A DNA stretch of 64,000 bases from Acidobacteriota bacterium (GTDB taxonomy: Bacteria > Acidobacteriota > Vicinamibacteria > Marinacidobacterales > Marinacidobacteraceae): contig JAJEIY010000046.1 in NCBI GenBank assembly GCA_022828085.1, forward strand, positions 64,556 through 128,555, in the 5' to 3' direction. The notes beneath the pieces are model-generated. The model was given only the letters and a program-made list of their open reading frames with translations. It had not been told where the DNA came from and searched no databases. Positions 1-64,000 of this stretch are shown here, one piece after another. The translations under genes were made by a program, and so were the position numbers. The first letter of the stretch is position 1; each line of letters begins with the position of its first letter.

Positions 1-1
1 G

Positions 2-862
2 CCCGTCGCGCAGTCCTACCGCGGCGCGGATGGCGCGCCGGCGGGCGCCGGGAGCGCCTCCTCGGCATCACCGCCGGCCCCCGCACGTCCCGGCCTCGAC
101 GTGGAGCCGTTCGCCGCCGCCGCGCAGCAGTCCACAGACGCGATGCTCGACGCCCTCACCCGGGCGGAAGCCCTCCCGGGCGCCGACCCATCGGGATACA
201 CCCCCATGACGGGAGAGCTCGATGTCCCGCTCCCCGATTCGTCCAACCTGCCCGACTACGACACCCCCCCTCGTTTCTCCACACCCAGGGATCCACCCGG
301 CTGGGAACGCATCTTCGAAGGCTCGTTCGCCGAAGCCGTGCTCGTCACCCAGCTCACCGGCGACTTCCCCTCCCCCGTCCTCGCCACCGTCGCCGTCCCC
401 TTCTACAGCGCCGACCGCCAGCGGGTCCTCATCCCCCGCGGCAGCCGCTTCATCGGTACCGCACAGCCGGTCCGCGGGCAGGACCAGGAGCGGCTCGCCG
501 TCGGCTTCCACCGGGTCATCCTGCCCGACGGGACGCACGTCGCCCTGCAGTTCCAGGGACTCAACGCGCTGGGCGAGGGTGCCCTCAAGGACCAGGTCAA
601 CCGCCACTACTTCTCGACCTTCCTCGCCGCCGGCGCCGTCGGCCTCATGAGCGGCTTCGCCGCCATCGGCGCCAACCCATACGCCGGCGGACTCGCCGGC
701 TACCGCGCCGGCGTGGCCCAGAGCACCGCCGGAAGCGGCATCCAGCTCATGAACCGCTTCCTCAACCGCTTCCCCACCGTCACGATCCGCGCCGGCCACC
801 GGCTCCGGATCTGGTTCACCAGCGACGCCCTCTTCCCATCCCACCGAAGGAGACTCCCATGA
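2..862 (+). CDS. VirB10/TrbI-like T4SS protein, truncated by left window edge
   Basis: Frame is open from base 2; C-terminal VirB10-like signature (LTGDFPSPVLATVAVPFYSADRQRVLIPRGSRFIGTA...GHRLRIWFT). Confidence 0.85.
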   Translation, partial: PVAQSYRGADGAPAGAGSASSASPPAPARPGLDVEPFAAAAQQSTDAMLDALTRAEALPGADPSGYTPMTGELDVPLPDSSNLPDYDTPPRFSTPRDPPGWERIFEGSFAEAVLVTQLTGDFPSPVLATVAVPFYSADRQRVLIPRGSRFIGTAQPVRGQDQERLAVGFHRVILPDGTHVALQFQGLNALGEGALKDQVNRHYFSTFLAAGAVGLMSGFAAIGANPYAGGLAGYRAGVAQSTAGSGIQLMNRFLNRFPTVTIRAGHRLRIWFTSDALFPSHRRRLP

Positions 863-1776
863 TCCACACTGCCATCCGCTGGGCCCTCGTCGCTCTCCTC
901 GCCGTTGGCTTGGTCGTCGTCACCACCACGCCGGTGGAGGGCTTCGCGGATCCGCTGAGTCCGGCCATTCTGTCCGCCGTCGCCGCGGTGGGTACCGCAA
1001 TCGCGGGCGTGACAGCCGCGATCGCGGCTCTTCAACGTGCGAACGAAGGCAAATTCACCGAGACCCTGATGAGCGTCGCGCAGCTCGCGACCGGCGAACA
1101 GACGCCGGGAGCTCACACGGAAGTGTCGCAATACGCGAACGACCTGGAGCGGTTGCGAACCGCGTGGCAGAACCGGGACAACCTCTTCGACTTCACGAGC
1201 GCGACCGGCCTATGGATCGGCAGCCTGAACAACGCGGAAGCGAACACGCTCGCGACTCGTCTCGACGCGCTCGGGAGCCTCACCGGCAGCGCCGGAATTG
1301 CGGATCACTGGCGTGACGCGACCGACCGCGCGGACACCGTGACCGCCGCCCAAATCGGGAACCTGTACAGAGATCCAGTCCAGGGACAGGCGGCGGTCGA
1401 CGCGATGGACCGGATGCGCGAGCAAGCCGAAAACGACCGGGTACTCGACTACCACACGCTCCGCTTCACCGATGCCGCTCACTGGCGATCCGTCGAACTG
1501 CGCGAGCGGACATCCGAACTACCGGACGGCACGGAAGCCGCTCAGCTACAGGCGGAAATCGATTTGCTGATGGTCGACGCGGCCTTGCTCAATGCCAGCC
1601 GCCAGGCGCAACAGAATCGCGCCGGCGAACTCCAACATCACCAGCACCTCGACCGCTGGTACCAAGCTGAGGTCGCCGCCCACGCCCAGAACGACGCCTC
1701 CATAGCCTGGATCCAGGCGAACGCCGCCGACCTGGGCGCCGGCCTGCTACTGCCCGAAGCGTTCGGCCCCCGCTGA
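859..1776 (+). CDS. TrbJ/VirB5-like periplasmic T4SS protein
   Basis: Signal peptide, helical 305-aa protein, overlaps virB10 stop and lies upstream of virB6. Confidence 0.5.
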   Translation: MIHTAIRWALVALLAVGLVVVTTTPVEGFADPLSPAILSAVAAVGTAIAGVTAAIAALQRANEGKFTETLMSVAQLATGEQTPGAHTEVSQYANDLERLRTAWQNRDNLFDFTSATGLWIGSLNNAEANTLATRLDALGSLTGSAGIADHWRDATDRADTVTAAQIGNLYRDPVQGQAAVDAMDRMREQAENDRVLDYHTLRFTDAAHWRSVELRERTSELPDGTEAAQLQAEIDLLMVDAALLNASRQAQQNRAGELQHHQHLDRWYQAEVAAHAQNDASIAWIQANAADLGAGLLLPEAFGPR

Positions 1777-1807
1777 CCTCGCCCACGGCGTCTCTTCTGA
1801 TGGCCAA

Positions 1808-1850
1808 TGCACATCGTATGCACGGTATGTCGGCATACGGTGCATACGCA
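1808..1850. repeat. Inverted repeat with GTATGC/GCATAC half-sites (iteron locus 1)
   Basis: cgtatgcacggtatg .. catacggtgcatacg, 14/15 complementary, in the gap before virB6. Confidence 0.75.
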
Positions 1851-1890
1851 CTCCGCCCGCTGACCTTCGTTCCCGCAGCCTGACGAGCCC

Positions 1891-2886
1891 ATGGGACAGC
1901 CACCCCCGGCGACGCTGCCGAATCCGAACCTGCCCGGGATCATCCCGGACGATCAGCTCTCGGACACGACCGGGATGCTCAACGCGGTCTTGTCGGACGT
2001 GCTCACCGGCACGACGGTTCCGTTGCTTGGCCTCGGAAAAGCGCTGTGGGGAGGCATGGCCGTGATCGTGGTGATTTGGACCGGGCTCCGCATCGCGTTC
2101 AGCGGCCAGGGGTGGCGCGCCTGGGAGATCGTCCAGCTCATAACGACCCTCTGGGTGCCCTGGGTGATGCTCGAGTTCTACGACCGGAACGTTCCCGGCC
2201 TGGGAATGCCGTTTCCGATGATCATCCCCGCCGGCGCGAACTTCATCGCCGAGAACTTCGTAGCGTCGGTGCCTGGTGAGGTGGTACCGGCGCTGAAAGA
2301 GCTGTGGGAGCGCGTGACCACTGAGAGCGTCGGGGTCTGGCAGACGATCAGTACGGCCGGCCGTGCGCTCGTGATGTTCTATGCGTCGCTCGCGCTGATG
2401 GCGGTGCTCGCGCTCTTCCTGGTGGTGATCTTCGCGTTCGTTTCGGCGCAAGTGATCTTCGGCTTGGTCGCGGTCAACATCGTGATCTTCCTCGGTCCGG
2501 TGGTCATCCCGTTCTTCGTGTTCCAGCCGCTTGCGTTCCTGTTCTGGGGCTGGTTCCGTGCCCTGTGGACGTATTCCCTCTATTCAGTGATCGCCGGCGT
2601 GATGCTGTACGTGTGGTCGGCGATCTCATTGGAGTACATCCGGACGCTGAACGCGGCCGCGCTCGACTTCAGGTCGCTCGGTTGGAGCGTGACGTGGTTC
2701 GTGGCCATCATTCCGATGGCCGTCGCCGCCATCCTGTGCGCCACGAAGGTGGGCGAGCTGGCGAGCGCCATCGTGACCGGCGGCGGCGGCGCCGGGATGA
2801 ACGTCGCGGGGATGGCGACGACCGGCGCGATGATGGCCACCGGCGGCGCCGGGAAGATCGCCGCCGTTGCCGGGAAGCCCAAGTAG
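1891..2886 (+). CDS. VirB6/TrbL-like polytopic T4SS membrane protein
   Basis: Multiple TM segments, Gly/Ala/Met-rich C-terminus, position in T4SS operon. Confidence 0.75.
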   Translation: MGQPPPATLPNPNLPGIIPDDQLSDTTGMLNAVLSDVLTGTTVPLLGLGKALWGGMAVIVVIWTGLRIAFSGQGWRAWEIVQLITTLWVPWVMLEFYDRNVPGLGMPFPMIIPAGANFIAENFVASVPGEVVPALKELWERVTTESVGVWQTISTAGRALVMFYASLALMAVLALFLVVIFAFVSAQVIFGLVAVNIVIFLGPVVIPFFVFQPLAFLFWGWFRALWTYSLYSVIAGVMLYVWSAISLEYIRTLNAAALDFRSLGWSVTWFVAIIPMAVAAILCATKVGELASAIVTGGGGAGMNVAGMATTGAMMATGGAGKIAAVAGKPK

Positions 2887-2896
2887 GTATCCCACC

Positions 2897-3562
2897 ATGG
2901 CGCGGCGCAAAAAACCAGACCCCGGCAAGGAGTTCGCGGAGATCTGGGGCGAGCAGGTCGCAACCAACCGCTTCCTCCGCCTCTGGATCTTCGCCCTCGC
3001 CGGGCTCGCCCTCCTGCTCCTCGTCGTCGTCGTGCGCCTATCCGCCGTCGAACTCCCCAAGCCGATCGTCATCCGCGTCGACGAGGTCGGCAGGGCCGAG
3101 GCTCTCGCCTACGAGGCCCTGGAAGCCCAGGCCGATCCCCTGGACCCCACCACCAAGTACTTCCTCAACCAGTTCCTCTCCGACTTCTACTCTCGCCGCC
3201 AGGCAACCGTCGAGGCGGCCTGGGCACGGGCGCTGCGCTTCCTCGCTGCCGACCTGGCCAACGCGGCGTTCCGCACCGACAGCGAGGACGTCGCCCAGAC
3301 GGCCGCCGGCTTCGCCGCCGCCGAACGCCAGGTCCAGGGCGTCGTCCTCCGGATCAACCCGAATCCCGAACCGCCCCACGCCGCCACCGCCGACTTCGAC
3401 CTGGTCACCCTCGCGGCCGGACAGGAAACCGCCCGCGAACGCTGGACCGCCACGCTCCAGTTCACCTTCCTTGACCAGGTCCCGGCCGAGCTCCTCCCGG
3501 CCAACCCCATGGGCCTCGTCATCACCTACCTCCAGGCGGACCGCGCCGCCGCCTTCGAATGA
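2897..3562 (+). CDS. VirB8/TrbF-like T4SS protein
   Basis: Single N-terminal TM then globular domain; start likely MARRKKPDPGKEF within ORF 2867-3562. Confidence 0.75.
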   Translation: MARRKKPDPGKEFAEIWGEQVATNRFLRLWIFALAGLALLLLVVVVRLSAVELPKPIVIRVDEVGRAEALAYEALEAQADPLDPTTKYFLNQFLSDFYSRRQATVEAAWARALRFLAADLANAAFRTDSEDVAQTAAGFAAAERQVQGVVLRINPNPEPPHAATADFDLVTLAAGQETARERWTATLQFTFLDQVPAELLPANPMGLVITYLQADRAAAFE

Positions 3563-3795
3563 GCTACTGCCGCCATTGCCGCCAGCACCGCTTCCCGCAC
3601 GACGTCCCCGTCTACATCCTCCTCACCGTCCCGGTCGTGCTGCTCATCTGGCTCGCCGCGTATCAGGCCGGCCTGCGCGACTGCGCGGCCTCCGCTGCCG
3701 ATGCACACCGTATGCACGGTATGCCGGCACACGATGCATACGGTATGCGTATGTATCGTGCATACGGCCTTCCGCCGCTCCCCCGCCGGCCATGA
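3559..3795 (+). CDS. Small membrane protein whose C-terminus is encoded by the iteron repeats
   Basis: ATGA overlap with virB8 stop; Cys pair plus one TM; C-terminus DAHRMHGMPAHDAYGMRMYRAYG is encoded by the repeats. Confidence 0.4.
   Translation: MSYCRHCRQHRFPHDVPVYILLTVPVVLLIWLAAYQAGLRDCAASAADAHRMHGMPAHDAYGMRMYRAYGLPPLPRRP
3700..3769. repeat. Iteron locus 2 (palindromic GCATAC-G-GTATGC at 3736-3748 plus degenerate copies)
   Basis: ccgtatgcacggtatgccggcacacgatgcatacggtatgcgtatgtatcgtgcatacgg. Confidence 0.8.
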
Positions 3796-3953
3796 CGCGA
3801 CCCCGCCCGCCGCGCGCACGCACCGACACGACCGCGCTCCTCCTCTTCCTGCTCGTGCCGCTCCTGCTCTGGGCCATCGTCCTCACGGCCGCCGCCCTCT
3901 TCTCCTCTCCGGAACCCCGGCGGCCCGCGGACATCGCTCGCCTTGTTTCGTGA
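3792..3953 (+). CDS. Small single-TM protein
   Basis: MTRPRPPRARTDTTALLLFLLVPLLLWAIVLTAAALF...; overlaps neighbours at both ends. Confidence 0.45.
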   Translation: MTRPRPPRARTDTTALLLFLLVPLLLWAIVLTAAALFSSPEPRRPADIARLVS

Positions 3954-4918
3954 CCCCCACCGCGCCTCCAATCCCCCACCTGGCCGGCCGGGAGGCCGCC
4001 CTTGGGGCGCTTGGCTGGACCGGCCGCGACGCCGCCTGGATCGCCCTCGTCTGCCTCCACTCCGGCGTCTTCCTCCGCTCCCAATTCGCCGCTCATCACG
4101 CGTGCACCACCAAATCGGCGCACCGCTTCCTGGGGCGGCTTCTCTCCGCCCGGGCCGCGCGCCAACACCCCCTCTCCCCGGACCAGGGAGCTGCCTCCGA
4201 ACACCTCTGCCACGTCACCGCGCGGCCGATCTACTGCGCCCTCGGGATCGAGCACGTCCGCCACCGGCGCCACGGATCCCCCGGGGTCCTCTTCCGCCGG
4301 CTCCTCTCCCTGGACCACGTCATCGAACACCCCCACCTGCCCTGGCTTGCGACTGAGCAGGAAAAGGTCGCCCACTTCACCCGGCTCGACATTCCACTCT
4401 CCGACCTCCCGCAGCGCACCTACAAGGGCGCCGTCGCCCCGACAGTGCGCCACTTCCCCGTCAAGCTCCCGATCGCCGCCGACGAGCGCACCGCCACCTT
4501 CGTCTACACGGTCTCCGGGAGCGGCGATCTCAACTCGCTCCCCTACTGGGGCGAGACGCACCACTCCCTCTGGGCCGGCCTCCGCCGCGGCGGCCGCACC
4601 GTCCACATCGCGGCCGTCACCCGCACCCGCGGCCAGGCCGCCTCGCTCGGCAAGAAGCTCGCCAAGTGGTGCGGCCCTCCGGCCGAGCCGCAATCGCTCT
4701 CGCCCGAGGACCAGGAACTCATGGACGATGTCCAGCGCGCACGTGAGACCCGCAACTGGCGGATCCTCGACAAGTGGGGCGGCGTCAACGCGGCCGCGGA
4801 CGGCGTCCTCCGCATCCAGGAGCGGGAGGAAGCCGTCGTCCCCGCTGGTCCCTCGATCGACAGCTGCTCCACGCACGTCGCCGCGCGCCTCGCGCCCGAC
4901 TCCCTCACCCTCCCGTAA
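3950..4918 (+). CDS. Conserved element protein, possibly winged-helix/replication-relaxation-like
   Basis: GTGA overlap start at 3950; N-terminal LGWTGRDAAWIALVCLHSGVFLRSQF resembles a wHTH. Confidence 0.5.
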   Translation: MTPTAPPIPHLAGREAALGALGWTGRDAAWIALVCLHSGVFLRSQFAAHHACTTKSAHRFLGRLLSARAARQHPLSPDQGAASEHLCHVTARPIYCALGIEHVRHRRHGSPGVLFRRLLSLDHVIEHPHLPWLATEQEKVAHFTRLDIPLSDLPQRTYKGAVAPTVRHFPVKLPIAADERTATFVYTVSGSGDLNSLPYWGETHHSLWAGLRRGGRTVHIAAVTRTRGQAASLGKKLAKWCGPPAEPQSLSPEDQELMDDVQRARETRNWRILDKWGGVNAAADGVLRIQEREEAVVPAGPSIDSCSTHVAARLAPDSLTLP

Positions 4919-4930
4919 CACCCGCTCGCC

Positions 4931-5458
4931 ATGCACTCCGCATTCCCCAGTTCCGTCTCGCGGCGATCCTGCCGCCGGTCTCTCGCGCTGTTTGCTGTCC
5001 TGTCCTGCGCGGCCTGCGACACGCTGAACAACGCCGTCGCCCCGCTCCCCCTGATCGGCCACTCGGACCAGGACGCAATCGAACTCGCGTTGCTGCAGGC
5101 AGACGTGACCAACGCCGTCGTCTGCCAGAACGAGGAGGAAGACCGGGAAACGGCGCCCGGCGACCTCGTCGGGGAGTGCGCCACCGCTTGGTACCTCGCG
5201 AAGCACTGGATCGAAACCTACTCAGCCATGCCGTGGAACGGTCCGCTCCTCGAGACGGCCCGACCGACACGCGGATCCCGGCGCGGCTTCACGGTCTGGT
5301 TCGACCTCGAGAACCACCCGACCGTCGAGATCCGGCTGCAGCAGTTCTGCGCCATCCCGTCCTGCGCGCCGCCCACCGACCCACAGGTCGAAAAAGCCTT
5401 CCTGTTCTACGTGGCCACCGGAATCGACCTCATCCGGCACCTCAATTTCCGGCCGTAG
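4931..5458 (+). CDS. Putative lipoprotein, unknown function
   Basis: Signal peptide with lipobox-like LSCAAC; collinear with operon. Confidence 0.5.
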   Translation: MHSAFPSSVSRRSCRRSLALFAVLSCAACDTLNNAVAPLPLIGHSDQDAIELALLQADVTNAVVCQNEEEDRETAPGDLVGECATAWYLAKHWIETYSAMPWNGPLLETARPTRGSRRGFTVWFDLENHPTVEIRLQQFCAIPSCAPPTDPQVEKAFLFYVATGIDLIRHLNFRP

Positions 5459-5504
5459 CGGCCATCCCGTTTCGCACGCCCTGACTGCCCCCCAAGGAGA
5501 CCCC

Positions 5505-5768
5505 ATGACCACCAGCCCGAAAAACAACGCCCCGCCCGTCGAGGAACTCCGTGTCGGCACCTGCCGCGCCGCCATCTGGCGGAACCAGGCCGAGGGCAAC
5601 ACCTTCCACTCGGCCACCTTCTCGCGTCTCTACAAGACCGAAGACGGCTGGCGCAACCGCTCCAGCTTCGGCATCAACGACCTGCCGCACCTCGCCCTGC
5701 TTGCCCAGGAGACGCACCGCGCGATCGCCGCGCTCAACGCCGCCGGCGACCCCCCCGCGGACGAGTGA
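5505..5768 (+). CDS. Small conserved hypothetical protein (87 aa)
   Basis: GGAG-type RBS upstream (ccaaggagacccc); xxAAIWRNxxxGNTFHSATFSRLYK pattern typical of small element-borne proteins. Confidence 0.55.
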   Translation: MTTSPKNNAPPVEELRVGTCRAAIWRNQAEGNTFHSATFSRLYKTEDGWRNRSSFGINDLPHLALLAQETHRAIAALNAAGDPPADE

Positions 5769-5796
5769 TCCTCGGCGTCTCGGTGCCGATCCCCGT

Positions 5797-6065
5797 GCGA
5801 GACACGCACATCGCCCACGTGTCTCGCTTCTTCCCGCTTCGCGTGTCTCACCCCGGCTCGCCCGATTCTCGGTCTCGCCGTTGTGGTTCGGTCCCTTCGG
5901 GACCACCCCGCCTGCCCGCATTTGAGCGGGCAGGCGGGGCTGGGAGCGACCCCCCCATTTCCACAGGAAATGCGGCACGGAATCGGGTTGCGTGTTCCAC
6001 CCCCTCTTCCCGTGTCCGGGTCGCTCCCAGCCGTCGCCCGAGGCGACGCACTGATCCCTGCGGGA
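5797..6065. other. Cluster of strong inverted repeats (candidate structured RNA or ssDNA origin-like region)
   Basis: Perfect stems: 5797-5806/5818-5827 (10 bp), 5890-5895/5899-5904 (6), 5906-5919/5926-5939 (14), 5939-5952/6018-6031 (14), 5956-5962/5966-5972 (7), 6032-6038/6042-6048 (7). Confidence 0.8.
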
Positions 6066-6070
6066 AGGCC

Positions 6071-6160
6071 ATGGCGATCCGCCTCGCCGCCAAGCTCACG
6101 GTCCTGACGCTCGCCGTGCTCGTCGTCCTTTGGGCCCTTTCGTTTCCCGGCTGCGCCTGA
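6071..6160 (+). CDS. Possible 29-aa hydrophobic peptide with lipobox-like C-terminus
   Basis: MAIRLAAKLTVLTLAVLVVLWALSFPGCA, overlaps virD4 start. Confidence 0.3.
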   Translation: MAIRLAAKLTVLTLAVLVVLWALSFPGCA

Positions 6161-8496
6161 CGCTCTCGTCGCCGCGCCTCCTCTTTCCGGCGGCCGCGGC
6201 GCTCCTCGCGCTCCTCGTCACCGTCCGCCAGGGCGGGTTCCCGCCCGCGGGCGCCGACCCTCTCCTCGACCTCGTCGCACTCGAGGATCCCGCCGGCTAC
6301 CAGGTCCTCCGGGCCTGGTATTACGCCGGCCCCGCTCTCGGGGCCTTCTCCGTTGCCCTGCTCGCGTTCTGGTTCGCGCCGGCCTTCCGACCGGGGCTCG
6401 GACGCCTCTTTTCGTGGGCTGTTTTGCGCCTACGCAATTCCGAGGCGTCGCTTGGACGGCTTCTCTCCTGGCGCACCGTCGCCGCCATCGCCCTCGGCCT
6501 GACGGCCCTCGCCTGGTCCGTCCTCTCCCGATCTTTCCCCGCGCCCGGCACGGACCCCCTCCTCGACCTCATCGCGCTCGAGGATCCGGTCTTCTACCAC
6601 CTCATCCGCGGGTGGTTTCTCGTGGCCCCCGCCGTCGTCGCCGGCGGGGGGCTGCTCATGGCCACGAGCGTCCGGCGCTTGTGGCTCGATTCCCAGGCCG
6701 CGCGCCACCTCCCCGGGCGCGGCGTCCTCCCTCCCTGGCCCACGAGCCCGGGGGACCCCGCCCCCTCTCTCGTGGTGGGAGAGCTCCACCATCCCACCGA
6801 GGCTCGGGAGACCACCCGGCCGGAATGGCTCACCCTGCCCGAACGCGGCCTCTTCACCGGCATCGCCATCTTCGGGGCCGTCGGCACCGGCAAGACGTCC
6901 GCCTGCATGCGCCCGTTCGCCGACCAGCTCCTCTCCTGGCAGGCCCACGACCCCGCACGCCGCGCGGCCGGCCTCGTCCTCGAAGTCAAGGGCGACTTCT
7001 GCCACGACATCAAAGCGGTCCTGAAGGACGCCGGGCGGGGAGAGGACTACGTGGAACTCGGCATCGGCGGCCGCTGGCAGTGGAACCCGCTCGCCTCCGA
7101 GATGGACAGCTACTCGCTGGCCTACACCATCGCCAGCCTCCTCAACCAGCTCTTCGGCAAGTCCAAGGAGCCCTTCTGGCAGCAGGCATACACCAACCTC
7201 ATCCGCTGGCTCATCGAGCTGCACCGCGCCCTACCGGAGCGCTGGTGCACCTTCCGCGACCTCTACCTCTGCGCGATCGACACCGAACTCATCGGCAAGA
7301 AGATCAAGCGGGCGCGCTCCTTCAGCGACCCGCCGCCCGTCAACGACGTGGTCCTCGAGACCGAGGTCTTCCTCACCCACGTGAAGCGCCTCAAGAAGGG
7401 CCGAACCTGGACCCACAGCGGCGAAAATCACATGCGGACCGCCGCCGATCCCGACCTTCAGGAGGCCCTCACGAAGCTGCGCGTCCCGTTCACGATCGAC
7501 AACCCGCCCGCGCCCCCGCGGTCGGAGCACGCCCTCCGGATCGACGCCATCCAGCGCTGGTACCAGCACGACTGGCTCCAGCTCGACCTCAAGCTCCGCA
7601 CCTCAATCGTCGAGGGTGTCTCCGTCTTCCTCTCGGTGTTCGACCTGCCCGAGGTCGCCCGCGTCTTCTGTCCGGACCGCCCGCGCCCGCATATCTCGCC
7701 GCCGCCGGACCTGCCGCCGCCGCCTCCCGGCACGCCGTCCACCGCCGGCGCCGCCCTGCTGCGGCCGCTCCCTCCGCTCGACGAGCTCGTCGAGGAGGGC
7801 AAGGTGCTCGCCCTCAACATGCCGGCCGGCGCCAACCCCGCCCTGGCCCGCACCATCGGCGTTCTGCTCAAGAACGCCTGGCTCCAGGGCCTCCTCAAGC
7901 GGCCGGCAGCCATGAAGCGGCATCCCACCCGCTACGTGCGCCCCGCCGTCTTCCTCTGCGACGAATACCAGTCCTTCGCCTCCGTCGGCGAGGACGACCC
8001 CTCAGGTGACGAGAAGGCCTTCGCACTCACCCGCCAATGCCGGGTCATCCCCATCGTCGCCACCCAGTCCATCAGCTCGCTCAAGTCCGTCCTCCCCGGC
8101 CAGGACGCCTGGCGCACGCTCCTCCAGACGCTCCGGACCAAGATCTTCCTCTCCCTCAGCGACGACAGCAGCGCCGAACTGGCCTCCAACATGTCCGGCA
8201 AGGTCCTGCGGCTCTCCCCGTCCTACTCCTTCACGGAATCCGCCAAGCCGGGCTTCTCCCTCATCACCGCCCGCGCCGGCGGCGCGAAAGGCACGCTGGG
8301 GACCTCGAAGTCCTACCGCGAGCAACGCGAGCCCCTCTTCCACGCGCGCCAGTTCACGCTCCTCGAGAACTGCCAGGCCATCGTGCTCGCCTACGACGGC
8401 GCCCAGGCGCTCCCCGCCACCCGCGTCTACCTAAAGCCCCACTACCTCCCGCGCGACCGCCCCTACTGGCGCGCCCGCGCCGCCGGCCAGATATGA
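6130..8496 (+). CDS. VirD4/TraG-like type IV coupling protein ATPase
   Basis: N-terminal TMs, Walker A GAVGTGKTSACMRPF, Walker B-like VFLCDEYQSFAS. Confidence 0.85.
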   Translation: MGPFVSRLRLTLSSPRLLFPAAAALLALLVTVRQGGFPPAGADPLLDLVALEDPAGYQVLRAWYYAGPALGAFSVALLAFWFAPAFRPGLGRLFSWAVLRLRNSEASLGRLLSWRTVAAIALGLTALAWSVLSRSFPAPGTDPLLDLIALEDPVFYHLIRGWFLVAPAVVAGGGLLMATSVRRLWLDSQAARHLPGRGVLPPWPTSPGDPAPSLVVGELHHPTEARETTRPEWLTLPERGLFTGIAIFGAVGTGKTSACMRPFADQLLSWQAHDPARRAAGLVLEVKGDFCHDIKAVLKDAGRGEDYVELGIGGRWQWNPLASEMDSYSLAYTIASLLNQLFGKSKEPFWQQAYTNLIRWLIELHRALPERWCTFRDLYLCAIDTELIGKKIKRARSFSDPPPVNDVVLETEVFLTHVKRLKKGRTWTHSGENHMRTAADPDLQEALTKLRVPFTIDNPPAPPRSEHALRIDAIQRWYQHDWLQLDLKLRTSIVEGVSVFLSVFDLPEVARVFCPDRPRPHISPPPDLPPPPPGTPSTAGAALLRPLPPLDELVEEGKVLALNMPAGANPALARTIGVLLKNAWLQGLLKRPAAMKRHPTRYVRPAVFLCDEYQSFASVGEDDPSGDEKAFALTRQCRVIPIVATQSISSLKSVLPGQDAWRTLLQTLRTKIFLSLSDDSSAELASNMSGKVLRLSPSYSFTESAKPGFSLITARAGGAKGTLGTSKSYREQREPLFHARQFTLLENCQAIVLAYDGAQALPATRVYLKPHYLPRDRPYWRARAAGQI

Positions 8497-9473
8497 GCAC
8501 CGCCATCGAGCACCTCACCCCGTTCCTCCCCGGCCTCGAAGACGTCCTCGCCGACATGGCGGTCTCGGAGCTCATGATCAACGGGCCCCACAACGTCTGG
8601 GTCGAGCGGACGGGCCAGGGCCTCCGCCCCGCCGATGCTCCGCAGTTGGACAAGGACACCCTCCACCGGGCGGCCATCCACATCGCCCGGCCCCTCGGGC
8701 TCGACCCGAACGTCTCACCCACCATCGACGCCCGACTCGAGGATGGATCCCGCGTCGCCATCTGCGTCCCGCCGGCGTCGCCCCACGTCGCCATCACCAT
8801 CCGCCGCTTCGGCAAGCGCGCCTTCACCGCGGAGGACCTCGTCGCCGCGGGCTCTCTGCCTCCCGCCCTCTTCGAGGCCGCCGAGAGGACCTTGGCCGCC
8901 CGCCGCAACGTCCTGGTCTCCGGCGGCACCGGCACCGGGAAAACGACCGTCGTCAACGCCCTCATCGGCCTGCTCCCTCCGGACGAGCGCATCGTCTCCA
9001 TCGAGGACACCCTCGAGCTGCGCATCGAGCAGCCAAACACCGTGCGCTTCGAAGCCCGTGAAGCCGACACGGACGACACGCGCACCCGGCCGGTCACCGT
9101 CCGGAGCCTGGTGAAGCACTCCCTCCGCCACCGCCCCGACCACATCGTGGTCGGCGAGATCCGCGGCGCCGAGGCCGCCGACCTCCTGCAGGCCCTGAAC
9201 ACCGGCCACGGCGGCAGCCTCACCACCATCCACGCGAACACCGCCGTCTCCGCACTCTCCCGGCTCGCGAGCTGCGCCATGGCGGCCCGGGACGCCCTTC
9301 CCTGGGAGGTCGTCTGCCGCAGCGTCGTGGACGGCATCGCCCTCGTCCTGCACACCGCCCGCATCCGCGGCCGCCGCGTCGTCGAAAACGGGATCTACGT
9401 CCGCGGCTGGCAGGTCGAGGACAACAGCTGGATCACCCGGGACGCAGCCGACGCCGTCCCGTCCGAACCGTGA
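8493..9473 (+). CDS. VirB11/TrbB-like T4SS ATPase
   Basis: GGTGTGKTTVVNALI, VSIEDTLEL, LRHRPDHIVVGEIRGAEAADLLQALNTGHGGSLTTIHAN; ATGA overlap with virD4. Confidence 0.93.
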   Translation: MSTAIEHLTPFLPGLEDVLADMAVSELMINGPHNVWVERTGQGLRPADAPQLDKDTLHRAAIHIARPLGLDPNVSPTIDARLEDGSRVAICVPPASPHVAITIRRFGKRAFTAEDLVAAGSLPPALFEAAERTLAARRNVLVSGGTGTGKTTVVNALIGLLPPDERIVSIEDTLELRIEQPNTVRFEAREADTDDTRTRPVTVRSLVKHSLRHRPDHIVVGEIRGAEAADLLQALNTGHGGSLTTIHANTAVSALSRLASCAMAARDALPWEVVCRSVVDGIALVLHTARIRGRRVVENGIYVRGWQVEDNSWITRDAADAVPSEP

Positions 9474-10018
9474 GCCGTTCCGCGCTGCATCTGCTGGCGG
9501 TCTCGGCTGCCTGCGTAATCCTGGGCGAGGCAGCGCTCGTCGCCGCCTGGAGCAATCCGGACTCCGATCTCGCGTCCGTGCTCGCCAGCGCCGCTGGCTG
9601 GCCATGGCTGCTCGCCGCGCTGCTAGGCGCACGGGTCTGGTATCGCGGCAAAGGCCGCAGCTCCGAGCCCCTCGAACACTTCCTGGCGACCTATGCCGCC
9701 GGAACCGGCGCTGCGATCCTCGCCGGCGCCGCGATCCTGATCGTGGCCGGCTGGGAGTTCCCCGTTCTGCCCTGCCCGAGTTTCCCGTTCGAATCGCTCT
9801 GCGCGATCCTCGCGGCCATGGCCGTGGCCGCCGTTTTCGCCGGCATCACGCTCGGCCTCGTCTTCCCCGCTCTGCTCCCGATCGCCGCGGCAGCGGTCAG
9901 CGCCGTCGCACTCACGCGCCGTCCGCCTTCCCGGCGACACCTCGCCGCGGGCATCGCCGCTGCCGCGGCCGGCTGGCTTCTCGCGGCCGCCGGCGGCCTG
10001 GTCCTCGCACACGCCTAA
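9470..10018 (+). CDS. Multi-TM membrane protein, unknown
   Basis: Overlaps virB11 stop; several hydrophobic helices. Confidence 0.5.
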   Translation: MSRSALHLLAVSAACVILGEAALVAAWSNPDSDLASVLASAAGWPWLLAALLGARVWYRGKGRSSEPLEHFLATYAAGTGAAILAGAAILIVAGWEFPVLPCPSFPFESLCAILAAMAVAAVFAGITLGLVFPALLPIAAAAVSAVALTRRPPSRRHLAAGIAAAAAGWLLAAAGGLVLAHA

Positions 10019-10037
10019 CCGAGGCGTCCGGACCCCG

Positions 10038-10169
10038 TCAACCGAGCAGCCGAACGATCGCGATCACGGCAGCGATCAGAACGCCCGTCTGAAGGAGCAG
10101 GGCACGGTAGAGATCACCGCGCGTCACCAACTCCCGCGCCTCCAGGTCTGGCGGCAAGCTCCACACCAT
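10038..10169 (-). CDS. Possible 43-aa single-TM protein
   Basis: Manual translation MVWSLPPDLEARELVTRGDLYRALLLQTGVLIAAVIAIVRLLG*; below the ORF-track size cutoff. Confidence 0.4.
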   Translation of the reverse strand: MVWSLPPDLEARELVTRGDLYRALLLQTGVLIAAVIAIVRLLG

Positions 10170-10188
10170 GTGTGACGGCCATCTTTTC

Positions 10189-11625
10189 CTAATCCGGATC
10201 GAAAATCACCGTCACCGTCATGACGATCGGGACCGGAACTCCGTTGCTTACCGTTGGCTCGTACTTCCACTCCCGTACCGCATCCATCGCCGCCTGGTCG
10301 AGCAGTGGCCTCGAACGCACCACCCTGACGTTGGTCACGTTGCCGTTCGAATCGATGATCGCCTCAAGGACCACTACCCCCGAAACCCCCGCCCGCTTCG
10401 CGATTTCCGGATAGATCGGCTCGACGTACACCCTGCGGGTCGGCGCCGCGCCTTCGCCCTCTGTCCGAACCGGCGCGCCCTGGGCCGCCGGGGAACCCGA
10501 GCTCGATGCGGCGTTGTCCGTCACTCCCTCCGCGTTTCCTCCCCGCGAACCACTTTCCGGATTCTCCAGCAGGGCGTCGATCTCTGCCTGGAGCTGGTCT
10601 CGGGCCTGCGCGGCGTGGCGGATTGCGTCCTCGAGGCGCCACCGTTCGTCGGCGGCGATGTCGCTGCGCAGCCGGTCCATGTCCTGTCGCCTTGCGATGC
10701 GCGCGAGGACGACCTCCTCCGTCGCGCGCCTCGCTGCCGCGTCGTTGCCCTGAGCGGCGGCCGCGCGCGTCTCCAGGAGGCCGATCAGCTCGTCGTGGAG
10801 TGTCTCCAGCTGATCTCTGGCCGTGGTGGCGGTGGCGCGGATTTCGTCGGCCGACGGCATCGCCACGGGCGAATCCTCGGGACGCGCGCTTACCGCCCCG
10901 GCCCGGTCGCGCGGCGTTTCCTCCTCGCGCCCGCCGGTGGTCACCTGGCCACCAGCGTCACTTTCCACTCCGGCTTCGGCAGCGGTGTCGACATCCATCC
11001 CCCGTGACGAACCCACGAAACGTTCTGCGACCTTCCCCAACAACAGCGCAGCGCACACCGCCGCCATGCACACGATCGCCACCCTGACGCTTCCGTGAAG
11101 CGCGCCGCGCCCCGCGACGGGCGCGAAGGCGCCCTCTCTCCATCGGCGGGGCGGAGCCCTTGCCCCCTCCGCTCCGCTACTTTCCAGCATCCCTAGACGT
11201 CGCTTGCTCCTCTCCGTGTCTTTGCCCATCTGGCGGATGTGCCACCCCACCTCCTCCGGACACTTCGCTTGCATCTGCTTCAGGAACCATTCGTACCACG
11301 TCGCGGCCTCACGCGTCGGCAGCTCAATCAGGTACACCATCCGAACGACAGCGCCACGCGTCACCTTGTTCTTGTTCTTCGGGTGTTCGTGCTCTTTCAG
11401 CCGTGCCGCCGGGTTCTTTGTGTGCCCCACGTACCGCAAAACGCCGTCCTTGTCTCCGCCACGCAGTCGGGGATAGACCCGCCGCCGAGGGGCATCGACT
11501 TCCAGTATGTAGACATAGAACCGCTCAACCCCGCGGTCCCCCTCTTCCCACGTCTCGGCCGGCTCGAACCAAAAATACTCCCCCCGCTCCAAAGGGGGAA
11601 TCTGTCGCCGCCGCTTCCTGGCCAT
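10189..11625 (-). CDS. GIY-YIG-like domain + TM + coiled coil + TonB C-terminal domain fusion
   Basis: N-term YVYILEV...LRYVGHTKNPAARLKEH; TM VAIVCMAAVCAALLLGKV; C-term YPEIAKRAGVSGVVVLEAIIDSNGNVTNVRVVRSRPLLDQAAMDAVREWKYEP. Confidence 0.7.
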   Translation of the reverse strand: MARKRRRQIPPLERGEYFWFEPAETWEEGDRGVERFYVYILEVDAPRRRVYPRLRGGDKDGVLRYVGHTKNPAARLKEHEHPKNKNKVTRGAVVRMVYLIELPTREAATWYEWFLKQMQAKCPEEVGWHIRQMGKDTERSKRRLGMLESSGAEGARAPPRRWREGAFAPVAGRGALHGSVRVAIVCMAAVCAALLLGKVAERFVGSSRGMDVDTAAEAGVESDAGGQVTTGGREEETPRDRAGAVSARPEDSPVAMPSADEIRATATTARDQLETLHDELIGLLETRAAAAQGNDAAARRATEEVVLARIARRQDMDRLRSDIAADERWRLEDAIRHAAQARDQLQAEIDALLENPESGSRGGNAEGVTDNAASSSGSPAAQGAPVRTEGEGAAPTRRVYVEPIYPEIAKRAGVSGVVVLEAIIDSNGNVTNVRVVRSRPLLDQAAMDAVREWKYEPTVSNGVPVPIVMTVTVIFDPD

Positions 11626-11632
11626 GCCCTCT

Positions 11633-12286
11633 CTAATCGAACAACCACCACGGCGGCCGCGCTGTCTGCAGAACCAGCCGCGTCGGCCCCGTGATCCGCG
11701 CCACGTGGTCCCCGCGAGGACCGCCCAGCCCTCGCAACTCGTATCCTCCCGTCGCTTCGTACCACGCGACTCCCCACACGGCGGCCTCGACCGCGGCCTC
11801 CGCGGCCAGCTCTACGGCGACCCCGTCGCCGAACGCCGCCAGCAGCACCAACCCTTCACCGGTCAGCCGATGCATCACCAGCGGGCGGCGCTCTCCTCTG
11901 TCGCGGATCTTCTCAACCAGTGCCACGTCCACCTGCACGCCGCCGGCCGCCGCCAGCAACGCCGGCGCGGCAACCACCAGGTTGTCCTCTTTGGTGAGTT
12001 CCACCGCCTGAACCTCCGCCGGGCCGCTCGCGGCGAATGCCACTTTCCCGGGCCCCTGGTAACGGCTCATCCGGCCCACCAAGCCACCCGCGCGCCGCTG
12101 GATCCGGTTCACCCATCCCCGTATCCGACCGCTTGACGCCGCCAGGGAGCACGTCACGCCGTCTCCGCGATACAGCAGGCGGTCGGCCTCGGCCACCATC
12201 GCTTGGCCCTCCGGGAGGGCGACGCGCGCGCCCCCGCCTTCCAGGCAGTACCGAATTCCCCCGGAAGCCGCGGTCCACTCGTCCAT
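11633..12286 (-). CDS. AIM24-family-like protein
   Basis: RYQGPGKVAFAASGPAEVQAVEL...LVMHRLTGEGLVLLAAFGDGVAVEL pattern. Confidence 0.5.
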   Translation of the reverse strand: MDEWTAASGGIRYCLEGGGARVALPEGQAMVAEADRLLYRGDGVTCSLAASSGRIRGWVNRIQRRAGGLVGRMSRYQGPGKVAFAASGPAEVQAVELTKEDNLVVAAPALLAAAGGVQVDVALVEKIRDRGERRPLVMHRLTGEGLVLLAAFGDGVAVELAAEAAVEAAVWGVAWYEATGGYELRGLGGPRGDHVARITGPTRLVLQTARPPWWLFD

Positions 12287-12320
12287 GATCCCCTCCGGGT
12301 GGCGGTCCCCGCGCGGCTGA

Positions 12321-12581
12321 TCAGCCCTCCAGTGCGCTACCGCGCCGCTCCCGAGCTTCGCGCCGCTTTGCCTGTCGCCGGCGCATCCTCCCCAGAGCGT
12401 TCGCCACCTCCCTTGCGCGGCGGTGGAGCCGTTCCAGGTCTAGCGGCCCCTCGCGCTGTCCCCCATGTCCGCGGCGCGCCTCGTGCCATTCGTCCAAGTC
12501 TCGTGCGACCTCCTGGATCATCGCTTCGACCCGGTCCAAGTCCTGTCGATCCACTTTCGAAAGCGCCAGCGCTTCGGCCAT
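12321..12581 (-). CDS. Small coiled-coil protein, unknown
   Basis: 86 aa charged helical ORF, same strand as the AIM24-like gene, divergent from parA. Confidence 0.35.
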   Translation of the reverse strand: MAEALALSKVDRQDLDRVEAMIQEVARDLDEWHEARRGHGGQREGPLDLERLHRRAREVANALGRMRRRQAKRREARERRGSALEG

Positions 12582-12631
12582 GTAGGCAATTCTATGCCTG
12601 CTTCGGCCGAGGGGTTCCTCTCGGGCCTGCC

Positions 12632-12696
12632 ACCGTGCATACCGTATGCCTTACATACGGTATGCTTTCATACGGTATTGATCGTGCGTACCGTGA
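12632..12696. promoter_or_regulatory. Iteron locus 3 in the divergent parA promoter
   Basis: GCATACCGTATGC (12637-12649), CATACGGTATG (12654-12664), CATACGGTATT (12669-12679), degenerate CGTACCGTG at parA start. Confidence 0.8.
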
Positions 12697-13388
12697 AGAC
12701 CTCCACCCCACGCACCACGGCGCTGGCCCGCATCGTCGTCCTCGCCAACCAGAAAGGCGGACCCGGCAAGACGACCCTGGCCATGTGCCTTGCAGGCGAA
12801 CTCGCCCGACGCGGACATCGCGTCCTGGTCGCCGATGCGGATCCACAGGGTACGGCGACACGCTGGGCGGCTTCGGCCCCGGAGACGAAACCCTTTCCCG
12901 CCCGCGTCCTCGCCACCGGCGCGAACCCCGCCCGCCTCCGCGGCGAGCTGCGATTCCACCTCCACGACTACGACTTCATCATCGTGGACTGTCCACCCTC
13001 GGCCGACTCCCCCCTCTCGCACAGCGCGCTGCTGATAGCCGACCTCGCCGTCGTGCCCGTCATTCCCTCGCCCCCCGATCTCTGGGCCGGCCTCACCATC
13101 CGCCACGTCATCGCCGGAGCCGCCCGCGTGCACCCCGAGCTCAGGGCCCGCATCGTAGTGAACCAGCGCAAGCCGGGCACCCGACTGGCGGCCAAGACCC
13201 GCGAGCTGCTGCCCGAGTACGGGATCCCGGTCCTCAACACGCAAGTTGGAGACCGCGAAGCCTTTCGCCACGCGGCCGCCGCCGGTTCGACCGTGGCCGA
13301 CCTTCCCCGGGCGCAGCTCGCCCAGGCCGAGGTCTTCAGCCTCACCCACGAAATCCTCGACGTTCTCGAGGAGGACACGCCTCCATGA
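12684..13388 (+). CDS. parA: ParA/VirC1-like partition ATPase
   Basis: VVLANQKGGPGKTTLAMCLAGELARRGHRVLVADADPQGTATRWA (deviant Walker A); GTG start at 12684 or 12693. Confidence 0.88.
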   Translation: MRTVKTSTPRTTALARIVVLANQKGGPGKTTLAMCLAGELARRGHRVLVADADPQGTATRWAASAPETKPFPARVLATGANPARLRGELRFHLHDYDFIIVDCPPSADSPLSHSALLIADLAVVPVIPSPPDLWAGLTIRHVIAGAARVHPELRARIVVNQRKPGTRLAAKTRELLPEYGIPVLNTQVGDREAFRHAAAAGSTVADLPRAQLAQAEVFSLTHEILDVLEEDTPP

Positions 13389-13735
13389 CCTCAAAAGATC
13401 CTGTCGACAACCTGGGCCGCACCCTGACGGATGCAGCGGCCGCGGCCGAACGGCGTTTCGACGACGCGGACCGCATCATGGGAGGGCGCTCACCCGCCAG
13501 GCGCGACGCGAACGCCGTCCGCGCCACCTTTTCCTTCCCGCCCAGCGATCACGCGCTGCTGGGGGATCTCCAAGCGCGCTGTCTTGCCGCCTCGTTCCAG
13601 GCCAGCAAGAGCGAACTCGTCCGCGCTGGACTCCATGCCCTGGCCGCGCTCCCACCGGACGCCTTGCGCGAGGCCATCGGGACTCTCAACAGATACCAGC
13701 CCGGCCGCGCACGCTGGGCGGCACCTGCCCCTTAG
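13385..13735 (+). CDS. Small ParA partner, possibly ribbon-helix-helix DNA-binding
   Basis: ATGA overlap with parA; ATFSFPPSDHALLGDLQARCLAASFQASKSELVRAGLHAL. Confidence 0.5.
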   Translation: MTSKDPVDNLGRTLTDAAAAAERRFDDADRIMGGRSPARRDANAVRATFSFPPSDHALLGDLQARCLAASFQASKSELVRAGLHALAALPPDALREAIGTLNRYQPGRARWAAPAP

Positions 13736-13742
13736 CCACCTG

Positions 13743-14435
13743 GTGCCTGAACTCGACCTCCCGCCGCACAACGCGGCGCTCTTCACCCGCGTTCGCGAAC
13801 CCCTCGCGAAACACCTTGGCGGCGAACACCACCTCTGCCTCGGGGGCGGCACGGCCCTGGCGGCACGCTGGTCCCACCGCCATAGCACCGACCTCGACTT
13901 CTTTGTCGATTCCAATCCCTACAGCCGTCTCTACGACAATGCCGACGCTTTCAGGCGTGACCTCGCGCGTGCCGCCGGGGGTATCAGCACCGGCGGCATC
14001 TCGCGGGGATCGGCAACCATCATCCTCGCGGACGGCGCGGAAATCAGCCTATCTTCGACGCTGTCCCGGATGGCACACCCCCGCTCAACCGACACCATCC
14101 GCGGCTCCGCGGTTCCCTTGGAAGCAACCGAGGAAATCCTGGCCCGGAAAATCGGCGGCCGAATGCTCATCAACAACGTCTTTGTCCCCCGCGACCTCTA
14201 CGACATTGCGGTTGCCAAACACTACGATCCTCTGGCGCTGGACCGCGCACTCCGGCGCTTTCGCCCAGACGAACTGGAACAAATCAGCGACGAACTCCGT
14301 GTCCTCCCGCGGGACTGGCTCGCCAACCAGTCGGAGCAGATCCTTCACCCCGCACGGCCGTTGACGGCTGCGCAGTGCGTACAGCGCGCTGCCGAAATCC
14401 TCGAGCCACCCCGCTCTCTTCAGTGGACGCGATAA
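13743..14435 (+). CDS. AbiEii-like nucleotidyltransferase (copy 1)
   Basis: LGGGTALAARWSHRHSTDLDFF NTase motif; RDLYDIAVAKHYDP. Confidence 0.8.
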   Translation: MPELDLPPHNAALFTRVREPLAKHLGGEHHLCLGGGTALAARWSHRHSTDLDFFVDSNPYSRLYDNADAFRRDLARAAGGISTGGISRGSATIILADGAEISLSSTLSRMAHPRSTDTIRGSAVPLEATEEILARKIGGRMLINNVFVPRDLYDIAVAKHYDPLALDRALRRFRPDELEQISDELRVLPRDWLANQSEQILHPARPLTAAQCVQRAAEILEPPRSLQWTR

Positions 14436-14439
14436 CCCC

Positions 14440-15060
14440 ATGCTCGACCTCGAACAAGTCCGCCGCGCCTACTTCCACCCGCCAGACGACGAACACCTGC
14501 GCCCCGCCACGCGCGAGGAACATATCGCGCGCCGAGAGCGCAACGCGGTCCGGCTTTGCCTTGCTGCCGGCAGAGATCCGCGCGCCGAAGGCCTCGGGGA
14601 ACATGGCTCTCTCATCGGCGGCCCGGGCAAGCCCCTCCGGTTCGCCAGTCACGATGCGAAACTCGAATACGCCCAGCCTTGGACCCCGCTCCCGCTATCG
14701 TGGTTCTCGTACACCCGAGCGCTCGTGCGGCCACCGGGGGAAACGCCGGCCGATCATCCGCTGCTCACCCTCCTGATCGGGACGCACCTGGCGGGCTATC
14801 CGGACCGGCCGACCGCCGAAGAGCTCGCCCAGATCTTCCGCGCTGACGATCCCACCGCGCGGGATCGCTCCATCCTCTACCACGTCCTGGGCTGCATTGA
14901 TCCCTGGCACCTGCCGCGCCTGCTCTTTGACGAACGGCTCTCCATTTTCGAACTCGCCCGGGCGATCCACTTCTCGCGCATCCGCCGCCCGCAGGTGATC
15001 GACTGGCTCCACATGTTTGCCGTCCCCCCCGAACACGCCCCCGCAGCAGACCAGCACTAG
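14440..15060 (+). CDS. NTase-linked partner protein, family unknown (copy 1)
   Basis: 4-bp gap after NTase; GLGEHGSLIGGPGKPLR and HLAGYPDRPTAEELAQIFR motifs shared with copies 2 and 3. Confidence 0.75.
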   Translation: MLDLEQVRRAYFHPPDDEHLRPATREEHIARRERNAVRLCLAAGRDPRAEGLGEHGSLIGGPGKPLRFASHDAKLEYAQPWTPLPLSWFSYTRALVRPPGETPADHPLLTLLIGTHLAGYPDRPTAEELAQIFRADDPTARDRSILYHVLGCIDPWHLPRLLFDERLSIFELARAIHFSRIRRPQVIDWLHMFAVPPEHAPAADQH

Positions 15061-15552
15061 CCCACCACGCGCTTCCTCTCCGCGCTCCGGCCACCACGGA
15101 AGTCCGACGACGATTCTCCTCAGGACGTTCCGGAACTTGCCACCCCCGAAGCCCTGGCACTGATCCGCGCCTGGGCGACACCCACATCCGGCCGCTCCGG
15201 ACTCTCCTTTCGGCCAAACACACCCGAAAAACGCCCGATCAGCCCAATTTCGTGGCCCCAGGAGCCTTCCAATGCATCTTTTCACGGGTAACCACCCGTT
15301 CGAAGCGAATCTGGGCCTCTCTCACCGCCCAAATTCCCCCGTTTTATGTCCAATCGGCCGAATTCGTCGGAATCTAGCCCGTTGTCGGCGTGGACCCGGA
15401 CTCCTCGAGGATCTGCGCAGGCCCACGTGTGCCCGAATTCGCACTCTCCGGCCGAGGCCGGCCCGCCCTCAGCTTCCGATAACAACACCCCTCCGGGCTC
15501 CGCTGCCCGCGCCCTTCCCGGCCTCTCGCCGGCGAAACACGCCGCCGCCGAG

Positions 15553-15594
15553 CTTCCGGCGTGTTCGGGGTCTTACCCGAACACCGGCCGGAAG
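15553..15594. terminator. Strong hairpin, possible terminator of the 15615-15893 minus-strand gene
   Basis: cttccgg-c-gtgttcggg / gtctta / cccgaacac-cgg-ccggaag. Confidence 0.4.
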
Positions 15595-15614
15595 CCCGTC
15601 CGGATCCGCGCCCG

Positions 15615-15893
15615 TCAGTGCCGCCGGACTTCTTTCACCCGTTCCAACCCGGCGGCCTGCATCGCGACCACTAGCGCCACCATCCACTCTTCGAACCCGG
15701 CCGGGTCGTGCCGCCTCTGCGCCGACAAAATGGCGTTCGTCCCTGTCGGATACCGCTCCAACCACTCCCAAGTAGTCACCCAGCCGCACTCTGCGCACCG
15801 GACACCCCGATCGCCCGGCGCCGGCGTTTTCCAGCCGGCGACTGCACACCCGCAAATCCCCCTCGCGGCTTCCGCCATCTCGGCCGCTTCCAT
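15615..15893 (-). CDS. Small zinc-ribbon-like hypothetical
   Basis: CGC..., GVRCAECGWVTTWEWLERYPTG; 92 aa. Confidence 0.4.
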   Translation of the reverse strand: MEAAEMAEAARGICGCAVAGWKTPAPGDRGVRCAECGWVTTWEWLERYPTGTNAILSAQRRHDPAGFEEWMVALVVAMQAAGLERVKEVRRH

Positions 15894-15974
15894 TCCTTCA
15901 TCCTACCCCCAACAAGCTTCGGATAAAAAGGATTATCGCAGCCCCTTTGCTACACTCACCAGCAGGAGATTCTG

Positions 15975-16232
15975 ATGGCCTACACCCTCGACACCGCTGC
16001 GGCGACTGAGCGGATCATCGCCGCCGGCGCGGACCCCGCTCTCGCCCGTGCCATCATCGCCGAAGTCGCCAGCGCCGATGATGCTCAGCGCGCTGACCTC
16101 GCCACTCGCGCCGACCTCCGCGCCCTCCGCTCCGACCTCGAAGCCGCGATCATCGCCAGCGAGCGTCGCTCCCTCATCGCCGCCCTCGCTATCGCTGGTG
16201 TCTTGTTCGCCGCCCTCCGGTTGACCGGATGA
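15975..16232 (+). CDS. Small coiled-coil plus C-terminal TM protein
   Basis: RADLATRADLRALRSDLEAAIIASERRSLIAALAIAGVLFAALRLTG; aggag RBS; ATGA overlap with recombinase. Confidence 0.6.
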   Translation: MAYTLDTAAATERIIAAGADPALARAIIAEVASADDAQRADLATRADLRALRSDLEAAIIASERRSLIAALAIAGVLFAALRLTG

Positions 16233-17194
16233 CTGGCCGCGCGGCCGCGCTCGTTCCCTTCGAACACCCGGCGCGGCTCGCTGTCCTGCGCGACGCCGGC
16301 CCCCAAGCCTGCTTCGCCGCGGAGGAATTCTTCACCGCGCGGATCCGGAACCCGCACACGCGCAAGGCCTACGCCATCCCGGTGCGACGATTCCTCCACT
16401 GGCTGGCTGCGCAGGACATCTCCCTCGTGGATACCACCCCCGGACACGCCGCGCGCTTCCTGGACGCCTACGGCGGCTCCATCCCCACCCAGAAACTCGC
16501 GCTTTCCGCGCTCCGGCACTTCTTCGACGTTCTCACGCTCCGCCATGCGGTCGTCATCAACCCCTTCCAGTCCGTCCGGCCACCGCGTTCCGAATCCCGC
16601 GAAGGCAAGACCCCCGAGATCACTGTCGCCCAGACACGCGACCTCATCGCTTCCATAGACGCGTCCTCGAGGCCCGGCGTGCGCGACCGAGCCATCCTCG
16701 GCACCCTCATTTATACCGGCGCCCGGGCCGGTGCCGTCGCCGCGCTCCGACTCCAGGACCTCCGCAACTACGGCGACCACCGAACGCTGCGCATGCGCGA
16801 AAAACGCGGCAAGCAGCGCGAAATCCCCGTCCGCATCGACCTCGACGCCTGGATCGCCGCCTACCTGGCCGCCGCCCAGATCCGCGACCAGCCCCAGGAC
16901 ACCCCCCTCTTCCGCGTCATCGCCCCGGGCTCGCCCACGGGGTTCGGCGACGCCGGCATCGAACCATGGACCCTGCGTTCCATGCTCAAGCGCCGGCTCC
17001 GGGCGGCGGGACTCCCGAGCTTCATCACCGTCCACAGCTTCCGGGCCATGGTCATCACCGACCTCCTCGACCAGGGCGTCCCCATGGAGGACGTCCAATA
17101 CCTGGTCGGCCATTCGGATCCCTCCACAACTCAGCTCTACGACCGGCGGAGCAGATCCGTCAGCCGCAACATCGTCGAGCGGATCTCCGTCTGA
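16229..17194 (+). CDS. Tyrosine recombinase/integrase (XerC/D-like)
   Basis: Catalytic motifs YTGARAGAVAALRLQDL, VHSFRAMVITDLLDQGVPMEDVQYLVGHSDPSTTQLYDRR. Confidence 0.9.
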   Translation: MTGRAAALVPFEHPARLAVLRDAGPQACFAAEEFFTARIRNPHTRKAYAIPVRRFLHWLAAQDISLVDTTPGHAARFLDAYGGSIPTQKLALSALRHFFDVLTLRHAVVINPFQSVRPPRSESREGKTPEITVAQTRDLIASIDASSRPGVRDRAILGTLIYTGARAGAVAALRLQDLRNYGDHRTLRMREKRGKQREIPVRIDLDAWIAAYLAAAQIRDQPQDTPLFRVIAPGSPTGFGDAGIEPWTLRSMLKRRLRAAGLPSFITVHSFRAMVITDLLDQGVPMEDVQYLVGHSDPSTTQLYDRRSRSVSRNIVERISV

Positions 17195-17919
17195 TGGCGG
17201 AATACGACCTTCCCCCCGGTCCGGCCGAACTCTTCGAGGCCGTCCGCGAGGCCTTCGGAGAGCACCTGGGCGGAGAACAGCACATGCGTCTAGGCGGAGG
17301 CACTGCCCTAGCGCTCCGCTGGGCGCACCGACACAGCACGGACGTGGACCTCTTCACCGATCAGGAGTCTTACAGCCGGCTCTGGGAACGCCGCGACGCG
17401 TTCCGGCGCACCATCGAGCAGCGGGCCGGCCCCGCCGAAGTCCTCACCGTGCTTCGCTGGAACACCAAGATCATTCTGCGGGGCGGCGAGGTCACCCTCT
17501 TTACCAGCCCTCCATGGACCGACCAGCCGCGCTCCGTCGATACGGTCCGCGGCACCCTCGTGCCGCTCGAAACCAACGCCGAGATACTCGTAAAAAAGCT
17601 CGCAGGCCGGATGCTGGACTCCGAAAGATTGCTGGCGCGGGACCTCTACGACTTCGCCGTCGCCCGACACCTCGACTCCGCCGCAGTCAAGGCCGCCGTG
17701 AAAAACACCGACGTCTCGGACCTCAAGCAACTGAAGCGCGAACTCCAGAGCCTCCCAGAGGGCTGGATGCAGCGAACCGACCAGCGTGCGCTCATCCGCC
17801 CTGCTTACCCCGACGAGGCGAAGGACCCTGCTCCCTTTGTCGCTGACCAGGTCCTGCGCGAGATTCTGTCCAGAACACCGTCGCGTCTCGAACGCTCCAC
17901 TCCTGCCTGGGAGCGCTGA
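17194..17919 (+). CDS. AbiEii-like nucleotidyltransferase (copy 2)
   Basis: LGGGTALALRWAHRHSTDVDLFT; RDLYDFAVARHLDS; ATG overlaps integrase stop. Confidence 0.82.
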   Translation: MAEYDLPPGPAELFEAVREAFGEHLGGEQHMRLGGGTALALRWAHRHSTDVDLFTDQESYSRLWERRDAFRRTIEQRAGPAEVLTVLRWNTKIILRGGEVTLFTSPPWTDQPRSVDTVRGTLVPLETNAEILVKKLAGRMLDSERLLARDLYDFAVARHLDSAAVKAAVKNTDVSDLKQLKRELQSLPEGWMQRTDQRALIRPAYPDEAKDPAPFVADQVLREILSRTPSRLERSTPAWER

Positions 17920-17927
17920 CACTTCCG

Positions 17928-18533
17928 ATGCTCGACATTGCAAAGATCCGCCACCATTACTTCAACCCGTCAGCCGAGGATTCGACACGGTTCCCCTCCC
18001 GCGAGGAGCTGTACGCCCGCGCGGAGCGACGCGCCGTCGAGCTTTGCATCCTGACCGGGGGAGACCCTCGCGAGGACGGCCTCGGCGAACACGGTGCCCT
18101 CATCGGGGGGGAGGGAAAGCCTCCTCGCCACATCTCCCGGGACCCGGAACTAGCGGATCGCGTCCCCTTTCCCCTCACCTGGTTCCAGCATCCGAAAGCC
18201 CTTTCGAAGCCCCCCACTCCCCCGGAACGAGTGCGCGGATTTTTCGCGCACCTGTCCGGTGGCCATCTCGCGGGCTATCCGGACAGGCCCACCGGGGCAG
18301 AGTTGGCCCGGATTTTCCGGGCCACGCGAATGACGGACGTCGAACGCGACCAGGTCTGGCACGTCTTCGCCTGCATCCACCTCTGGGATCTTCCCGGGCT
18401 CCTCTCTGCCGGAGGCATGTCCGTCTACGAGGTCGCCCGCGCCATCCGTCTCTCCCTGACGTTACGACCCCACGTCGTAGCCTGGATCAACCTCTTCGGT
18501 GTTCCGCCGGAGGAGAGTGCCCCGGAGCACTGA
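17928..18533 (+). CDS. NTase-linked partner protein (copy 2)
   Basis: MLDIAKIRHHYFNP, GLGEHGALIGGEGKP, HLAGYPDRPTGAELARIFR. Confidence 0.75.
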   Translation: MLDIAKIRHHYFNPSAEDSTRFPSREELYARAERRAVELCILTGGDPREDGLGEHGALIGGEGKPPRHISRDPELADRVPFPLTWFQHPKALSKPPTPPERVRGFFAHLSGGHLAGYPDRPTGAELARIFRATRMTDVERDQVWHVFACIHLWDLPGLLSAGGMSVYEVARAIRLSLTLRPHVVAWINLFGVPPEESAPEH

Positions 18534-18542
18534 ACGCGCACG

Positions 18543-19164
18543 ATGCTCGACCTTGCGAAGGTCCGCCGCCTCTACTTCAACCCCCCGCCGGACGACCCCG
18601 AGCGCGAGCCCACCCGGGAAGAACTCTGGGCCCGAGCAGAAAGCCGCGCGGTCGAGGCCTGTCTCCGCTGGGGAGGCGACCCCAAAGCGGAGGGGCTCGG
18701 CGAACATGGTGCTCTCATCGGCGGCCGGGGCAAACCGTTGCGGCGACTCACCTCGAATCCCGAGCGGAGCCTCCGCCGGCGCCCGCTTCCCCTGGCCTGG
18801 TTCGACACCCCTCGCGCCCGGGCGCGGCCGCCAGAACTCCGAAGAGATCCCACCATCTTGTGAGCACCTCTCGGCAGCTCATCTCGCTGGCTATCCGGAC
18901 CGGCCCTTCGGCGCTGCGCTCGCCCGCATTTTCCGCTCGCCCGAGCTTTCAGCGGTGGAACGCGACCAGCTCCGGCATATCTTTGCCTGCATCCGTCTCC
19001 GGGATCTCGGCCATCTTCTTGGCTGGGGCGGCCTCTCTGTCTACGAAGCTGCTCGCGCCGTCCACCTCTCTGGAACTCGACGTGGCGACGTCGTCGCATG
19101 GATAAACCAGTTCGCCGCCCGCCCCAAACCCGCCGGGCGACAAGCACAGGAACACACACCATGA
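18543..19164 (+). pseudogene. NTase-linked partner protein (copy 3), split by a +1 frame change at 18861
   Basis: MLDLAKVRRLYFNPPPDD...RRDPTIL* then in +1 frame EHLSAAHLAGYPDRPFGAALARIFRSPEL... Confidence 0.7.
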
Positions 19165-20678
19165 ATTCCACTCGCTCTCTCGCCCTCCTCGCCGCCCTGG
19201 CCCTGGTCAGCTGCTCCTCTCCGGAAAACAAGGCGCGCTCTCTTGCGGCCGACCTCGAAGCTCGTATCGCGCGTGGTGAAGTCGATCTATCCGCATTTGA
19301 TAACGCCGTCGCAGAAGCTGGGTTTACACTCAACGAGGCGGCGGCGGTGAGCCACATCTTTCAGCCGGCCAGGGTTTGCCTATCCATCGCCCAACAACTC
19401 CGCGACTATGCTGAAAACAGCCGCACCAGCGCCGGCAGCCGGGTCCACCTTGAGCAAAATCCCCCCTCGCTCTCCTTCTCGTGGGGGCGCGGAACGCCCC
19501 CCGTGCCCACCCCGCTCGACGATCTCCGAGCCTCGGCGACCACCATCGTCGAAAAATTGCCGGCGCAAATTGACGAGCTCGTTCGCGCGCTACGTGCGCT
19601 CGCCGAGACCGAAGCCAACCCGTGCGTGTCCCAGCTGATCGACACGCAGATCGCCGCTTACTACGACGAGCACACAACCGCCGCCGCAGATCTCTCGCCC
19701 CTGATCGCCGCGGCCGACCGCACAGCCGTGGAATCCGGCCATCGCAACGCCACGATTCTCACCTACTACCTCGACGATTTCACCCAAGACATCAACCGCC
19801 TCAGGCGTCTGGCCGCCCAGCGACAATCGAGGTTACTGACGGACGACGAGCGGCGCGAGCAGCTGGAACAGGAGGCGCAGCAGCGGCACGAACAAATGGA
19901 GCAGCGCCGCCGCGAAGACGCCGAAAAAAGGGAACAGGCGCACATCGCGGCCGCCGCCCGGGCTGAAGAGATTCGGCCTCAGGCCGTTGCGGCGGTCGAA
20001 GCCGCCGCCGCTCGCCGCGACGAACTCCTGAACATCCTCCGGACTCTCGCCGAGGCCCAGCACTCCTTCGGCGAGCGCCGTCTCGTCGAACACGAAATCG
20101 CAAACCAAGAGCGTTCCGCGAATCGCCGCCTGACACAGATCCGCGCCCTCCTCAACGATCGCGACAATCTCGGCTCGATTGAGGCCGCCCTCAGCGAGGC
20201 CAACGTCATGGCCGACGGCCTTCAGCCCACGATCGAAAAAGCCAATGCGCGCCTCTCCTCCCTGCAGCGTTCGGGTGTTCCAGAAGCCGCAGCGTCCACC
20301 CCAGGATCTGCGCCTTCCCGCCAAGAAGCTTCGCCGGCAGACGCGCCGCCGATCTCAGCAGCGGCGGCTGCCCCAGAGCCCCCCACCATCGATGAAATCC
20401 GCGCCGAAGCCACTACGGCCATGAACGAGTTGGAGGCGCTCCACGACGAGCTGATCCGGATCCTCGAGGCGCGGATCGCCGCCGCTGCGGGCGACCCCGC
20501 GGCAACGAACAGTGCCACTAACGCCCTCACCCTCGCACAACTCGCCAAACGACAGGACATGGACCGGCTGCGCGGCGACGTCGCTGCCGACGCACAGTGG
20601 CGCCTCGAAGGGGCGATCAGCCACGCCGCGATCGTCCGAGACCAGCTCCAGGCACAAATCGCCGACCTGCAGCGGTGA
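19161..20678 (+). CDS. Putative lipoprotein, long coiled coil
   Basis: MNSTRSLALLAALALVSCSS lipobox; C-terminal segment paralogous to the TonB-fusion protein coiled coil. Confidence 0.65.
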   Translation: MNSTRSLALLAALALVSCSSPENKARSLAADLEARIARGEVDLSAFDNAVAEAGFTLNEAAAVSHIFQPARVCLSIAQQLRDYAENSRTSAGSRVHLEQNPPSLSFSWGRGTPPVPTPLDDLRASATTIVEKLPAQIDELVRALRALAETEANPCVSQLIDTQIAAYYDEHTTAAADLSPLIAAADRTAVESGHRNATILTYYLDDFTQDINRLRRLAAQRQSRLLTDDERREQLEQEAQQRHEQMEQRRREDAEKREQAHIAAAARAEEIRPQAVAAVEAAAARRDELLNILRTLAEAQHSFGERRLVEHEIANQERSANRRLTQIRALLNDRDNLGSIEAALSEANVMADGLQPTIEKANARLSSLQRSGVPEAAASTPGSAPSRQEASPADAPPISAAAAAPEPPTIDEIRAEATTAMNELEALHDELIRILEARIAAAAGDPAATNSATNALTLAQLAKRQDMDRLRGDVAADAQWRLEGAISHAAIVRDQLQAQIADLQR

Positions 20679-20798
20679 CCGCGCAATGGTGCCCACAATG
20701 GGCTACTCCTGACTTGACGCTTCCCGGCCCATTCGGCTAGTACGCTCCCCGCAAAGCTCGCGAACCCGGCGAACTCCAACCGATCCCCCGATCGGCCG

Positions 20799-21230
20799 AT
20801 GAGCACTCCACCCGCAGACTGCCCCGACTGCGGCGATACTTGCTGGGTCGACGCCAAGCGCCCCGACGGTTCCCCCGCCGTCGCCCCCTGCCCCACCTGC
20901 GTCCCCGATACTCCGGCGTCGCGGCCCCGGCACGAGCGCCAGGAACGTCTCCCTCTCGCCGCCGATCCGGTCCGTCTCGGCGCCCTCTTCGGGCTCCCTG
21001 ACAACGTCGCCAACAGCCCGACCGGTCTACCCTTTGCGCAACCCGTCGAGCACCGCCAGCGGCCCCAAGCCGCGCATGCACTCAACGCTGCACCCGGACC
21101 TTACTCATCCTTATCGGAAGTCGCGCCAGCGACTTTCGATAAGGATTTGCCTCGGCACACGGCCACGTTGCGCGCGACATCCGATAAGGGCGCGGTGCTT
21201 ATCCGAAGTTGCTGGCGCAACATCCGATAA
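20799..21230 (+). CDS. Small Cys-rich (zinc-ribbon-like) protein; C-terminus read through att-like repeats
   Basis: CPDCGDTCW...CPTC; C-terminal ~45 codons overlap palindromic repeats. Confidence 0.4.
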   Translation: MSTPPADCPDCGDTCWVDAKRPDGSPAVAPCPTCVPDTPASRPRHERQERLPLAADPVRLGALFGLPDNVANSPTGLPFAQPVEHRQRPQAAHALNAAPGPYSSLSEVAPATFDKDLPRHTATLRATSDKGAVLIRSCWRNIR

Positions 21231-21232
21231 GC
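21107..21232. repeat. att-like array: five ~16-bp arms forming two palindromes plus one single arm
   Basis: 21107-21124/21129-21146 (18-bp arms, 1 mismatch, gcca loop); 21174-21189; 21197-21212/21217-21232 (tggc loop). Confidence 0.8.
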
Positions 21233-21353
21233 GCGCCCGGCCGGATCTACGGGCCCCCGGGGTCGCGAGGCGGGGTTCGCTGCGGCCGAGGCAACTCCAG
21301 AGGCCAATGTCGGCGCGCCGACATTCCCGGCGAGGACCGCCGGCCGCGTGCCG

Positions 21354-21818
21354 TCAGTCGTCCGGTGAACCGAACCGCTCCCGGAGCCGCGCCGTGCGAT
21401 ACGCGAAGATCCGTTCGAGGTCGGGGGCCACCAGGTAGCGGTCGATCAGCCAGCCTCCGGGCGCCTCGTAGCGCACCTCGTCGGAAGCGATCACCACCGG
21501 TTCCCTGCCCGGGCGCTCTTCGATATCGAACCGGTGCTCGTGAATCCAGCTTCGGTAGGGCCCGATCACCTGTTCGTCCACGAAGCGATGCGGCGGTTCC
21601 CAGGCGGTGATCTCGCTGCGCCAGCGAAGCGGTAGACCGTGAAGACGCAGCCGATAGTCGATCTGCGTGCCGCGGGCCATCCGGATCTCGCCTTCGGTCA
21701 GGACCCGGAAGCGGAGCCAGGGCGGCGTGAGCACTTCCAGGTTCCCGGCATTCGAAAAGAAGCCAAACACCGCATCCGGCGGCGCCGCCAGTGCTACGGA
21801 ACATCGAAGGACCGGCAT
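21354..21818 (-). CDS. SRPBCC (START-like) family protein
   Basis: LAAPPDAVFGFFSNAGNLEVLTPPWLRFRVL. Confidence 0.75.
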   Translation of the reverse strand: MPVLRCSVALAAPPDAVFGFFSNAGNLEVLTPPWLRFRVLTEGEIRMARGTQIDYRLRLHGLPLRWRSEITAWEPPHRFVDEQVIGPYRSWIHEHRFDIEERPGREPVVIASDEVRYEAPGGWLIDRYLVAPDLERIFAYRTARLRERFGSPDD

Positions 21819-21955
21819 GCGTTCCTGATGCTAACCTTCCCCGGTTACTCCTCTTGACGCGCTGAGCGGGCGGCGCCAGACCGGTGGCCTACCCACCCGC
21901 CGTCCTCCGAAACGAAGTCCCGGCCGAGAGTGGCGGGCACGAGGCAACATTCGGC

Positions 21956-22381
21956 ATGGCGGACAACGTAGCGGCCCCCGAGGCCCGGATTCCCGGCATC
22001 GACTACGAACCGAAGCCGGGCGGGAACGAAAACGCCAAGCAGAAGGCGAACGGCTCGGCCCCGGCCTCCTATTCGATGCTCGAGCCCCGGATGAAGGCCA
22101 TCTACGGTCAGTTCTACAAGGAGACCTACTTTTCCGAGAACAAGCATCTCGAGCCGAAGGTCCAGGAACTGATCGCCCTCGCCTGCTCCCTGATCGCCCA
22201 GTGCGAGGGTTGCCTCGACGGCCACGTGAAGAAGGCCCTCAAGCTGGGGGCTACCAAGGAAGAGATCAGCGAGGCCATCGTGATCGCGATCGGCATCAAC
22301 GCCGCCGCGATCGTCGATCAGACGGACCGGACCGCGGCCCGGCTCGGGCTCAACCACTTTCCGGCCAAGACCCGGCTCTAG
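21956..22381 (+). CDS. Carboxymuconolactone decarboxylase (AhpD-like) family protein
   Basis: ELIALACSLIAQCEGCLDGHVKKALKLGATKEEISEAIVIAI. Confidence 0.85.
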   Translation: MADNVAAPEARIPGIDYEPKPGGNENAKQKANGSAPASYSMLEPRMKAIYGQFYKETYFSENKHLEPKVQELIALACSLIAQCEGCLDGHVKKALKLGATKEEISEAIVIAIGINAAAIVDQTDRTAARLGLNHFPAKTRL

Positions 22382-22393
22382 GCTCGGAGCCGC

Positions 22394-23491
22394 CTAGGGG
22401 CCGAAGACCCCCTCCCCCGCCCCGCCCGGCTCGGGCCGGCTGGTGCGTTGCGAGGCCAACGCCTCCCGTTCGGCGTCCGCGACGTCCGCTTCGACCCGCG
22501 CTTCGATCTCCTCCAGCACGGTGTCGGCCACCGGCGCCCCTCCGGCGCCGCCCTGCCGCAGAAACGCGCGATAGGTGCGGACCGGGTCCCGCCGGCCGTA
22601 GTGCGCGAAGAGGTCGGCCGGGAGGATCCTCCGGCTCTCGCCCTCGTCGTGGGTGGCGTGCCCTCCCATCCGGAACGTGTCCGCAACCACGAACACGGGC
22701 CGGGAATCGGCGAGGGCCTCCCGTCGGGCGAGCGCGGTGCCCGCGAACACGTCGAGCACGTTGTTGCCGTCCACCCGCAGGCCGGAGATTCCGTATGCGC
22801 CGCCGAGTTGAGCGAGCCGTTCGTCCCCGCCCTCCGCCAGCGGGGTCCCGAGCGCGATCCGGTTGTTCTGGATCACCACGACGAGCGCCGCCCGGAGCGC
22901 GACGGCGGACACCATCCCCTCATGGAACGCGGCGGTCCCCGTCGTGCCGTCTCCTGCCCAGGTTAGCGCCACCCTCGTTTCTCCCCGAAGCCGGAAAGCG
23001 AGGGCCAGCCCCGCGCACACCGGCACGAGGGAGCCGACCATGCTGATTGGGGCAACGATGCCCTGGTCCAGGTCCCCGAAGTGGAGGTCCCTGCCCCGGG
23101 CCGGCCCGTCCTCGGTACCGAGGGCCCCCCGGAACATGGAGGCGAGGCTCATCCCCCGCTCATGGCACGCGCCGATGTTGCGGATCATCGGTCCGACGAC
23201 GTCGCCCGCTTCGAGCGCGTGGCACGCCCCCACGGTCACGGCTTCCTCACCCGGCCCGAGCCACGCTTTGGACAGTACTCCCGACCGGACCCAGCGCTTG
23301 AGCTGGAGGTCGTGGAGCCGGTTCCGGACGAGGCCCTCGTAGAGCCGGAGTCTTGCGGGCTCCGCGAGCCCTCGAACAATGGGGGCGCGCCGGGCGTCCT
23401 CCAGGGCGGTCGTCCCGAATTCACGGACGAGGTCCGGATCCTCGGTCCAGTCGAGGTATTCGGGAGGATCGAGTCCGGGGACGGCCCTCAC
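22394..23491 (-). CDS. Thiamine-dependent dehydrogenase E1 alpha (pyruvate/2-oxo acid)
   Basis: VTWAGDGTTGTAAFHEGMVSAVALRAALVVVIQNNRIALGTP; GTGA overlap with upstream gene. Confidence 0.85.
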   Translation of the reverse strand: MRAVPGLDPPEYLDWTEDPDLVREFGTTALEDARRAPIVRGLAEPARLRLYEGLVRNRLHDLQLKRWVRSGVLSKAWLGPGEEAVTVGACHALEAGDVVGPMIRNIGACHERGMSLASMFRGALGTEDGPARGRDLHFGDLDQGIVAPISMVGSLVPVCAGLALAFRLRGETRVALTWAGDGTTGTAAFHEGMVSAVALRAALVVVIQNNRIALGTPLAEGGDERLAQLGGAYGISGLRVDGNNVLDVFAGTALARREALADSRPVFVVADTFRMGGHATHDEGESRRILPADLFAHYGRRDPVRTYRAFLRQGGAGGAPVADTVLEEIEARVEADVADAEREALASQRTSRPEPGGAGEGVFGP

Positions 23492-24999
23492 GCCGAGCGG
23501 GAAACGCCGTTCCAGCGGACGAGTTCGCCCGCGATCAGGTTTTCGACCGCGTCGGCGTTCCAGGAATTGCGGAGGCCGTTCGTCATGACCGAAAAACCGA
23601 GCGCCCGGTGCTCGGCCGCGAGAGGAAAAGCGACGCCCGAGAGCGAACTGACGCCGCTGAGGGTTCCCGTCTTCGCCATCACCCGTCCGAGGGTTTCTTC
23701 TCCCCACAAGCGCCGGGCAAGGGTGCCGTCCACCCCGGAAACGGCCAGCGAACAGAGAAAGTCGGTCCGGAGTTCCGGCTGGCTGTAGAGGTCGCGAACG
23801 ACCGCGACGAGGAGGCGCGCACTCAGGCGGTTCTTCCTTGAGAGTCCGGAGCCGTCGTCGATCGTGAAACTGCCGGCCGGAAACCCGAGTCCCACGAGAT
23901 ACTCCTCGATGGCCCGCACGCCCTTCTCCCGTGTTCCGGGCGGTCCCCAGCGATGGGCTCCGACGGCGAACAGGAGCTGTTCGGCGGACCAGTTGTTGCT
24001 GTACTTGCCGAGTGCCTCGACGACCTGGGTCAGGGGCGCCGACTCGTGGCGGTACAGCAGGAGCTTTTGGCGGGCGGCGGGGACGGGGCCGCGCCTCGGT
24101 TCGCCGGCCACGTGCACGCCGCGTTCGATGAGCTTCCCCTTCAGGGCGTAGCCGAAATAGAGGGCCGGCTCCGTTGCGGTGAAGCGGGCGACGCGTTCGT
24201 TGCCGCCCCTGAGGATGCGGCCCTGGAGCCGAATCCGGCGCGCGCCCCGGCGCTGCGCCAGGATGTAGGGGCGCCCCGAGTTGCGCAGCACCATGCGGTT
24301 CTGAACGGCGTAGTACCCATACCCCTCATCGCGAACGGCCGGCTGCTGGCCGTCCCCGGGCACGCCGGCGACCTCCACCCGGTTCCAGTGGTAGCCGAGG
24401 GCGCTCTGGATGGGCTCCTTGTACCGGATCCGCCGCCTCACGAGCGCCTGGTCGGTTTCCTGGACTTCCAGGAAAGAGTCGTCCAGCACGATATCGCCCC
24501 GGATCTCGGTCAGCCCGAAGGCCGCCAGGGAGTCCGCGATGAAGTCCATGTCGTGCCGCTGGAGACTGGGGTCCCCGGAGCCGATGACATGGACCGGCCC
24601 CTCGATGACCCCTTCCTCGGTGGGCGGCGCATCCACGAGCAGACGGGTGGGAAAGCGGTAGCTCGGTCCCAGATAGTGGAGACACGCGCCCGTGATCGGC
24701 AGCTTCATCCCCGAGGCCGGCACGTAGCCGCGGTCCGCGTTGTGGCTGAAGAGCGCGGCCCCGGTGGCCAGATCCTCCACGTGGATGCCGATGGCGCGAC
24801 GGAGGCCGAAACGCCTCCGAACCGCGTGGAGGCGCCGGTCGAGTTCAGCGAGCGAGTCGTCGGAGAAAGGCGCCGCCCGTTCTCCCGCGAAGGCCGGCCC
24901 CCCGGCGGCCAGCAGCGCCCCGCCGGAGAGGACGCGCAGAGCCCGGCGCCGATCCACCCGCCAGTCGGCGCCGGGATACCGGGGACGGTGACCGCTCAC
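23488..24999 (-). CDS. D-alanyl-D-alanine carboxypeptidase/endopeptidase (PBP4 family)
   Basis: PASGMKLPITG (SxxK), KYSNNWSAEQLL (SxN), MAKTGTLSGVSSLSG (KTG). Confidence 0.88.
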   Translation of the reverse strand: MSGHRPRYPGADWRVDRRRALRVLSGGALLAAGGPAFAGERAAPFSDDSLAELDRRLHAVRRRFGLRRAIGIHVEDLATGAALFSHNADRGYVPASGMKLPITGACLHYLGPSYRFPTRLLVDAPPTEEGVIEGPVHVIGSGDPSLQRHDMDFIADSLAAFGLTEIRGDIVLDDSFLEVQETDQALVRRRIRYKEPIQSALGYHWNRVEVAGVPGDGQQPAVRDEGYGYYAVQNRMVLRNSGRPYILAQRRGARRIRLQGRILRGGNERVARFTATEPALYFGYALKGKLIERGVHVAGEPRRGPVPAARQKLLLYRHESAPLTQVVEALGKYSNNWSAEQLLFAVGAHRWGPPGTREKGVRAIEEYLVGLGFPAGSFTIDDGSGLSRKNRLSARLLVAVVRDLYSQPELRTDFLCSLAVSGVDGTLARRLWGEETLGRVMAKTGTLSGVSSLSGVAFPLAAEHRALGFSVMTNGLRNSWNADAVENLIAGELVRWNGVSRSA

Positions 25000-25721
25000 G
25001 ACGCGGGATCCTGATCCGGCTGGGAGGCGGCGCCCACCTCGGCCACCGCCGCGAGGAATACCTCCTCCGCCTGGGCCCCCAGCACCGAGGTTCCCTGCCC
25101 CACGAGTCCGGCTCCGTCTTCCAGCGGTTCGACGACGGTCAGCGGCACGGAAGAAACGGCATAGGTCCGGGCCAGATCCGGGAATTCCTGGACCATCACG
25201 ATGTCGGTCGTCACCTCGGGGCTTGCCACCGCGAACTGGACGGCCAGACTGGCCGCCGGAGCGCACCAGGGTCAGGTGGGGGTCGTGAAGACCTTGACGT
25301 GGACCGGACGCCGGAGCGCCGACAATTGTTCGGCCGCGTCCTCGGAAAGGGTCAGCGGCGCTCCGGACACCCAGGTTGCCGCGGTGATCAGCGAACCGAA
25401 TTCGTGGCCGTCCGGCAACCCCAGGAAACGGACCCGCCCCTTGGCGGCGCCGTTGAGTTCGATCGCCGGCAGGCGGACAATCCCCGCGTCGCGCGCGGCA
25501 TCCGGCGCCTGGTCCACATCCCGTACCGCGACGGTAAATCGGTCCGACAGCTCTTCCACCTCCCGCAGCAGGGCTTCGGTCGTCTGACAGGTCTGGCAGG
25601 GTGTCCGGCCCGGTACCACGAGAGCGCTTTCCGGCCGCGAGTAGACAGTGGCGGAGACGGGGCCGGCGAGATCCTCGAAGTGTTTCCGGACCGCCGTGCG
25701 ATCCGCTTCGCGAAGCAGCAC
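24996..25721 (-). CDS. Protein disulfide oxidoreductase-like double thioredoxin-fold protein, candidate selenoprotein (in-frame TGA at 25272-25274)
   Basis: First half RTPCQTCQTTEALLREVEELSDRF and VRFLGLPDGHEFGSLI; second half VHVKVFTTPT-U-PWCAPAASLAVQFAVASPEVTTDIVMVQEFPDLARTYAVSSVPLTVV; both halves in the same frame. Confidence 0.7.
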
Positions 25722-25815
25722 GAGGCATAAGGATACCCCGCCCGCGACACGGCTTCGCCGGTCCCCCTCGCCGTGACGCACCGGTAGAATCGGAAACCGT
25801 TCACCAAGGCGGAGG

Positions 25816-26133
25816 TTGGTTATGGCGAGGCGCGCTCCGAAACTCATGACCCGCCGGCGGCTGCTCGGCAGCGCCGCCGCGGCGCCGTTGATCCTCACGG
25901 GGTGCGAGACCGGGCCGGACCCGGGCGCCGGCCCGACCGTCACCGCGTTGGGATACGCGAACAGTCTGCTCGACCACCCGCTGCCCGCGGATCGTCTGTC
26001 CACGATTCTCCCGGCGGTGCGCATGAATCACGCCTTCTTCCGCGCGGTTCGGGAACTGGAGATCCCGGATCTGGTCGAGCCCGCCGTGACGTTCGTCGCC
26101 CGTGGATCGGGCGCGGCGGATTCCGGGGAGTGA
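25816..26133 (+). CDS. Short Tat-signal-like secreted protein
   Basis: MTRRRLLGSAAAAPLILTGCE. Confidence 0.5.
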   Translation: MVMARRAPKLMTRRRLLGSAAAAPLILTGCETGPDPGAGPTVTALGYANSLLDHPLPADRLSTILPAVRMNHAFFRAVRELEIPDLVEPAVTFVARGSGAADSGE

Positions 26134-26137
26134 TCCG

Positions 26138-27562
26138 ATGATCCCGGAACTCTGCCAGCTCAGCGGCCGCGCGCTCTCCGAGCGCATCCGCAACCGGGAG
26201 CTCTCGCCCGTCGAGGTCGTGGACACCCACCTCGCCCACATCGAGGCCGTGGATCCGACCATCAACTCCTTCATCACGGTCACCGCCGGCCATGCCCGCG
26301 AGAGCGCGCGGGAGGCGGAGGCCGAGATCGCGGCCGGCGACTGGCGCGGACCCCTGCACGGGATCCCCTACGCCCCGAAGGACATCCTCGCGACCGCCGG
26401 CATCCTCACCACGAACGGCTCGAAAGCCACCGCGGACTGGGTCCCGGACTACGAGTCCACGATCACCGCGCGACTGAATGCGGCGGGCGCCATCCTGGTC
26501 GGCAAGCTGAATCTCCTCGAGTTCGCGATGGGCAGCGGGGTGCTCTCCGGATTTGGCCCGGCGCGCAATCCCTGGGCGACCGACTACACACCCTCCGGGT
26601 CCTCCTCGGGTTCCGGCGCCGCCCTGGCCGCCCGCCTGGTTCCGCTCTCGATCGGGACCGACACCGGCGGATCCATTCGGGGACCCGCAGCCGCCTGCGG
26701 CATCGTCGGTCTCAAGCAGACCTACGGCCGGATCAGCCGGTTCGGAGTCACCACGCTCAGTTGGACGCTCGACCACGCGGGGCCCATGACGCGCACCGCC
26801 TGGGACGCCGCGGCGATGCTCGGCGCGATCGCCGGCGCCGATTCCCGGGACCCGACGGCGGCCGACGTGGCGGTTCCGGACTATCTCGCGGGGCTCACGC
26901 CCGAGGTCTCCGGTCTCCGCATCGGCGTACCGGTCTCGGGGTTCTTCGAGGGTGCGACCGAGGAGGCGCAGCAGGCGGTCCACACCGCCATTTCGCTCCT
27001 CACGGCGGACGGGGCCGAAATCGTGGAGGTCGAAGTGCCCCATGCCCACCTGGCCGGGGGCGCCGGTTGGATCGTCGCCATGGCGGAGGCCACGACGTTT
27101 CACGAAAAACGCCTTGCCGAGCAGCCCGAGGATCTCGATCCGCTGGTGCGCGAACGGCTGGAGGTGGCCAGGTTCTATCCCGCCACCGACTACATCAAGG
27201 CCCTTCGGTTGCGCACCATCCTGCAGCAGGAGATGGCCGGGGTCTTCCGCAACTGCGACGTGATGATCGTTCCCAGTTCCCTTTCTCCGGCCGATCCGCT
27301 CCGGTCGGAGGCGGCCGCCTCGAGCGATGTCCGCGCCGGGACCGATCCCGACGAACTGGACAGCCGTCCGGGGAACACCTTCATCGGCAACATGACCGGC
27401 TACCCGGGCCTCACGATGGGGTGCGGGTTCACGTCGGAGGCGCCCAAGCGGCCCCTCGCCCTCCAGATCTACGGGCCGCCGTTCTCGGAGGGCCGGCTGC
27501 TCCAGGTCGCCCACGCCTATCAGGAGAGAACGGTCTGGCACGAGGAGCTGCCGCCCGTCTAA
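26138..27562 (+). CDS. Amidase signature family protein
   Basis: PSGSSSGSGAALAARLVPLSIGTDTGGSIRGPAAACGIVGLKQTYGRIS. Confidence 0.93.
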   Translation: MIPELCQLSGRALSERIRNRELSPVEVVDTHLAHIEAVDPTINSFITVTAGHARESAREAEAEIAAGDWRGPLHGIPYAPKDILATAGILTTNGSKATADWVPDYESTITARLNAAGAILVGKLNLLEFAMGSGVLSGFGPARNPWATDYTPSGSSSGSGAALAARLVPLSIGTDTGGSIRGPAAACGIVGLKQTYGRISRFGVTTLSWTLDHAGPMTRTAWDAAAMLGAIAGADSRDPTAADVAVPDYLAGLTPEVSGLRIGVPVSGFFEGATEEAQQAVHTAISLLTADGAEIVEVEVPHAHLAGGAGWIVAMAEATTFHEKRLAEQPEDLDPLVRERLEVARFYPATDYIKALRLRTILQQEMAGVFRNCDVMIVPSSLSPADPLRSEAAASSDVRAGTDPDELDSRPGNTFIGNMTGYPGLTMGCGFTSEAPKRPLALQIYGPPFSEGRLLQVAHAYQERTVWHEELPPV

Positions 27563-27583
27563 CCGCCGGCGGGAAGCTCGGAG

Positions 27584-27639
27584 TGCCGGCCTCAGGCCGG
27601 CATCGCGGCCGCAGGCCGCGAAACCGCGTCCCGGGTTTC
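27584..27639. terminator. Three consecutive hairpins between convergent genes
   Basis: tgccggcc-tca-ggccggca; cgcggcc-gca-ggccgcg; gaaacc..ggtttc. Confidence 0.5.
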
Positions 27640-27675
27640 CATCTCACCGCAAGTCCGCGGTGTGGCGGGAACCGG

Positions 27676-28515
27676 CTATCGGATGATTTCGCAGCCCGCG
27701 CTGGTGCACGAGGCGACCGGGTCGCCGGAACACGCGCCGCCCAGGAACACGAGATCGAGACTCTCTTCCGCGTCCTCCTCGAACCACTCCTCGCCGGACC
27801 AGTTCACGTCCAGCTCGTGCACGATCGCCGCGGATTCGGTGCGGACGCTCCACCGATTGATTCCGAACGCCGACACGGATTCCGCGATCCGCCCGTAGGT
27901 GCCGAGATCGAAATAGGGCCCGAGGATCTCCAGCCGGGCGCCCGCGCCGCCCGCGCCGATCTCGAAGTGCAGGGTGGTCGCGAGCATGTTCGCCACGTCC
28001 TCGTCCGGAGACTCCTCCTCCCGCCAGGGAAGCCCGATGACGGTGATGCCCGGACAGGGCGAGGCGCCCGCCTCGAGGATCGAGATCTCGATGGGATCAC
28101 CCAGATCGGCCGGCCCGCCGGAAAAGGCGAAGGCGAGCGGCAGGACTTCGGCGCCCTCGGTGAAGAAGAGGTCGGCCAGGGCGGAAACATCAAAGCTCGC
28201 CTCGCCGGCGAGACCCTGGCCCGCCGGGATCTCGACGGAATCCACCCCGAGCTCGTAGTCGGCTTCCGAGGCGACGTCGTGGGAGGCGCTGAGACGAACC
28301 TGGACCGGACCGGGTAGCTCCCGAACCTCATATTGCACGCTCACGGCGAGGGTCTCCCCCTCGCGGACCTCGAGCGCCGTCTCCGCGAACGAAATCCCGA
28401 ACGCCGGAGGCGGGGGAGGAGGAGGCGGCGGCGCGACGGGGGCGCTCTCGCCTCCGCCGCAGGCGAAGAACGCCGGCCCGGCCAGCAGGGCGACGAGCGT
28501 GATGCTGCGGGTCAT
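27676..28515 (-). CDS. Secreted lipoprotein, Pro-linker plus Calx-beta/Ig-like region
   Basis: FFACGGGESAPVAPPPPPPPPP then FAETALEVREGETLAVSVQYEV. Confidence 0.6.
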   Translation of the reverse strand: MTRSITLVALLAGPAFFACGGGESAPVAPPPPPPPPPAFGISFAETALEVREGETLAVSVQYEVRELPGPVQVRLSASHDVASEADYELGVDSVEIPAGQGLAGEASFDVSALADLFFTEGAEVLPLAFAFSGGPADLGDPIEISILEAGASPCPGITVIGLPWREEESPDEDVANMLATTLHFEIGAGGAGARLEILGPYFDLGTYGRIAESVSAFGINRWSVRTESAAIVHELDVNWSGEEWFEEDAEESLDLVFLGGACSGDPVASCTSAGCEIIR

Positions 28516-29627
28516 TCGCGCCGGAAGGGGGACGCCTCGCGTCCCGCCCGCAGGGAAATCGGAGGAACCCGGGTCACCTGGCCCGCCGCGACTCGCACCG
28601 GTTCCAGCAGGTACTGGTCGGTCGAGCCGAGCGTGGCTCCCCGGTCGACCAGTGACGAGTTCCCGCTGATGTCGCCCATGGCGCCGGCGGCCAGCAGGTA
28701 GCCCCCGGGCGAGAGTCCCTCGATGGCGAAGAAGCCCTCGCCGTTCGTGAACGTGTTGGCCGAGGCGACGACCTCCTCGCCGGAAATCAGCGTCGCGAAC
28801 ACCGGGACGTAGCGGGCGGGCCGGCCGTCCACGGTCACCTGCCCCGTAATGCTGCCGACCCGGTCCAGCCAGCCGGGCGCGGGCCGGAGCAGCGAAGCGC
28901 CGATGCGGTCGTCCGGGGTCAGCGCGGGCTCGGGCAGGTAGCCGTAGGACATCACCGGATCCGCGTCCCAGAGGGCGGGCCGAAAGGCGTGACGCCATCC
29001 CCAGGTGTCCCACGTCGGAAACAACGCTGAGTGCGCGAGGCCGAGGCAGTGACCGAACTCGTGAATCAGGACCTCCAGGGCCCGGCCCTCGAGGTCCTGG
29101 GTGTGCCGCGGATTCAGAGACACGTCGCACTCCACGATCACGCCGTTCCGGTCCCAGATATGGGCATAGGACGCCCCGTGACCGAACGGGTGCATGCGGA
29201 TGGCGTTGACGTGGTCGCGTTCCGCATGCAGTTCGCCGCCCACCCCGGTCACGGCCCAGTGGATGTCCGTACTGGCGGGCGCCGACCAGTAGGCGAGCGC
29301 CTTCCGGGCGAATGGGATCACGCCTGCCGGACTCGCGAACGGCGGCTCCTGCTCTTCCCCGCGAGCATCCTCCCAGGGCTCCGTCCATCCCGGTGAATCG
29401 GCAACGACAAACTGCAACGTCCTTCCCGGCCCCCACACCGCCGGGTCCCAGCGGGCGGCATCCGCTGCGACCGGCAGGGGCGAATCGTCCACGGTTCGCC
29501 AGTAGAACCGGTAGCCGAAGGCGTCGCCACCCGGAACGAACACCGCGGCAAGCGCCACGAGGGTCGCCGTGGCGACGGGCCGGCTGCCGCGAACGGCGGC
29601 TCGGGGGGGACGGTGAACCGGCGGCAC
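28512..29627 (-). CDS. Matrixin-like zinc metallopeptidase, secreted
   Basis: HEFGHCLGLAHSALFPT zinc motif; start uncertain. Confidence 0.7.
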   Translation of the reverse strand: MPPVHRPPRAAVRGSRPVATATLVALAAVFVPGGDAFGYRFYWRTVDDSPLPVAADAARWDPAVWGPGRTLQFVVADSPGWTEPWEDARGEEQEPPFASPAGVIPFARKALAYWSAPASTDIHWAVTGVGGELHAERDHVNAIRMHPFGHGASYAHIWDRNGVIVECDVSLNPRHTQDLEGRALEVLIHEFGHCLGLAHSALFPTWDTWGWRHAFRPALWDADPVMSYGYLPEPALTPDDRIGASLLRPAPGWLDRVGSITGQVTVDGRPARYVPVFATLISGEEVVASANTFTNGEGFFAIEGLSPGGYLLAAGAMGDISGNSSLVDRGATLGSTDQYLLEPVRVAAGQVTRVPPISLRAGREASPFRRE

Positions 29628-29743
29628 GACGAACTCGGAGCTGCCGGAATCTTGACACCCTTCCGCTCGCCTGGGGAAGACGGCGAGACGCAGGGTCGGT
29701 CGCCGGCTGGCGCGCGGCCGGACGGGATGGATATGCTTGAAGC

Positions 29744-30346
29744 ATGCGCGGAGTCGAGACACCAAGCGCCCGGGCCGGCAGGATCGCCGCCCTCCCGCTG
29801 CTGGTTGCCGGAAGCCTCCTGACGGCCGGGGCGTCCGCAGTGGCGCAGCGCGGCCCGTCGCCGGAGAACGAGCGGTTCCGGAATCCCTACGCCTGGCCGG
29901 GGCTTGCCGAACTGGTCGAGAACTCGGACACGATCGTCGCCGGCGAGGTGCTCGACACGCGTTCCGCGTGGACGGCCGACCGGCGCGAGATCTTCACCAC
30001 CGTGACCCTTCGCACGGAACGCCGCTTCAAGGGCGGCGGCCGGAATCTGGTGCGCTTCCGGGTGCCGGGCGGCACCGTCGGGGACACCCGGATGACCGCG
30101 ACCCACTCGGCGCAGTTCATGGTGGGAGAAAGGGCGCTCGTGTTCCTCACCGGAGAGAGCGGGCGGCTTCCCCGCGTGACGTCCGGCGAGGCGGGGAAGC
30201 GGCACCTCCGCACCGGCGAGGACGGTAGCGACCGCATCCTTCCGGGATTCGCTCTGGTGGAATCGGACCCGGGACGCACAGGGTTCGACACGCTCGACGA
30301 CCTGGCCGCCGCCCTCTCCGGCCCGCTGACCGCACTGTCCCGTTAG
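29744..30346 (+). CDS. Secreted hypothetical protein
   Basis: Signal peptide; VENSDTIVAGEVLDTRSAWTADRREIFTTVTL. Confidence 0.6.
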   Translation: MRGVETPSARAGRIAALPLLVAGSLLTAGASAVAQRGPSPENERFRNPYAWPGLAELVENSDTIVAGEVLDTRSAWTADRREIFTTVTLRTERRFKGGGRNLVRFRVPGGTVGDTRMTATHSAQFMVGERALVFLTGESGRLPRVTSGEAGKRHLRTGEDGSDRILPGFALVESDPGRTGFDTLDDLAAALSGPLTALSR

Positions 30347-30370
30347 TCCGGGCGCGATAATCGCCGCCTG

Positions 30371-31354
30371 ATGTTCTCCGCACGCCGCCACGCCGCCGTC
30401 TCTCGCGCTCTTCTGGGCCTGTCCATTCCGCTGCTCGCCGCCGGCGGGTGCGGCGGAGGCGGCGACGGCGCCCCGCCCGCGTTTCTCAGCCTGGGGACCG
30501 CACCTCCCGGCGGAGCATTCTTCGTGGTCGGCGGAGCCCTGGCTGAAGTGCTCGGGGAGGCGGGCCTCCGGGTCACTCCCGAAGCGACCAAGGGGTCGGG
30601 AGAGAACATCCGCCGCCTGGCTTCCGGCGAACTCGATTTCGCAGTCTCGAATTCCGCCGTGACGTATTTCGCGGCCCGGGGTGAGGACGGCTGGGGCCGG
30701 GCGTATCCGGTGCAGGCCGTCATGACGCTGGCGCCCAACGTGGCGACCTTCGTGTCTCCCCGCCGGCACGAAGTGAACCGGATCCAGGATCTCGCCGGGA
30801 GGCGGGTCGTCGTCGGGGTGGCCGGCGCCGGCTTCGAGCACTTCATCCGGCCGATCGTGGAGGCGCACGGGGTTACCTACGAGGACTTCATCCCCCTGTA
30901 CAACACCCAGGCGGGCGCCGTGGACATGCTGAGCGACGACTCGGCGGCGGCCGCCTTCCTGGGAGGCGCGGTTCCCACCGCTTCCATCGTCCAGGCGACC
31001 GCCGGGATGGACACCTTGCTCGTTCCGTTGGACCCGGAGATTCGCAGCCGGCTGCCCGAGCAGTATCCGTTCTACCGGGAGGCGGTCATTCCTGCGGGGA
31101 CCTACCGGGGCCAGGACGAGGACTATCTCGGGCTCGACGTCGGCTCGATGCACCTCATCACGCGGGCGGACGCCGATGAGGAGACCGTCTACCAGGCGAC
31201 CCGTGCGCTCTGGGAACGGCGTGAGTCCGTCGTCGAGAAGCACCCGGCCGGGCGGGCGATCAACGAGAACAACGCCTCCCGCCACACCGGCGTCGCCTTC
31301 CATCCCGGCGCCGTGCGTTTCTACCGGGAAGCCGGAATCTGGGCGGATCCCTGA
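30371..31354 (+). CDS. TAXI-family TRAP transporter solute-binding protein
   Basis: LSLGTAPPGGAFFVVGGALAEVL...VTPEATKGSGENIRRLASGELDFAVSNS. Confidence 0.9.
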   Translation: MFSARRHAAVSRALLGLSIPLLAAGGCGGGGDGAPPAFLSLGTAPPGGAFFVVGGALAEVLGEAGLRVTPEATKGSGENIRRLASGELDFAVSNSAVTYFAARGEDGWGRAYPVQAVMTLAPNVATFVSPRRHEVNRIQDLAGRRVVVGVAGAGFEHFIRPIVEAHGVTYEDFIPLYNTQAGAVDMLSDDSAAAAFLGGAVPTASIVQATAGMDTLLVPLDPEIRSRLPEQYPFYREAVIPAGTYRGQDEDYLGLDVGSMHLITRADADEETVYQATRALWERRESVVEKHPAGRAINENNASRHTGVAFHPGAVRFYREAGIWADP

Positions 31355-31378
31355 CCGAACTCCGGACGCGCCGCCGCG

Positions 31379-33307
31379 GTGAGTGAATCGGTCCCGCGGG
31401 AGCCCTCCGGCGTTCGCGGCGCTGCCGTCGCGATCCTCACGCTCCTCCTGACGGCCTTCGTTCTGGTCGAGGTCAATCGGCCGGCACTGACGCCTCAGGC
31501 CCAGTTGGCCGCCTTCGCGCTTTTCGGCCTGCCGCTCGCCTTCCTGATCCGGATGAAACCCGGCGATCCCTGGTGGCGGCGCGGGCTCGACCTCCTCGGT
31601 CTCCTTTCCGCGGTCGGGAGCTGCGCCTACGTCCTCTATTGGAGCGGCTTCGGCCCCTCGACCCTCGGTGACCGCGCCGGCGGCGAGACGGGTCTCGACA
31701 TCGCGCTCGGACTCCTCGGCCTGTTCGGCGTGCTCGCGGCCACGGCGCGGGTGATCGGGCCCGCCCTGCCGATCCTGGCGGGCCTCTTCCTCCTGTACGC
31801 GGCGATCGGCCCCCACCTTCCGGAACTCCTCTTCCCCCACCGGGGGTATTCCCTCGCCCGCATCGCCTCCCAGGGTTTCCTGCAGAGCCAGGGGGTCTTC
31901 GGGATCGCGATGAAGGTCATGTTCGCCTACGTGTTCCTGTTCGTGGTCTTCGGGGCGATGCTGCAGGCGACCGGAGCCATCCGGTTCATCACCACCTCGG
32001 CGCGCCGTCTTTTCCTCGGCACGGTGGGAGGAGCGGCCAAGGTGTCGGTGGTCGCGAACGCGATGATGGGATCGCTTTCCGGAAGCGCCGTCGCCGACGC
32101 GGCGACCACCGGCACGGTGACGATTCCCCTGATGCGGAGCACCGGTTTCACCGCCCGCGCGGCGGCCGGGATCACGGCGGCGGCCAGTTCCGGGGCGGCT
32201 CTCGTTCCGCCGGTGATGGGAGCCGCCGCCTACATGATGCTCGAACTGGTGGACCCGCCGGTGAGCTATCTCCAGGTGGTGCAGGCGGCGATCCTGCCCG
32301 CCCTCCTCTACTACGTGGCGCTGATCGCCATGGTCCATCTGCACGCCCGCCGCCACCTGGCAACGCCCGCGGCCGAGAGCGGGGTGGAAGAGCAGGGCGA
32401 GAAGGTCCCCGTGCAGGCGGGCGTCGTGTTCGGAGTCGGCCTCGTGTCGCTGGTCGTGGCCCTCATCGCCGGGCGGACCGTCTTCCGGGCGGTCAGCGTC
32501 GCCCTGCTCATCGTGGTCGTGGCCTCCCTCTGGCACCGCAGCACCCGTCCCGATCTTCGGAAGCTGCTGGATTCGCTGGGCCGTATCGCACAGGGGGCTG
32601 CTCCGCTGGTCGCGGCCGCGGGGGCCGTGGGAATCATCCTCGGAATGGTCACTCTCACGGGACTCGGCACCCGTTTTCCCGCCGCCGTCCTGTCCGTTGC
32701 CGGCGAGGGACTGCTTCCGGCCCTCCTCCTCATCATGGTGGGTTCGATCGTCCTGGGAATGGGGCTGCCGTCCGCCGTCTGCTACCTCCTGATGGCGATC
32801 CTCATCGGGCCCGTGATCGGCCAGCTCGGTGTCCCACCGCTGTCGGTCCACTTCTTCATCTTCTACTTCGGGATGATGTCCATGGTGACGCCGCCGGTCG
32901 CGCTCGCCGCCTACACCACCGCCGGAATCGCGAACACCCCCATCATTCCCGCCGCGCTCACCGCGTTCCGCTACGCGCTCGCGGGATTCGCCCTGCCCTA
33001 TTTCTTCGTGTTCCGGCCGGAGCTGTTGTTGATTCTGGACGGAAGCCGGGGTGTCCCCGGAGCGATCGTCGCCGTCATGCTGGGCAGCGCCGTCGTCCTG
33101 CTCCTCTCCGCGGGGATCGCGGGTTGGTTGTTTGGCCCGCTCACGGCCCCCGTTCGGGCCGGCGCCCTGACCGCGGCCGGGCTCCTGTTATGGCCCCCGG
33201 CGGCCGACGAACTGTTCGCCCTGGCCAACTTCCTGGGGATCGCGGCTTCCGCGGCGCTTCTCCTGTTTGCGTACCTCGGCACGCGCCGCAGCCCGGCGGC
33301 GACCTGA
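31379..33307 (+). CDS. TRAP transporter fused permease
   Basis: ~15 TM; GSLSGSAVADAATTGTVTIPLM, FFIFYFGMMSMVTPPVALAAY. Confidence 0.9.
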   Translation: MSESVPREPSGVRGAAVAILTLLLTAFVLVEVNRPALTPQAQLAAFALFGLPLAFLIRMKPGDPWWRRGLDLLGLLSAVGSCAYVLYWSGFGPSTLGDRAGGETGLDIALGLLGLFGVLAATARVIGPALPILAGLFLLYAAIGPHLPELLFPHRGYSLARIASQGFLQSQGVFGIAMKVMFAYVFLFVVFGAMLQATGAIRFITTSARRLFLGTVGGAAKVSVVANAMMGSLSGSAVADAATTGTVTIPLMRSTGFTARAAAGITAAASSGAALVPPVMGAAAYMMLELVDPPVSYLQVVQAAILPALLYYVALIAMVHLHARRHLATPAAESGVEEQGEKVPVQAGVVFGVGLVSLVVALIAGRTVFRAVSVALLIVVVASLWHRSTRPDLRKLLDSLGRIAQGAAPLVAAAGAVGIILGMVTLTGLGTRFPAAVLSVAGEGLLPALLLIMVGSIVLGMGLPSAVCYLLMAILIGPVIGQLGVPPLSVHFFIFYFGMMSMVTPPVALAAYTTAGIANTPIIPAALTAFRYALAGFALPYFFVFRPELLLILDGSRGVPGAIVAVMLGSAVVLLLSAGIAGWLFGPLTAPVRAGALTAAGLLLWPPAADELFALANFLGIAASAALLLFAYLGTRRSPAAT

Positions 33308-33329
33308 TCCCGGCGGCCCGAACGGCCGT

Positions 33330-34712
33330 TCAGTCGCCGATGCAGTAGAGCGCTTCGGCAGTCCTCAGGTAGATCCGGCCCGCGGACATCGCCATGGAAC
33401 TCAGGGTGTAGGCCTCCATGTCGTTGGTAGCGAGGATTTCAAGGGAGTCCGGACTTAGCCCCACCACCGTGGCGACCCCGTCCTCGTTGATGATGTAGAT
33501 GCGGCCTTCGGCCAGCACCGGCGAGGCGCTGTAGGTGCCGGACGGCAGCCGGGTCGGTCCGAGCAGGACCTCGCCGGTCTTGGCGTCCAGCGCGTACATC
33601 ACCCCGTTGTCGGTCACCACGTAGAAGCGCTCGCCGTCGGTGACCGGACTCGGGACGTCGGGCCCCCGGTCGAAGGACCAGATGCGGTGGGAGTCGGTGA
33701 TGTTCCCTTCCCCGCCGGTACGTAGTGCGAGCAGCGGCTTCACGCGGGTCGGGGCGTAGATGATCCCGTCCTTTACCACCGGTGACGCCACGATGCGGTA
33801 GGCGCCGTTGTTCTCCGGGTTGAGGCCGTCGGAGCGCCAGCGCTCCCGGCCGGTGTCGAGGTCGTGGCCGGTGACGACGTCGCCTCCGGTGATCACCAGC
33901 TCGAAGCGCCCGTCCACGTCGTGCACGAAGGGCGTCGTATAGGAATCCGGAGATTCCCGGATCGCGTCGGTCGGCCGCTCCACGTGCCACTCGGTCTCGC
34001 CGGTCGCCTTGTCGATGCGCAGGAGGTAGGACGGGTCGTCGGTCTTCATCCCGTGCAGCACCTGCACGTAGAGCGCGTCCTCGAACAGGAGCGGACTGCT
34101 CGCGTAGCCCCAGTTCAGTCCGAAATCGCCGTAGTCGGCCGGGATGTTGCGCGACCAGAGCTCCGTTCCGTCGAAGTCGAACGCCTTCAGGATGCCGGTC
34201 CCCGTCAGCACGAAGACATGGGCGCCGTCGGTCACCGGCGAGGGCGAGGACATGTTCTGCTTGCGGCCGCGCGTATCCCGGTCACTCAGATGCCGCTTCC
34301 AGCGCGGCGTGCCGTCGGCCTTGTCGAGCGCCCAGAGTTCGATGTGCCCGGAATAGGCGACGTTGCCGCGTCCCTCGACGGCGCCGCGCCGGCGGCGGTA
34401 ACCCTCGGAGGGGTTGGCGGGGACTCCGGCGGCGTCCTCCGGAATGGAGACGTTCAGGAAGATCGTGTCTCCCGAGATGATGGGGGTCGCGCCGCTCCAG
34501 GCGGGCATGGGCACCTTCCACACCACTCCGTTCTCGGTGTCCCATTCCACCGGCAGGCCGGTTTCCGCGCTGACCCCGTCATGCGACGGCCCCCGCCAGT
34601 GGGGCCAGTCCTCGGCGGCCAGGGTCGCGGGGAGGAGACCGGCGATCAGAAACGGCAGGAGAGTGCGAAGCGGGAATCGGACCACGGCAAAACCTCCGGA
34701 GGTGCCGTCCAT
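33330..34712 (-). CDS. PQQ-like beta-propeller secreted protein
   Basis: [24 protein letters not shown] and repeated blade motifs. Confidence 0.9.
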
Positions 34713-34741
34713 TGTAGAAGCGCGCGCCGGGCGGAGTGAAA

Positions 34742-36937
34742 CTACCGGGTGATCCCGAAGAGCCGGTCGATCGCCCGGATGACGAGCACGCCGTCGCTCG
34801 CCGCCGGGGAGGCCATCACGATCCGGTCCACGCTGTTCTTCGCGAGCAGCTCGTATTCGCGGCCCGCCCGCACGACGAAGGTCTCCCCTTCCTCGGTGGT
34901 GAAGTAGAGCCGGCCGTCGGCGGCGAACGGCGAAGCCGCGTAGGAACCCCCGATGCCCCCGATCCGGGCGCGATAGAGCTGCTCCCCGGTCTCGCCGTCG
35001 TAGGCGGAGAGGCGGCCGTTGTTCGCGCCTAGGTAGAGGACGCCGCGGTAGAAGATCGGTGAGGGGATGTACACCCCGCCGCGGCTCCTGCTCCAGGCGA
35101 TCGCTTCGCTCGAGTCCTCTCCGGGAGCGAGGCTCAGGTCGCCCTCCATCCCGGGACGGATCGCATAGATCGGACGGATCGGCGGATAGCCGGCCTGCAC
35201 GAACAGCAGGCCGTCGCCGAGCAGCGGCACGCTGATGGGGATCTCCGAGTTGGGGCCGAGCCGCCAGCGTTCGGCGCCGGTGGAAGCGTCGTAACCCCGG
35301 ATCACCGTGCCGTTCACGACGACCTCGGCGTCTCCTCCCACGTCGTGCACGAACGGTGTGGAGAACGTGGAGACCTCGTCGCGGGGCGTCCGCCAGAGGG
35401 GCTCTCCGTCTTCGAGGTTGAAGGCGCCGAGGAAGGCGTCGCCATGGACGTCGGCCAGGACGATGACGGCGCCGCCGTGAATCACCGGCGAGGAGGCGTG
35501 TCCCCACTGGTAGTCGGGGTCGTAGAACCAGCCGCTGTTCAGGACCCCGACCTCGCGCTCCCAGAGGAGGTTGCCCTCGAGGTCGTGGCAGAGCAGCACG
35601 CCCATGCTCCCGAGCAGGGTGACGATCCGTTCGCCGTCGGTCACCGGGGTGGCGTTGGCCTGGCTCGACTTGGTGTGCCGGCGCGTCCTCGGTACGCCGC
35701 GGCGCAGTTCGATCGCCCACGCGGGAGCGCCGCTGGCCAGGTCGTAGGCGCGCAGCTCGAAGCGGTGGGCGCTGTCGTTCTGGACCGGCGCCACGTCGCC
35801 GTAGAGGCCGATCCGAAACTCCGAGTCCTCCGTGAGGCTCGCGGCGATCACCACGTACACGCGGTCCTCCCACACGATCGGGCTCGACACCCCGAGACCC
35901 GGGAGGGCGGCTTCCCAGGCGATCCCCTCGCCGTCGGCCGCGTTCCAGCGGAGCGGCACGCCCTGCTCGTCGGCGATGCCCGAGCCCCGGGGACCGCGGA
36001 ACTGCGGCCAGGGGCGCGGCCGGATGGGCGCCAGGTCTCCGGCGGCGGAAGCCGCTCCCGATGGCACGGCCGCCTCGGCAACCTCGCGGGCCGCGGCGCG
36101 GCTCTCGGCCTCACCCTCGGGCCCGTAGGCCACGGTCTCACCGCCGGTTTCCACGATCAGCCGTTCGACCATGCCGCCTCGTCCCGGGAAGCCGTACCGG
36201 GCTCCGCTCTCCGTGATGAAGGACCGCGGGCCGCCGCGCGGCGCGAGCGCGACCGGGGGCCCGGTGAAGCGCTCGTTCCCCGAATCGGCGTCGCGCTCGA
36301 AGATCCGCGCCCGGAGCATCCCGTCCTCGGACACGACCCGTACCCCCCGCTCCGCCGTCTCGTTCCAGTAGCTTCCGGCGAGCTGCTGCCGGGCCTCCTC
36401 GGTGAGATCGGGCGCCGCCACCGCCCGCGCGGTCCGCTCCCGGAGGAGGGCCGCGATGTCTTCCGAGTCCGCGGCCTCCCGCGCGGCCCCGAGTGCGTCC
36501 TCGTCGAAGTTTCCGTTCTCGAAGATGGCCCGCAGCAACTCCTCGTCACCCTGCCGCGACGCCCGGACCAGCAACCCGCCGGCGCCCGGCGCCCCTCGGG
36601 CGAGCAGGAAGAAGACGACTTCCCGGTGGCCGGAACCCGCGGCCCGGCTGAGGGCCGTCATCTGGTAGAAGCGGTCCTCGATGTCGAGGGCGGCCCCGGC
36701 ATCGGCCAAACGCCGGACGACGTCCAGGTGTCCCCGGTCGGCGGCGAAGAAGAGCGCGGTGGCGCCGTAGCGGTTGGGAGCATCCACGTCGGCGCCGGCG
36801 GCGAGCAGTTCCTCGATGCGGCCGACGTCCCCTTCCCGGGCGGCCCCGCGGAGCGCTTCATCCGGATCCTCCTGGGCGCTGGAGGAGGGTGCGGAGATCA
36901 GCAACAGCGCTGCCAGCAGGACTCTTTGGGATTTCAC
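34742..36937 (-). CDS. Ankyrin-repeat + PQQ-like beta-propeller fusion
   Basis: [51 protein letters not shown] then [22 protein letters not shown]. Confidence 0.88.
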
Positions 36938-37048
36938 GCCGGACCCTCCCTTCGGTTCCTGCCGCCGCCAAGAGCCGCTGAGCCCATCGCGGGCGGCAGT
37001 CCATGGTTGTTCCGTCCCCATTATCCCGCCCGGGGAGGAATATGCTCG

Positions 37049-37783
37049 GTGAGCGTGGCCCAGTACGACGCGATCGCCGCCGCTTATCAGGATTCGAAGC
37101 AGCTTCCCTTCCGGAGGCACGTCGAGCGCCACACGCTCTTCGAGGCGCTCGGCGACATTCGCGGGCTGAGAGTCCTGGACCTCGCGTGCGGGGAGGGGTT
37201 CTACACCCGGCTGCTCAGGATCGCCGGCGCGGCGGAGGTTACGGGAGTGGATATCTCTGGAGAGATGATCCGGCTGGCCGAGCGGCAGGAACGGGAGAAC
37301 CCCCTCGGATGCCGCTACGTCTGCTCCGACGCGGCGGACTACCGGCCCGAGGGTACGGTGGACCTGGTCGTCGCCATGTACCTCCTGCACTACGCCGGGA
37401 GCGCGGACAAGCTGCTCCGCTTCCTGACGGTCGCCCACGCCGCGCTCCGCCCCGGCGGACGCCTCGTCGGGTTCAACGACAACGTGCTGAACCCGCCGCG
37501 GGGAACCGTCTCCTGGAGCAAGTACGGGATCGTCAAGACGGGGCCGGCCGTCCCCACCGCGGGGGCGCCGATCCGCTACCGCCTGACGAACGCCGACGGC
37601 GCGAGTTTCGAGTTCGACAACTGCTACGAGAGCCCGGAGACCTATCGGCGCGCCTTCGGCGAAGCGGGGTTTCGCGAGTTCCGCTGGCTGGGCGTTTCGC
37701 TCGACCCCGCCGAGCGGGGCAACCCCTTCTGGGACGACTTCCTGGCGAACCCTCCGGTCATCGGCTTCACGGCGAGCAGGTGA
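37049..37783 (+). CDS. Class I SAM-dependent methyltransferase
   Basis: RVLDLACGEGFYTRLLRIAGAAEVTGVDISGEMIRLA. Confidence 0.9.
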   Translation: MSVAQYDAIAAAYQDSKQLPFRRHVERHTLFEALGDIRGLRVLDLACGEGFYTRLLRIAGAAEVTGVDISGEMIRLAERQERENPLGCRYVCSDAADYRPEGTVDLVVAMYLLHYAGSADKLLRFLTVAHAALRPGGRLVGFNDNVLNPPRGTVSWSKYGIVKTGPAVPTAGAPIRYRLTNADGASFEFDNCYESPETYRRAFGEAGFREFRWLGVSLDPAERGNPFWDDFLANPPVIGFTASR

Positions 37784-37816
37784 AGACCGGGCGGTCCGGC
37801 GGTAGGCGGGCCGGCG

Positions 37817-39256
37817 CTATTCCGGGCCGAAGGCGTAGAGCGCCTCGACGGTCCGGATGTAGAGACGCGAGGGCGCGATCGCCGGGGTGGCGTAGACCGC
37901 TTCCCCGAGCGGGTTGACCTGGACGACGTCGAGTTCCGGGGATTCCTCTCCGGGATCGAGGGGCCGGACCACCGCCGCGAGCCCCAGTTCGCTCACGAAG
38001 TAGATCTTCCCGTCGGCCGCCACCGGGGAGGCGTAGTAGGCGTCCACGGCCCCCTGGAGACGGTTCTGGGAGAGCATCCTCCCGCTCGAGGGATCCAGCG
38101 CGGTCACGATGCCCCCGTCGTTGACCATGTAGAGGACGCCGCCGTAGAGCAGCGGCGAGGGAAGCTGGGGGACCCGCCGGCGGTAGCTCCAGACCGTGTT
38201 CGGCTCGGTCAGGTCGCCGGCCTCGCCGGGGGCGCCGGGCCGGATCGCCAGGACGCCGTTCTGCGAGGACAGGACCGCCTCGTAGTAGGCCCAGTCGCCG
38301 GCCTCGAGCAGCCCGTTGCTGCTGAGGTCGATCACGTCGAACCAGAAGTCGGAATGTCCGGCGGCCTCGGCGCGCGCGAGCACCCCGTCACCGTTGGCGT
38401 CGGAGGCTTCGAGCGCCTCGGCGAAGGTCGGCGGGGTGATCTGGTTGCCGGGCTGGTTCACCGGCGCCCCGTAGCCGTTCACGTAGACCAGGTCTCCCTC
38501 GAGCAGCGGGGTGGACTTCATCTCCCAGGGGAGTCCGCGGACCCACCAGCGGGCGGCCCCGTCGGCGACGCCATAGGCAGTGAGGAGGAAGCTCCCCGGC
38601 GCCAGGATCTCGAGCCCGTCCGCCGTTTCCCGCAGCACCGGCGTCGAGTGGCCGCTGGTGGCCTCCGGCCGCGGAGTGCGCCAGAGGACCTCGCCGCTCC
38701 GCCGGTCCACGGCGAGGATCTCCGAGTTGAGGTTCTGGTCCAGCACCAGCACCACCGTGTCGCCCGCCAGGATGGGGGATGCCCCCATCCCGTAGTAGTT
38801 GTCGAACGGTCCGAGCGGCTGCCGCCACTGCTCCCTGCCCTTGCCGTCATAGCCGATCAGCCCGAGATCGGGAAAGAAGGCATACACCCCGTCGCCGGTC
38901 GCCGCGACGCTCGGTGACGCCGCGTTGTTCCGCGAATCCACTTCGGTGACGCGCTCCCGTTTCGCCGCGGCTCGCCACAGTTCCTTTCCGGTCTCGGGGT
39001 CGAGCGCGATGGTCAGGAACTCGTTCTCGACGAATGCCGTTACGTGCACGCGGCCGCCCGCGAGGATCGGCGACGAGTGCCCCGGCGGAAGCGGCGTCCG
39101 GAAGATCAGCGCCCGGTCGGGGCCGAAGACGACCGGCAGTTCACCGTCGGGGCCGATTCCGGTCCCGTTGGGGCCACGGAACCGGTCCCACTCGGACCCG
39201 GCGGCCGTGGCGGCGACACCGACGAGGATGACGGGGAGGAGGCGGTAGAACCACAT
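37817..39256 (-). CDS. PQQ-like beta-propeller with inserted EF-hand-like loops
   Basis: SEWDRFRGPNGTGIGPDGELPVVF; DANGDGVLARAE and DLSSNGLLEAGD. Confidence 0.88.
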   Translation of the reverse strand: MWFYRLLPVILVGVAATAAGSEWDRFRGPNGTGIGPDGELPVVFGPDRALIFRTPLPPGHSSPILAGGRVHVTAFVENEFLTIALDPETGKELWRAAAKRERVTEVDSRNNAASPSVAATGDGVYAFFPDLGLIGYDGKGREQWRQPLGPFDNYYGMGASPILAGDTVVLVLDQNLNSEILAVDRRSGEVLWRTPRPEATSGHSTPVLRETADGLEILAPGSFLLTAYGVADGAARWWVRGLPWEMKSTPLLEGDLVYVNGYGAPVNQPGNQITPPTFAEALEASDANGDGVLARAEAAGHSDFWFDVIDLSSNGLLEAGDWAYYEAVLSSQNGVLAIRPGAPGEAGDLTEPNTVWSYRRRVPQLPSPLLYGGVLYMVNDGGIVTALDPSSGRMLSQNRLQGAVDAYYASPVAADGKIYFVSELGLAAVVRPLDPGEESPELDVVQVNPLGEAVYATPAIAPSRLYIRTVEALYAFGPE

Positions 39257-39320
39257 GGAGAAACGAACTGTACGGCCCCTGCCGTTCGCGTGGAAGGGCG
39301 AAGCCGAGCTGCTTCCCGAG

Positions 39321-41234
39321 TCAGTCGGTCCCCAGGTACGTCTCCAGGAACCCCAGGATGCGGTCGGCGCTCTCGATGCGGTTGTCCCGGTTCCGGAACC
39401 CGTGTCCCTCGTCGGGGAAGATCACGTACTCCACGGGAACGCCGTTCGCCCGGACCGCCTCGACGATCTCGTCGCTCTCCACCTGGAGCACCCGCGGGTC
39501 GTTGGCGCCCTGGACCACGAAGAGCGGCCGCACGATGTTCTCGGCATGGAACAGCGGGGAGATGGCCGTCAGACGTTCGAGTTCCGTCTCCGGGTCTCCC
39601 AGTTCGGCGTAGAGCGAATCCCGCGCCGCGCCCCACCAGGGCGGGATGCTGGACAGCGTCCGCACCCAGTTCATCACCCCGAAGATGTTCACGCCCACGT
39701 CGAAGACCTCGGGCTCGAAGGCGAGCGCGGCGCCCACCATGTAGCCGCCGTAACTGCCGCCGATGATGCCGATGCGGGCGTCGTCCACCCAGTCGAGGGA
39801 CTCGAGGTAGGAGCGGGCCTCCACGCAGTCCTTGAGGTCCACGTCGCCGTGGCGCTTGTCGTCCAGGTGGAAGAACGTCTTGCCGTAACCCGAGGAGCCC
39901 CGGTTGTTCACGGCCAGCACCGCATACCCGTTGTTCACGAGATGCTGGATCTGCGCCCGATACCCCTTGCGGCTCTGGCCGCCGGGGCCGCCGTGTACCC
40001 AGACGAGGGCCGGCACCGGCGCGTCCGCCGCCGCCTGGTGAGGGCGGTAGAGGACCGACGGAATCTCCAGTCCGTCGAAGCTCGGATAGCGGATCACTTC
40101 CCCGTCCACCAGGTGGTTCTCTTCGATCTCCGGGTTCAGGGTGTTCGTGAGACGGCGGTGCTCTCCGGTCTCGAGGTCCCAGACGTAGAGGTTCGACGGC
40201 GAGGTGTCGCTGTTCACGTAGAAGGCGAGCTTCGTCTCGCTCGGGGAAAAGCGTACGCCGGTGACATCGCCTCCGGGAACGTCGGGAAACTCGACCGTTT
40301 CGCCGCTCCGGGTGTCCACGACCGTGACCTCCGTGGAAGCGTCCACGTTGACGGCGCTCACCTGGTAGGTGCCCTTCTCCGAGAAGTACACGGTGAAGAC
40401 ATCCCAGTCGGCCTGCACCACCGGGCGGTGTTCCCCGGTCTCCAGGCCGTACGCCCACACTTCTGCGAACTCGCCGTGGGCGTCGGTGCGGTAGAGGAGC
40501 TCGGTGACGTCCGGATCGAAGCTGACCGGGCCGTGCGAGGCGTCCCCCTCGTGCGGGGTGATGTGACGCGGCTCGGCGGAGGCGTCCTCGAGGTCCACGA
40601 GGAAAACGTCGCTGTCGGCGTTGTTCCGCGCTTTGGTGACGGCGAGCCAGCGTCCGTCCCGACTGACCGGCCCCGGCTGGAAGCCTCCGGGGTTTTCGAA
40701 GACGAGGCGCCGGGTCAGATCCTCCACGCGGTATTCGTAGAGATCGAAGGCCTGCGGGTTCCGCTCGTTCGTGGTGACGAAGAACCGCCCCCCGTCCGCG
40801 GTGAAGCCGCTGAAGCCCGCCTTGAGGTCCGCCCCGGGAGTGATGTCCTCGGGAGCTCCGCCGGGCGTCTGGACGTAGAGGTGGTTCAGCTCGTTCCCGC
40901 CCTGGTCGGCCGTGAACAGCATCCGGTCGTCATTCGGGAAGAACGCCATCCCCAGGTTGGCATCGGTGTCCGAGGCGGTGAGCGCCTCGGGTTCCCCACC
41001 CGCGATCGGCTGCGCGTAGACGTTCATCACGCCGGTCCGGTCGGAGGTCATCAGCAGGCGGGTCTCGTCTGCCGAGAAGGACGCCCCGAAGACCTGTTCG
41101 GTGTCGTAGAACGCCCGGGCGCTGTAACTCGGGATGTCAGGGGCTGGCGATGCGCAGCCCATTGCCACCCAAAGCAGGGTGGCGAGGGACGCCGCCGGGC
41201 CTGTCCGGTAGTGGTTCAGGGTTCGGAATTTCAT
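39321..41234 (-). CDS. S9 family prolyl oligopeptidase-like serine peptidase
   Basis: GIIGGSYGGYMVGAALAFEPEVFDVGV, WVHGGPGGQSRKGYRAQIQHLVNNGYAVLAVNNRGSSGYGK. Confidence 0.92.
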   Translation of the reverse strand: MKFRTLNHYRTGPAASLATLLWVAMGCASPAPDIPSYSARAFYDTEQVFGASFSADETRLLMTSDRTGVMNVYAQPIAGGEPEALTASDTDANLGMAFFPNDDRMLFTADQGGNELNHLYVQTPGGAPEDITPGADLKAGFSGFTADGGRFFVTTNERNPQAFDLYEYRVEDLTRRLVFENPGGFQPGPVSRDGRWLAVTKARNNADSDVFLVDLEDASAEPRHITPHEGDASHGPVSFDPDVTELLYRTDAHGEFAEVWAYGLETGEHRPVVQADWDVFTVYFSEKGTYQVSAVNVDASTEVTVVDTRSGETVEFPDVPGGDVTGVRFSPSETKLAFYVNSDTSPSNLYVWDLETGEHRRLTNTLNPEIEENHLVDGEVIRYPSFDGLEIPSVLYRPHQAAADAPVPALVWVHGGPGGQSRKGYRAQIQHLVNNGYAVLAVNNRGSSGYGKTFFHLDDKRHGDVDLKDCVEARSYLESLDWVDDARIGIIGGSYGGYMVGAALAFEPEVFDVGVNIFGVMNWVRTLSSIPPWWGAARDSLYAELGDPETELERLTAISPLFHAENIVRPLFVVQGANDPRVLQVESDEIVEAVRANGVPVEYVIFPDEGHGFRNRDNRIESADRILGFLETYLGTD

Positions 41235-41339
41235 CGATGCGCCTCCTCGGATGTGCTTGCCGCGCTCACGCGGCGGCCGTCCTCGTTCCGGATACGACGA
41301 GGCCTGGACGAGGGTTCCCGCCCGGGGGCGGTGGAAGCA

Positions 41340-42704
41340 TCAGGGCTTGGAGCTTGCTGCGGCCGCCGGTTCCGCGATCGCGTACAGATGCTCGGCGCCG
41401 CGGAGATAGATCGTGCCGTCCACCACCGCCGGCGAGGCCATGACCGGTTCGTCCAGGCTGTTGGTCGCCAGGACCTCGAATTGGGGCCCCGGACGGATCA
41501 CGTGGGTGTCCCCGTCCTCGCTGGTCAGGTAGATGCGCTCGCCCGCCACGACGGGGGACGAGAAGAATCGGGACGGCAGCGGCATCCTTCCGCCTTCGTA
41601 GATGACCTCACCGGTCGCTCCGTCGAGGGCGGTCAGGATGCCTCCGTCGCTGACCAGGTAGAGCGTTCCCCGATGGAAGATCGGAGAGGGGACGTAGCCC
41701 TGCCCCTTGCGGTAGTCCCAGCGGAGCGACCCGTCTTCGAGGTCGAGCGCCAGGATGTTCTTCCGGGGATACCCCGTTACCGCGAAGACGAGTCCGTCGC
41801 CGGAGGTCACCGGGCTCGGCACCGCGTTGCCCCCGAGTCCTTCCACGCGCCAGCGCTCCTCTCCGGAAGCCGCCCCGTAGGCGACGATCTCGTCCGTCCC
41901 CATCGCGATCACGAGCGAGGGGCCGCCGCCGGCGGACTGCACCACCGCCGGCGTTGCCCAGCCCACCCGCTGGGTCCGCTCCGCCCGCCAGCGAATGGCG
42001 CCGGTGGCGATGTCCAGGGCCGCGACAAAGGACCCGTCACCCTCCTCCACATCGCTTTGGACCACTACGAGTCCGGCGGCGGCGACGAGCACGGGAGAGG
42101 TGGCCACCCCCATCCCCAGGGTTCCGACGCCCCCGAAGTCCTGGGACCAGAGGAGGTCTCCCTCCAGGCTGAATGCGTAAAGGCCCTGGGTTCCGAACCA
42201 GGTGACGACTCGCTTGCCGTCGCTTACCGGGGTGGGATTCGCGTAGGAGCCGATCCGGTGGCGGTTGTCGTAGGGAAGCCCGCCGGCCCGCACTTCCCGG
42301 CGCCAGCGCAGCGCTCCGTTCCGTCGATCCACGGCGAACAGCAGCACGTCCAGCCGCTGGTCGGCGCCCAGGCTGTCGGGGTGGAGGAACTCCTCGCTGC
42401 CGAGGAAATGGATGATCGCCCCCGCCCCGGGCACCTTTTCGCCGGAGGTGGCCGAGGTGAGGAAGATCAGATCGTCCACCACGATAGGCGACGAATGCCC
42501 CCGGCCTTCGACGGGGACCTTCCAGAGGATGTTCTCGTCCGTTCCCCAACGGAGCGGGGCGGCGGTCTCCGCGTGCGCCTGTCCGCCCGGACCCCGCCAC
42601 TGTGGCCACTCGGGAGCCGTCGGTTGCTGTGCCGCGGCATTCCCCGCCAGGAGCGCCGTGACCGTGAGCGTCCCGGCCGCGCGGCCGGCCTGTCGAACCA
42701 GCAA
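41340..42704 (-). CDS. PQQ-like beta-propeller secreted protein
   Basis: PEWPQWRGPGGQAHAETAAPLRW; start codon uncertain. Confidence 0.85.
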   Translation of the reverse strand: MLVRQAGRAAGTLTVTALLAGNAAAQQPTAPEWPQWRGPGGQAHAETAAPLRWGTDENILWKVPVEGRGHSSPIVVDDLIFLTSATSGEKVPGAGAIIHFLGSEEFLHPDSLGADQRLDVLLFAVDRRNGALRWRREVRAGGLPYDNRHRIGSYANPTPVSDGKRVVTWFGTQGLYAFSLEGDLLWSQDFGGVGTLGMGVATSPVLVAAAGLVVVQSDVEEGDGSFVAALDIATGAIRWRAERTQRVGWATPAVVQSAGGGPSLVIAMGTDEIVAYGAASGEERWRVEGLGGNAVPSPVTSGDGLVFAVTGYPRKNILALDLEDGSLRWDYRKGQGYVPSPIFHRGTLYLVSDGGILTALDGATGEVIYEGGRMPLPSRFFSSPVVAGERIYLTSEDGDTHVIRPGPQFEVLATNSLDEPVMASPAVVDGTIYLRGAEHLYAIAEPAAAASSKP

Positions 42705-42706
42705 GC

Positions 42707-44137
42707 TCAGCGCGCCGGCGTGGTTTCGCCGGCGGTCGGCGAGCGGAATGCGTAGAGGTGGTCCACGGTGCGCAGGAAGAGCGTTCCTCCGGCGATGGCC
42801 GGAGAAGCCCAGATGGCTTCCGGAAGGGAACTCTCGGCGACGATCTCGAACTCCTCTGCGGCCCGGAACACGGTCAGGTCGCCCTCGAGGCTGCCGATCA
42901 GGACCTGTCCTTCGTACCCGACCGGCGAGGAGTTGTAGCGGCCCGGGTTCGTGGGGCGCGCCTGGAAATGGAGCGAGCCGTCCTCCGGGTCGAGCGCGGT
43001 GATCACGCCGCCGTCCGACAGGAAGAACAGGATTCCCTGGTAGAGGAGCGCCGAGGGGAGGTATCCGGTCCCCCGCTCGTAGGTCCAGCGAACGCGCGGT
43101 TCCACCCCCGGCAGCACTTCGAGAGCCCGCATTTCCTTGCCGGGATAGCCGGTCGAGACGAAGACGAGACGGCCGTCCCCGAGGGGTTGGTGGACGGGGG
43201 TGTGGACCGGGGCCGAGTCCTCGAAGGGCGCGGTCCGCCACAGTTCGACGCCGTTTCCGGCGTCGTAGGCGCCGAGGAAGTGGTAGCCGGGCACGAAGAG
43301 CTGGGTGACGCCCCCGACCGGCAGCAGCGCCGGAGTCGCCCAGCCTTTTCGCGCGTGCCGCTCGGTGCTCCAGGCGATCTCCCCGCTGCGCCGGTCCACC
43401 CCGAAGATGCGCGAGCCCTCGCCGTCGTCGTTGTCGTGGACGAGGATGAGGGTTTCGCCGTGCAGCACCGGATTGATCCCGTGGCCGAGACCCCAGACGC
43501 CGTAATCGCCGAGATCGGTCGCCCAGACGGGGTCCCCGTCCAGCGTGAAGGCGAACAGACCCTGATTGCCGAAGGAGAAGTAGACCCGCTCCCCGTCGGC
43601 GATCGCCGTCAACGACGCGTAGGTGTTGCTCCGGTACCGGTTGTCGTAGACGGGGCCGTCATGGACCGTCCGCCGCCACATCTCGCGCCCGGTGCGCGCG
43701 TCGTAGGCGAGCGCCAGCAGGGTGTGATGGAGGTTCCCGGCCGTGCTCCCGCCGTGCAGGTAGACCTCGCCGTTCCGGATGTGCACCGGCGGCTCCCGCC
43801 CGGGAATCGGATTGCCCGCGATGGCGGCCGAGACGAAGACCAGCTGGTCCCAGACGACGGGCGACGAATGTCCCTCGCCCGGGGTCGCCGTCTTCCAGAG
43901 CCCGTTCGTGTCCGGGTCGAAGAGGACCGGCAGGCCGGTCTCGGTGGAGACGCCGTTCGCGGCCGGCCCGCGCCAGGCGGGCCAGTTGGCGGACCAGTTC
44001 ACCGGTGCTGCTGGAGTTTCCACCGCGGACGGGCCGGAGGCGGACTGTCCCCCGAAGGCCGCTCCCGAAACGGCCAGGGCAAGGATTCCGGCGGCGATAG
44101 CGGCCCCGGACATGCCGGGGCGCAGGAACTTGCGCAC
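42707..44137 (-). CDS. PQQ-like beta-propeller secreted protein
   Basis: ANWPAWRGPAANGVSTETGLPVLFDPDTNGLWK. Confidence 0.88.
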   Translation of the reverse strand: MRKFLRPGMSGAAIAAGILALAVSGAAFGGQSASGPSAVETPAAPVNWSANWPAWRGPAANGVSTETGLPVLFDPDTNGLWKTATPGEGHSSPVVWDQLVFVSAAIAGNPIPGREPPVHIRNGEVYLHGGSTAGNLHHTLLALAYDARTGREMWRRTVHDGPVYDNRYRSNTYASLTAIADGERVYFSFGNQGLFAFTLDGDPVWATDLGDYGVWGLGHGINPVLHGETLILVHDNDDGEGSRIFGVDRRSGEIAWSTERHARKGWATPALLPVGGVTQLFVPGYHFLGAYDAGNGVELWRTAPFEDSAPVHTPVHQPLGDGRLVFVSTGYPGKEMRALEVLPGVEPRVRWTYERGTGYLPSALLYQGILFFLSDGGVITALDPEDGSLHFQARPTNPGRYNSSPVGYEGQVLIGSLEGDLTVFRAAEEFEIVAESSLPEAIWASPAIAGGTLFLRTVDHLYAFRSPTAGETTPAR

Positions 44138-44226
44138 GATGGCCCCGTATTCTGTTCGCTGGCGCGCGGTTTGCCTAACGCGCGGCGTTTTCCGCCGCGA
44201 GCGGTCCGCTAGACTCGCGCCCCGCC

Positions 44227-45744
44227 ATGGTTCCCGGAACGAAGTGCACGGCGAGCCGCCGCGAGAAACGCTCCATGTCGCGATTGAATTCACCGGTGCA
44301 ACGCGGGAAAGGGCGGGAAGTCATCCTGCCGGGACTCCTTCTGCTCCTCCTGGCCGCCGCCGGCGCAAGCGCCCAGGACTGGCCGATGTGGGGTGGAACT
44401 CCGGACCGGAACATGGTCTCCGACAGCCCCGCCCGGCTCCCTTCCGAATGGGACGTGAACAGCGGCCACAACGTGCGCTGGGTGGCGGCGCTCGGTTCGC
44501 AGACCTACGGGAACCCGGTGGTGGCGGGAGGCCGGATCTTCGTCGGCACCAACAACGAGGCCCTCTACGACCAGGAAGTCGTGGGCGACAAGGGAATCCT
44601 CCTCGCCTTCGATGCCGCGACGGGAGAGTTCCTCTGGCAAATGGTTTCGGACAAGCTCGTTTCCGGCCGGGTGAACGACTGGCCGTACCAGGGGATCTGC
44701 TCGTCGCCGCTCGTGGAGGGGGATCGCCTCTACTACGTGACGAACCGGGGCGAACTGCTGGCCCTCGATGTCCATGGCATGGCGAACGGCAACGACGGAC
44801 CGGTGACCGATGAAGTGCGCCAGTCCCCGACCGACGGAGACGTCATCTGGCGGCTCGACATGATGGAGGAGCTCGGCTCCTTCCCCCACAACATGTCGAA
44901 CTCGAACCCGGTCGTCCACGGGAACCTCATCTTCGTGAACACCTCGAACGGCCACGACGAGAGCCACGTGAACCTCCCTTCGCCGTCCGCTCCCGCGATC
45001 ATCGCGGTGGACAAGGAGACCGGAGAGCTCGTCTGGGAGGCGAACCAGGTCGGGGAGAACATCCTGCACGGGCAGTGGTCCGCCGCCGGGGTGGCCGAGG
45101 TGGGCGGCGTGACCCAGGTCATCATGGGCGAAGGGGACGGCTGGGTCCGGGGGTACGAAGCCGGAAGCGGCGAGACGCTCTGGTGGTTCGACACGAATCC
45201 CAAGGACTCGGCCTGGCCGCGCACCCGGAACAACGTCATCTCCACTCCGGTCATCCACGGCGACCGGCTCTACATCGCCAACGGGCAGGATCCGGAGCAC
45301 GGTGAGGGGGTCGGCCATCTCTACGCCATCGACGCCACCCAGCGGGGCGACATCACCGAAACCGGCCGCCTCTGGCACTACGACGCGATCCGCCGCAGCA
45401 TCTCCACCGGCGCGCTGAAGGACGGCATCTTCTACCTGCCCGACTTCTCCGGCTTCCTCCACGCCCTCGACATCGAGACCGGGGAACCGCTCTGGGTCCA
45501 CGACACCTTCGCGGCCGTCTGGGGATCGCCGGTCATCGCCGACGACAAGCTGTATCTGGGGGACGAGGACGGCGACATCGTCGTGCTCCGGCCGGGCCCG
45601 GCCGAGGAGGTCATCGCCGAAATGAACATGGGCGGCTCGGTCTATTCCAGCGCCGTTCCGGCGAACGGCGTTCTCTACATCGCGAGCCACAACCAGCTCT
45701 TCGCCCTCGAGGACCAGGACGGGGCCACCGGGGGCGCCCGCTGA
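44227..45744 (+). CDS. PQQ-like beta-propeller secreted protein
   Basis: DWPMWGGTPDRNMVSDSPARLPSEWDVNSGHNVRWVAALG. Confidence 0.88.
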   Translation: MVPGTKCTASRREKRSMSRLNSPVQRGKGREVILPGLLLLLLAAAGASAQDWPMWGGTPDRNMVSDSPARLPSEWDVNSGHNVRWVAALGSQTYGNPVVAGGRIFVGTNNEALYDQEVVGDKGILLAFDAATGEFLWQMVSDKLVSGRVNDWPYQGICSSPLVEGDRLYYVTNRGELLALDVHGMANGNDGPVTDEVRQSPTDGDVIWRLDMMEELGSFPHNMSNSNPVVHGNLIFVNTSNGHDESHVNLPSPSAPAIIAVDKETGELVWEANQVGENILHGQWSAAGVAEVGGVTQVIMGEGDGWVRGYEAGSGETLWWFDTNPKDSAWPRTRNNVISTPVIHGDRLYIANGQDPEHGEGVGHLYAIDATQRGDITETGRLWHYDAIRRSISTGALKDGIFYLPDFSGFLHALDIETGEPLWVHDTFAAVWGSPVIADDKLYLGDEDGDIVVLRPGPAEEVIAEMNMGGSVYSSAVPANGVLYIASHNQLFALEDQDGATGGAR

Positions 45745-45778
45745 CCCGGATGCAGACTGATCCGCACTGATCGGTCCC

Positions 45779-46930
45779 TTGTCTCGAAGCTGGCGTCTTC
45801 CGCGCGGTCCCTCGCCGCTCGTCCGTTCCGGAAGCGGAGCCCTCGCCGACCTCGGCGCCATCGCTCGTGAACGGGGCCACCGACGCGCCCTGATCACCTC
45901 GGATCCCGGTATCGCGGCGGCCGGGATCACGGGCCGGGCCCGCGAGAGCCTCGAGAGCGCCGGCGTGCTGGTGGAGGTCTTCTCCGATTTCGCCGAAAAC
46001 CCCACCGAGTCGGACGTGGCCCGGGCGGCCGAGGCCGCCGGCGTCCTGCGCGCCGATTCCCTCGTCGGGGTGGGCGGCGGGAGTTCCCTCGATGTGGCCA
46101 AGGGGGCGGGCTTTCTCCTGGCGGGTGGCGGTCGGATGGAGGACTACCGGGGGTACGACAAGTGCCCTCACCCGCTCCCGCCGCTGATCGGGGTTCCCAC
46201 GACCGCCGGCACCGGGAGCGAGGCGCAGTCCTACGCCCTGATTTCACGGGACCGGGATCACCAGAAGCTCGCCTGCGGGGCGCCCTCCGCGATGTTCCGG
46301 GACGTGATCCTGGATCCGGCCCTCCTTCCCTCGGCGCCCGCGGAGGTGGTTGCGGCGACCGGCTTCGATTCCATCGCCCATGCGGTGGAAACGGCGGTGA
46401 CGTCCGGGCGGACCGATGAGTCGGTGGCCCTCAGCCACCGCGCCTTCGCACTGCTGAGCCGGGCGTTTCCGCTCGTCACCGCCGGTTTCACCGGCGCCAC
46501 CGCCTGGGAGGAGATGCAACTCGGCGCCTTCCTTGCCGGCGCCGCGATCGAGCGGTCGATGCTGGGCGCGGCGCATGCCTGCGCGAATCCCCTGACCCGG
46601 CGCTTCGACGTGGCGCACGGCCGGGCGCTCGCCATTACCCTGCCCCGGGTCGTCCGCTGGAACGCTTCCTCCGCACGGGATGCCTACCGCGATCTGCTCG
46701 GCGCCGCCGGAATTCCACCGGGAGACGATCCCGCGGACACCCTCGCGAGCCGGCTCGACGCTTGGGTCGCCATGGCGGCCTTGCCGCAGGACCTCGCCGG
46801 CGAGAGCCTGCACGTCCGGGACCTGCCGGCGCTCGCGGAGGAAGCCTCCGCCGAGTGGACCGGCCGCTTCAATCCGCGTCCGTTCGACGCCGCGGGCGCT
46901 CTCGCCGTCTATCGTTCCGCGGTGGCATGA
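45779..46930 (+). CDS. Iron-containing alcohol dehydrogenase family
   Basis: VGVGGGSSLDVAKGAGFLLAGGG, GVPTTAGTGSEAQSYALIS, ATGFDSIAHAVET. Confidence 0.9.
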   Translation: MSRSWRLPRGPSPLVRSGSGALADLGAIARERGHRRALITSDPGIAAAGITGRARESLESAGVLVEVFSDFAENPTESDVARAAEAAGVLRADSLVGVGGGSSLDVAKGAGFLLAGGGRMEDYRGYDKCPHPLPPLIGVPTTAGTGSEAQSYALISRDRDHQKLACGAPSAMFRDVILDPALLPSAPAEVVAATGFDSIAHAVETAVTSGRTDESVALSHRAFALLSRAFPLVTAGFTGATAWEEMQLGAFLAGAAIERSMLGAAHACANPLTRRFDVAHGRALAITLPRVVRWNASSARDAYRDLLGAAGIPPGDDPADTLASRLDAWVAMAALPQDLAGESLHVRDLPALAEEASAEWTGRFNPRPFDAAGALAVYRSAVA

Positions 46931-48075
46931 AGTTCCGGCTCGTTCTCGCGCTCATCGTCTTGATGCCGGCGGCCGGCGCCGCCGCGCAGGGCGGTGACGA
47001 CTGGCCCCAGTTCCGCAGGGACGCCGCGCTCACGGGCATCGCCGCGTCGCCGCTCGGCGACGAGCTCGAACTGAAGTGGAGCGTGCCGCTCGGCTTCTCG
47101 GTGGAGTCCTCTCCCGCCATCGCCGACGGATTCGTCTATGCGACCTCGCTCCCGGGGGTGCTCGTGAAACTGAGCCTCGAGGACGGCGCCGAAGCCTGGC
47201 GCTATCGGCCCGGGGCCGGGGAAGCCGAGGCCGGCGAGTTCGAGGAGGACCGATTCGGGGAGTCGTCCCCAGCCGTCGCCGGGGACACGGTGTACGTCGG
47301 CGACCTGCTGGGGGTGCTGCACGCCGTGGACGCCGAGTCGGGAGAGCCCCGCTGGCAGTTCCCGACCGGCGCCGAGATCAAGTCCTCGCCGGTGGTGGCC
47401 GGCGACCTGGTGCTCATCGGCAGCTACGACGAGCACTTCTACGGCGTGGACCGCGCGACGGGCGAGGCCCGCTGGTCGCTCCAGACCGAAGGCCCCGTGC
47501 ACGCCACCCCGGGACGCCATGACGGTCTCGCCTGGGTGACGGGGTGCGACGCGGTGCTTCGCGGGGTGCGGATCACGGACGGGACCGAGATGCTTCGCTT
47601 CGATTCCGGCGCCTATACGGCTGCCTCGCCCGCGATCGCGGACGGAACGCTCTACTACGGCACCTTCAACAACGAGGTGCTGGCCGTCGATGTCGGCGCC
47701 GGCGAGTTGCGCTGGCGCTACGAGCATCCGGACCGGCACTTCCCCTTCTACGCCTCTGCGGCGCTCGCGGGCGAGCTGGTGATCGCCGCGGGCCGGGACA
47801 AGCTGATCCACGCCCTCGACCGTGAGACGGGGGAGGCCCGCTGGACGTTCCGCGCCCGCGCCCGTTTCGACGCCTCGCCGGCCGTCGCCGGCGACCGGGT
47901 GTACGTGGGGAACGCGGACGGCCGGCTCTACGTGCTCGACCTCGGAACCGGCGAGAAGCTCTCGGAGTTCCACGCCGGCGCCGCGATCATGGGCTCTCCC
48001 GCGGTCGCGGGTGGGCGGATCGTCTTCGGCACCCAGGACGGCACGCTCTTCGCGCTCGGCCCGCCGACCAACTGA
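46927..48075 (+). CDS. PQQ-like beta-propeller (BamB-like) secreted protein
   Basis: DDWPQFRRDAALTGIAASPLGDELELKWSVPL; ATGA overlap. Confidence 0.88.
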   Translation: MKFRLVLALIVLMPAAGAAAQGGDDWPQFRRDAALTGIAASPLGDELELKWSVPLGFSVESSPAIADGFVYATSLPGVLVKLSLEDGAEAWRYRPGAGEAEAGEFEEDRFGESSPAVAGDTVYVGDLLGVLHAVDAESGEPRWQFPTGAEIKSSPVVAGDLVLIGSYDEHFYGVDRATGEARWSLQTEGPVHATPGRHDGLAWVTGCDAVLRGVRITDGTEMLRFDSGAYTAASPAIADGTLYYGTFNNEVLAVDVGAGELRWRYEHPDRHFPFYASAALAGELVIAAGRDKLIHALDRETGEARWTFRARARFDASPAVAGDRVYVGNADGRLYVLDLGTGEKLSEFHAGAAIMGSPAVAGGRIVFGTQDGTLFALGPPTN

Positions 48076-48083
48076 CTGCGGCG

Positions 48084-49313
48084 CTACAACCGGTTCATCG
48101 CCTCCAGGAGCGGCCAGAACTCGAGCTGCTCCACCGCGTGGCTCCGGTAGATCCCGAGCCCGTCCATTCCGGCGCCCCGCGCGATGCGCGCGGCCTCCAT
48201 CATGGCCTCCGGTGTCTGGAGGCTTCCCGGGTGGTAGCAGGAGAACTCGGCCATCGTCGGTACCCGGCCGGCCACCGTGTCCACGAAGTGCCGGCAATGC
48301 CGTTCGATGGTCGCCATGTCTGTGGTTGAGCGGAACCAGAGGTGCATCTCGTCGCAGAGTCCCTGCTCCACCCAGGCCGGCCAGTCCTGGATCCGCGGAA
48401 CGTAGCCCTCCGCGTCACGGTTGATGACGGTGATCGTGAAGACCGCGTCGGAGCGCACCGCCTTGACGGCATCGCGGATGTCCCGGACCATGTCGGTCCA
48501 GCGGTCGGCACGGAACTGCACCCACTCGGGATCATCGTTCGGCAACTCGAAGGGATCGCGTCCCGTCGCCTCGCGGAAGGCGCCGGCGATGGAATCCTCG
48601 TAGCCGTCCGTCGTGACGCCGTTCTCGTCCTCGTTGATGGAGACGAATTCGGCCTGGATGCCGCGCCCGCCGCTCCGGGAGAGGAGTTCGGCGAATGCTC
48701 TCCCTTCCTCGGCGCGGCCTTCGGGAAGCCCCGGACTGAGGAACACCCGCTCGTAGTTCTTCATCTCGTCGGTGAGCGTCCGGTTCCGATGACGGTGCTC
48801 GGGATGTTCACGCAGGAAGGCGCTCAGACTCTCGGTTCGCTGGGGGTGGCTCCAGATCGTGCGATGAGCGTTCAGGGTGTCTCGCCCGGCCTCCGTCGCG
48901 AAACGCGGCACCATGAAAAGCGAGGACCACGCCGGGCGCATCCGGATTCCTCCGTGGGAAGCGACCGCCTTGTAGGGGTGTACCTCGACCCCGGCCGCGC
49001 TGCCGGCCTCGACCAACTCCCGGGAGGCTCCGGGCGCAAACACCCGGGACACGCCGTGGTCCGCACACTTCTGCACGTAGATCTCGACCTCGCTGCGCGC
49101 GTCCCCGGCGTAGGCGGAGTCGGAAAACGCTTCCCCGAGACCGAGGTCCTGGCCCCAGAGCCCAACCCCCGCGGACAGGGGCCTCGACGCGCCGGGCGCC
49201 TGGGCTTCAGGCGCCGGGCTCTCCCCCGCGGCGCCGCACGCCGCGGCCGCCGGCAGCGCCGCCATCGCGCCCTTGAGGAACTCCCGCCGACGGACGCCGT
49301 CTTCCGCACTCAT
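48084..49313 (-). CDS. Tat-exported hypothetical, TIM-barrel/glycosidase-like
   Basis: RRREFLKGAMAALPAAAACGA signal. Confidence 0.55.
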   Translation of the reverse strand: MSAEDGVRRREFLKGAMAALPAAAACGAAGESPAPEAQAPGASRPLSAGVGLWGQDLGLGEAFSDSAYAGDARSEVEIYVQKCADHGVSRVFAPGASRELVEAGSAAGVEVHPYKAVASHGGIRMRPAWSSLFMVPRFATEAGRDTLNAHRTIWSHPQRTESLSAFLREHPEHRHRNRTLTDEMKNYERVFLSPGLPEGRAEEGRAFAELLSRSGGRGIQAEFVSINEDENGVTTDGYEDSIAGAFREATGRDPFELPNDDPEWVQFRADRWTDMVRDIRDAVKAVRSDAVFTITVINRDAEGYVPRIQDWPAWVEQGLCDEMHLWFRSTTDMATIERHCRHFVDTVAGRVPTMAEFSCYHPGSLQTPEAMMEAARIARGAGMDGLGIYRSHAVEQLEFWPLLEAMNRL

Positions 49314-50593
49314 GCCGACACCCCGTTCCGGGCCGCGTCTTCGATCCCGGCCGCGAAGAGGTCGATCTCCTCGAGCGTGGTGAAGACGCTCGGCGAGACC
49401 CGGATGCAGTCAAACTCGCCTCGCACGAAGCGGGGCCGGACGTGGATCCGGTACTTGTGTTCCAGGAAATCGGTCAGCTCGCCGGAGTCCACACCCTCGA
49501 TCCGCACGGCTCCGATGCCGCAGGCCTGCTTGATGTCCGGGGGGTTGAGCACCTGCACTCGCGGAAGCTCCTTCACCCGCTCGGCCCAGCGGCGGCGCAG
49601 GTAGACGAGCCGCTCTGCCTTGCGTTCGGGGCCGAGGCCCTCGTGGAAGGTCACCGCCTCGGTAATCGGCCCCCGGACCGCGATCGGGTTGGTACCGATC
49701 TGCTCGAACTTCCGGATGTCGTCGTCCTGGCTCTCGGGAGCGCTCATCAGCGGCCAGACCTTCGGGATCTTCTCCTTGCGCACGTAAAGGAACCCGGTAC
49801 CGACCGGGGCGAAGAGCCACTTGTGGAGGCTCGTCCCGTAGTAGTCGCAGTCGAGGTCGTCCCGGGTGAAGGGGAAGTGCGCAAAGCCGTGGGCGCCGTC
49901 CACGAGCGTCTCGATCCCGTGGCGCCGCGCCATTTGGCAAATCTCGCGCACCGGGAAGATCTGTCCGGTGGTGAAGGTGGTGTGGCAGATGAGCAGCAGC
50001 TTCGTCTTCGGCGTGATCGCGCGTTCCAGGATTCCCGTCAGCTCGGAGAGGTCCTCCGGCGGCGTGGGGTACGGGACCGTGCGCAGGACGATTCCATCGC
50101 GCCTCTCCCGCTGGCGGAAGGTCATGAGCATCCGCGGGTAGTCCTGGGTGGTGGTGAGCACCTCGTCCCCGGCCGCGAGCGGCAGCCCGAACTGCACGAT
50201 CTCCATCGCCTCGCTGGCGTTGCGGGTGAAGGCGATCTCGTCGGTCCCGCACCCGAAGGTGGCGGCGAGTCGCCGCCGCGCCACATCGATCCGGGGTCCG
50301 AGCAGTTCGTCCACGTAGAGCGACGGACCCATGTTCATGATGTCCCAGTACTGGTCCATCGCGCGCTGGACGGTGATCGGGGCCGGACTCACGCTGCCCG
50401 AGTTCAGGTTGATGTGGTTGCGGTCGATGGTGAACGCCTCCCGCACCCGGAACCAGAAGTCCTCGTCCTGCGCCGCGTCCTGCGCGCTCCGGGCCCCGAG
50501 GCGCGCCACCGCTTTCCCGATCCGTTCTTCCGCATCGGCATGGAGCGCGGTCAGCGCGCCGCCCGTCGCCGCCAGAAAAGCCCTTCGATGCAT
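49310..50593 (-). CDS. Tat-exported class V aminotransferase (isopenicillin N epimerase-like)
   Basis: MHRRAFLAATGGAL; NLNSGSVSPAP; DGAHGFAHFPF; DYYGTSLHKWLFAPVGTGFLYVR. Confidence 0.88.
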   Translation of the reverse strand: MHRRAFLAATGGALTALHADAEERIGKAVARLGARSAQDAAQDEDFWFRVREAFTIDRNHINLNSGSVSPAPITVQRAMDQYWDIMNMGPSLYVDELLGPRIDVARRRLAATFGCGTDEIAFTRNASEAMEIVQFGLPLAAGDEVLTTTQDYPRMLMTFRQRERRDGIVLRTVPYPTPPEDLSELTGILERAITPKTKLLLICHTTFTTGQIFPVREICQMARRHGIETLVDGAHGFAHFPFTRDDLDCDYYGTSLHKWLFAPVGTGFLYVRKEKIPKVWPLMSAPESQDDDIRKFEQIGTNPIAVRGPITEAVTFHEGLGPERKAERLVYLRRRWAERVKELPRVQVLNPPDIKQACGIGAVRIEGVDSGELTDFLEHKYRIHVRPRFVRGEFDCIRVSPSVFTTLEEIDLFAAGIEDAARNGVSA

Positions 50594-50655
50594 GTGTTTT
50601 CTCCTTCGCCTGTGCGACTCCCCGAACATACCATCGGGTTCCGGAGGGTTCCCAC

Positions 50656-51987
50656 ATGACCAACAGGCTTTCGCACCTTGCCGCCGTGGTGGTGGCGCTC
50701 GCTCTCGCTATCGGAACCGCTGCCGCGCAGCCCACGGTTCCCTACCTCCCCGGCGAGGACGGCGTCCTCCCGCAGCCCCACGTGGCGCTCGTGAACACCC
50801 ACGTGGTGAACGTGGTGGACGGAACGGTTCTCGAGGACGCCGTCGTGGTGGTCCGGGACGGACTTATCGAGTCCGTGGGCACCGATCCGCCCCCGGAGGG
50901 CGCCCATGTGCTCGACCTCGGCGGCCGGCACCTCATGCCGGGCCTCTTCGACGGCCACTGGCACGGGCGCACCCTCGACGGTCTCTACCGGGCGCTCGAG
51001 TCGGGCGTCACCACCATGAAGAGCGCCGCGGTCGGGAGCTTCCTTGACGTCCGGATGAACGACATGGTCGAGAAGGGCCATCTGGCGGGGCCGGAGATTT
51101 TCGCGGCCGGGGTTTACGTACTGCCGAACCTCGGCCAGTCGGCCCTCGCCGATCCGCGTCTCTACAAGTACCTCCACAACGAGGTGAAGGGCGTTGAAGC
51201 GGTCCGGGAGGTGGTCCAGGTGGACGTGGACCGGGGCGCCCGCTGGATCAAGACCCGCTCCGGGGGCACGACGTCGGGGCCCGATGGCCCGGACCCCAAG
51301 ATGCTCGTCTACAGCGTCGAGGAACTGACCGCGATCGTCGAGGAGGCCGATGCGCTGGGCGTCAAGGTGGCCTGCCACGCGCACGGCAGGGAGGTGGTGC
51401 GGAACGCCATCGTGGCCGGCTGCGCCACCATCGAACATGGCTCGTACGTGGACGAAGAGGGGCTCCGGTTGATGCTGGAGATGGGCACCGCCTGGGTCCC
51501 CACCTACACCTCGGTGGTGGGCTTCCTCCTGCCCCACGACGACTACAACTCGTCGGCCAGCTTCCAGCGCGGCAGCCACCTGCTGCACTACCTGCAGAAG
51601 GGTTTCCGGCGGGCCCTCGAGCTGGGAGTCACCATCCTCACCGCGACCGACACCCAGTACGGCCCGACGACGAACGTCCGGGTCTACCGGGAAATGACGC
51701 ACTTCGTGGAGATGGGGATGACGCCGCTCCAGGCGCTCCAGTCGGCGACGATCCGCTCCGCCGAGGTGTACGGGATCCGTGACCGCACCGGCGCCATCGA
51801 GGTCGGCCTCGAGGCCGACCTGGTCTCGGTGGACGGGAACCCCGTCGAGGACATCTACGCGACCCACGAGCCCATGTTCGTGATGAGCAACGGCCGCATC
51901 GTGTTCCACCGGACCGTGGATCCCGATCACTACATCCCCCGCCGGGTGGGGGTCACCGGCTTCGGGACCGGCGGTCCGCGGCCCTGA
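50656..51987 (+). CDS. Secreted amidohydrolase (imidazolonepropionase-like)
   Basis: LDLGGRHLMPGLFDGHWHG, CHAHGREVVRNAIVAGCATIEHGSYVDEEGL. Confidence 0.9.
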   Translation: MTNRLSHLAAVVVALALAIGTAAAQPTVPYLPGEDGVLPQPHVALVNTHVVNVVDGTVLEDAVVVVRDGLIESVGTDPPPEGAHVLDLGGRHLMPGLFDGHWHGRTLDGLYRALESGVTTMKSAAVGSFLDVRMNDMVEKGHLAGPEIFAAGVYVLPNLGQSALADPRLYKYLHNEVKGVEAVREVVQVDVDRGARWIKTRSGGTTSGPDGPDPKMLVYSVEELTAIVEEADALGVKVACHAHGREVVRNAIVAGCATIEHGSYVDEEGLRLMLEMGTAWVPTYTSVVGFLLPHDDYNSSASFQRGSHLLHYLQKGFRRALELGVTILTATDTQYGPTTNVRVYREMTHFVEMGMTPLQALQSATIRSAEVYGIRDRTGAIEVGLEADLVSVDGNPVEDIYATHEPMFVMSNGRIVFHRTVDPDHYIPRRVGVTGFGTGGPRP

Positions 51988-51993
51988 CCGTCC

Positions 51994-53106
51994 GTGGGGA
52001 CAACGCAGACGATGCGGTCACCGGCCTTGTGGACCGGCCTGGCGCTGGCGGCGCTGGTCGCGGCAGCCGCGACGTTTTCCGCGGAGTGGATCGCAGCGTC
52101 GCTGCTCGGCCTTTCAGGCACGCCGATCAGCCCGATCATGCTGGCCATCGTCCTCGGGATGGTGGTCGCCAACGTTTCCACCCGGGCAGAGGCCGGGGCG
52201 CCGGGACTGCGATTCGCCTCGACCACGGTCCTGCGCCTCGGCATCGTGTTGCTCGGCTTCCGCCTGAGCCTCCTCGCCGCCGGCAAGTTCACCCTGGCGG
52301 CCCTGCCCTTCGTCGTGATGGCGATCGCCGCCGGCGTCAGTGTGGTGCGGCTCCTGGGACCGCGCCTCGGGCTCTCGCGGACCCTGGCCGGACTGATCGC
52401 CGCCGGGACGAGCATCTGCGGAGCCACCGCGATCGTCGCCACCGCGCCGCTCATCCGGGCCCGGCAGGCCGAGGTCACCTACGCCGTTTCCTGCATCACG
52501 GTGTTCGGGATCGCGGCAATGTTCGGCTACCCGATCCTCGCGCACGCGTTGTTCGGCGGCCAGCCGGAGCTCGCCGGACTCTTCCTCGGGGCGTCCATCC
52601 ACGAGACCGCCCAGGTCGCGGGGGCCGGTGCGATGTACCAGGTCCAGTACGGCGCTCCCCTCGCGCTCGACGTCGCCACCGTCACCAAGCTGGTGCGGAA
52701 CCTCTCGATGCTGGCGCTGATCCCGCTGGCCGGCATTCTCTTCGGCGAGACCCGGTCGGTGGACTCGCCCGGCGCCCGCGGCTGGCTGCGCATGATTCCG
52801 TGGTTCGTGGTCGGGTTCGCGGCGTGCTCCGCCCTCCGCACGCTCGGGGATCACGGGGACCGGCCGTTCGGTCTTCTCGACCCGGAGACCTGGGGAGTGA
52901 TGGTCGTGTTCTTCCGCCACGCGGCCGAGACCTGTCTGCTCGTGGCCATGGCGGCGGTGGGGCTGCAGACGAGCTTCGCCGGCCTGCGCCGTATCGGCCT
53001 CCGGCCGTTCCTCTTCGGACTCTTCGCCGCCGGCGTGGTGGGAGGCGTCAGCTTGTTGCTGATCGCCGGATTCGGATCACCGGTCCTCGACTTCGTCGGC
53101 TACTGA
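51994..53106 (+). CDS. YeiH/UPF0324-type putative sulfate exporter
   Basis: AAGTSICGATAIVATAPLIRARQAEVTYAVSCITVFG; SIHETAQVAGAGAMYQ. Confidence 0.88.
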   Translation: MGTTQTMRSPALWTGLALAALVAAAATFSAEWIAASLLGLSGTPISPIMLAIVLGMVVANVSTRAEAGAPGLRFASTTVLRLGIVLLGFRLSLLAAGKFTLAALPFVVMAIAAGVSVVRLLGPRLGLSRTLAGLIAAGTSICGATAIVATAPLIRARQAEVTYAVSCITVFGIAAMFGYPILAHALFGGQPELAGLFLGASIHETAQVAGAGAMYQVQYGAPLALDVATVTKLVRNLSMLALIPLAGILFGETRSVDSPGARGWLRMIPWFVVGFAACSALRTLGDHGDRPFGLLDPETWGVMVVFFRHAAETCLLVAMAAVGLQTSFAGLRRIGLRPFLFGLFAAGVVGGVSLLLIAGFGSPVLDFVGY

Positions 53107-53117
53107 TCCGGAAGGAA

Positions 53118-55589
53118 TCAGAACCGCACGCGGACCCCCACCGTCGGGACCCGGGGAAAGCCGAAGCTGGGGATTTCCTCGACCGTGGGAACGCCGCCGG
53201 GATTCGCCACCACCTCGGTCTCGATCGCCACCCCGTTCTGCCGGTTCAGGGCGTTGATCACCTCGGCGTAGGCCGACCAGCGGCCGCGGCGGTAGGTGAG
53301 CCGGAGATCGAGCCGGGCGTAGAGCGGGAGCCGCGCCCGCTGCAGGTTGTCGAGCCCGCCGAGATCGGCAGCGTAGGCGAGGTTCCCGTCGTCGTCGGTC
53401 TCCGGCACCAGCCGCCCGTGGTCATCCTCGACGGCGGCGACCCGCACCCCGACCGCCGGGGTGTACGGGAACCCGCTCGCCAGCCGCCCGGTCGCGGCGA
53501 GGCTCCACGACTCGGTGATGCCGATGCGGCCCACCACGTTCAGCGCGTGGGGCCGGTCGTACTCGAACGGGTAGCGCTGCCCGTAGGTCTCCCGCTCGGC
53601 CCGGCCGTAGGAGTAGGAGACCCATCCGGCAACCCGCGCCGCGGGATCGAGCCGCTCTAGGTACACGTCCAGACCGCGCGCGACGCCGGCGCCCTCGTTG
53701 ACCGGGTTGATGGTGATCCGGGCGTCGCGCGGCACGCTGCCCGCGAGCTCCGCCGGGAAGTCGTAGTCGGCGAGCCGGCGCATCCGTTCCGCCTCGGTCT
53801 CCAGCCGCCCCACCAGCAGGTCGTCGAAGCGCTTCCAGTACCCCTCGACGCGCAGCCGGGTCCCGCCCGTCAGCTCCTTCTCCAGTCCTGCGACGGCGTG
53901 CACCGCCCGTTCGTGGAAGAGGTCCCCGATCGCGTTCAGGTCGAGCAGGTAGTCGGAGGAGACCAGCTTCTCCCACCCCGGGCTCTGGGTGTAGAGCCCG
54001 CCCGCCGCGCGCGCCTGCACCCCGGCCCCGACGTTCCAGCTTGCCGCGAAGCGCGGGGAGAGGGTGGCCCGCCCGTTCAGGGTGCTCCAGTCGAGGCGCA
54101 GCCCCGGCTCCACGGTGAAGCGGTCCGTCACCCGGTAGGCGTCCTGCACCCAGGCGCCGCCGCGCACGCCGGAATGCTCGGAGACCAGCAGGTCCGGCAG
54201 CGCCGCTCCGCCCTGGACGCTGCTCGGGTTGGCCGCGCTCTCGTTCCGGGGGCCCTGGATGACCTGGTCGAGCGACGACTCGAGTCCGTGGAGCTCGAAG
54301 CCGGTCTCCAGGAAATGCCGCGCGCCGAACTGGATGCCGATCTCCTGGCGCAGGGAGAGGTCGCGCACCGCCCGCTCGCGCTCGAAGGCGATGCGGGTGG
54401 GCAGGTCGCGCCGCTCGGGATCCTCCACATTCACCACCCGGTTCTCCGTGAAGATCTCCGCATCGAAGTCCAGCACTTCGGTGTTGCGGTACCAGGAGAG
54501 GATCGTGGTGGCGGTCACCCGCTCCGAGAGCAGCGCGTCGAGACGGGCCGCGCCGAGCTCGTTGCCGATGTCCCCGAGGAAGTCCACCCGCTCGCCGGCC
54601 TCCGCGCCCTCGTCCTCGGTGAAGTTGAAGTCCGTGTCCTCGCGGCTCGAGAGTCCGACGAGCGACAGCCGGTGTCCCGGCCCGAACTCCCAGTCCGCCC
54701 GCAACTGGAAGTCCTCGAACGACGGGAAGTCCTGGTCCAGCACCCTGCCGACGATCACGTCGTAGTAGGTGCGCCGGGCGGTCGCAAGCCACGAGCCGCC
54801 ACCCGGGAGCGGTCCCTCGAACACCAGGTTGCCGTCGGTGATGCTCAGCGACGAGGTTCCCCCGAAGGCGCGCTCGCCGGGCCGGTTGCGCACCACCAGC
54901 AGCGAGGAGAGGCGGTCCCCGTACTGGGCGCCAAAGCCGCCGGCCGCCAGCGAGAAGTCGCTGACCGTTTCCGGGTTGAAGGCGCTCACCAGCCCGAAGA
55001 GCCGGTAGGGGTTGTGGATCTCCACCCCGTCCATCAGCGTCAGGTTCTGGTCCGGCGTGCCGCCACGCACCGACAGGAAGCTGCCGAAGTCCGTGGTGGG
55101 GGTCACCCCCGGCAGCGTGGCCAGCGCCCGGAAGATGTTGTCCACCGTGCCGGCGGTCTCGAGGACCTCATCGGGCGCCACCCGGGTGGCGGCGGGACGT
55201 TCCAGTTCGGGCGCCTCGGCGGTGACCTCGACGGCTTCTTCCTCGAACGTCCGCGGGAGGAGCTCGATCACGACCGGGCCCTCCTCCGGAAGCGGCACCG
55301 CGTTCTCGAAGTAGCCCGGCGCCGCGGCGGACACGGCGCGGGTCGTTGCGGCGGCGGAAAACTCGAAGAAGCCGTCCTCCCGGGTGGTGACGCTCCGGCC
55401 GCCGGCGGCGACCGTCGCGCCGGCGACCGCTTCCCCGGTGACGCTGTCCACGACCCGGCCGGTGATCTCGCGCGACTCCACACCGGGCCCCTGCGTTGCC
55501 TGGACTGATGCAGACGTGGCAGTGGCGGCGCTACCCGGAACGGTGGCGGCCAGCCATCCGAGCACGAAGACAGCGCAGGCTCGGCTCAT
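53118..55589 (-). CDS. TonB-dependent receptor with carboxypeptidase-like regulatory N-domain
   Basis: ITGRVVDSVTGEAVAGATV; DNIFRALATLPGV; GGTPDQNLTLMDGVEIHNP; terminal aromatic VRVRF. Confidence 0.92.
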   Translation of the reverse strand: MSRACAVFVLGWLAATVPGSAATATSASVQATQGPGVESREITGRVVDSVTGEAVAGATVAAGGRSVTTREDGFFEFSAAATTRAVSAAAPGYFENAVPLPEEGPVVIELLPRTFEEEAVEVTAEAPELERPAATRVAPDEVLETAGTVDNIFRALATLPGVTPTTDFGSFLSVRGGTPDQNLTLMDGVEIHNPYRLFGLVSAFNPETVSDFSLAAGGFGAQYGDRLSSLLVVRNRPGERAFGGTSSLSITDGNLVFEGPLPGGGSWLATARRTYYDVIVGRVLDQDFPSFEDFQLRADWEFGPGHRLSLVGLSSREDTDFNFTEDEGAEAGERVDFLGDIGNELGAARLDALLSERVTATTILSWYRNTEVLDFDAEIFTENRVVNVEDPERRDLPTRIAFERERAVRDLSLRQEIGIQFGARHFLETGFELHGLESSLDQVIQGPRNESAANPSSVQGGAALPDLLVSEHSGVRGGAWVQDAYRVTDRFTVEPGLRLDWSTLNGRATLSPRFAASWNVGAGVQARAAGGLYTQSPGWEKLVSSDYLLDLNAIGDLFHERAVHAVAGLEKELTGGTRLRVEGYWKRFDDLLVGRLETEAERMRRLADYDFPAELAGSVPRDARITINPVNEGAGVARGLDVYLERLDPAARVAGWVSYSYGRAERETYGQRYPFEYDRPHALNVVGRIGITESWSLAATGRLASGFPYTPAVGVRVAAVEDDHGRLVPETDDDGNLAYAADLGGLDNLQRARLPLYARLDLRLTYRRGRWSAYAEVINALNRQNGVAIETEVVANPGGVPTVEEIPSFGFPRVPTVGVRVRF

Positions 55590-55700
55590 TCGCGCCGGCA
55601 GCTTAGCCCGTGCCCGGACTCTCCAATGGGGCACGCGGGCGGTCGCGATGGCTCGTCGTTTGCTTGTTTTCCGTTCGCAACCCCCTCCCGGAGGCGCGCC

Positions 55701-56735
55701 ATGCCGGTTCACCGTTTGTTTCTTTTCGGCGCTCTTGCGGCGCTCCTGTGGTTTGGATCACCGGGCCTCACCGAGGACCTGCGGGAGGAGGCGCTCAGGG
55801 GCTGGGACCTCACGGCGGCGGAGGCCGCCGAACTGGAGCGGCGCCTCGCGGCGAACCCGGAGGACCTGAACGCACGCGCGCGGCTCCTGGGGTACTACTT
55901 TCGGCATCACCGGACCGATCCCTCCCGAAAAGCCGGCCACGTCCTGTGGTTCATCCGGAATGCGCCGGCGGCGGAGGTGCTCGAGGGACCCGAAGCACAG
56001 ATCATGCCCGTGCTCGACCCGGAAGGCTTCGCGGCAGCAAAGGAAGCCTGGCTGGAGCAGATCGGAAACGAACCGCGGAATGTCACCTTGCTGCGGCACG
56101 CTGCCAGCTTCTTGACCCTGTCCGATGAGACGTTGTCCGCCGAACTCCTGGAGCGGGCGGAGAACGTCGAACCGACGAGTGCCGAGTGGGCCAGGGAACT
56201 GGGTCACATTCACTGGCGCGAGGCACGGCAGTTCCCCGAGGGTTGGGACACGGCATTGGCCGAGCGCGCTCTCGGGGACTTCGAGCGCGCCTATGCGTTG
56301 TCGGATGCGTCCGGCCGCGGATCGCTCCTCCCGGACCTGGCGATGGCGGCGTTTGTGGTCGGCGACACGGACAAGGCGCGCACCTACGCGGAAATGATGC
56401 TTGCGGACATCCCGGACAACTGGAACCGCGGGAATCGCGTTCACTACGGAAACCTGGTCCTGGGAAGGATCGCGCTGGCGGACGGCGACCTCCGGGGTGC
56501 GGGGCAGTACCTGCTCGCCGCCGGCCGCACGCCAGGCTCCCCCCAGTTGAACTCCTTCGGTCCCGACATGGCCCTCGCCAGGGATCTGCTCGAGCGGGGA
56601 GAAACGCCGACGGTGCTGCGATACCTGGAACTGTGCCTGGACTTCTGGGAGATGGGCCAGGACCGACTGAAGAACTGGGTCGCGCTCATCGAAGGGGGCC
56701 GGACGCCCGACTTCAGCCGTCATCTCAGATTCTGA
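55701..56735 (+). CDS. Secreted TPR-like helical protein (paralog A)
   Basis: ELERRLAANPEDLNARARLLGYYFRHH..HVLWFIRNAP. Confidence 0.7.
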   Translation: MPVHRLFLFGALAALLWFGSPGLTEDLREEALRGWDLTAAEAAELERRLAANPEDLNARARLLGYYFRHHRTDPSRKAGHVLWFIRNAPAAEVLEGPEAQIMPVLDPEGFAAAKEAWLEQIGNEPRNVTLLRHAASFLTLSDETLSAELLERAENVEPTSAEWARELGHIHWREARQFPEGWDTALAERALGDFERAYALSDASGRGSLLPDLAMAAFVVGDTDKARTYAEMMLADIPDNWNRGNRVHYGNLVLGRIALADGDLRGAGQYLLAAGRTPGSPQLNSFGPDMALARDLLERGETPTVLRYLELCLDFWEMGQDRLKNWVALIEGGRTPDFSRHLRF

Positions 56736-56743
56736 ACGACCTG

Positions 56744-57799
56744 ATGGCCAGCGATTCGGGCCGGAGGCTCGCGCCGTCCGGCCGCGCGTTCCTCCTTGCC
56801 TTCGCCCTGGCGACCGGGGTCGTCGCGGCGGCGCCGGCTCAGGACCTGGGCCGGGAAGCGACGAAAGGCCGCAGCCTGAGCGCCGCGGAGGCCGCGACGC
56901 TCGAAGCGCGGCTCCTGGACAACCCGCAAGACCTCCGTGCGCGGGCGCAGCTCGTGGGCTATTACCACGCCAGTCGCCACGCCAATCCGCGCCGGCACAC
57001 GGAACACGTCCTCTGGTTCATCCGTAACGCGCCCGAGTCCGAAGTGCTGGGCAGCCGCCCCGCCCGCATCAGTCCGATGTTCGACGCCGAGGGCTATCTG
57101 GAGGCAAAGCGGGCGTGGCAACGCCTCGCTCAGGATGAACCGGACAACGTCGCGATCCTCCGCCATGCCGCGGGCTTCCATGCCCCGAGCGAAGCGGGCT
57201 TCGCCGCCGGTCTGTTACGACTGGCGGAAGCGATCGAACCCTCCAACCCCGAGTGGGCGCGGGAGCTGGCCGAACTGGAATGGCGCGAGGCCCGACTCTT
57301 TCCGGAAGGACGCGATCCGGCCGGCGCCGCGCGGGCACTCGTCCATTTGGAACGCGCCCACGAACTCTCCGGCGCGGCGGGCCGCGTCGATCTGCTGCCG
57401 GACCTCGCGCTGGCGGCCTTTGCCGCCGGCGAACACGACAAGGCCCGCACCCACGCGCGGGCCATGCTCGAGGCAGCACCGCGCTTTCGAGACCGGGGGG
57501 ATCCCCTTCACTACGGCAACCTCGTCCTGGGTCACCTTGCCCTGAACGCGAACGACCTCGAGGAAGCGCGGTCTCGCCTTCTCGCCGCCGGCCTAACCGG
57601 GCGGCGACCGATCGAGAGGTTCGGGGCTCCGGACATGAGCCTCGCGAAGGCGCTGCTCCACCGCGGGGAATCAGGGACCGTGCTGGAGTACCTCGAGCTG
57701 TGCCTCGACTTCTGGGCGGAGGGGGAGGAACGCCTGCGGGACTGGATCGTCCTCGTGGAAGCGGGCCTGGTTCCCGATTTCCGCCCCCTGGCGTTCTGA
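56744..57799 (+). CDS. Secreted TPR-like helical protein (paralog B)
   Basis: TLEARLLDNPQDLRARAQLVGYYHASR..HVLWFIRNAP; collinear with paralog A. Confidence 0.7.
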   Translation: MASDSGRRLAPSGRAFLLAFALATGVVAAAPAQDLGREATKGRSLSAAEAATLEARLLDNPQDLRARAQLVGYYHASRHANPRRHTEHVLWFIRNAPESEVLGSRPARISPMFDAEGYLEAKRAWQRLAQDEPDNVAILRHAAGFHAPSEAGFAAGLLRLAEAIEPSNPEWARELAELEWREARLFPEGRDPAGAARALVHLERAHELSGAAGRVDLLPDLALAAFAAGEHDKARTHARAMLEAAPRFRDRGDPLHYGNLVLGHLALNANDLEEARSRLLAAGLTGRRPIERFGAPDMSLAKALLHRGESGTVLEYLELCLDFWAEGEERLRDWIVLVEAGLVPDFRPLAF

Positions 57800-57825
57800 C
57801 GACTTCGTTCCTTGGTGATCCCGGA

Positions 57826-58803
57826 CTACCGGAAGCCCGGGCGGCGGGGGCGGCCGGCCGTGTCCGCGGCGTGCAGCAGGCCCCGGGGCGGAGGGGCGGG
57901 CGGGCGTCCCACGCCGGCGGCGAGCGCGGGGCGGGTGCGCGCCTCGTTCCACTGCAGGAGCGCTACCGGCACCACGATCAGGGCGAGCGCCAACCAGATG
58001 CGCGGTGAGAGGTCCTCACCCAGGATCAACCCGCCGAGCACGACCGCGATCAACGGGTTCACGAAGGCGTAGGTGGCGGCCAGGGCCGGCTCCACGTGCG
58101 TGAGGAGCCAGGTGTAGGCCACGAAGGCCACGATGGAGCCGAAGACCACGAGGTAGAGGAGCGCCGCGAATGCCGGCGCGCCGACGTCCGCGAGGGTGAC
58201 CTGGCTCCACTGACCCGACACAGTGCCCAGGAGCAGCAGCGCGGCGCCGCCCACCAGCATCTGGGCCCCGGCGGAGAGCGGCAGGCAGCGCGGCATGGAA
58301 GGCCGGCGCGACCACAGGCTGGCCGTGGCCCAGGCGATCGGCCCGAGCAACATTGCGATGACGCCCGCGGGGTCGAGCACCGCCTCCGAGCGCCAGGGCG
58401 CGACCAGGACCACGACTCCTGAAAAACCGGTGACGGTGCAGAGAATCGCAACGAGCGAGGGACGCCTCCGGGCCACGAAGGCGGCGTCGAGCCCGGCGAT
58501 CCAGAAGACCACCGTCGCCACCAGCACCGCCGCGGCCCCCGATGGAATGCGGACCTGGGCCCAGTGGCCGAGTCCGTGGGCGGCGGTGAAGAACAGGACG
58601 CCCGCCAGAGCGGCCTCCGCCCACTCCCGCCGGGTGAGCGGGGCCTCGCCGCGCCGGGCGAACAGGAAGAGGATGGCGCCGGCGGTGAAGAAGCGGACAC
58701 CGGCCATCAGGAACGGCGGGATGTCCCGCACCCCGACGCCGATCGCGAGATACGTGGAACCCCAGATCAGGTAGACGGCGGCGAACGCCAGGAACTTCCG
58801 CAC
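57826..58803 (-). CDS. EamA/DMT-family transporter
   Basis: 10-TM pattern; YLIWGSTYLAIGVGVRDIPPFLMAGVRF. Confidence 0.92.
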   Translation of the reverse strand: MRKFLAFAAVYLIWGSTYLAIGVGVRDIPPFLMAGVRFFTAGAILFLFARRGEAPLTRREWAEAALAGVLFFTAAHGLGHWAQVRIPSGAAAVLVATVVFWIAGLDAAFVARRRPSLVAILCTVTGFSGVVVLVAPWRSEAVLDPAGVIAMLLGPIAWATASLWSRRPSMPRCLPLSAGAQMLVGGAALLLLGTVSGQWSQVTLADVGAPAFAALLYLVVFGSIVAFVAYTWLLTHVEPALAATYAFVNPLIAVVLGGLILGEDLSPRIWLALALIVVPVALLQWNEARTRPALAAGVGRPPAPPPRGLLHAADTAGRPRRPGFR

Positions 58804-58873
58804 CGAGGGCAGTCCTCAGTGTCGTCCTTCGCGATCCGGCCGGGAGACGGAGCCGGACGGCCCCGTCACGCTC

Positions 58874-61060
58874 TCAACGGAGTGAGGCGACGATTCGCTC
58901 CGCTTCCCGGACCTGATCCGTGAGCGACGACAGGGCCTCGCTCACCACCCGCACGTAGAAGCGCGCGGCGTCCCACTCCTCCTCTTCGATGCCCTCGCGG
59001 ACGCCGGGGATCGTCTTCACGCCGTAGCCGGTATAGAACCCGGGCGCATAGACCTGGTGGCGGAACCACTCCCGGTTGGGGAGGCCCTCGTCGTAGCCCA
59101 GACGGCGCTCCGAGGTGTAGAGAAGCTGGTTCAGTTCGGAGACGCGGACGTTCGCGAGCACCGCCTCGGCGGAGGCGTCGCTCAGGCCGGCGAGTGATTC
59201 CTCGTACCCCTGCCCTGCGTCGCGGAGCGCTTCGAGCGCGCTTTCGATGGCCTCGAAGTCGATCTCTTCGGGCGATTCCATCGCCGCGTGAGTCTCGCGG
59301 ATCTCCTCCACGTAGGTCTCCATGGCGTCCGCCAGCGCGGTGAATCCGAAGGGGAGGATCGCGGCGTTCGCGAGGCGCAGCATCGCGGTGCCGATCAACT
59401 GCGACAGCGCGCGTCCGAACACGAAATCGGCGTCCGAGAACTTCAGGTACCAGTGGAACGAGTCGTAGTTCGAGTGGTAGACCCCACCGGGGCTGTCGCC
59501 GCCGAAACCGAGGTTCAGCGAAGCCATCGTCAGGTGGTCGATGAAGACCGTGTAGTCGGAACCCGATCCGAGGGCGGCGAGCCGCAGGTCGTCGCTCTGC
59601 TCGATCTCGCGGCGGGCGTCCGGATTCGCGGCGGTTTCCAGGCGGCGCGCCCGGGCGGCCTCGAAGAGGCTCACCCCCCGCTCGGGGTCCTCGATGTCAC
59701 CGGCGACTTCGTTCAGGAAACGCTCGAGCGTGTGGCTGCCCGCGAAGCTGAGCCAGCCCTTCCCGGTGCTGTCGGTGTTGATGTAGACGACGCCCTTCTC
59801 GCCCAGGTCGTCCCGGTGCGTCTCGGCCCACTCGGTGGACCCGAGAAGCCCCCACTCCTCGGCGTCCCAGAGGGCGAAGACGACGGTGCGCCTGGGACGA
59901 ATCCCCGCCTGCAGCAACTCCCCGAAGCCGCGAGCCGTCTCCATGAGCTGGACCGCGCCGCTGATGGGATCGGTGGCGCCCGCGCACCAGCCGTCGTGGT
60001 GGTTGCCATGGACGATCCACTCATCGGGGTAGGTGGAGCCTTCGATCCTGGCGATCACGTTGTAGATGGGCCGCACCTGCCAGTCGTAGGCGGTCCGCAT
60101 CCGGACCGTCACGGGTCCGGGACCGATGTGGTAGGTGATGGGGAGGGCGCCCTTCCAGTCGTCGTTCGGCGCGACCGTCCCGCGGAGTTGCTCGAGAATC
60201 GGAAGGGCGTCGCCCCAGGAAATCGGCAGGACGGGGATCCGCACCAGAGTCCGGGCGGTCTCGCGGGTCAGTTTCTCCCGATCCTCCGTCGCTCCCCAGC
60301 CCGGCGTCAGCGGATCGCCCGGGTGGATCGGCATGTCCATGATGGAGCCGCGCTGTACCCCCCACTTGGGGCGGTAGGGACCCTCCGGATACGTGAGTCC
60401 CCGGTAGTAGCCGTCTTCCTCGGGATCGGAATAGATCAATGCCCCGATGGCTCCGTTGTCCTGCGCGAGCTTGGCCTTGATGCCGCGCCAGCTCCGGCCG
60501 TAGCGGGCGAGCACGATCTTCCCCTCGACCGAGATCCCGAGTTCGGCGAGCTTCTCGTAGTCCTCGGGAATCCCGTAATTCACGTAGACCACCTCGCCGT
60601 TCACGTCCCCATCGGCCGCGTAGGCGTTGTAGCTGGGGAGAAGCCCCTGATCCGAGGAGTCCTTGTCTTCCGGGACTCCGGGTTCCGCGAGCCGCAGCGT
60701 GTACGGCTCGGGTCCCAGCACCTCCACATGCCGGTCGGTCGGGATCGGCATGAGCGCTTCGGTCTCCTCGATTGCGGCATCCAGACCGAAGGACCGGAAC
60801 TTCTCGAGGGCGTAGTCGGCCACCCTCTTGCTGCCGTGTCCGAATCCCGCGATATGCGGCTCCTCGGTCATGTACTCCATGTACTCGCGGAGCCGGGCCG
60901 GATCGGGGATGGCCCGGAAGCGCTCTTCGATGGCCCGCTGGTCCTCCCACTGGCCGGCGAGGAAGCCGCGCCGCGGTTCCTCCGACTGGGCGGCGGCCGT
61001 CAGCGGGGTCGCAACGGCCAGGACAAGCAGGGAAAGCGAAAGGACGGATTTGCGGCTCAT
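58874..61060 (-). CDS. M28 metallopeptidase, glutamate carboxypeptidase II/transferrin receptor-like
   Basis: EWIVHGNHHDGWCAGATDPISG, FALWDAEEWGLLGSTEW. Confidence 0.9.
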   Translation of the reverse strand: MSRKSVLSLSLLVLAVATPLTAAAQSEEPRRGFLAGQWEDQRAIEERFRAIPDPARLREYMEYMTEEPHIAGFGHGSKRVADYALEKFRSFGLDAAIEETEALMPIPTDRHVEVLGPEPYTLRLAEPGVPEDKDSSDQGLLPSYNAYAADGDVNGEVVYVNYGIPEDYEKLAELGISVEGKIVLARYGRSWRGIKAKLAQDNGAIGALIYSDPEEDGYYRGLTYPEGPYRPKWGVQRGSIMDMPIHPGDPLTPGWGATEDREKLTRETARTLVRIPVLPISWGDALPILEQLRGTVAPNDDWKGALPITYHIGPGPVTVRMRTAYDWQVRPIYNVIARIEGSTYPDEWIVHGNHHDGWCAGATDPISGAVQLMETARGFGELLQAGIRPRRTVVFALWDAEEWGLLGSTEWAETHRDDLGEKGVVYINTDSTGKGWLSFAGSHTLERFLNEVAGDIEDPERGVSLFEAARARRLETAANPDARREIEQSDDLRLAALGSGSDYTVFIDHLTMASLNLGFGGDSPGGVYHSNYDSFHWYLKFSDADFVFGRALSQLIGTAMLRLANAAILPFGFTALADAMETYVEEIRETHAAMESPEEIDFEAIESALEALRDAGQGYEESLAGLSDASAEAVLANVRVSELNQLLYTSERRLGYDEGLPNREWFRHQVYAPGFYTGYGVKTIPGVREGIEEEEWDAARFYVRVVSEALSSLTDQVREAERIVASLR

Positions 61061-61129
61061 GGCGCGAAATCGTATCCGTCCGAGGCCGAACCGCCCCGGA
61101 TAGACTCGGCGGCTTCGGGAGGGATCACG

Positions 61130-62800
61130 ATGCGAAGCCATCCCCGCTGGAGCGCCCTGACGGTGCCGCTGTTCCTCGTTGCCGCGCCAGCCCCCGGCCA
61201 GACGGACCGCGCTCCGGCACCGGAAGTCGAGTCCATCACCGCCGCCGACCTCCGCGCCGACCTGTTCTTCCTCGCGTCCGACGGGATGCAGGGACGCCTC
61301 AGCGAGACGCCGGAGAACCGCCTCGCCGCCGAGTTCGTCGCGAGCCGTTTCGCGCGGGCCGGCCTGGAGCCCCCGGGCGGCTCGTTCTTTCACGAATACC
61401 GCCTCGCGCACGCCGCGCTGGGCAACGGCAACCGGCTGGAAGTCGTGGGAGAGGTGGTCCGGACAGTGCAACTGCGGGAAGGCTTCTATCCCCAGCGCTT
61501 CTCGCCTTCCGCGGAAGCGGAGGGCGCGCTGGCCTTCGCCGGCTTCGGCATCCAGGCGCCCGCCTACGGCTGGGACGATTGGGAGGGCGCCGATCTATCC
61601 GGCCGCATCGCCTTGATCCTCGACCACGAACCCGGGGAGGCGGATCCGGCGAGTCTCTTCGACGGCCTGGTGACCTCGGAACCGTCGCGCGCGTTCCGGA
61701 AGGCGGTCGCCGCGGCGGGCGCCGGCGCGGCGGGAGTGCTCTTCGTCCGCGACGTCCACCAGCACCCCGGCGACTTCGACTTCGCGGCCAGCGCAGCCGG
61801 CGCCTGGCCGGACCCGCCCCGGCGGGTTCCGCGCGTCACCCTCGCCGAATGGGTGGAATCGGTCGAGATCCCGGCGGCGGTGATCTCGCCGCGGGTGGCC
61901 GAGACCCTGCTGGCGGGCAGCGGCCACAGCCTGGCGAGTCTGGGCGCGATGGCGGACGCCGGCATGAGCGCGCCGCTGGTGCTCGATACCCGGGTTCGGC
62001 TCGCCACCGCGGTCACCCGGACCACCACGCCGGACCGCAACGTGGTCGGGCTGATGCGGGGCGCCGAGGCGCCCGACGAGTGGATCATCCTCTGCGCCCA
62101 CTACGACCACGACGGCGCCGACGGCAATCTCGTCTGGCCCGGCGCCGACGACGACGGCTCCGGTACCGTGGCGCTCATCGAGATCGCCGAGGCGCTGGGG
62201 CGCGCCGCCGCCCGGGGCGAGCGGCCCCGGCGCTCCATCCTGCTCGCCGGCTGGAACTCCGAGGAACGCGGCCTGCTGGGCGCCTGGGCGTACACCCTGA
62301 ATCCCCTGAACCCGCTGGACCGGACGGTCGCGGTGCTGAACATGGACATGATCGGGCGGAACGAGGAAGTCCGGCGTGGGGGCGGGAGACGGTTCCGGGG
62401 CCTCGAGCCCCAGACGGCCGAGTCGAACGCCAATGCCGTGAACATCCTGGGCCACAGCTACAGCCGCACGATGACCGAGATGGTGCGTGCCGCGAACCGC
62501 GAGGCCGAGCTCGACCTCAAGATGCGCTACGACAACAACGAGTCCAACCTGCTGCGCCGGAGCGACCAGTGGCCCTTCCTCCAGACCGGCGTCCCGGCCC
62601 TCTTCTTCCACACCGGGCTCCACCCGGACTACCACACGATCTACGATCGGCCCGAGAAGATCGAATACGAGAAGCTGGAACGGATCGTCCGGCTCGTCTA
62701 TCAACTCGCCTGGGACCTTGCCGACTCCGACGTGCGGCCGGATTTCACCGGGCCGAACCGGGGTTCCGCGCTGCCCGCCGCGACCGGTCCTGGCCGCTGA
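61130..62800 (+). CDS. M28 family metallopeptidase
   Basis: ILCAHYDHDGADGNLVWPGADDDGSGTVALIEIAEAL, LAGWNSEERGLLGA. Confidence 0.9.
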   Translation: MRSHPRWSALTVPLFLVAAPAPGQTDRAPAPEVESITAADLRADLFFLASDGMQGRLSETPENRLAAEFVASRFARAGLEPPGGSFFHEYRLAHAALGNGNRLEVVGEVVRTVQLREGFYPQRFSPSAEAEGALAFAGFGIQAPAYGWDDWEGADLSGRIALILDHEPGEADPASLFDGLVTSEPSRAFRKAVAAAGAGAAGVLFVRDVHQHPGDFDFAASAAGAWPDPPRRVPRVTLAEWVESVEIPAAVISPRVAETLLAGSGHSLASLGAMADAGMSAPLVLDTRVRLATAVTRTTTPDRNVVGLMRGAEAPDEWIILCAHYDHDGADGNLVWPGADDDGSGTVALIEIAEALGRAAARGERPRRSILLAGWNSEERGLLGAWAYTLNPLNPLDRTVAVLNMDMIGRNEEVRRGGGRRFRGLEPQTAESNANAVNILGHSYSRTMTEMVRAANREAELDLKMRYDNNESNLLRRSDQWPFLQTGVPALFFHTGLHPDYHTIYDRPEKIEYEKLERIVRLVYQLAWDLADSDVRPDFTGPNRGSALPAATGPGR

Positions 62801-62812
62801 GGAGATCCCCTG

Positions 62813-63991
62813 ATGCGAAGCGACCAGACACTCCGCCGCGCGCGGGGCTGGATCCTGGCGGCGGCCGTTGCCGCCGGGTGCGCGGCCCCGGAGGCCGAGC
62901 CGGAGCCATCCGATGCGGGCGCGGTTCCGGCCGCGCCGCTCGAGGCGGACCATTTCGTGCCGTCCTCACCGGAGAACGTGAGCTGGGGCTGGTTCCCGAT
63001 CGACAAGGAACCCGTGCTCCGGGTCCGGCCCGGGGAGACCGTCCGGATGGACACCCTCACCCACAGCGGGGCGGTGCAGGATGAGGAGCCGGTCGCCTGG
63101 CTTGCCGCGCTCGGAGTGCCGCCCGAGGAGATCCACCAGGACGTCCTGGACTTCTGGGCCTCGCGGGAGGGACGGCCCCGCGAGGGTCGAAGCGGCCACG
63201 TCATCACCGGTCCGGTGTTCATCGAGGGCGCCGAGCCCGGAGACATGCTCGAGATCGAGATCCTGGCGGTCGAGACCCGGGCGCCGTGGGGCGTCAACAA
63301 CACCTCGCCCCGAGGCGGCGTCTTCTCCGAGAGTTACCCCGGCTTCCGCCCGGACGACCCGGCGCTGGACATCCCCCCGGGAACCCGCCACCTGATCCGG
63401 ACGGGCTGGGTTGACGGACGTGAGGTCGCCTTCCTCGCCGAGGACATCCAGGTTCCGCTGGCCCCGTTCATGGGGATCCTCGCGGTGGCCCCGGACCCGA
63501 TCGTCGGGCAGCCCGGCGTGACCGTTCCCGGGGTCCAGGGCTCGCGGCCTCCCGGAGCCTTCGGCGGCAACCTGGATGTCAAGGACCTGAAGGCGGGAAC
63601 CACCGTCTATCTCCCGGTGTTCCACCCCGGCGCCCTCTTCTATGCCGGCGACCCGCACGGGGCCCAGGGGGACGGCGAGGTCAGCGGCACCGCGATCGAG
63701 CAGTCGCTGAGCGGCGTCTTCCGGTTCGCCGTCCACAAGGGGCGCGCTCCGTCCTCTCCGCGGGCGGAGGACGAGGACTACTACATGGTCATGGGGATCG
63801 ACCTCGACCTGGACCGCGCCGCCCGGCAGGCGACCTGGGAGGTCGTGGAGTTCCTGGGCGAAGAGAAAGGGCTCTCCCCCGCCAAGGCGCTCTCCCTCGC
63901 GAGCATCGCAGTGGACTTCCGCGTGAGCGAGGTCGTGGACCTCACCCAGGTCGTCACCGGGTACATCCCGAAACACATCTTCGTGCCCTGA
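62813..63991 (+). CDS. Acetamidase/formamidase family protein
   Basis: LTHSGAVQDEEPVAWL, HVITGPVFIEGAEPGDMLEIEILA, GGNLDVKDLKAGTTVYLPVFHPGALFYAGDPHGAQGDGEV. Confidence 0.9.
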   Translation: MRSDQTLRRARGWILAAAVAAGCAAPEAEPEPSDAGAVPAAPLEADHFVPSSPENVSWGWFPIDKEPVLRVRPGETVRMDTLTHSGAVQDEEPVAWLAALGVPPEEIHQDVLDFWASREGRPREGRSGHVITGPVFIEGAEPGDMLEIEILAVETRAPWGVNNTSPRGGVFSESYPGFRPDDPALDIPPGTRHLIRTGWVDGREVAFLAEDIQVPLAPFMGILAVAPDPIVGQPGVTVPGVQGSRPPGAFGGNLDVKDLKAGTTVYLPVFHPGALFYAGDPHGAQGDGEVSGTAIEQSLSGVFRFAVHKGRAPSSPRAEDEDYYMVMGIDLDLDRAARQATWEVVEFLGEEKGLSPAKALSLASIAVDFRVSEVVDLTQVVTGYIPKHIFVP

Positions 63992-64000
63992 GCGGCTCTA

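Follow-up and report, generated by a model that had tools for sequence, protein, structure and literature searches.

A two-domain protein disulfide oxidoreductase gene of Acidobacteriota with a predicted selenocysteine codon in its second active site

Introduction

TIGR02187, whose current NCBIfam name is PDO_seleno_TRX, corresponds to a predicted UxxC selenoprotein family described as "homolog of AhpF N-terminal domain (Grx-like domain protein)", of which ABB15282.1 is an example (2022, PMC9312934; 2026, PMC13188914). The 2026 review graded the family as high confidence (PMC13188914). In the 2006 census, it was predicted under the AhpF name in Carboxydothermus and Symbiobacterium, and three selenoprotein families with only four selenoproteins were reported for Acidobacteria (PMC1794560). 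The literature on selenoproteins of sponge symbionts was also searched, and nothing bearing on this oxidoreductase was found there.

The gene described here lies in a 64,000-nucleotide stretch of DNA from an Acidobacteriota bacterium (contig JAJEIY010000046.1), which is referred to as the window. It shares with the predicted family the NCBIfam model, matched slightly below its curated cut-off, the two-domain build, and a predicted selenocysteine (Sec) as the first residue of UxxC. Whereas the 2006 members came from Carboxydothermus and Symbiobacterium, the present gene belongs to Acidobacteriota, in which Sec and Cys forms are mixed across the phylum. The solved protein disulfide oxidoreductase (PDO) structures 1a8l, 1j08, 2ywm, and 2ayt also consist of two thioredoxin folds with a C-terminal CxxC-type motif and are collinear with the present protein over about 170-200 residues, but they carry Cys at the position of the TGA. 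The AhpF N-terminal domain (1zyn, 1hyu) likewise has two tandem thioredoxin folds with weak sequence similarity; it is fused to a flavoprotein reductase, whereas the present oxidoreductase stands alone. This family has been known as a prediction since 2006, and the gene is a well-supported Acidobacteriota member of it. New here are a firm case from this phylum, with its predicted SECIS, and the pattern of exchange between Sec and Cys.

The oxidoreductase gene and its in-frame TGA

The features of the gene are as follows.

24996..25721, minus strand: two-domain protein disulfide oxidoreductase gene (TIGR02187), GTG start, 241 codons and a TGA stop, one internal TGA
25587..25598, minus strand: CQTC, active site of domain 1, codons 42-45
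25272..25274, minus strand: in-frame TGA, codon 150, predicted Sec, opening residue of the domain 2 motif U-P-W-C
25263..25265, minus strand: second Cys of U-P-W-C, codon 153, Cys in 80 of 80 loci

The sequence-only reading had claimed a lone in-frame TGA in a protein with two thioredoxin folds. Indeed, when the minus strand was read from the GTG at 25721 to the TGA at 24998-24996, the sole intervening stop was the TGA at 25274-25272. The GTG start was kept in nine genomes of the family. The TIGR02187 profile matched the read-through protein (residues 5-228 to model positions 2-208/209) with 180.7 bits and an E-value of 2.2e-53, a score that was computed with Cys substituted for Sec and is slightly below the curated cut-off of 185. 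Two thioredoxin-like domains were recognized, with CQTC at residues 42-45, where domain 1 had been said to retain it, and UPWC at residues 150-153, and Pfam thioredoxin or glutaredoxin matches were obtained in each half. Furthermore, the solved PDO structures 1j08 (E 3e-23), 1a8l, and 2ywm matched both halves, in agreement with the proposed PDO identity; both domains are already covered by solved homologues. In the alignment, the TGA stood where the CPYC-type motif of domain 2 (CPYC in 1j08) has its first Cys, which is the position that had been proposed. An annotation that takes this TGA as a stop would truncate the oxidoreductase at its active site.

Selenocysteine machinery and UGA usage

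The host genome (3.57 Mb in 93 contigs, 91% complete) was searched for the machinery of Sec insertion, and all four components were found: tRNA-Sec with the anticodon TCA (69.7 bits, cut-off 47), SelA (496 bits), SelB (295 bits from its GTPase part, 317 when the C-terminal piece is included), and SelD (252 bits), with the three proteins also exceeding their cut-offs. A genome-wide reassignment of UGA (code 4 or 25) was considered, and no support for it was found. The tRNA with the UCA anticodon is the tRNA-Sec that scored above the cut-off, and neighbouring conserved genes end in TGA, which excludes reassignment; its probability is practically nil. Since the oxidoreductase gene and the adjoining PBP4 gene both end in TGA, UGA is also an ordinary stop in this genome.

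No Cys paralogue of the oxidoreductase was found in the genome. The alpha subunit of formate dehydrogenase, which had the largest selenoprotein membership in the 2006 census (PMC1794560), was sought in this 91% complete assembly and not found. One in-frame TGA within the matched domain was also seen in each of two other genes of this genome, both of peroxiredoxin type: L153, on the same contig outside the window (G000:C73:47668-48057), in the context SGGWUPFC, and L155 (G000:C18:26923-27372), in the context DWTGGUTLQF. Both are likely to be further selenoproteins of this genome.

Codon 150 and the half downstream of the TGA across Acidobacteriota

A single TGA, taken alone, could be a sequencing error, or it could have arisen by nonsense mutation as the gene decayed, the true or ancestral codon being TGC or TGT. 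Orthologues were examined with a six-frame search reading through stops, which covered ten family genomes and 396 from the phylum. Nine of the ten family genomes contained an orthologue, and all nine, which were independently assembled, carried TGA. In the phylum, 88 of the 396 genomes gave matches to the oxidoreductase, and 80 loci from 79 Acidobacteriota genomes were read in detail. The codon 150 column of these loci comprised TGA (39), TGC (23), and TGT (18) and no other codon; thus, the alternation among these three codons that the sequence-only reading proposed to look for was present. SelB scored above the cut-off in each of the 38 genomes that carry a TGA form and in 15 of the 41 with a Cys form (Fisher p 1.3e-10, with kinship ignored).

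Subsequently, the changes between Sec and Cys were counted on a protein tree built with the codon 150 column masked. Nine changes were obtained by parsimony, and at least four were forced by well-supported branches. The 80 loci amount to a natural experiment that bears on when Sec is retained or abandoned, as they include Sec and Cys forms from close relatives and cover genomes that have SelB as well as genomes that lack it. L068 (G332, TGC) and L075 (G340, TGA) are sister proteins from one genus, and SelB is present in both genomes. Two Sec-form copies, L099 and L102, were found in G400. The CxxC of domain 1 was missing, with Ser, Gly, Ala, or a gap in its place, in about 12 of the 39 TGA forms (L061, L070, L082, L086, L090, L091, L095, and L098-L102; most are from a few related families) versus 2 of the 41 Cys forms (L072 and L074). 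When phage records were searched for the oxidoreductase, only distant AhpF-like matches were obtained.

The codons after the TGA were then compared within the genus. Up to codon 225, most changes were synonymous; for example, L030 showed 21 synonymous and 8 other changes. The exceptions were L029 (11 synonymous versus 13 other changes) and L025, in which the two were tied. The last 16 codons were poorly conserved. As far as codon 225, the sequence after the TGA is still evolving as a coding sequence.

These data bear on the explanation by error or decay. In its favour, one close relative, L024 (G009), carries an extra stop in addition to the Sec TGA, a CAG changed to TAG at codon 217, 25 codons before the end. 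Against it, the TGA is shared by the nine family genomes and 30 more loci of the phylum, is confined to SelB-bearing genomes, and is followed by a reading frame without frameshifts in which changes up to codon 225 are mostly synonymous. Because independent assemblies share the TGA, an error in one assembly is irrelevant, and the explanation is regarded as refuted, its probability being extremely small. As for the TAG of L024, either the protein may do without its final 25 residues, as the weak conservation of the C-terminal tail within the genus would allow, or this copy may be damaged or misassembled.

The predicted SECIS hairpin

A hairpin was found downstream of the UGA, within a run of codons that do not change in the genus.

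25239..25257, minus strand: predicted bacterial SECIS, GGCGGCCA-GUC-UGGCCGUC, loop G at UGA+23
25230..25259, minus strand: codons 155-164, ten in a row identical at the nucleotide level across eight genomes of the genus; contains the hairpin

The hairpin at 25257-25239 extends from 15 to 33 bases past the UGA and has an 8-bp stem, a loop that opens with G, and a predicted energy of -12.6 kcal/mol. The loop G, spacing, and energy lie within the model for bacterial SECIS elements given in PMC13188914. When the window sequence was recoded synonymously with GC weighting, only about 1% of the recodings yielded an equally good hairpin. The invariance of codons 155-164 in the eight genomes was seen against a background in which 66% of all codons vary, and the only comparable run in the genus was the first 16 codons. 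Most other TGA forms of the phylum had a hairpin of different sequence, with the loop G at +18 or +19 and often with the loop GGUC. In a register scan, stems at these positions were long after TGA but not after Cys codons (6.8 versus 4.3 bp), and in sequences of more than 60% GC the values were 6.9 and 4.7 bp, kinship being ignored in both comparisons. When the fold energy of 46 bases was compared with that of dinucleotide shuffles, no extra stability was observed (z -0.37); it is therefore comparison, and not stability, that argues for the hairpin. In an Rfam search of the region nothing beat chance, and the SECIS_3 match after the TGA was at the chance level.

The sequence-only reading had placed the SECIS at 25269-25249. 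This candidate was rejected: neither of the first two bases of its loop, UCCG, is a G, and its codons 153-154 vary in the genus. It re-pairs part of the 5' arm of the hairpin at 25257-25239, which is the stronger and conserved one.

A broader statement about the phylum can be framed as a single joint claim: the Sec form is common in Acidobacteriota and repeatedly swaps with the Cys form, the SECIS shifts by about 5 bases from one lineage to another while the G/GU loop is kept, and some lineages of the same class have lost the domain 1 site. We regard the chances for and against this claim, taken as a whole, as evenly balanced. If it were true, the Sec site alone would do the chemistry in the lineages without the domain 1 site.

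Probable reading of codon 150 as selenocysteine

Another explanation is that the UGA is a true stop between two separate proteins, or that it is read through at a low level with Trp or Arg. UGA does serve as an ordinary stop here, at the ends of the oxidoreductase and PBP4 genes. On the other hand, homologues show only Cys at the codon 150 column where it is not TGA, a split would run through the active site of a thioredoxin domain, and both the association with SelB and the hairpin would be left without a role. We consider this explanation highly improbable.

Taken together, the machinery in the genome, the codon alternation, the nine family genomes with TGA, and the SECIS-type hairpin support the earlier proposal of Sec recoding instead of decay. 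Codon 150 of the oxidoreductase mRNA is very probably read as Sec through SelB, tRNA-Sec, and the hairpin, giving U-P-W-C in domain 2; that Sec is actually inserted at this codon is inferred from sequence comparison.

In the mechanism we propose, SelB with tRNA-Sec would decode UGA 150 as Sec, guided by the hairpin 15-33 bases downstream, and domain 2 would thereby obtain its U-P-W-C active site. The selenol would presumably be a fast nucleophile and the main one for disulfide exchange. By analogy with PDO and the N-terminal domain of AhpF, the Sec of domain 2 may reduce disulfides or hand electrons to partner proteins. The CQTC of domain 1 may act as a relay.

Neighbouring gene and upstream region

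One neighbouring gene adjoins the oxidoreductase gene directly.

23488..24999, minus strand: Peptidase_S13 gene (D-Ala-D-Ala carboxypeptidase, PBP4 type), downstream; its start overlaps the oxidoreductase stop

The overlap of the oxidoreductase stop with the GTG start of this gene was GTGA, as had been noted for the PBP4 gene, and ATGA in one relative. A Peptidase_S13 homologue followed the oxidoreductase in all nine family genomes read. The neighbours are the PBP4-type carboxypeptidase and an amidase, neither of which points to a redox partner of the oxidoreductase.

On the upstream side, the sequence GGGGTATCCTTAnnCCCC (25722-25742), immediately before the GTG start, was nearly invariant in the genus, and the sequence further upstream diverged. 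Within the first 16 codons of the gene (25721-25674), codons 7-16 varied nowhere in the genus. A -10-like box lying so near the GTG suggests an mRNA that is leaderless or nearly so.
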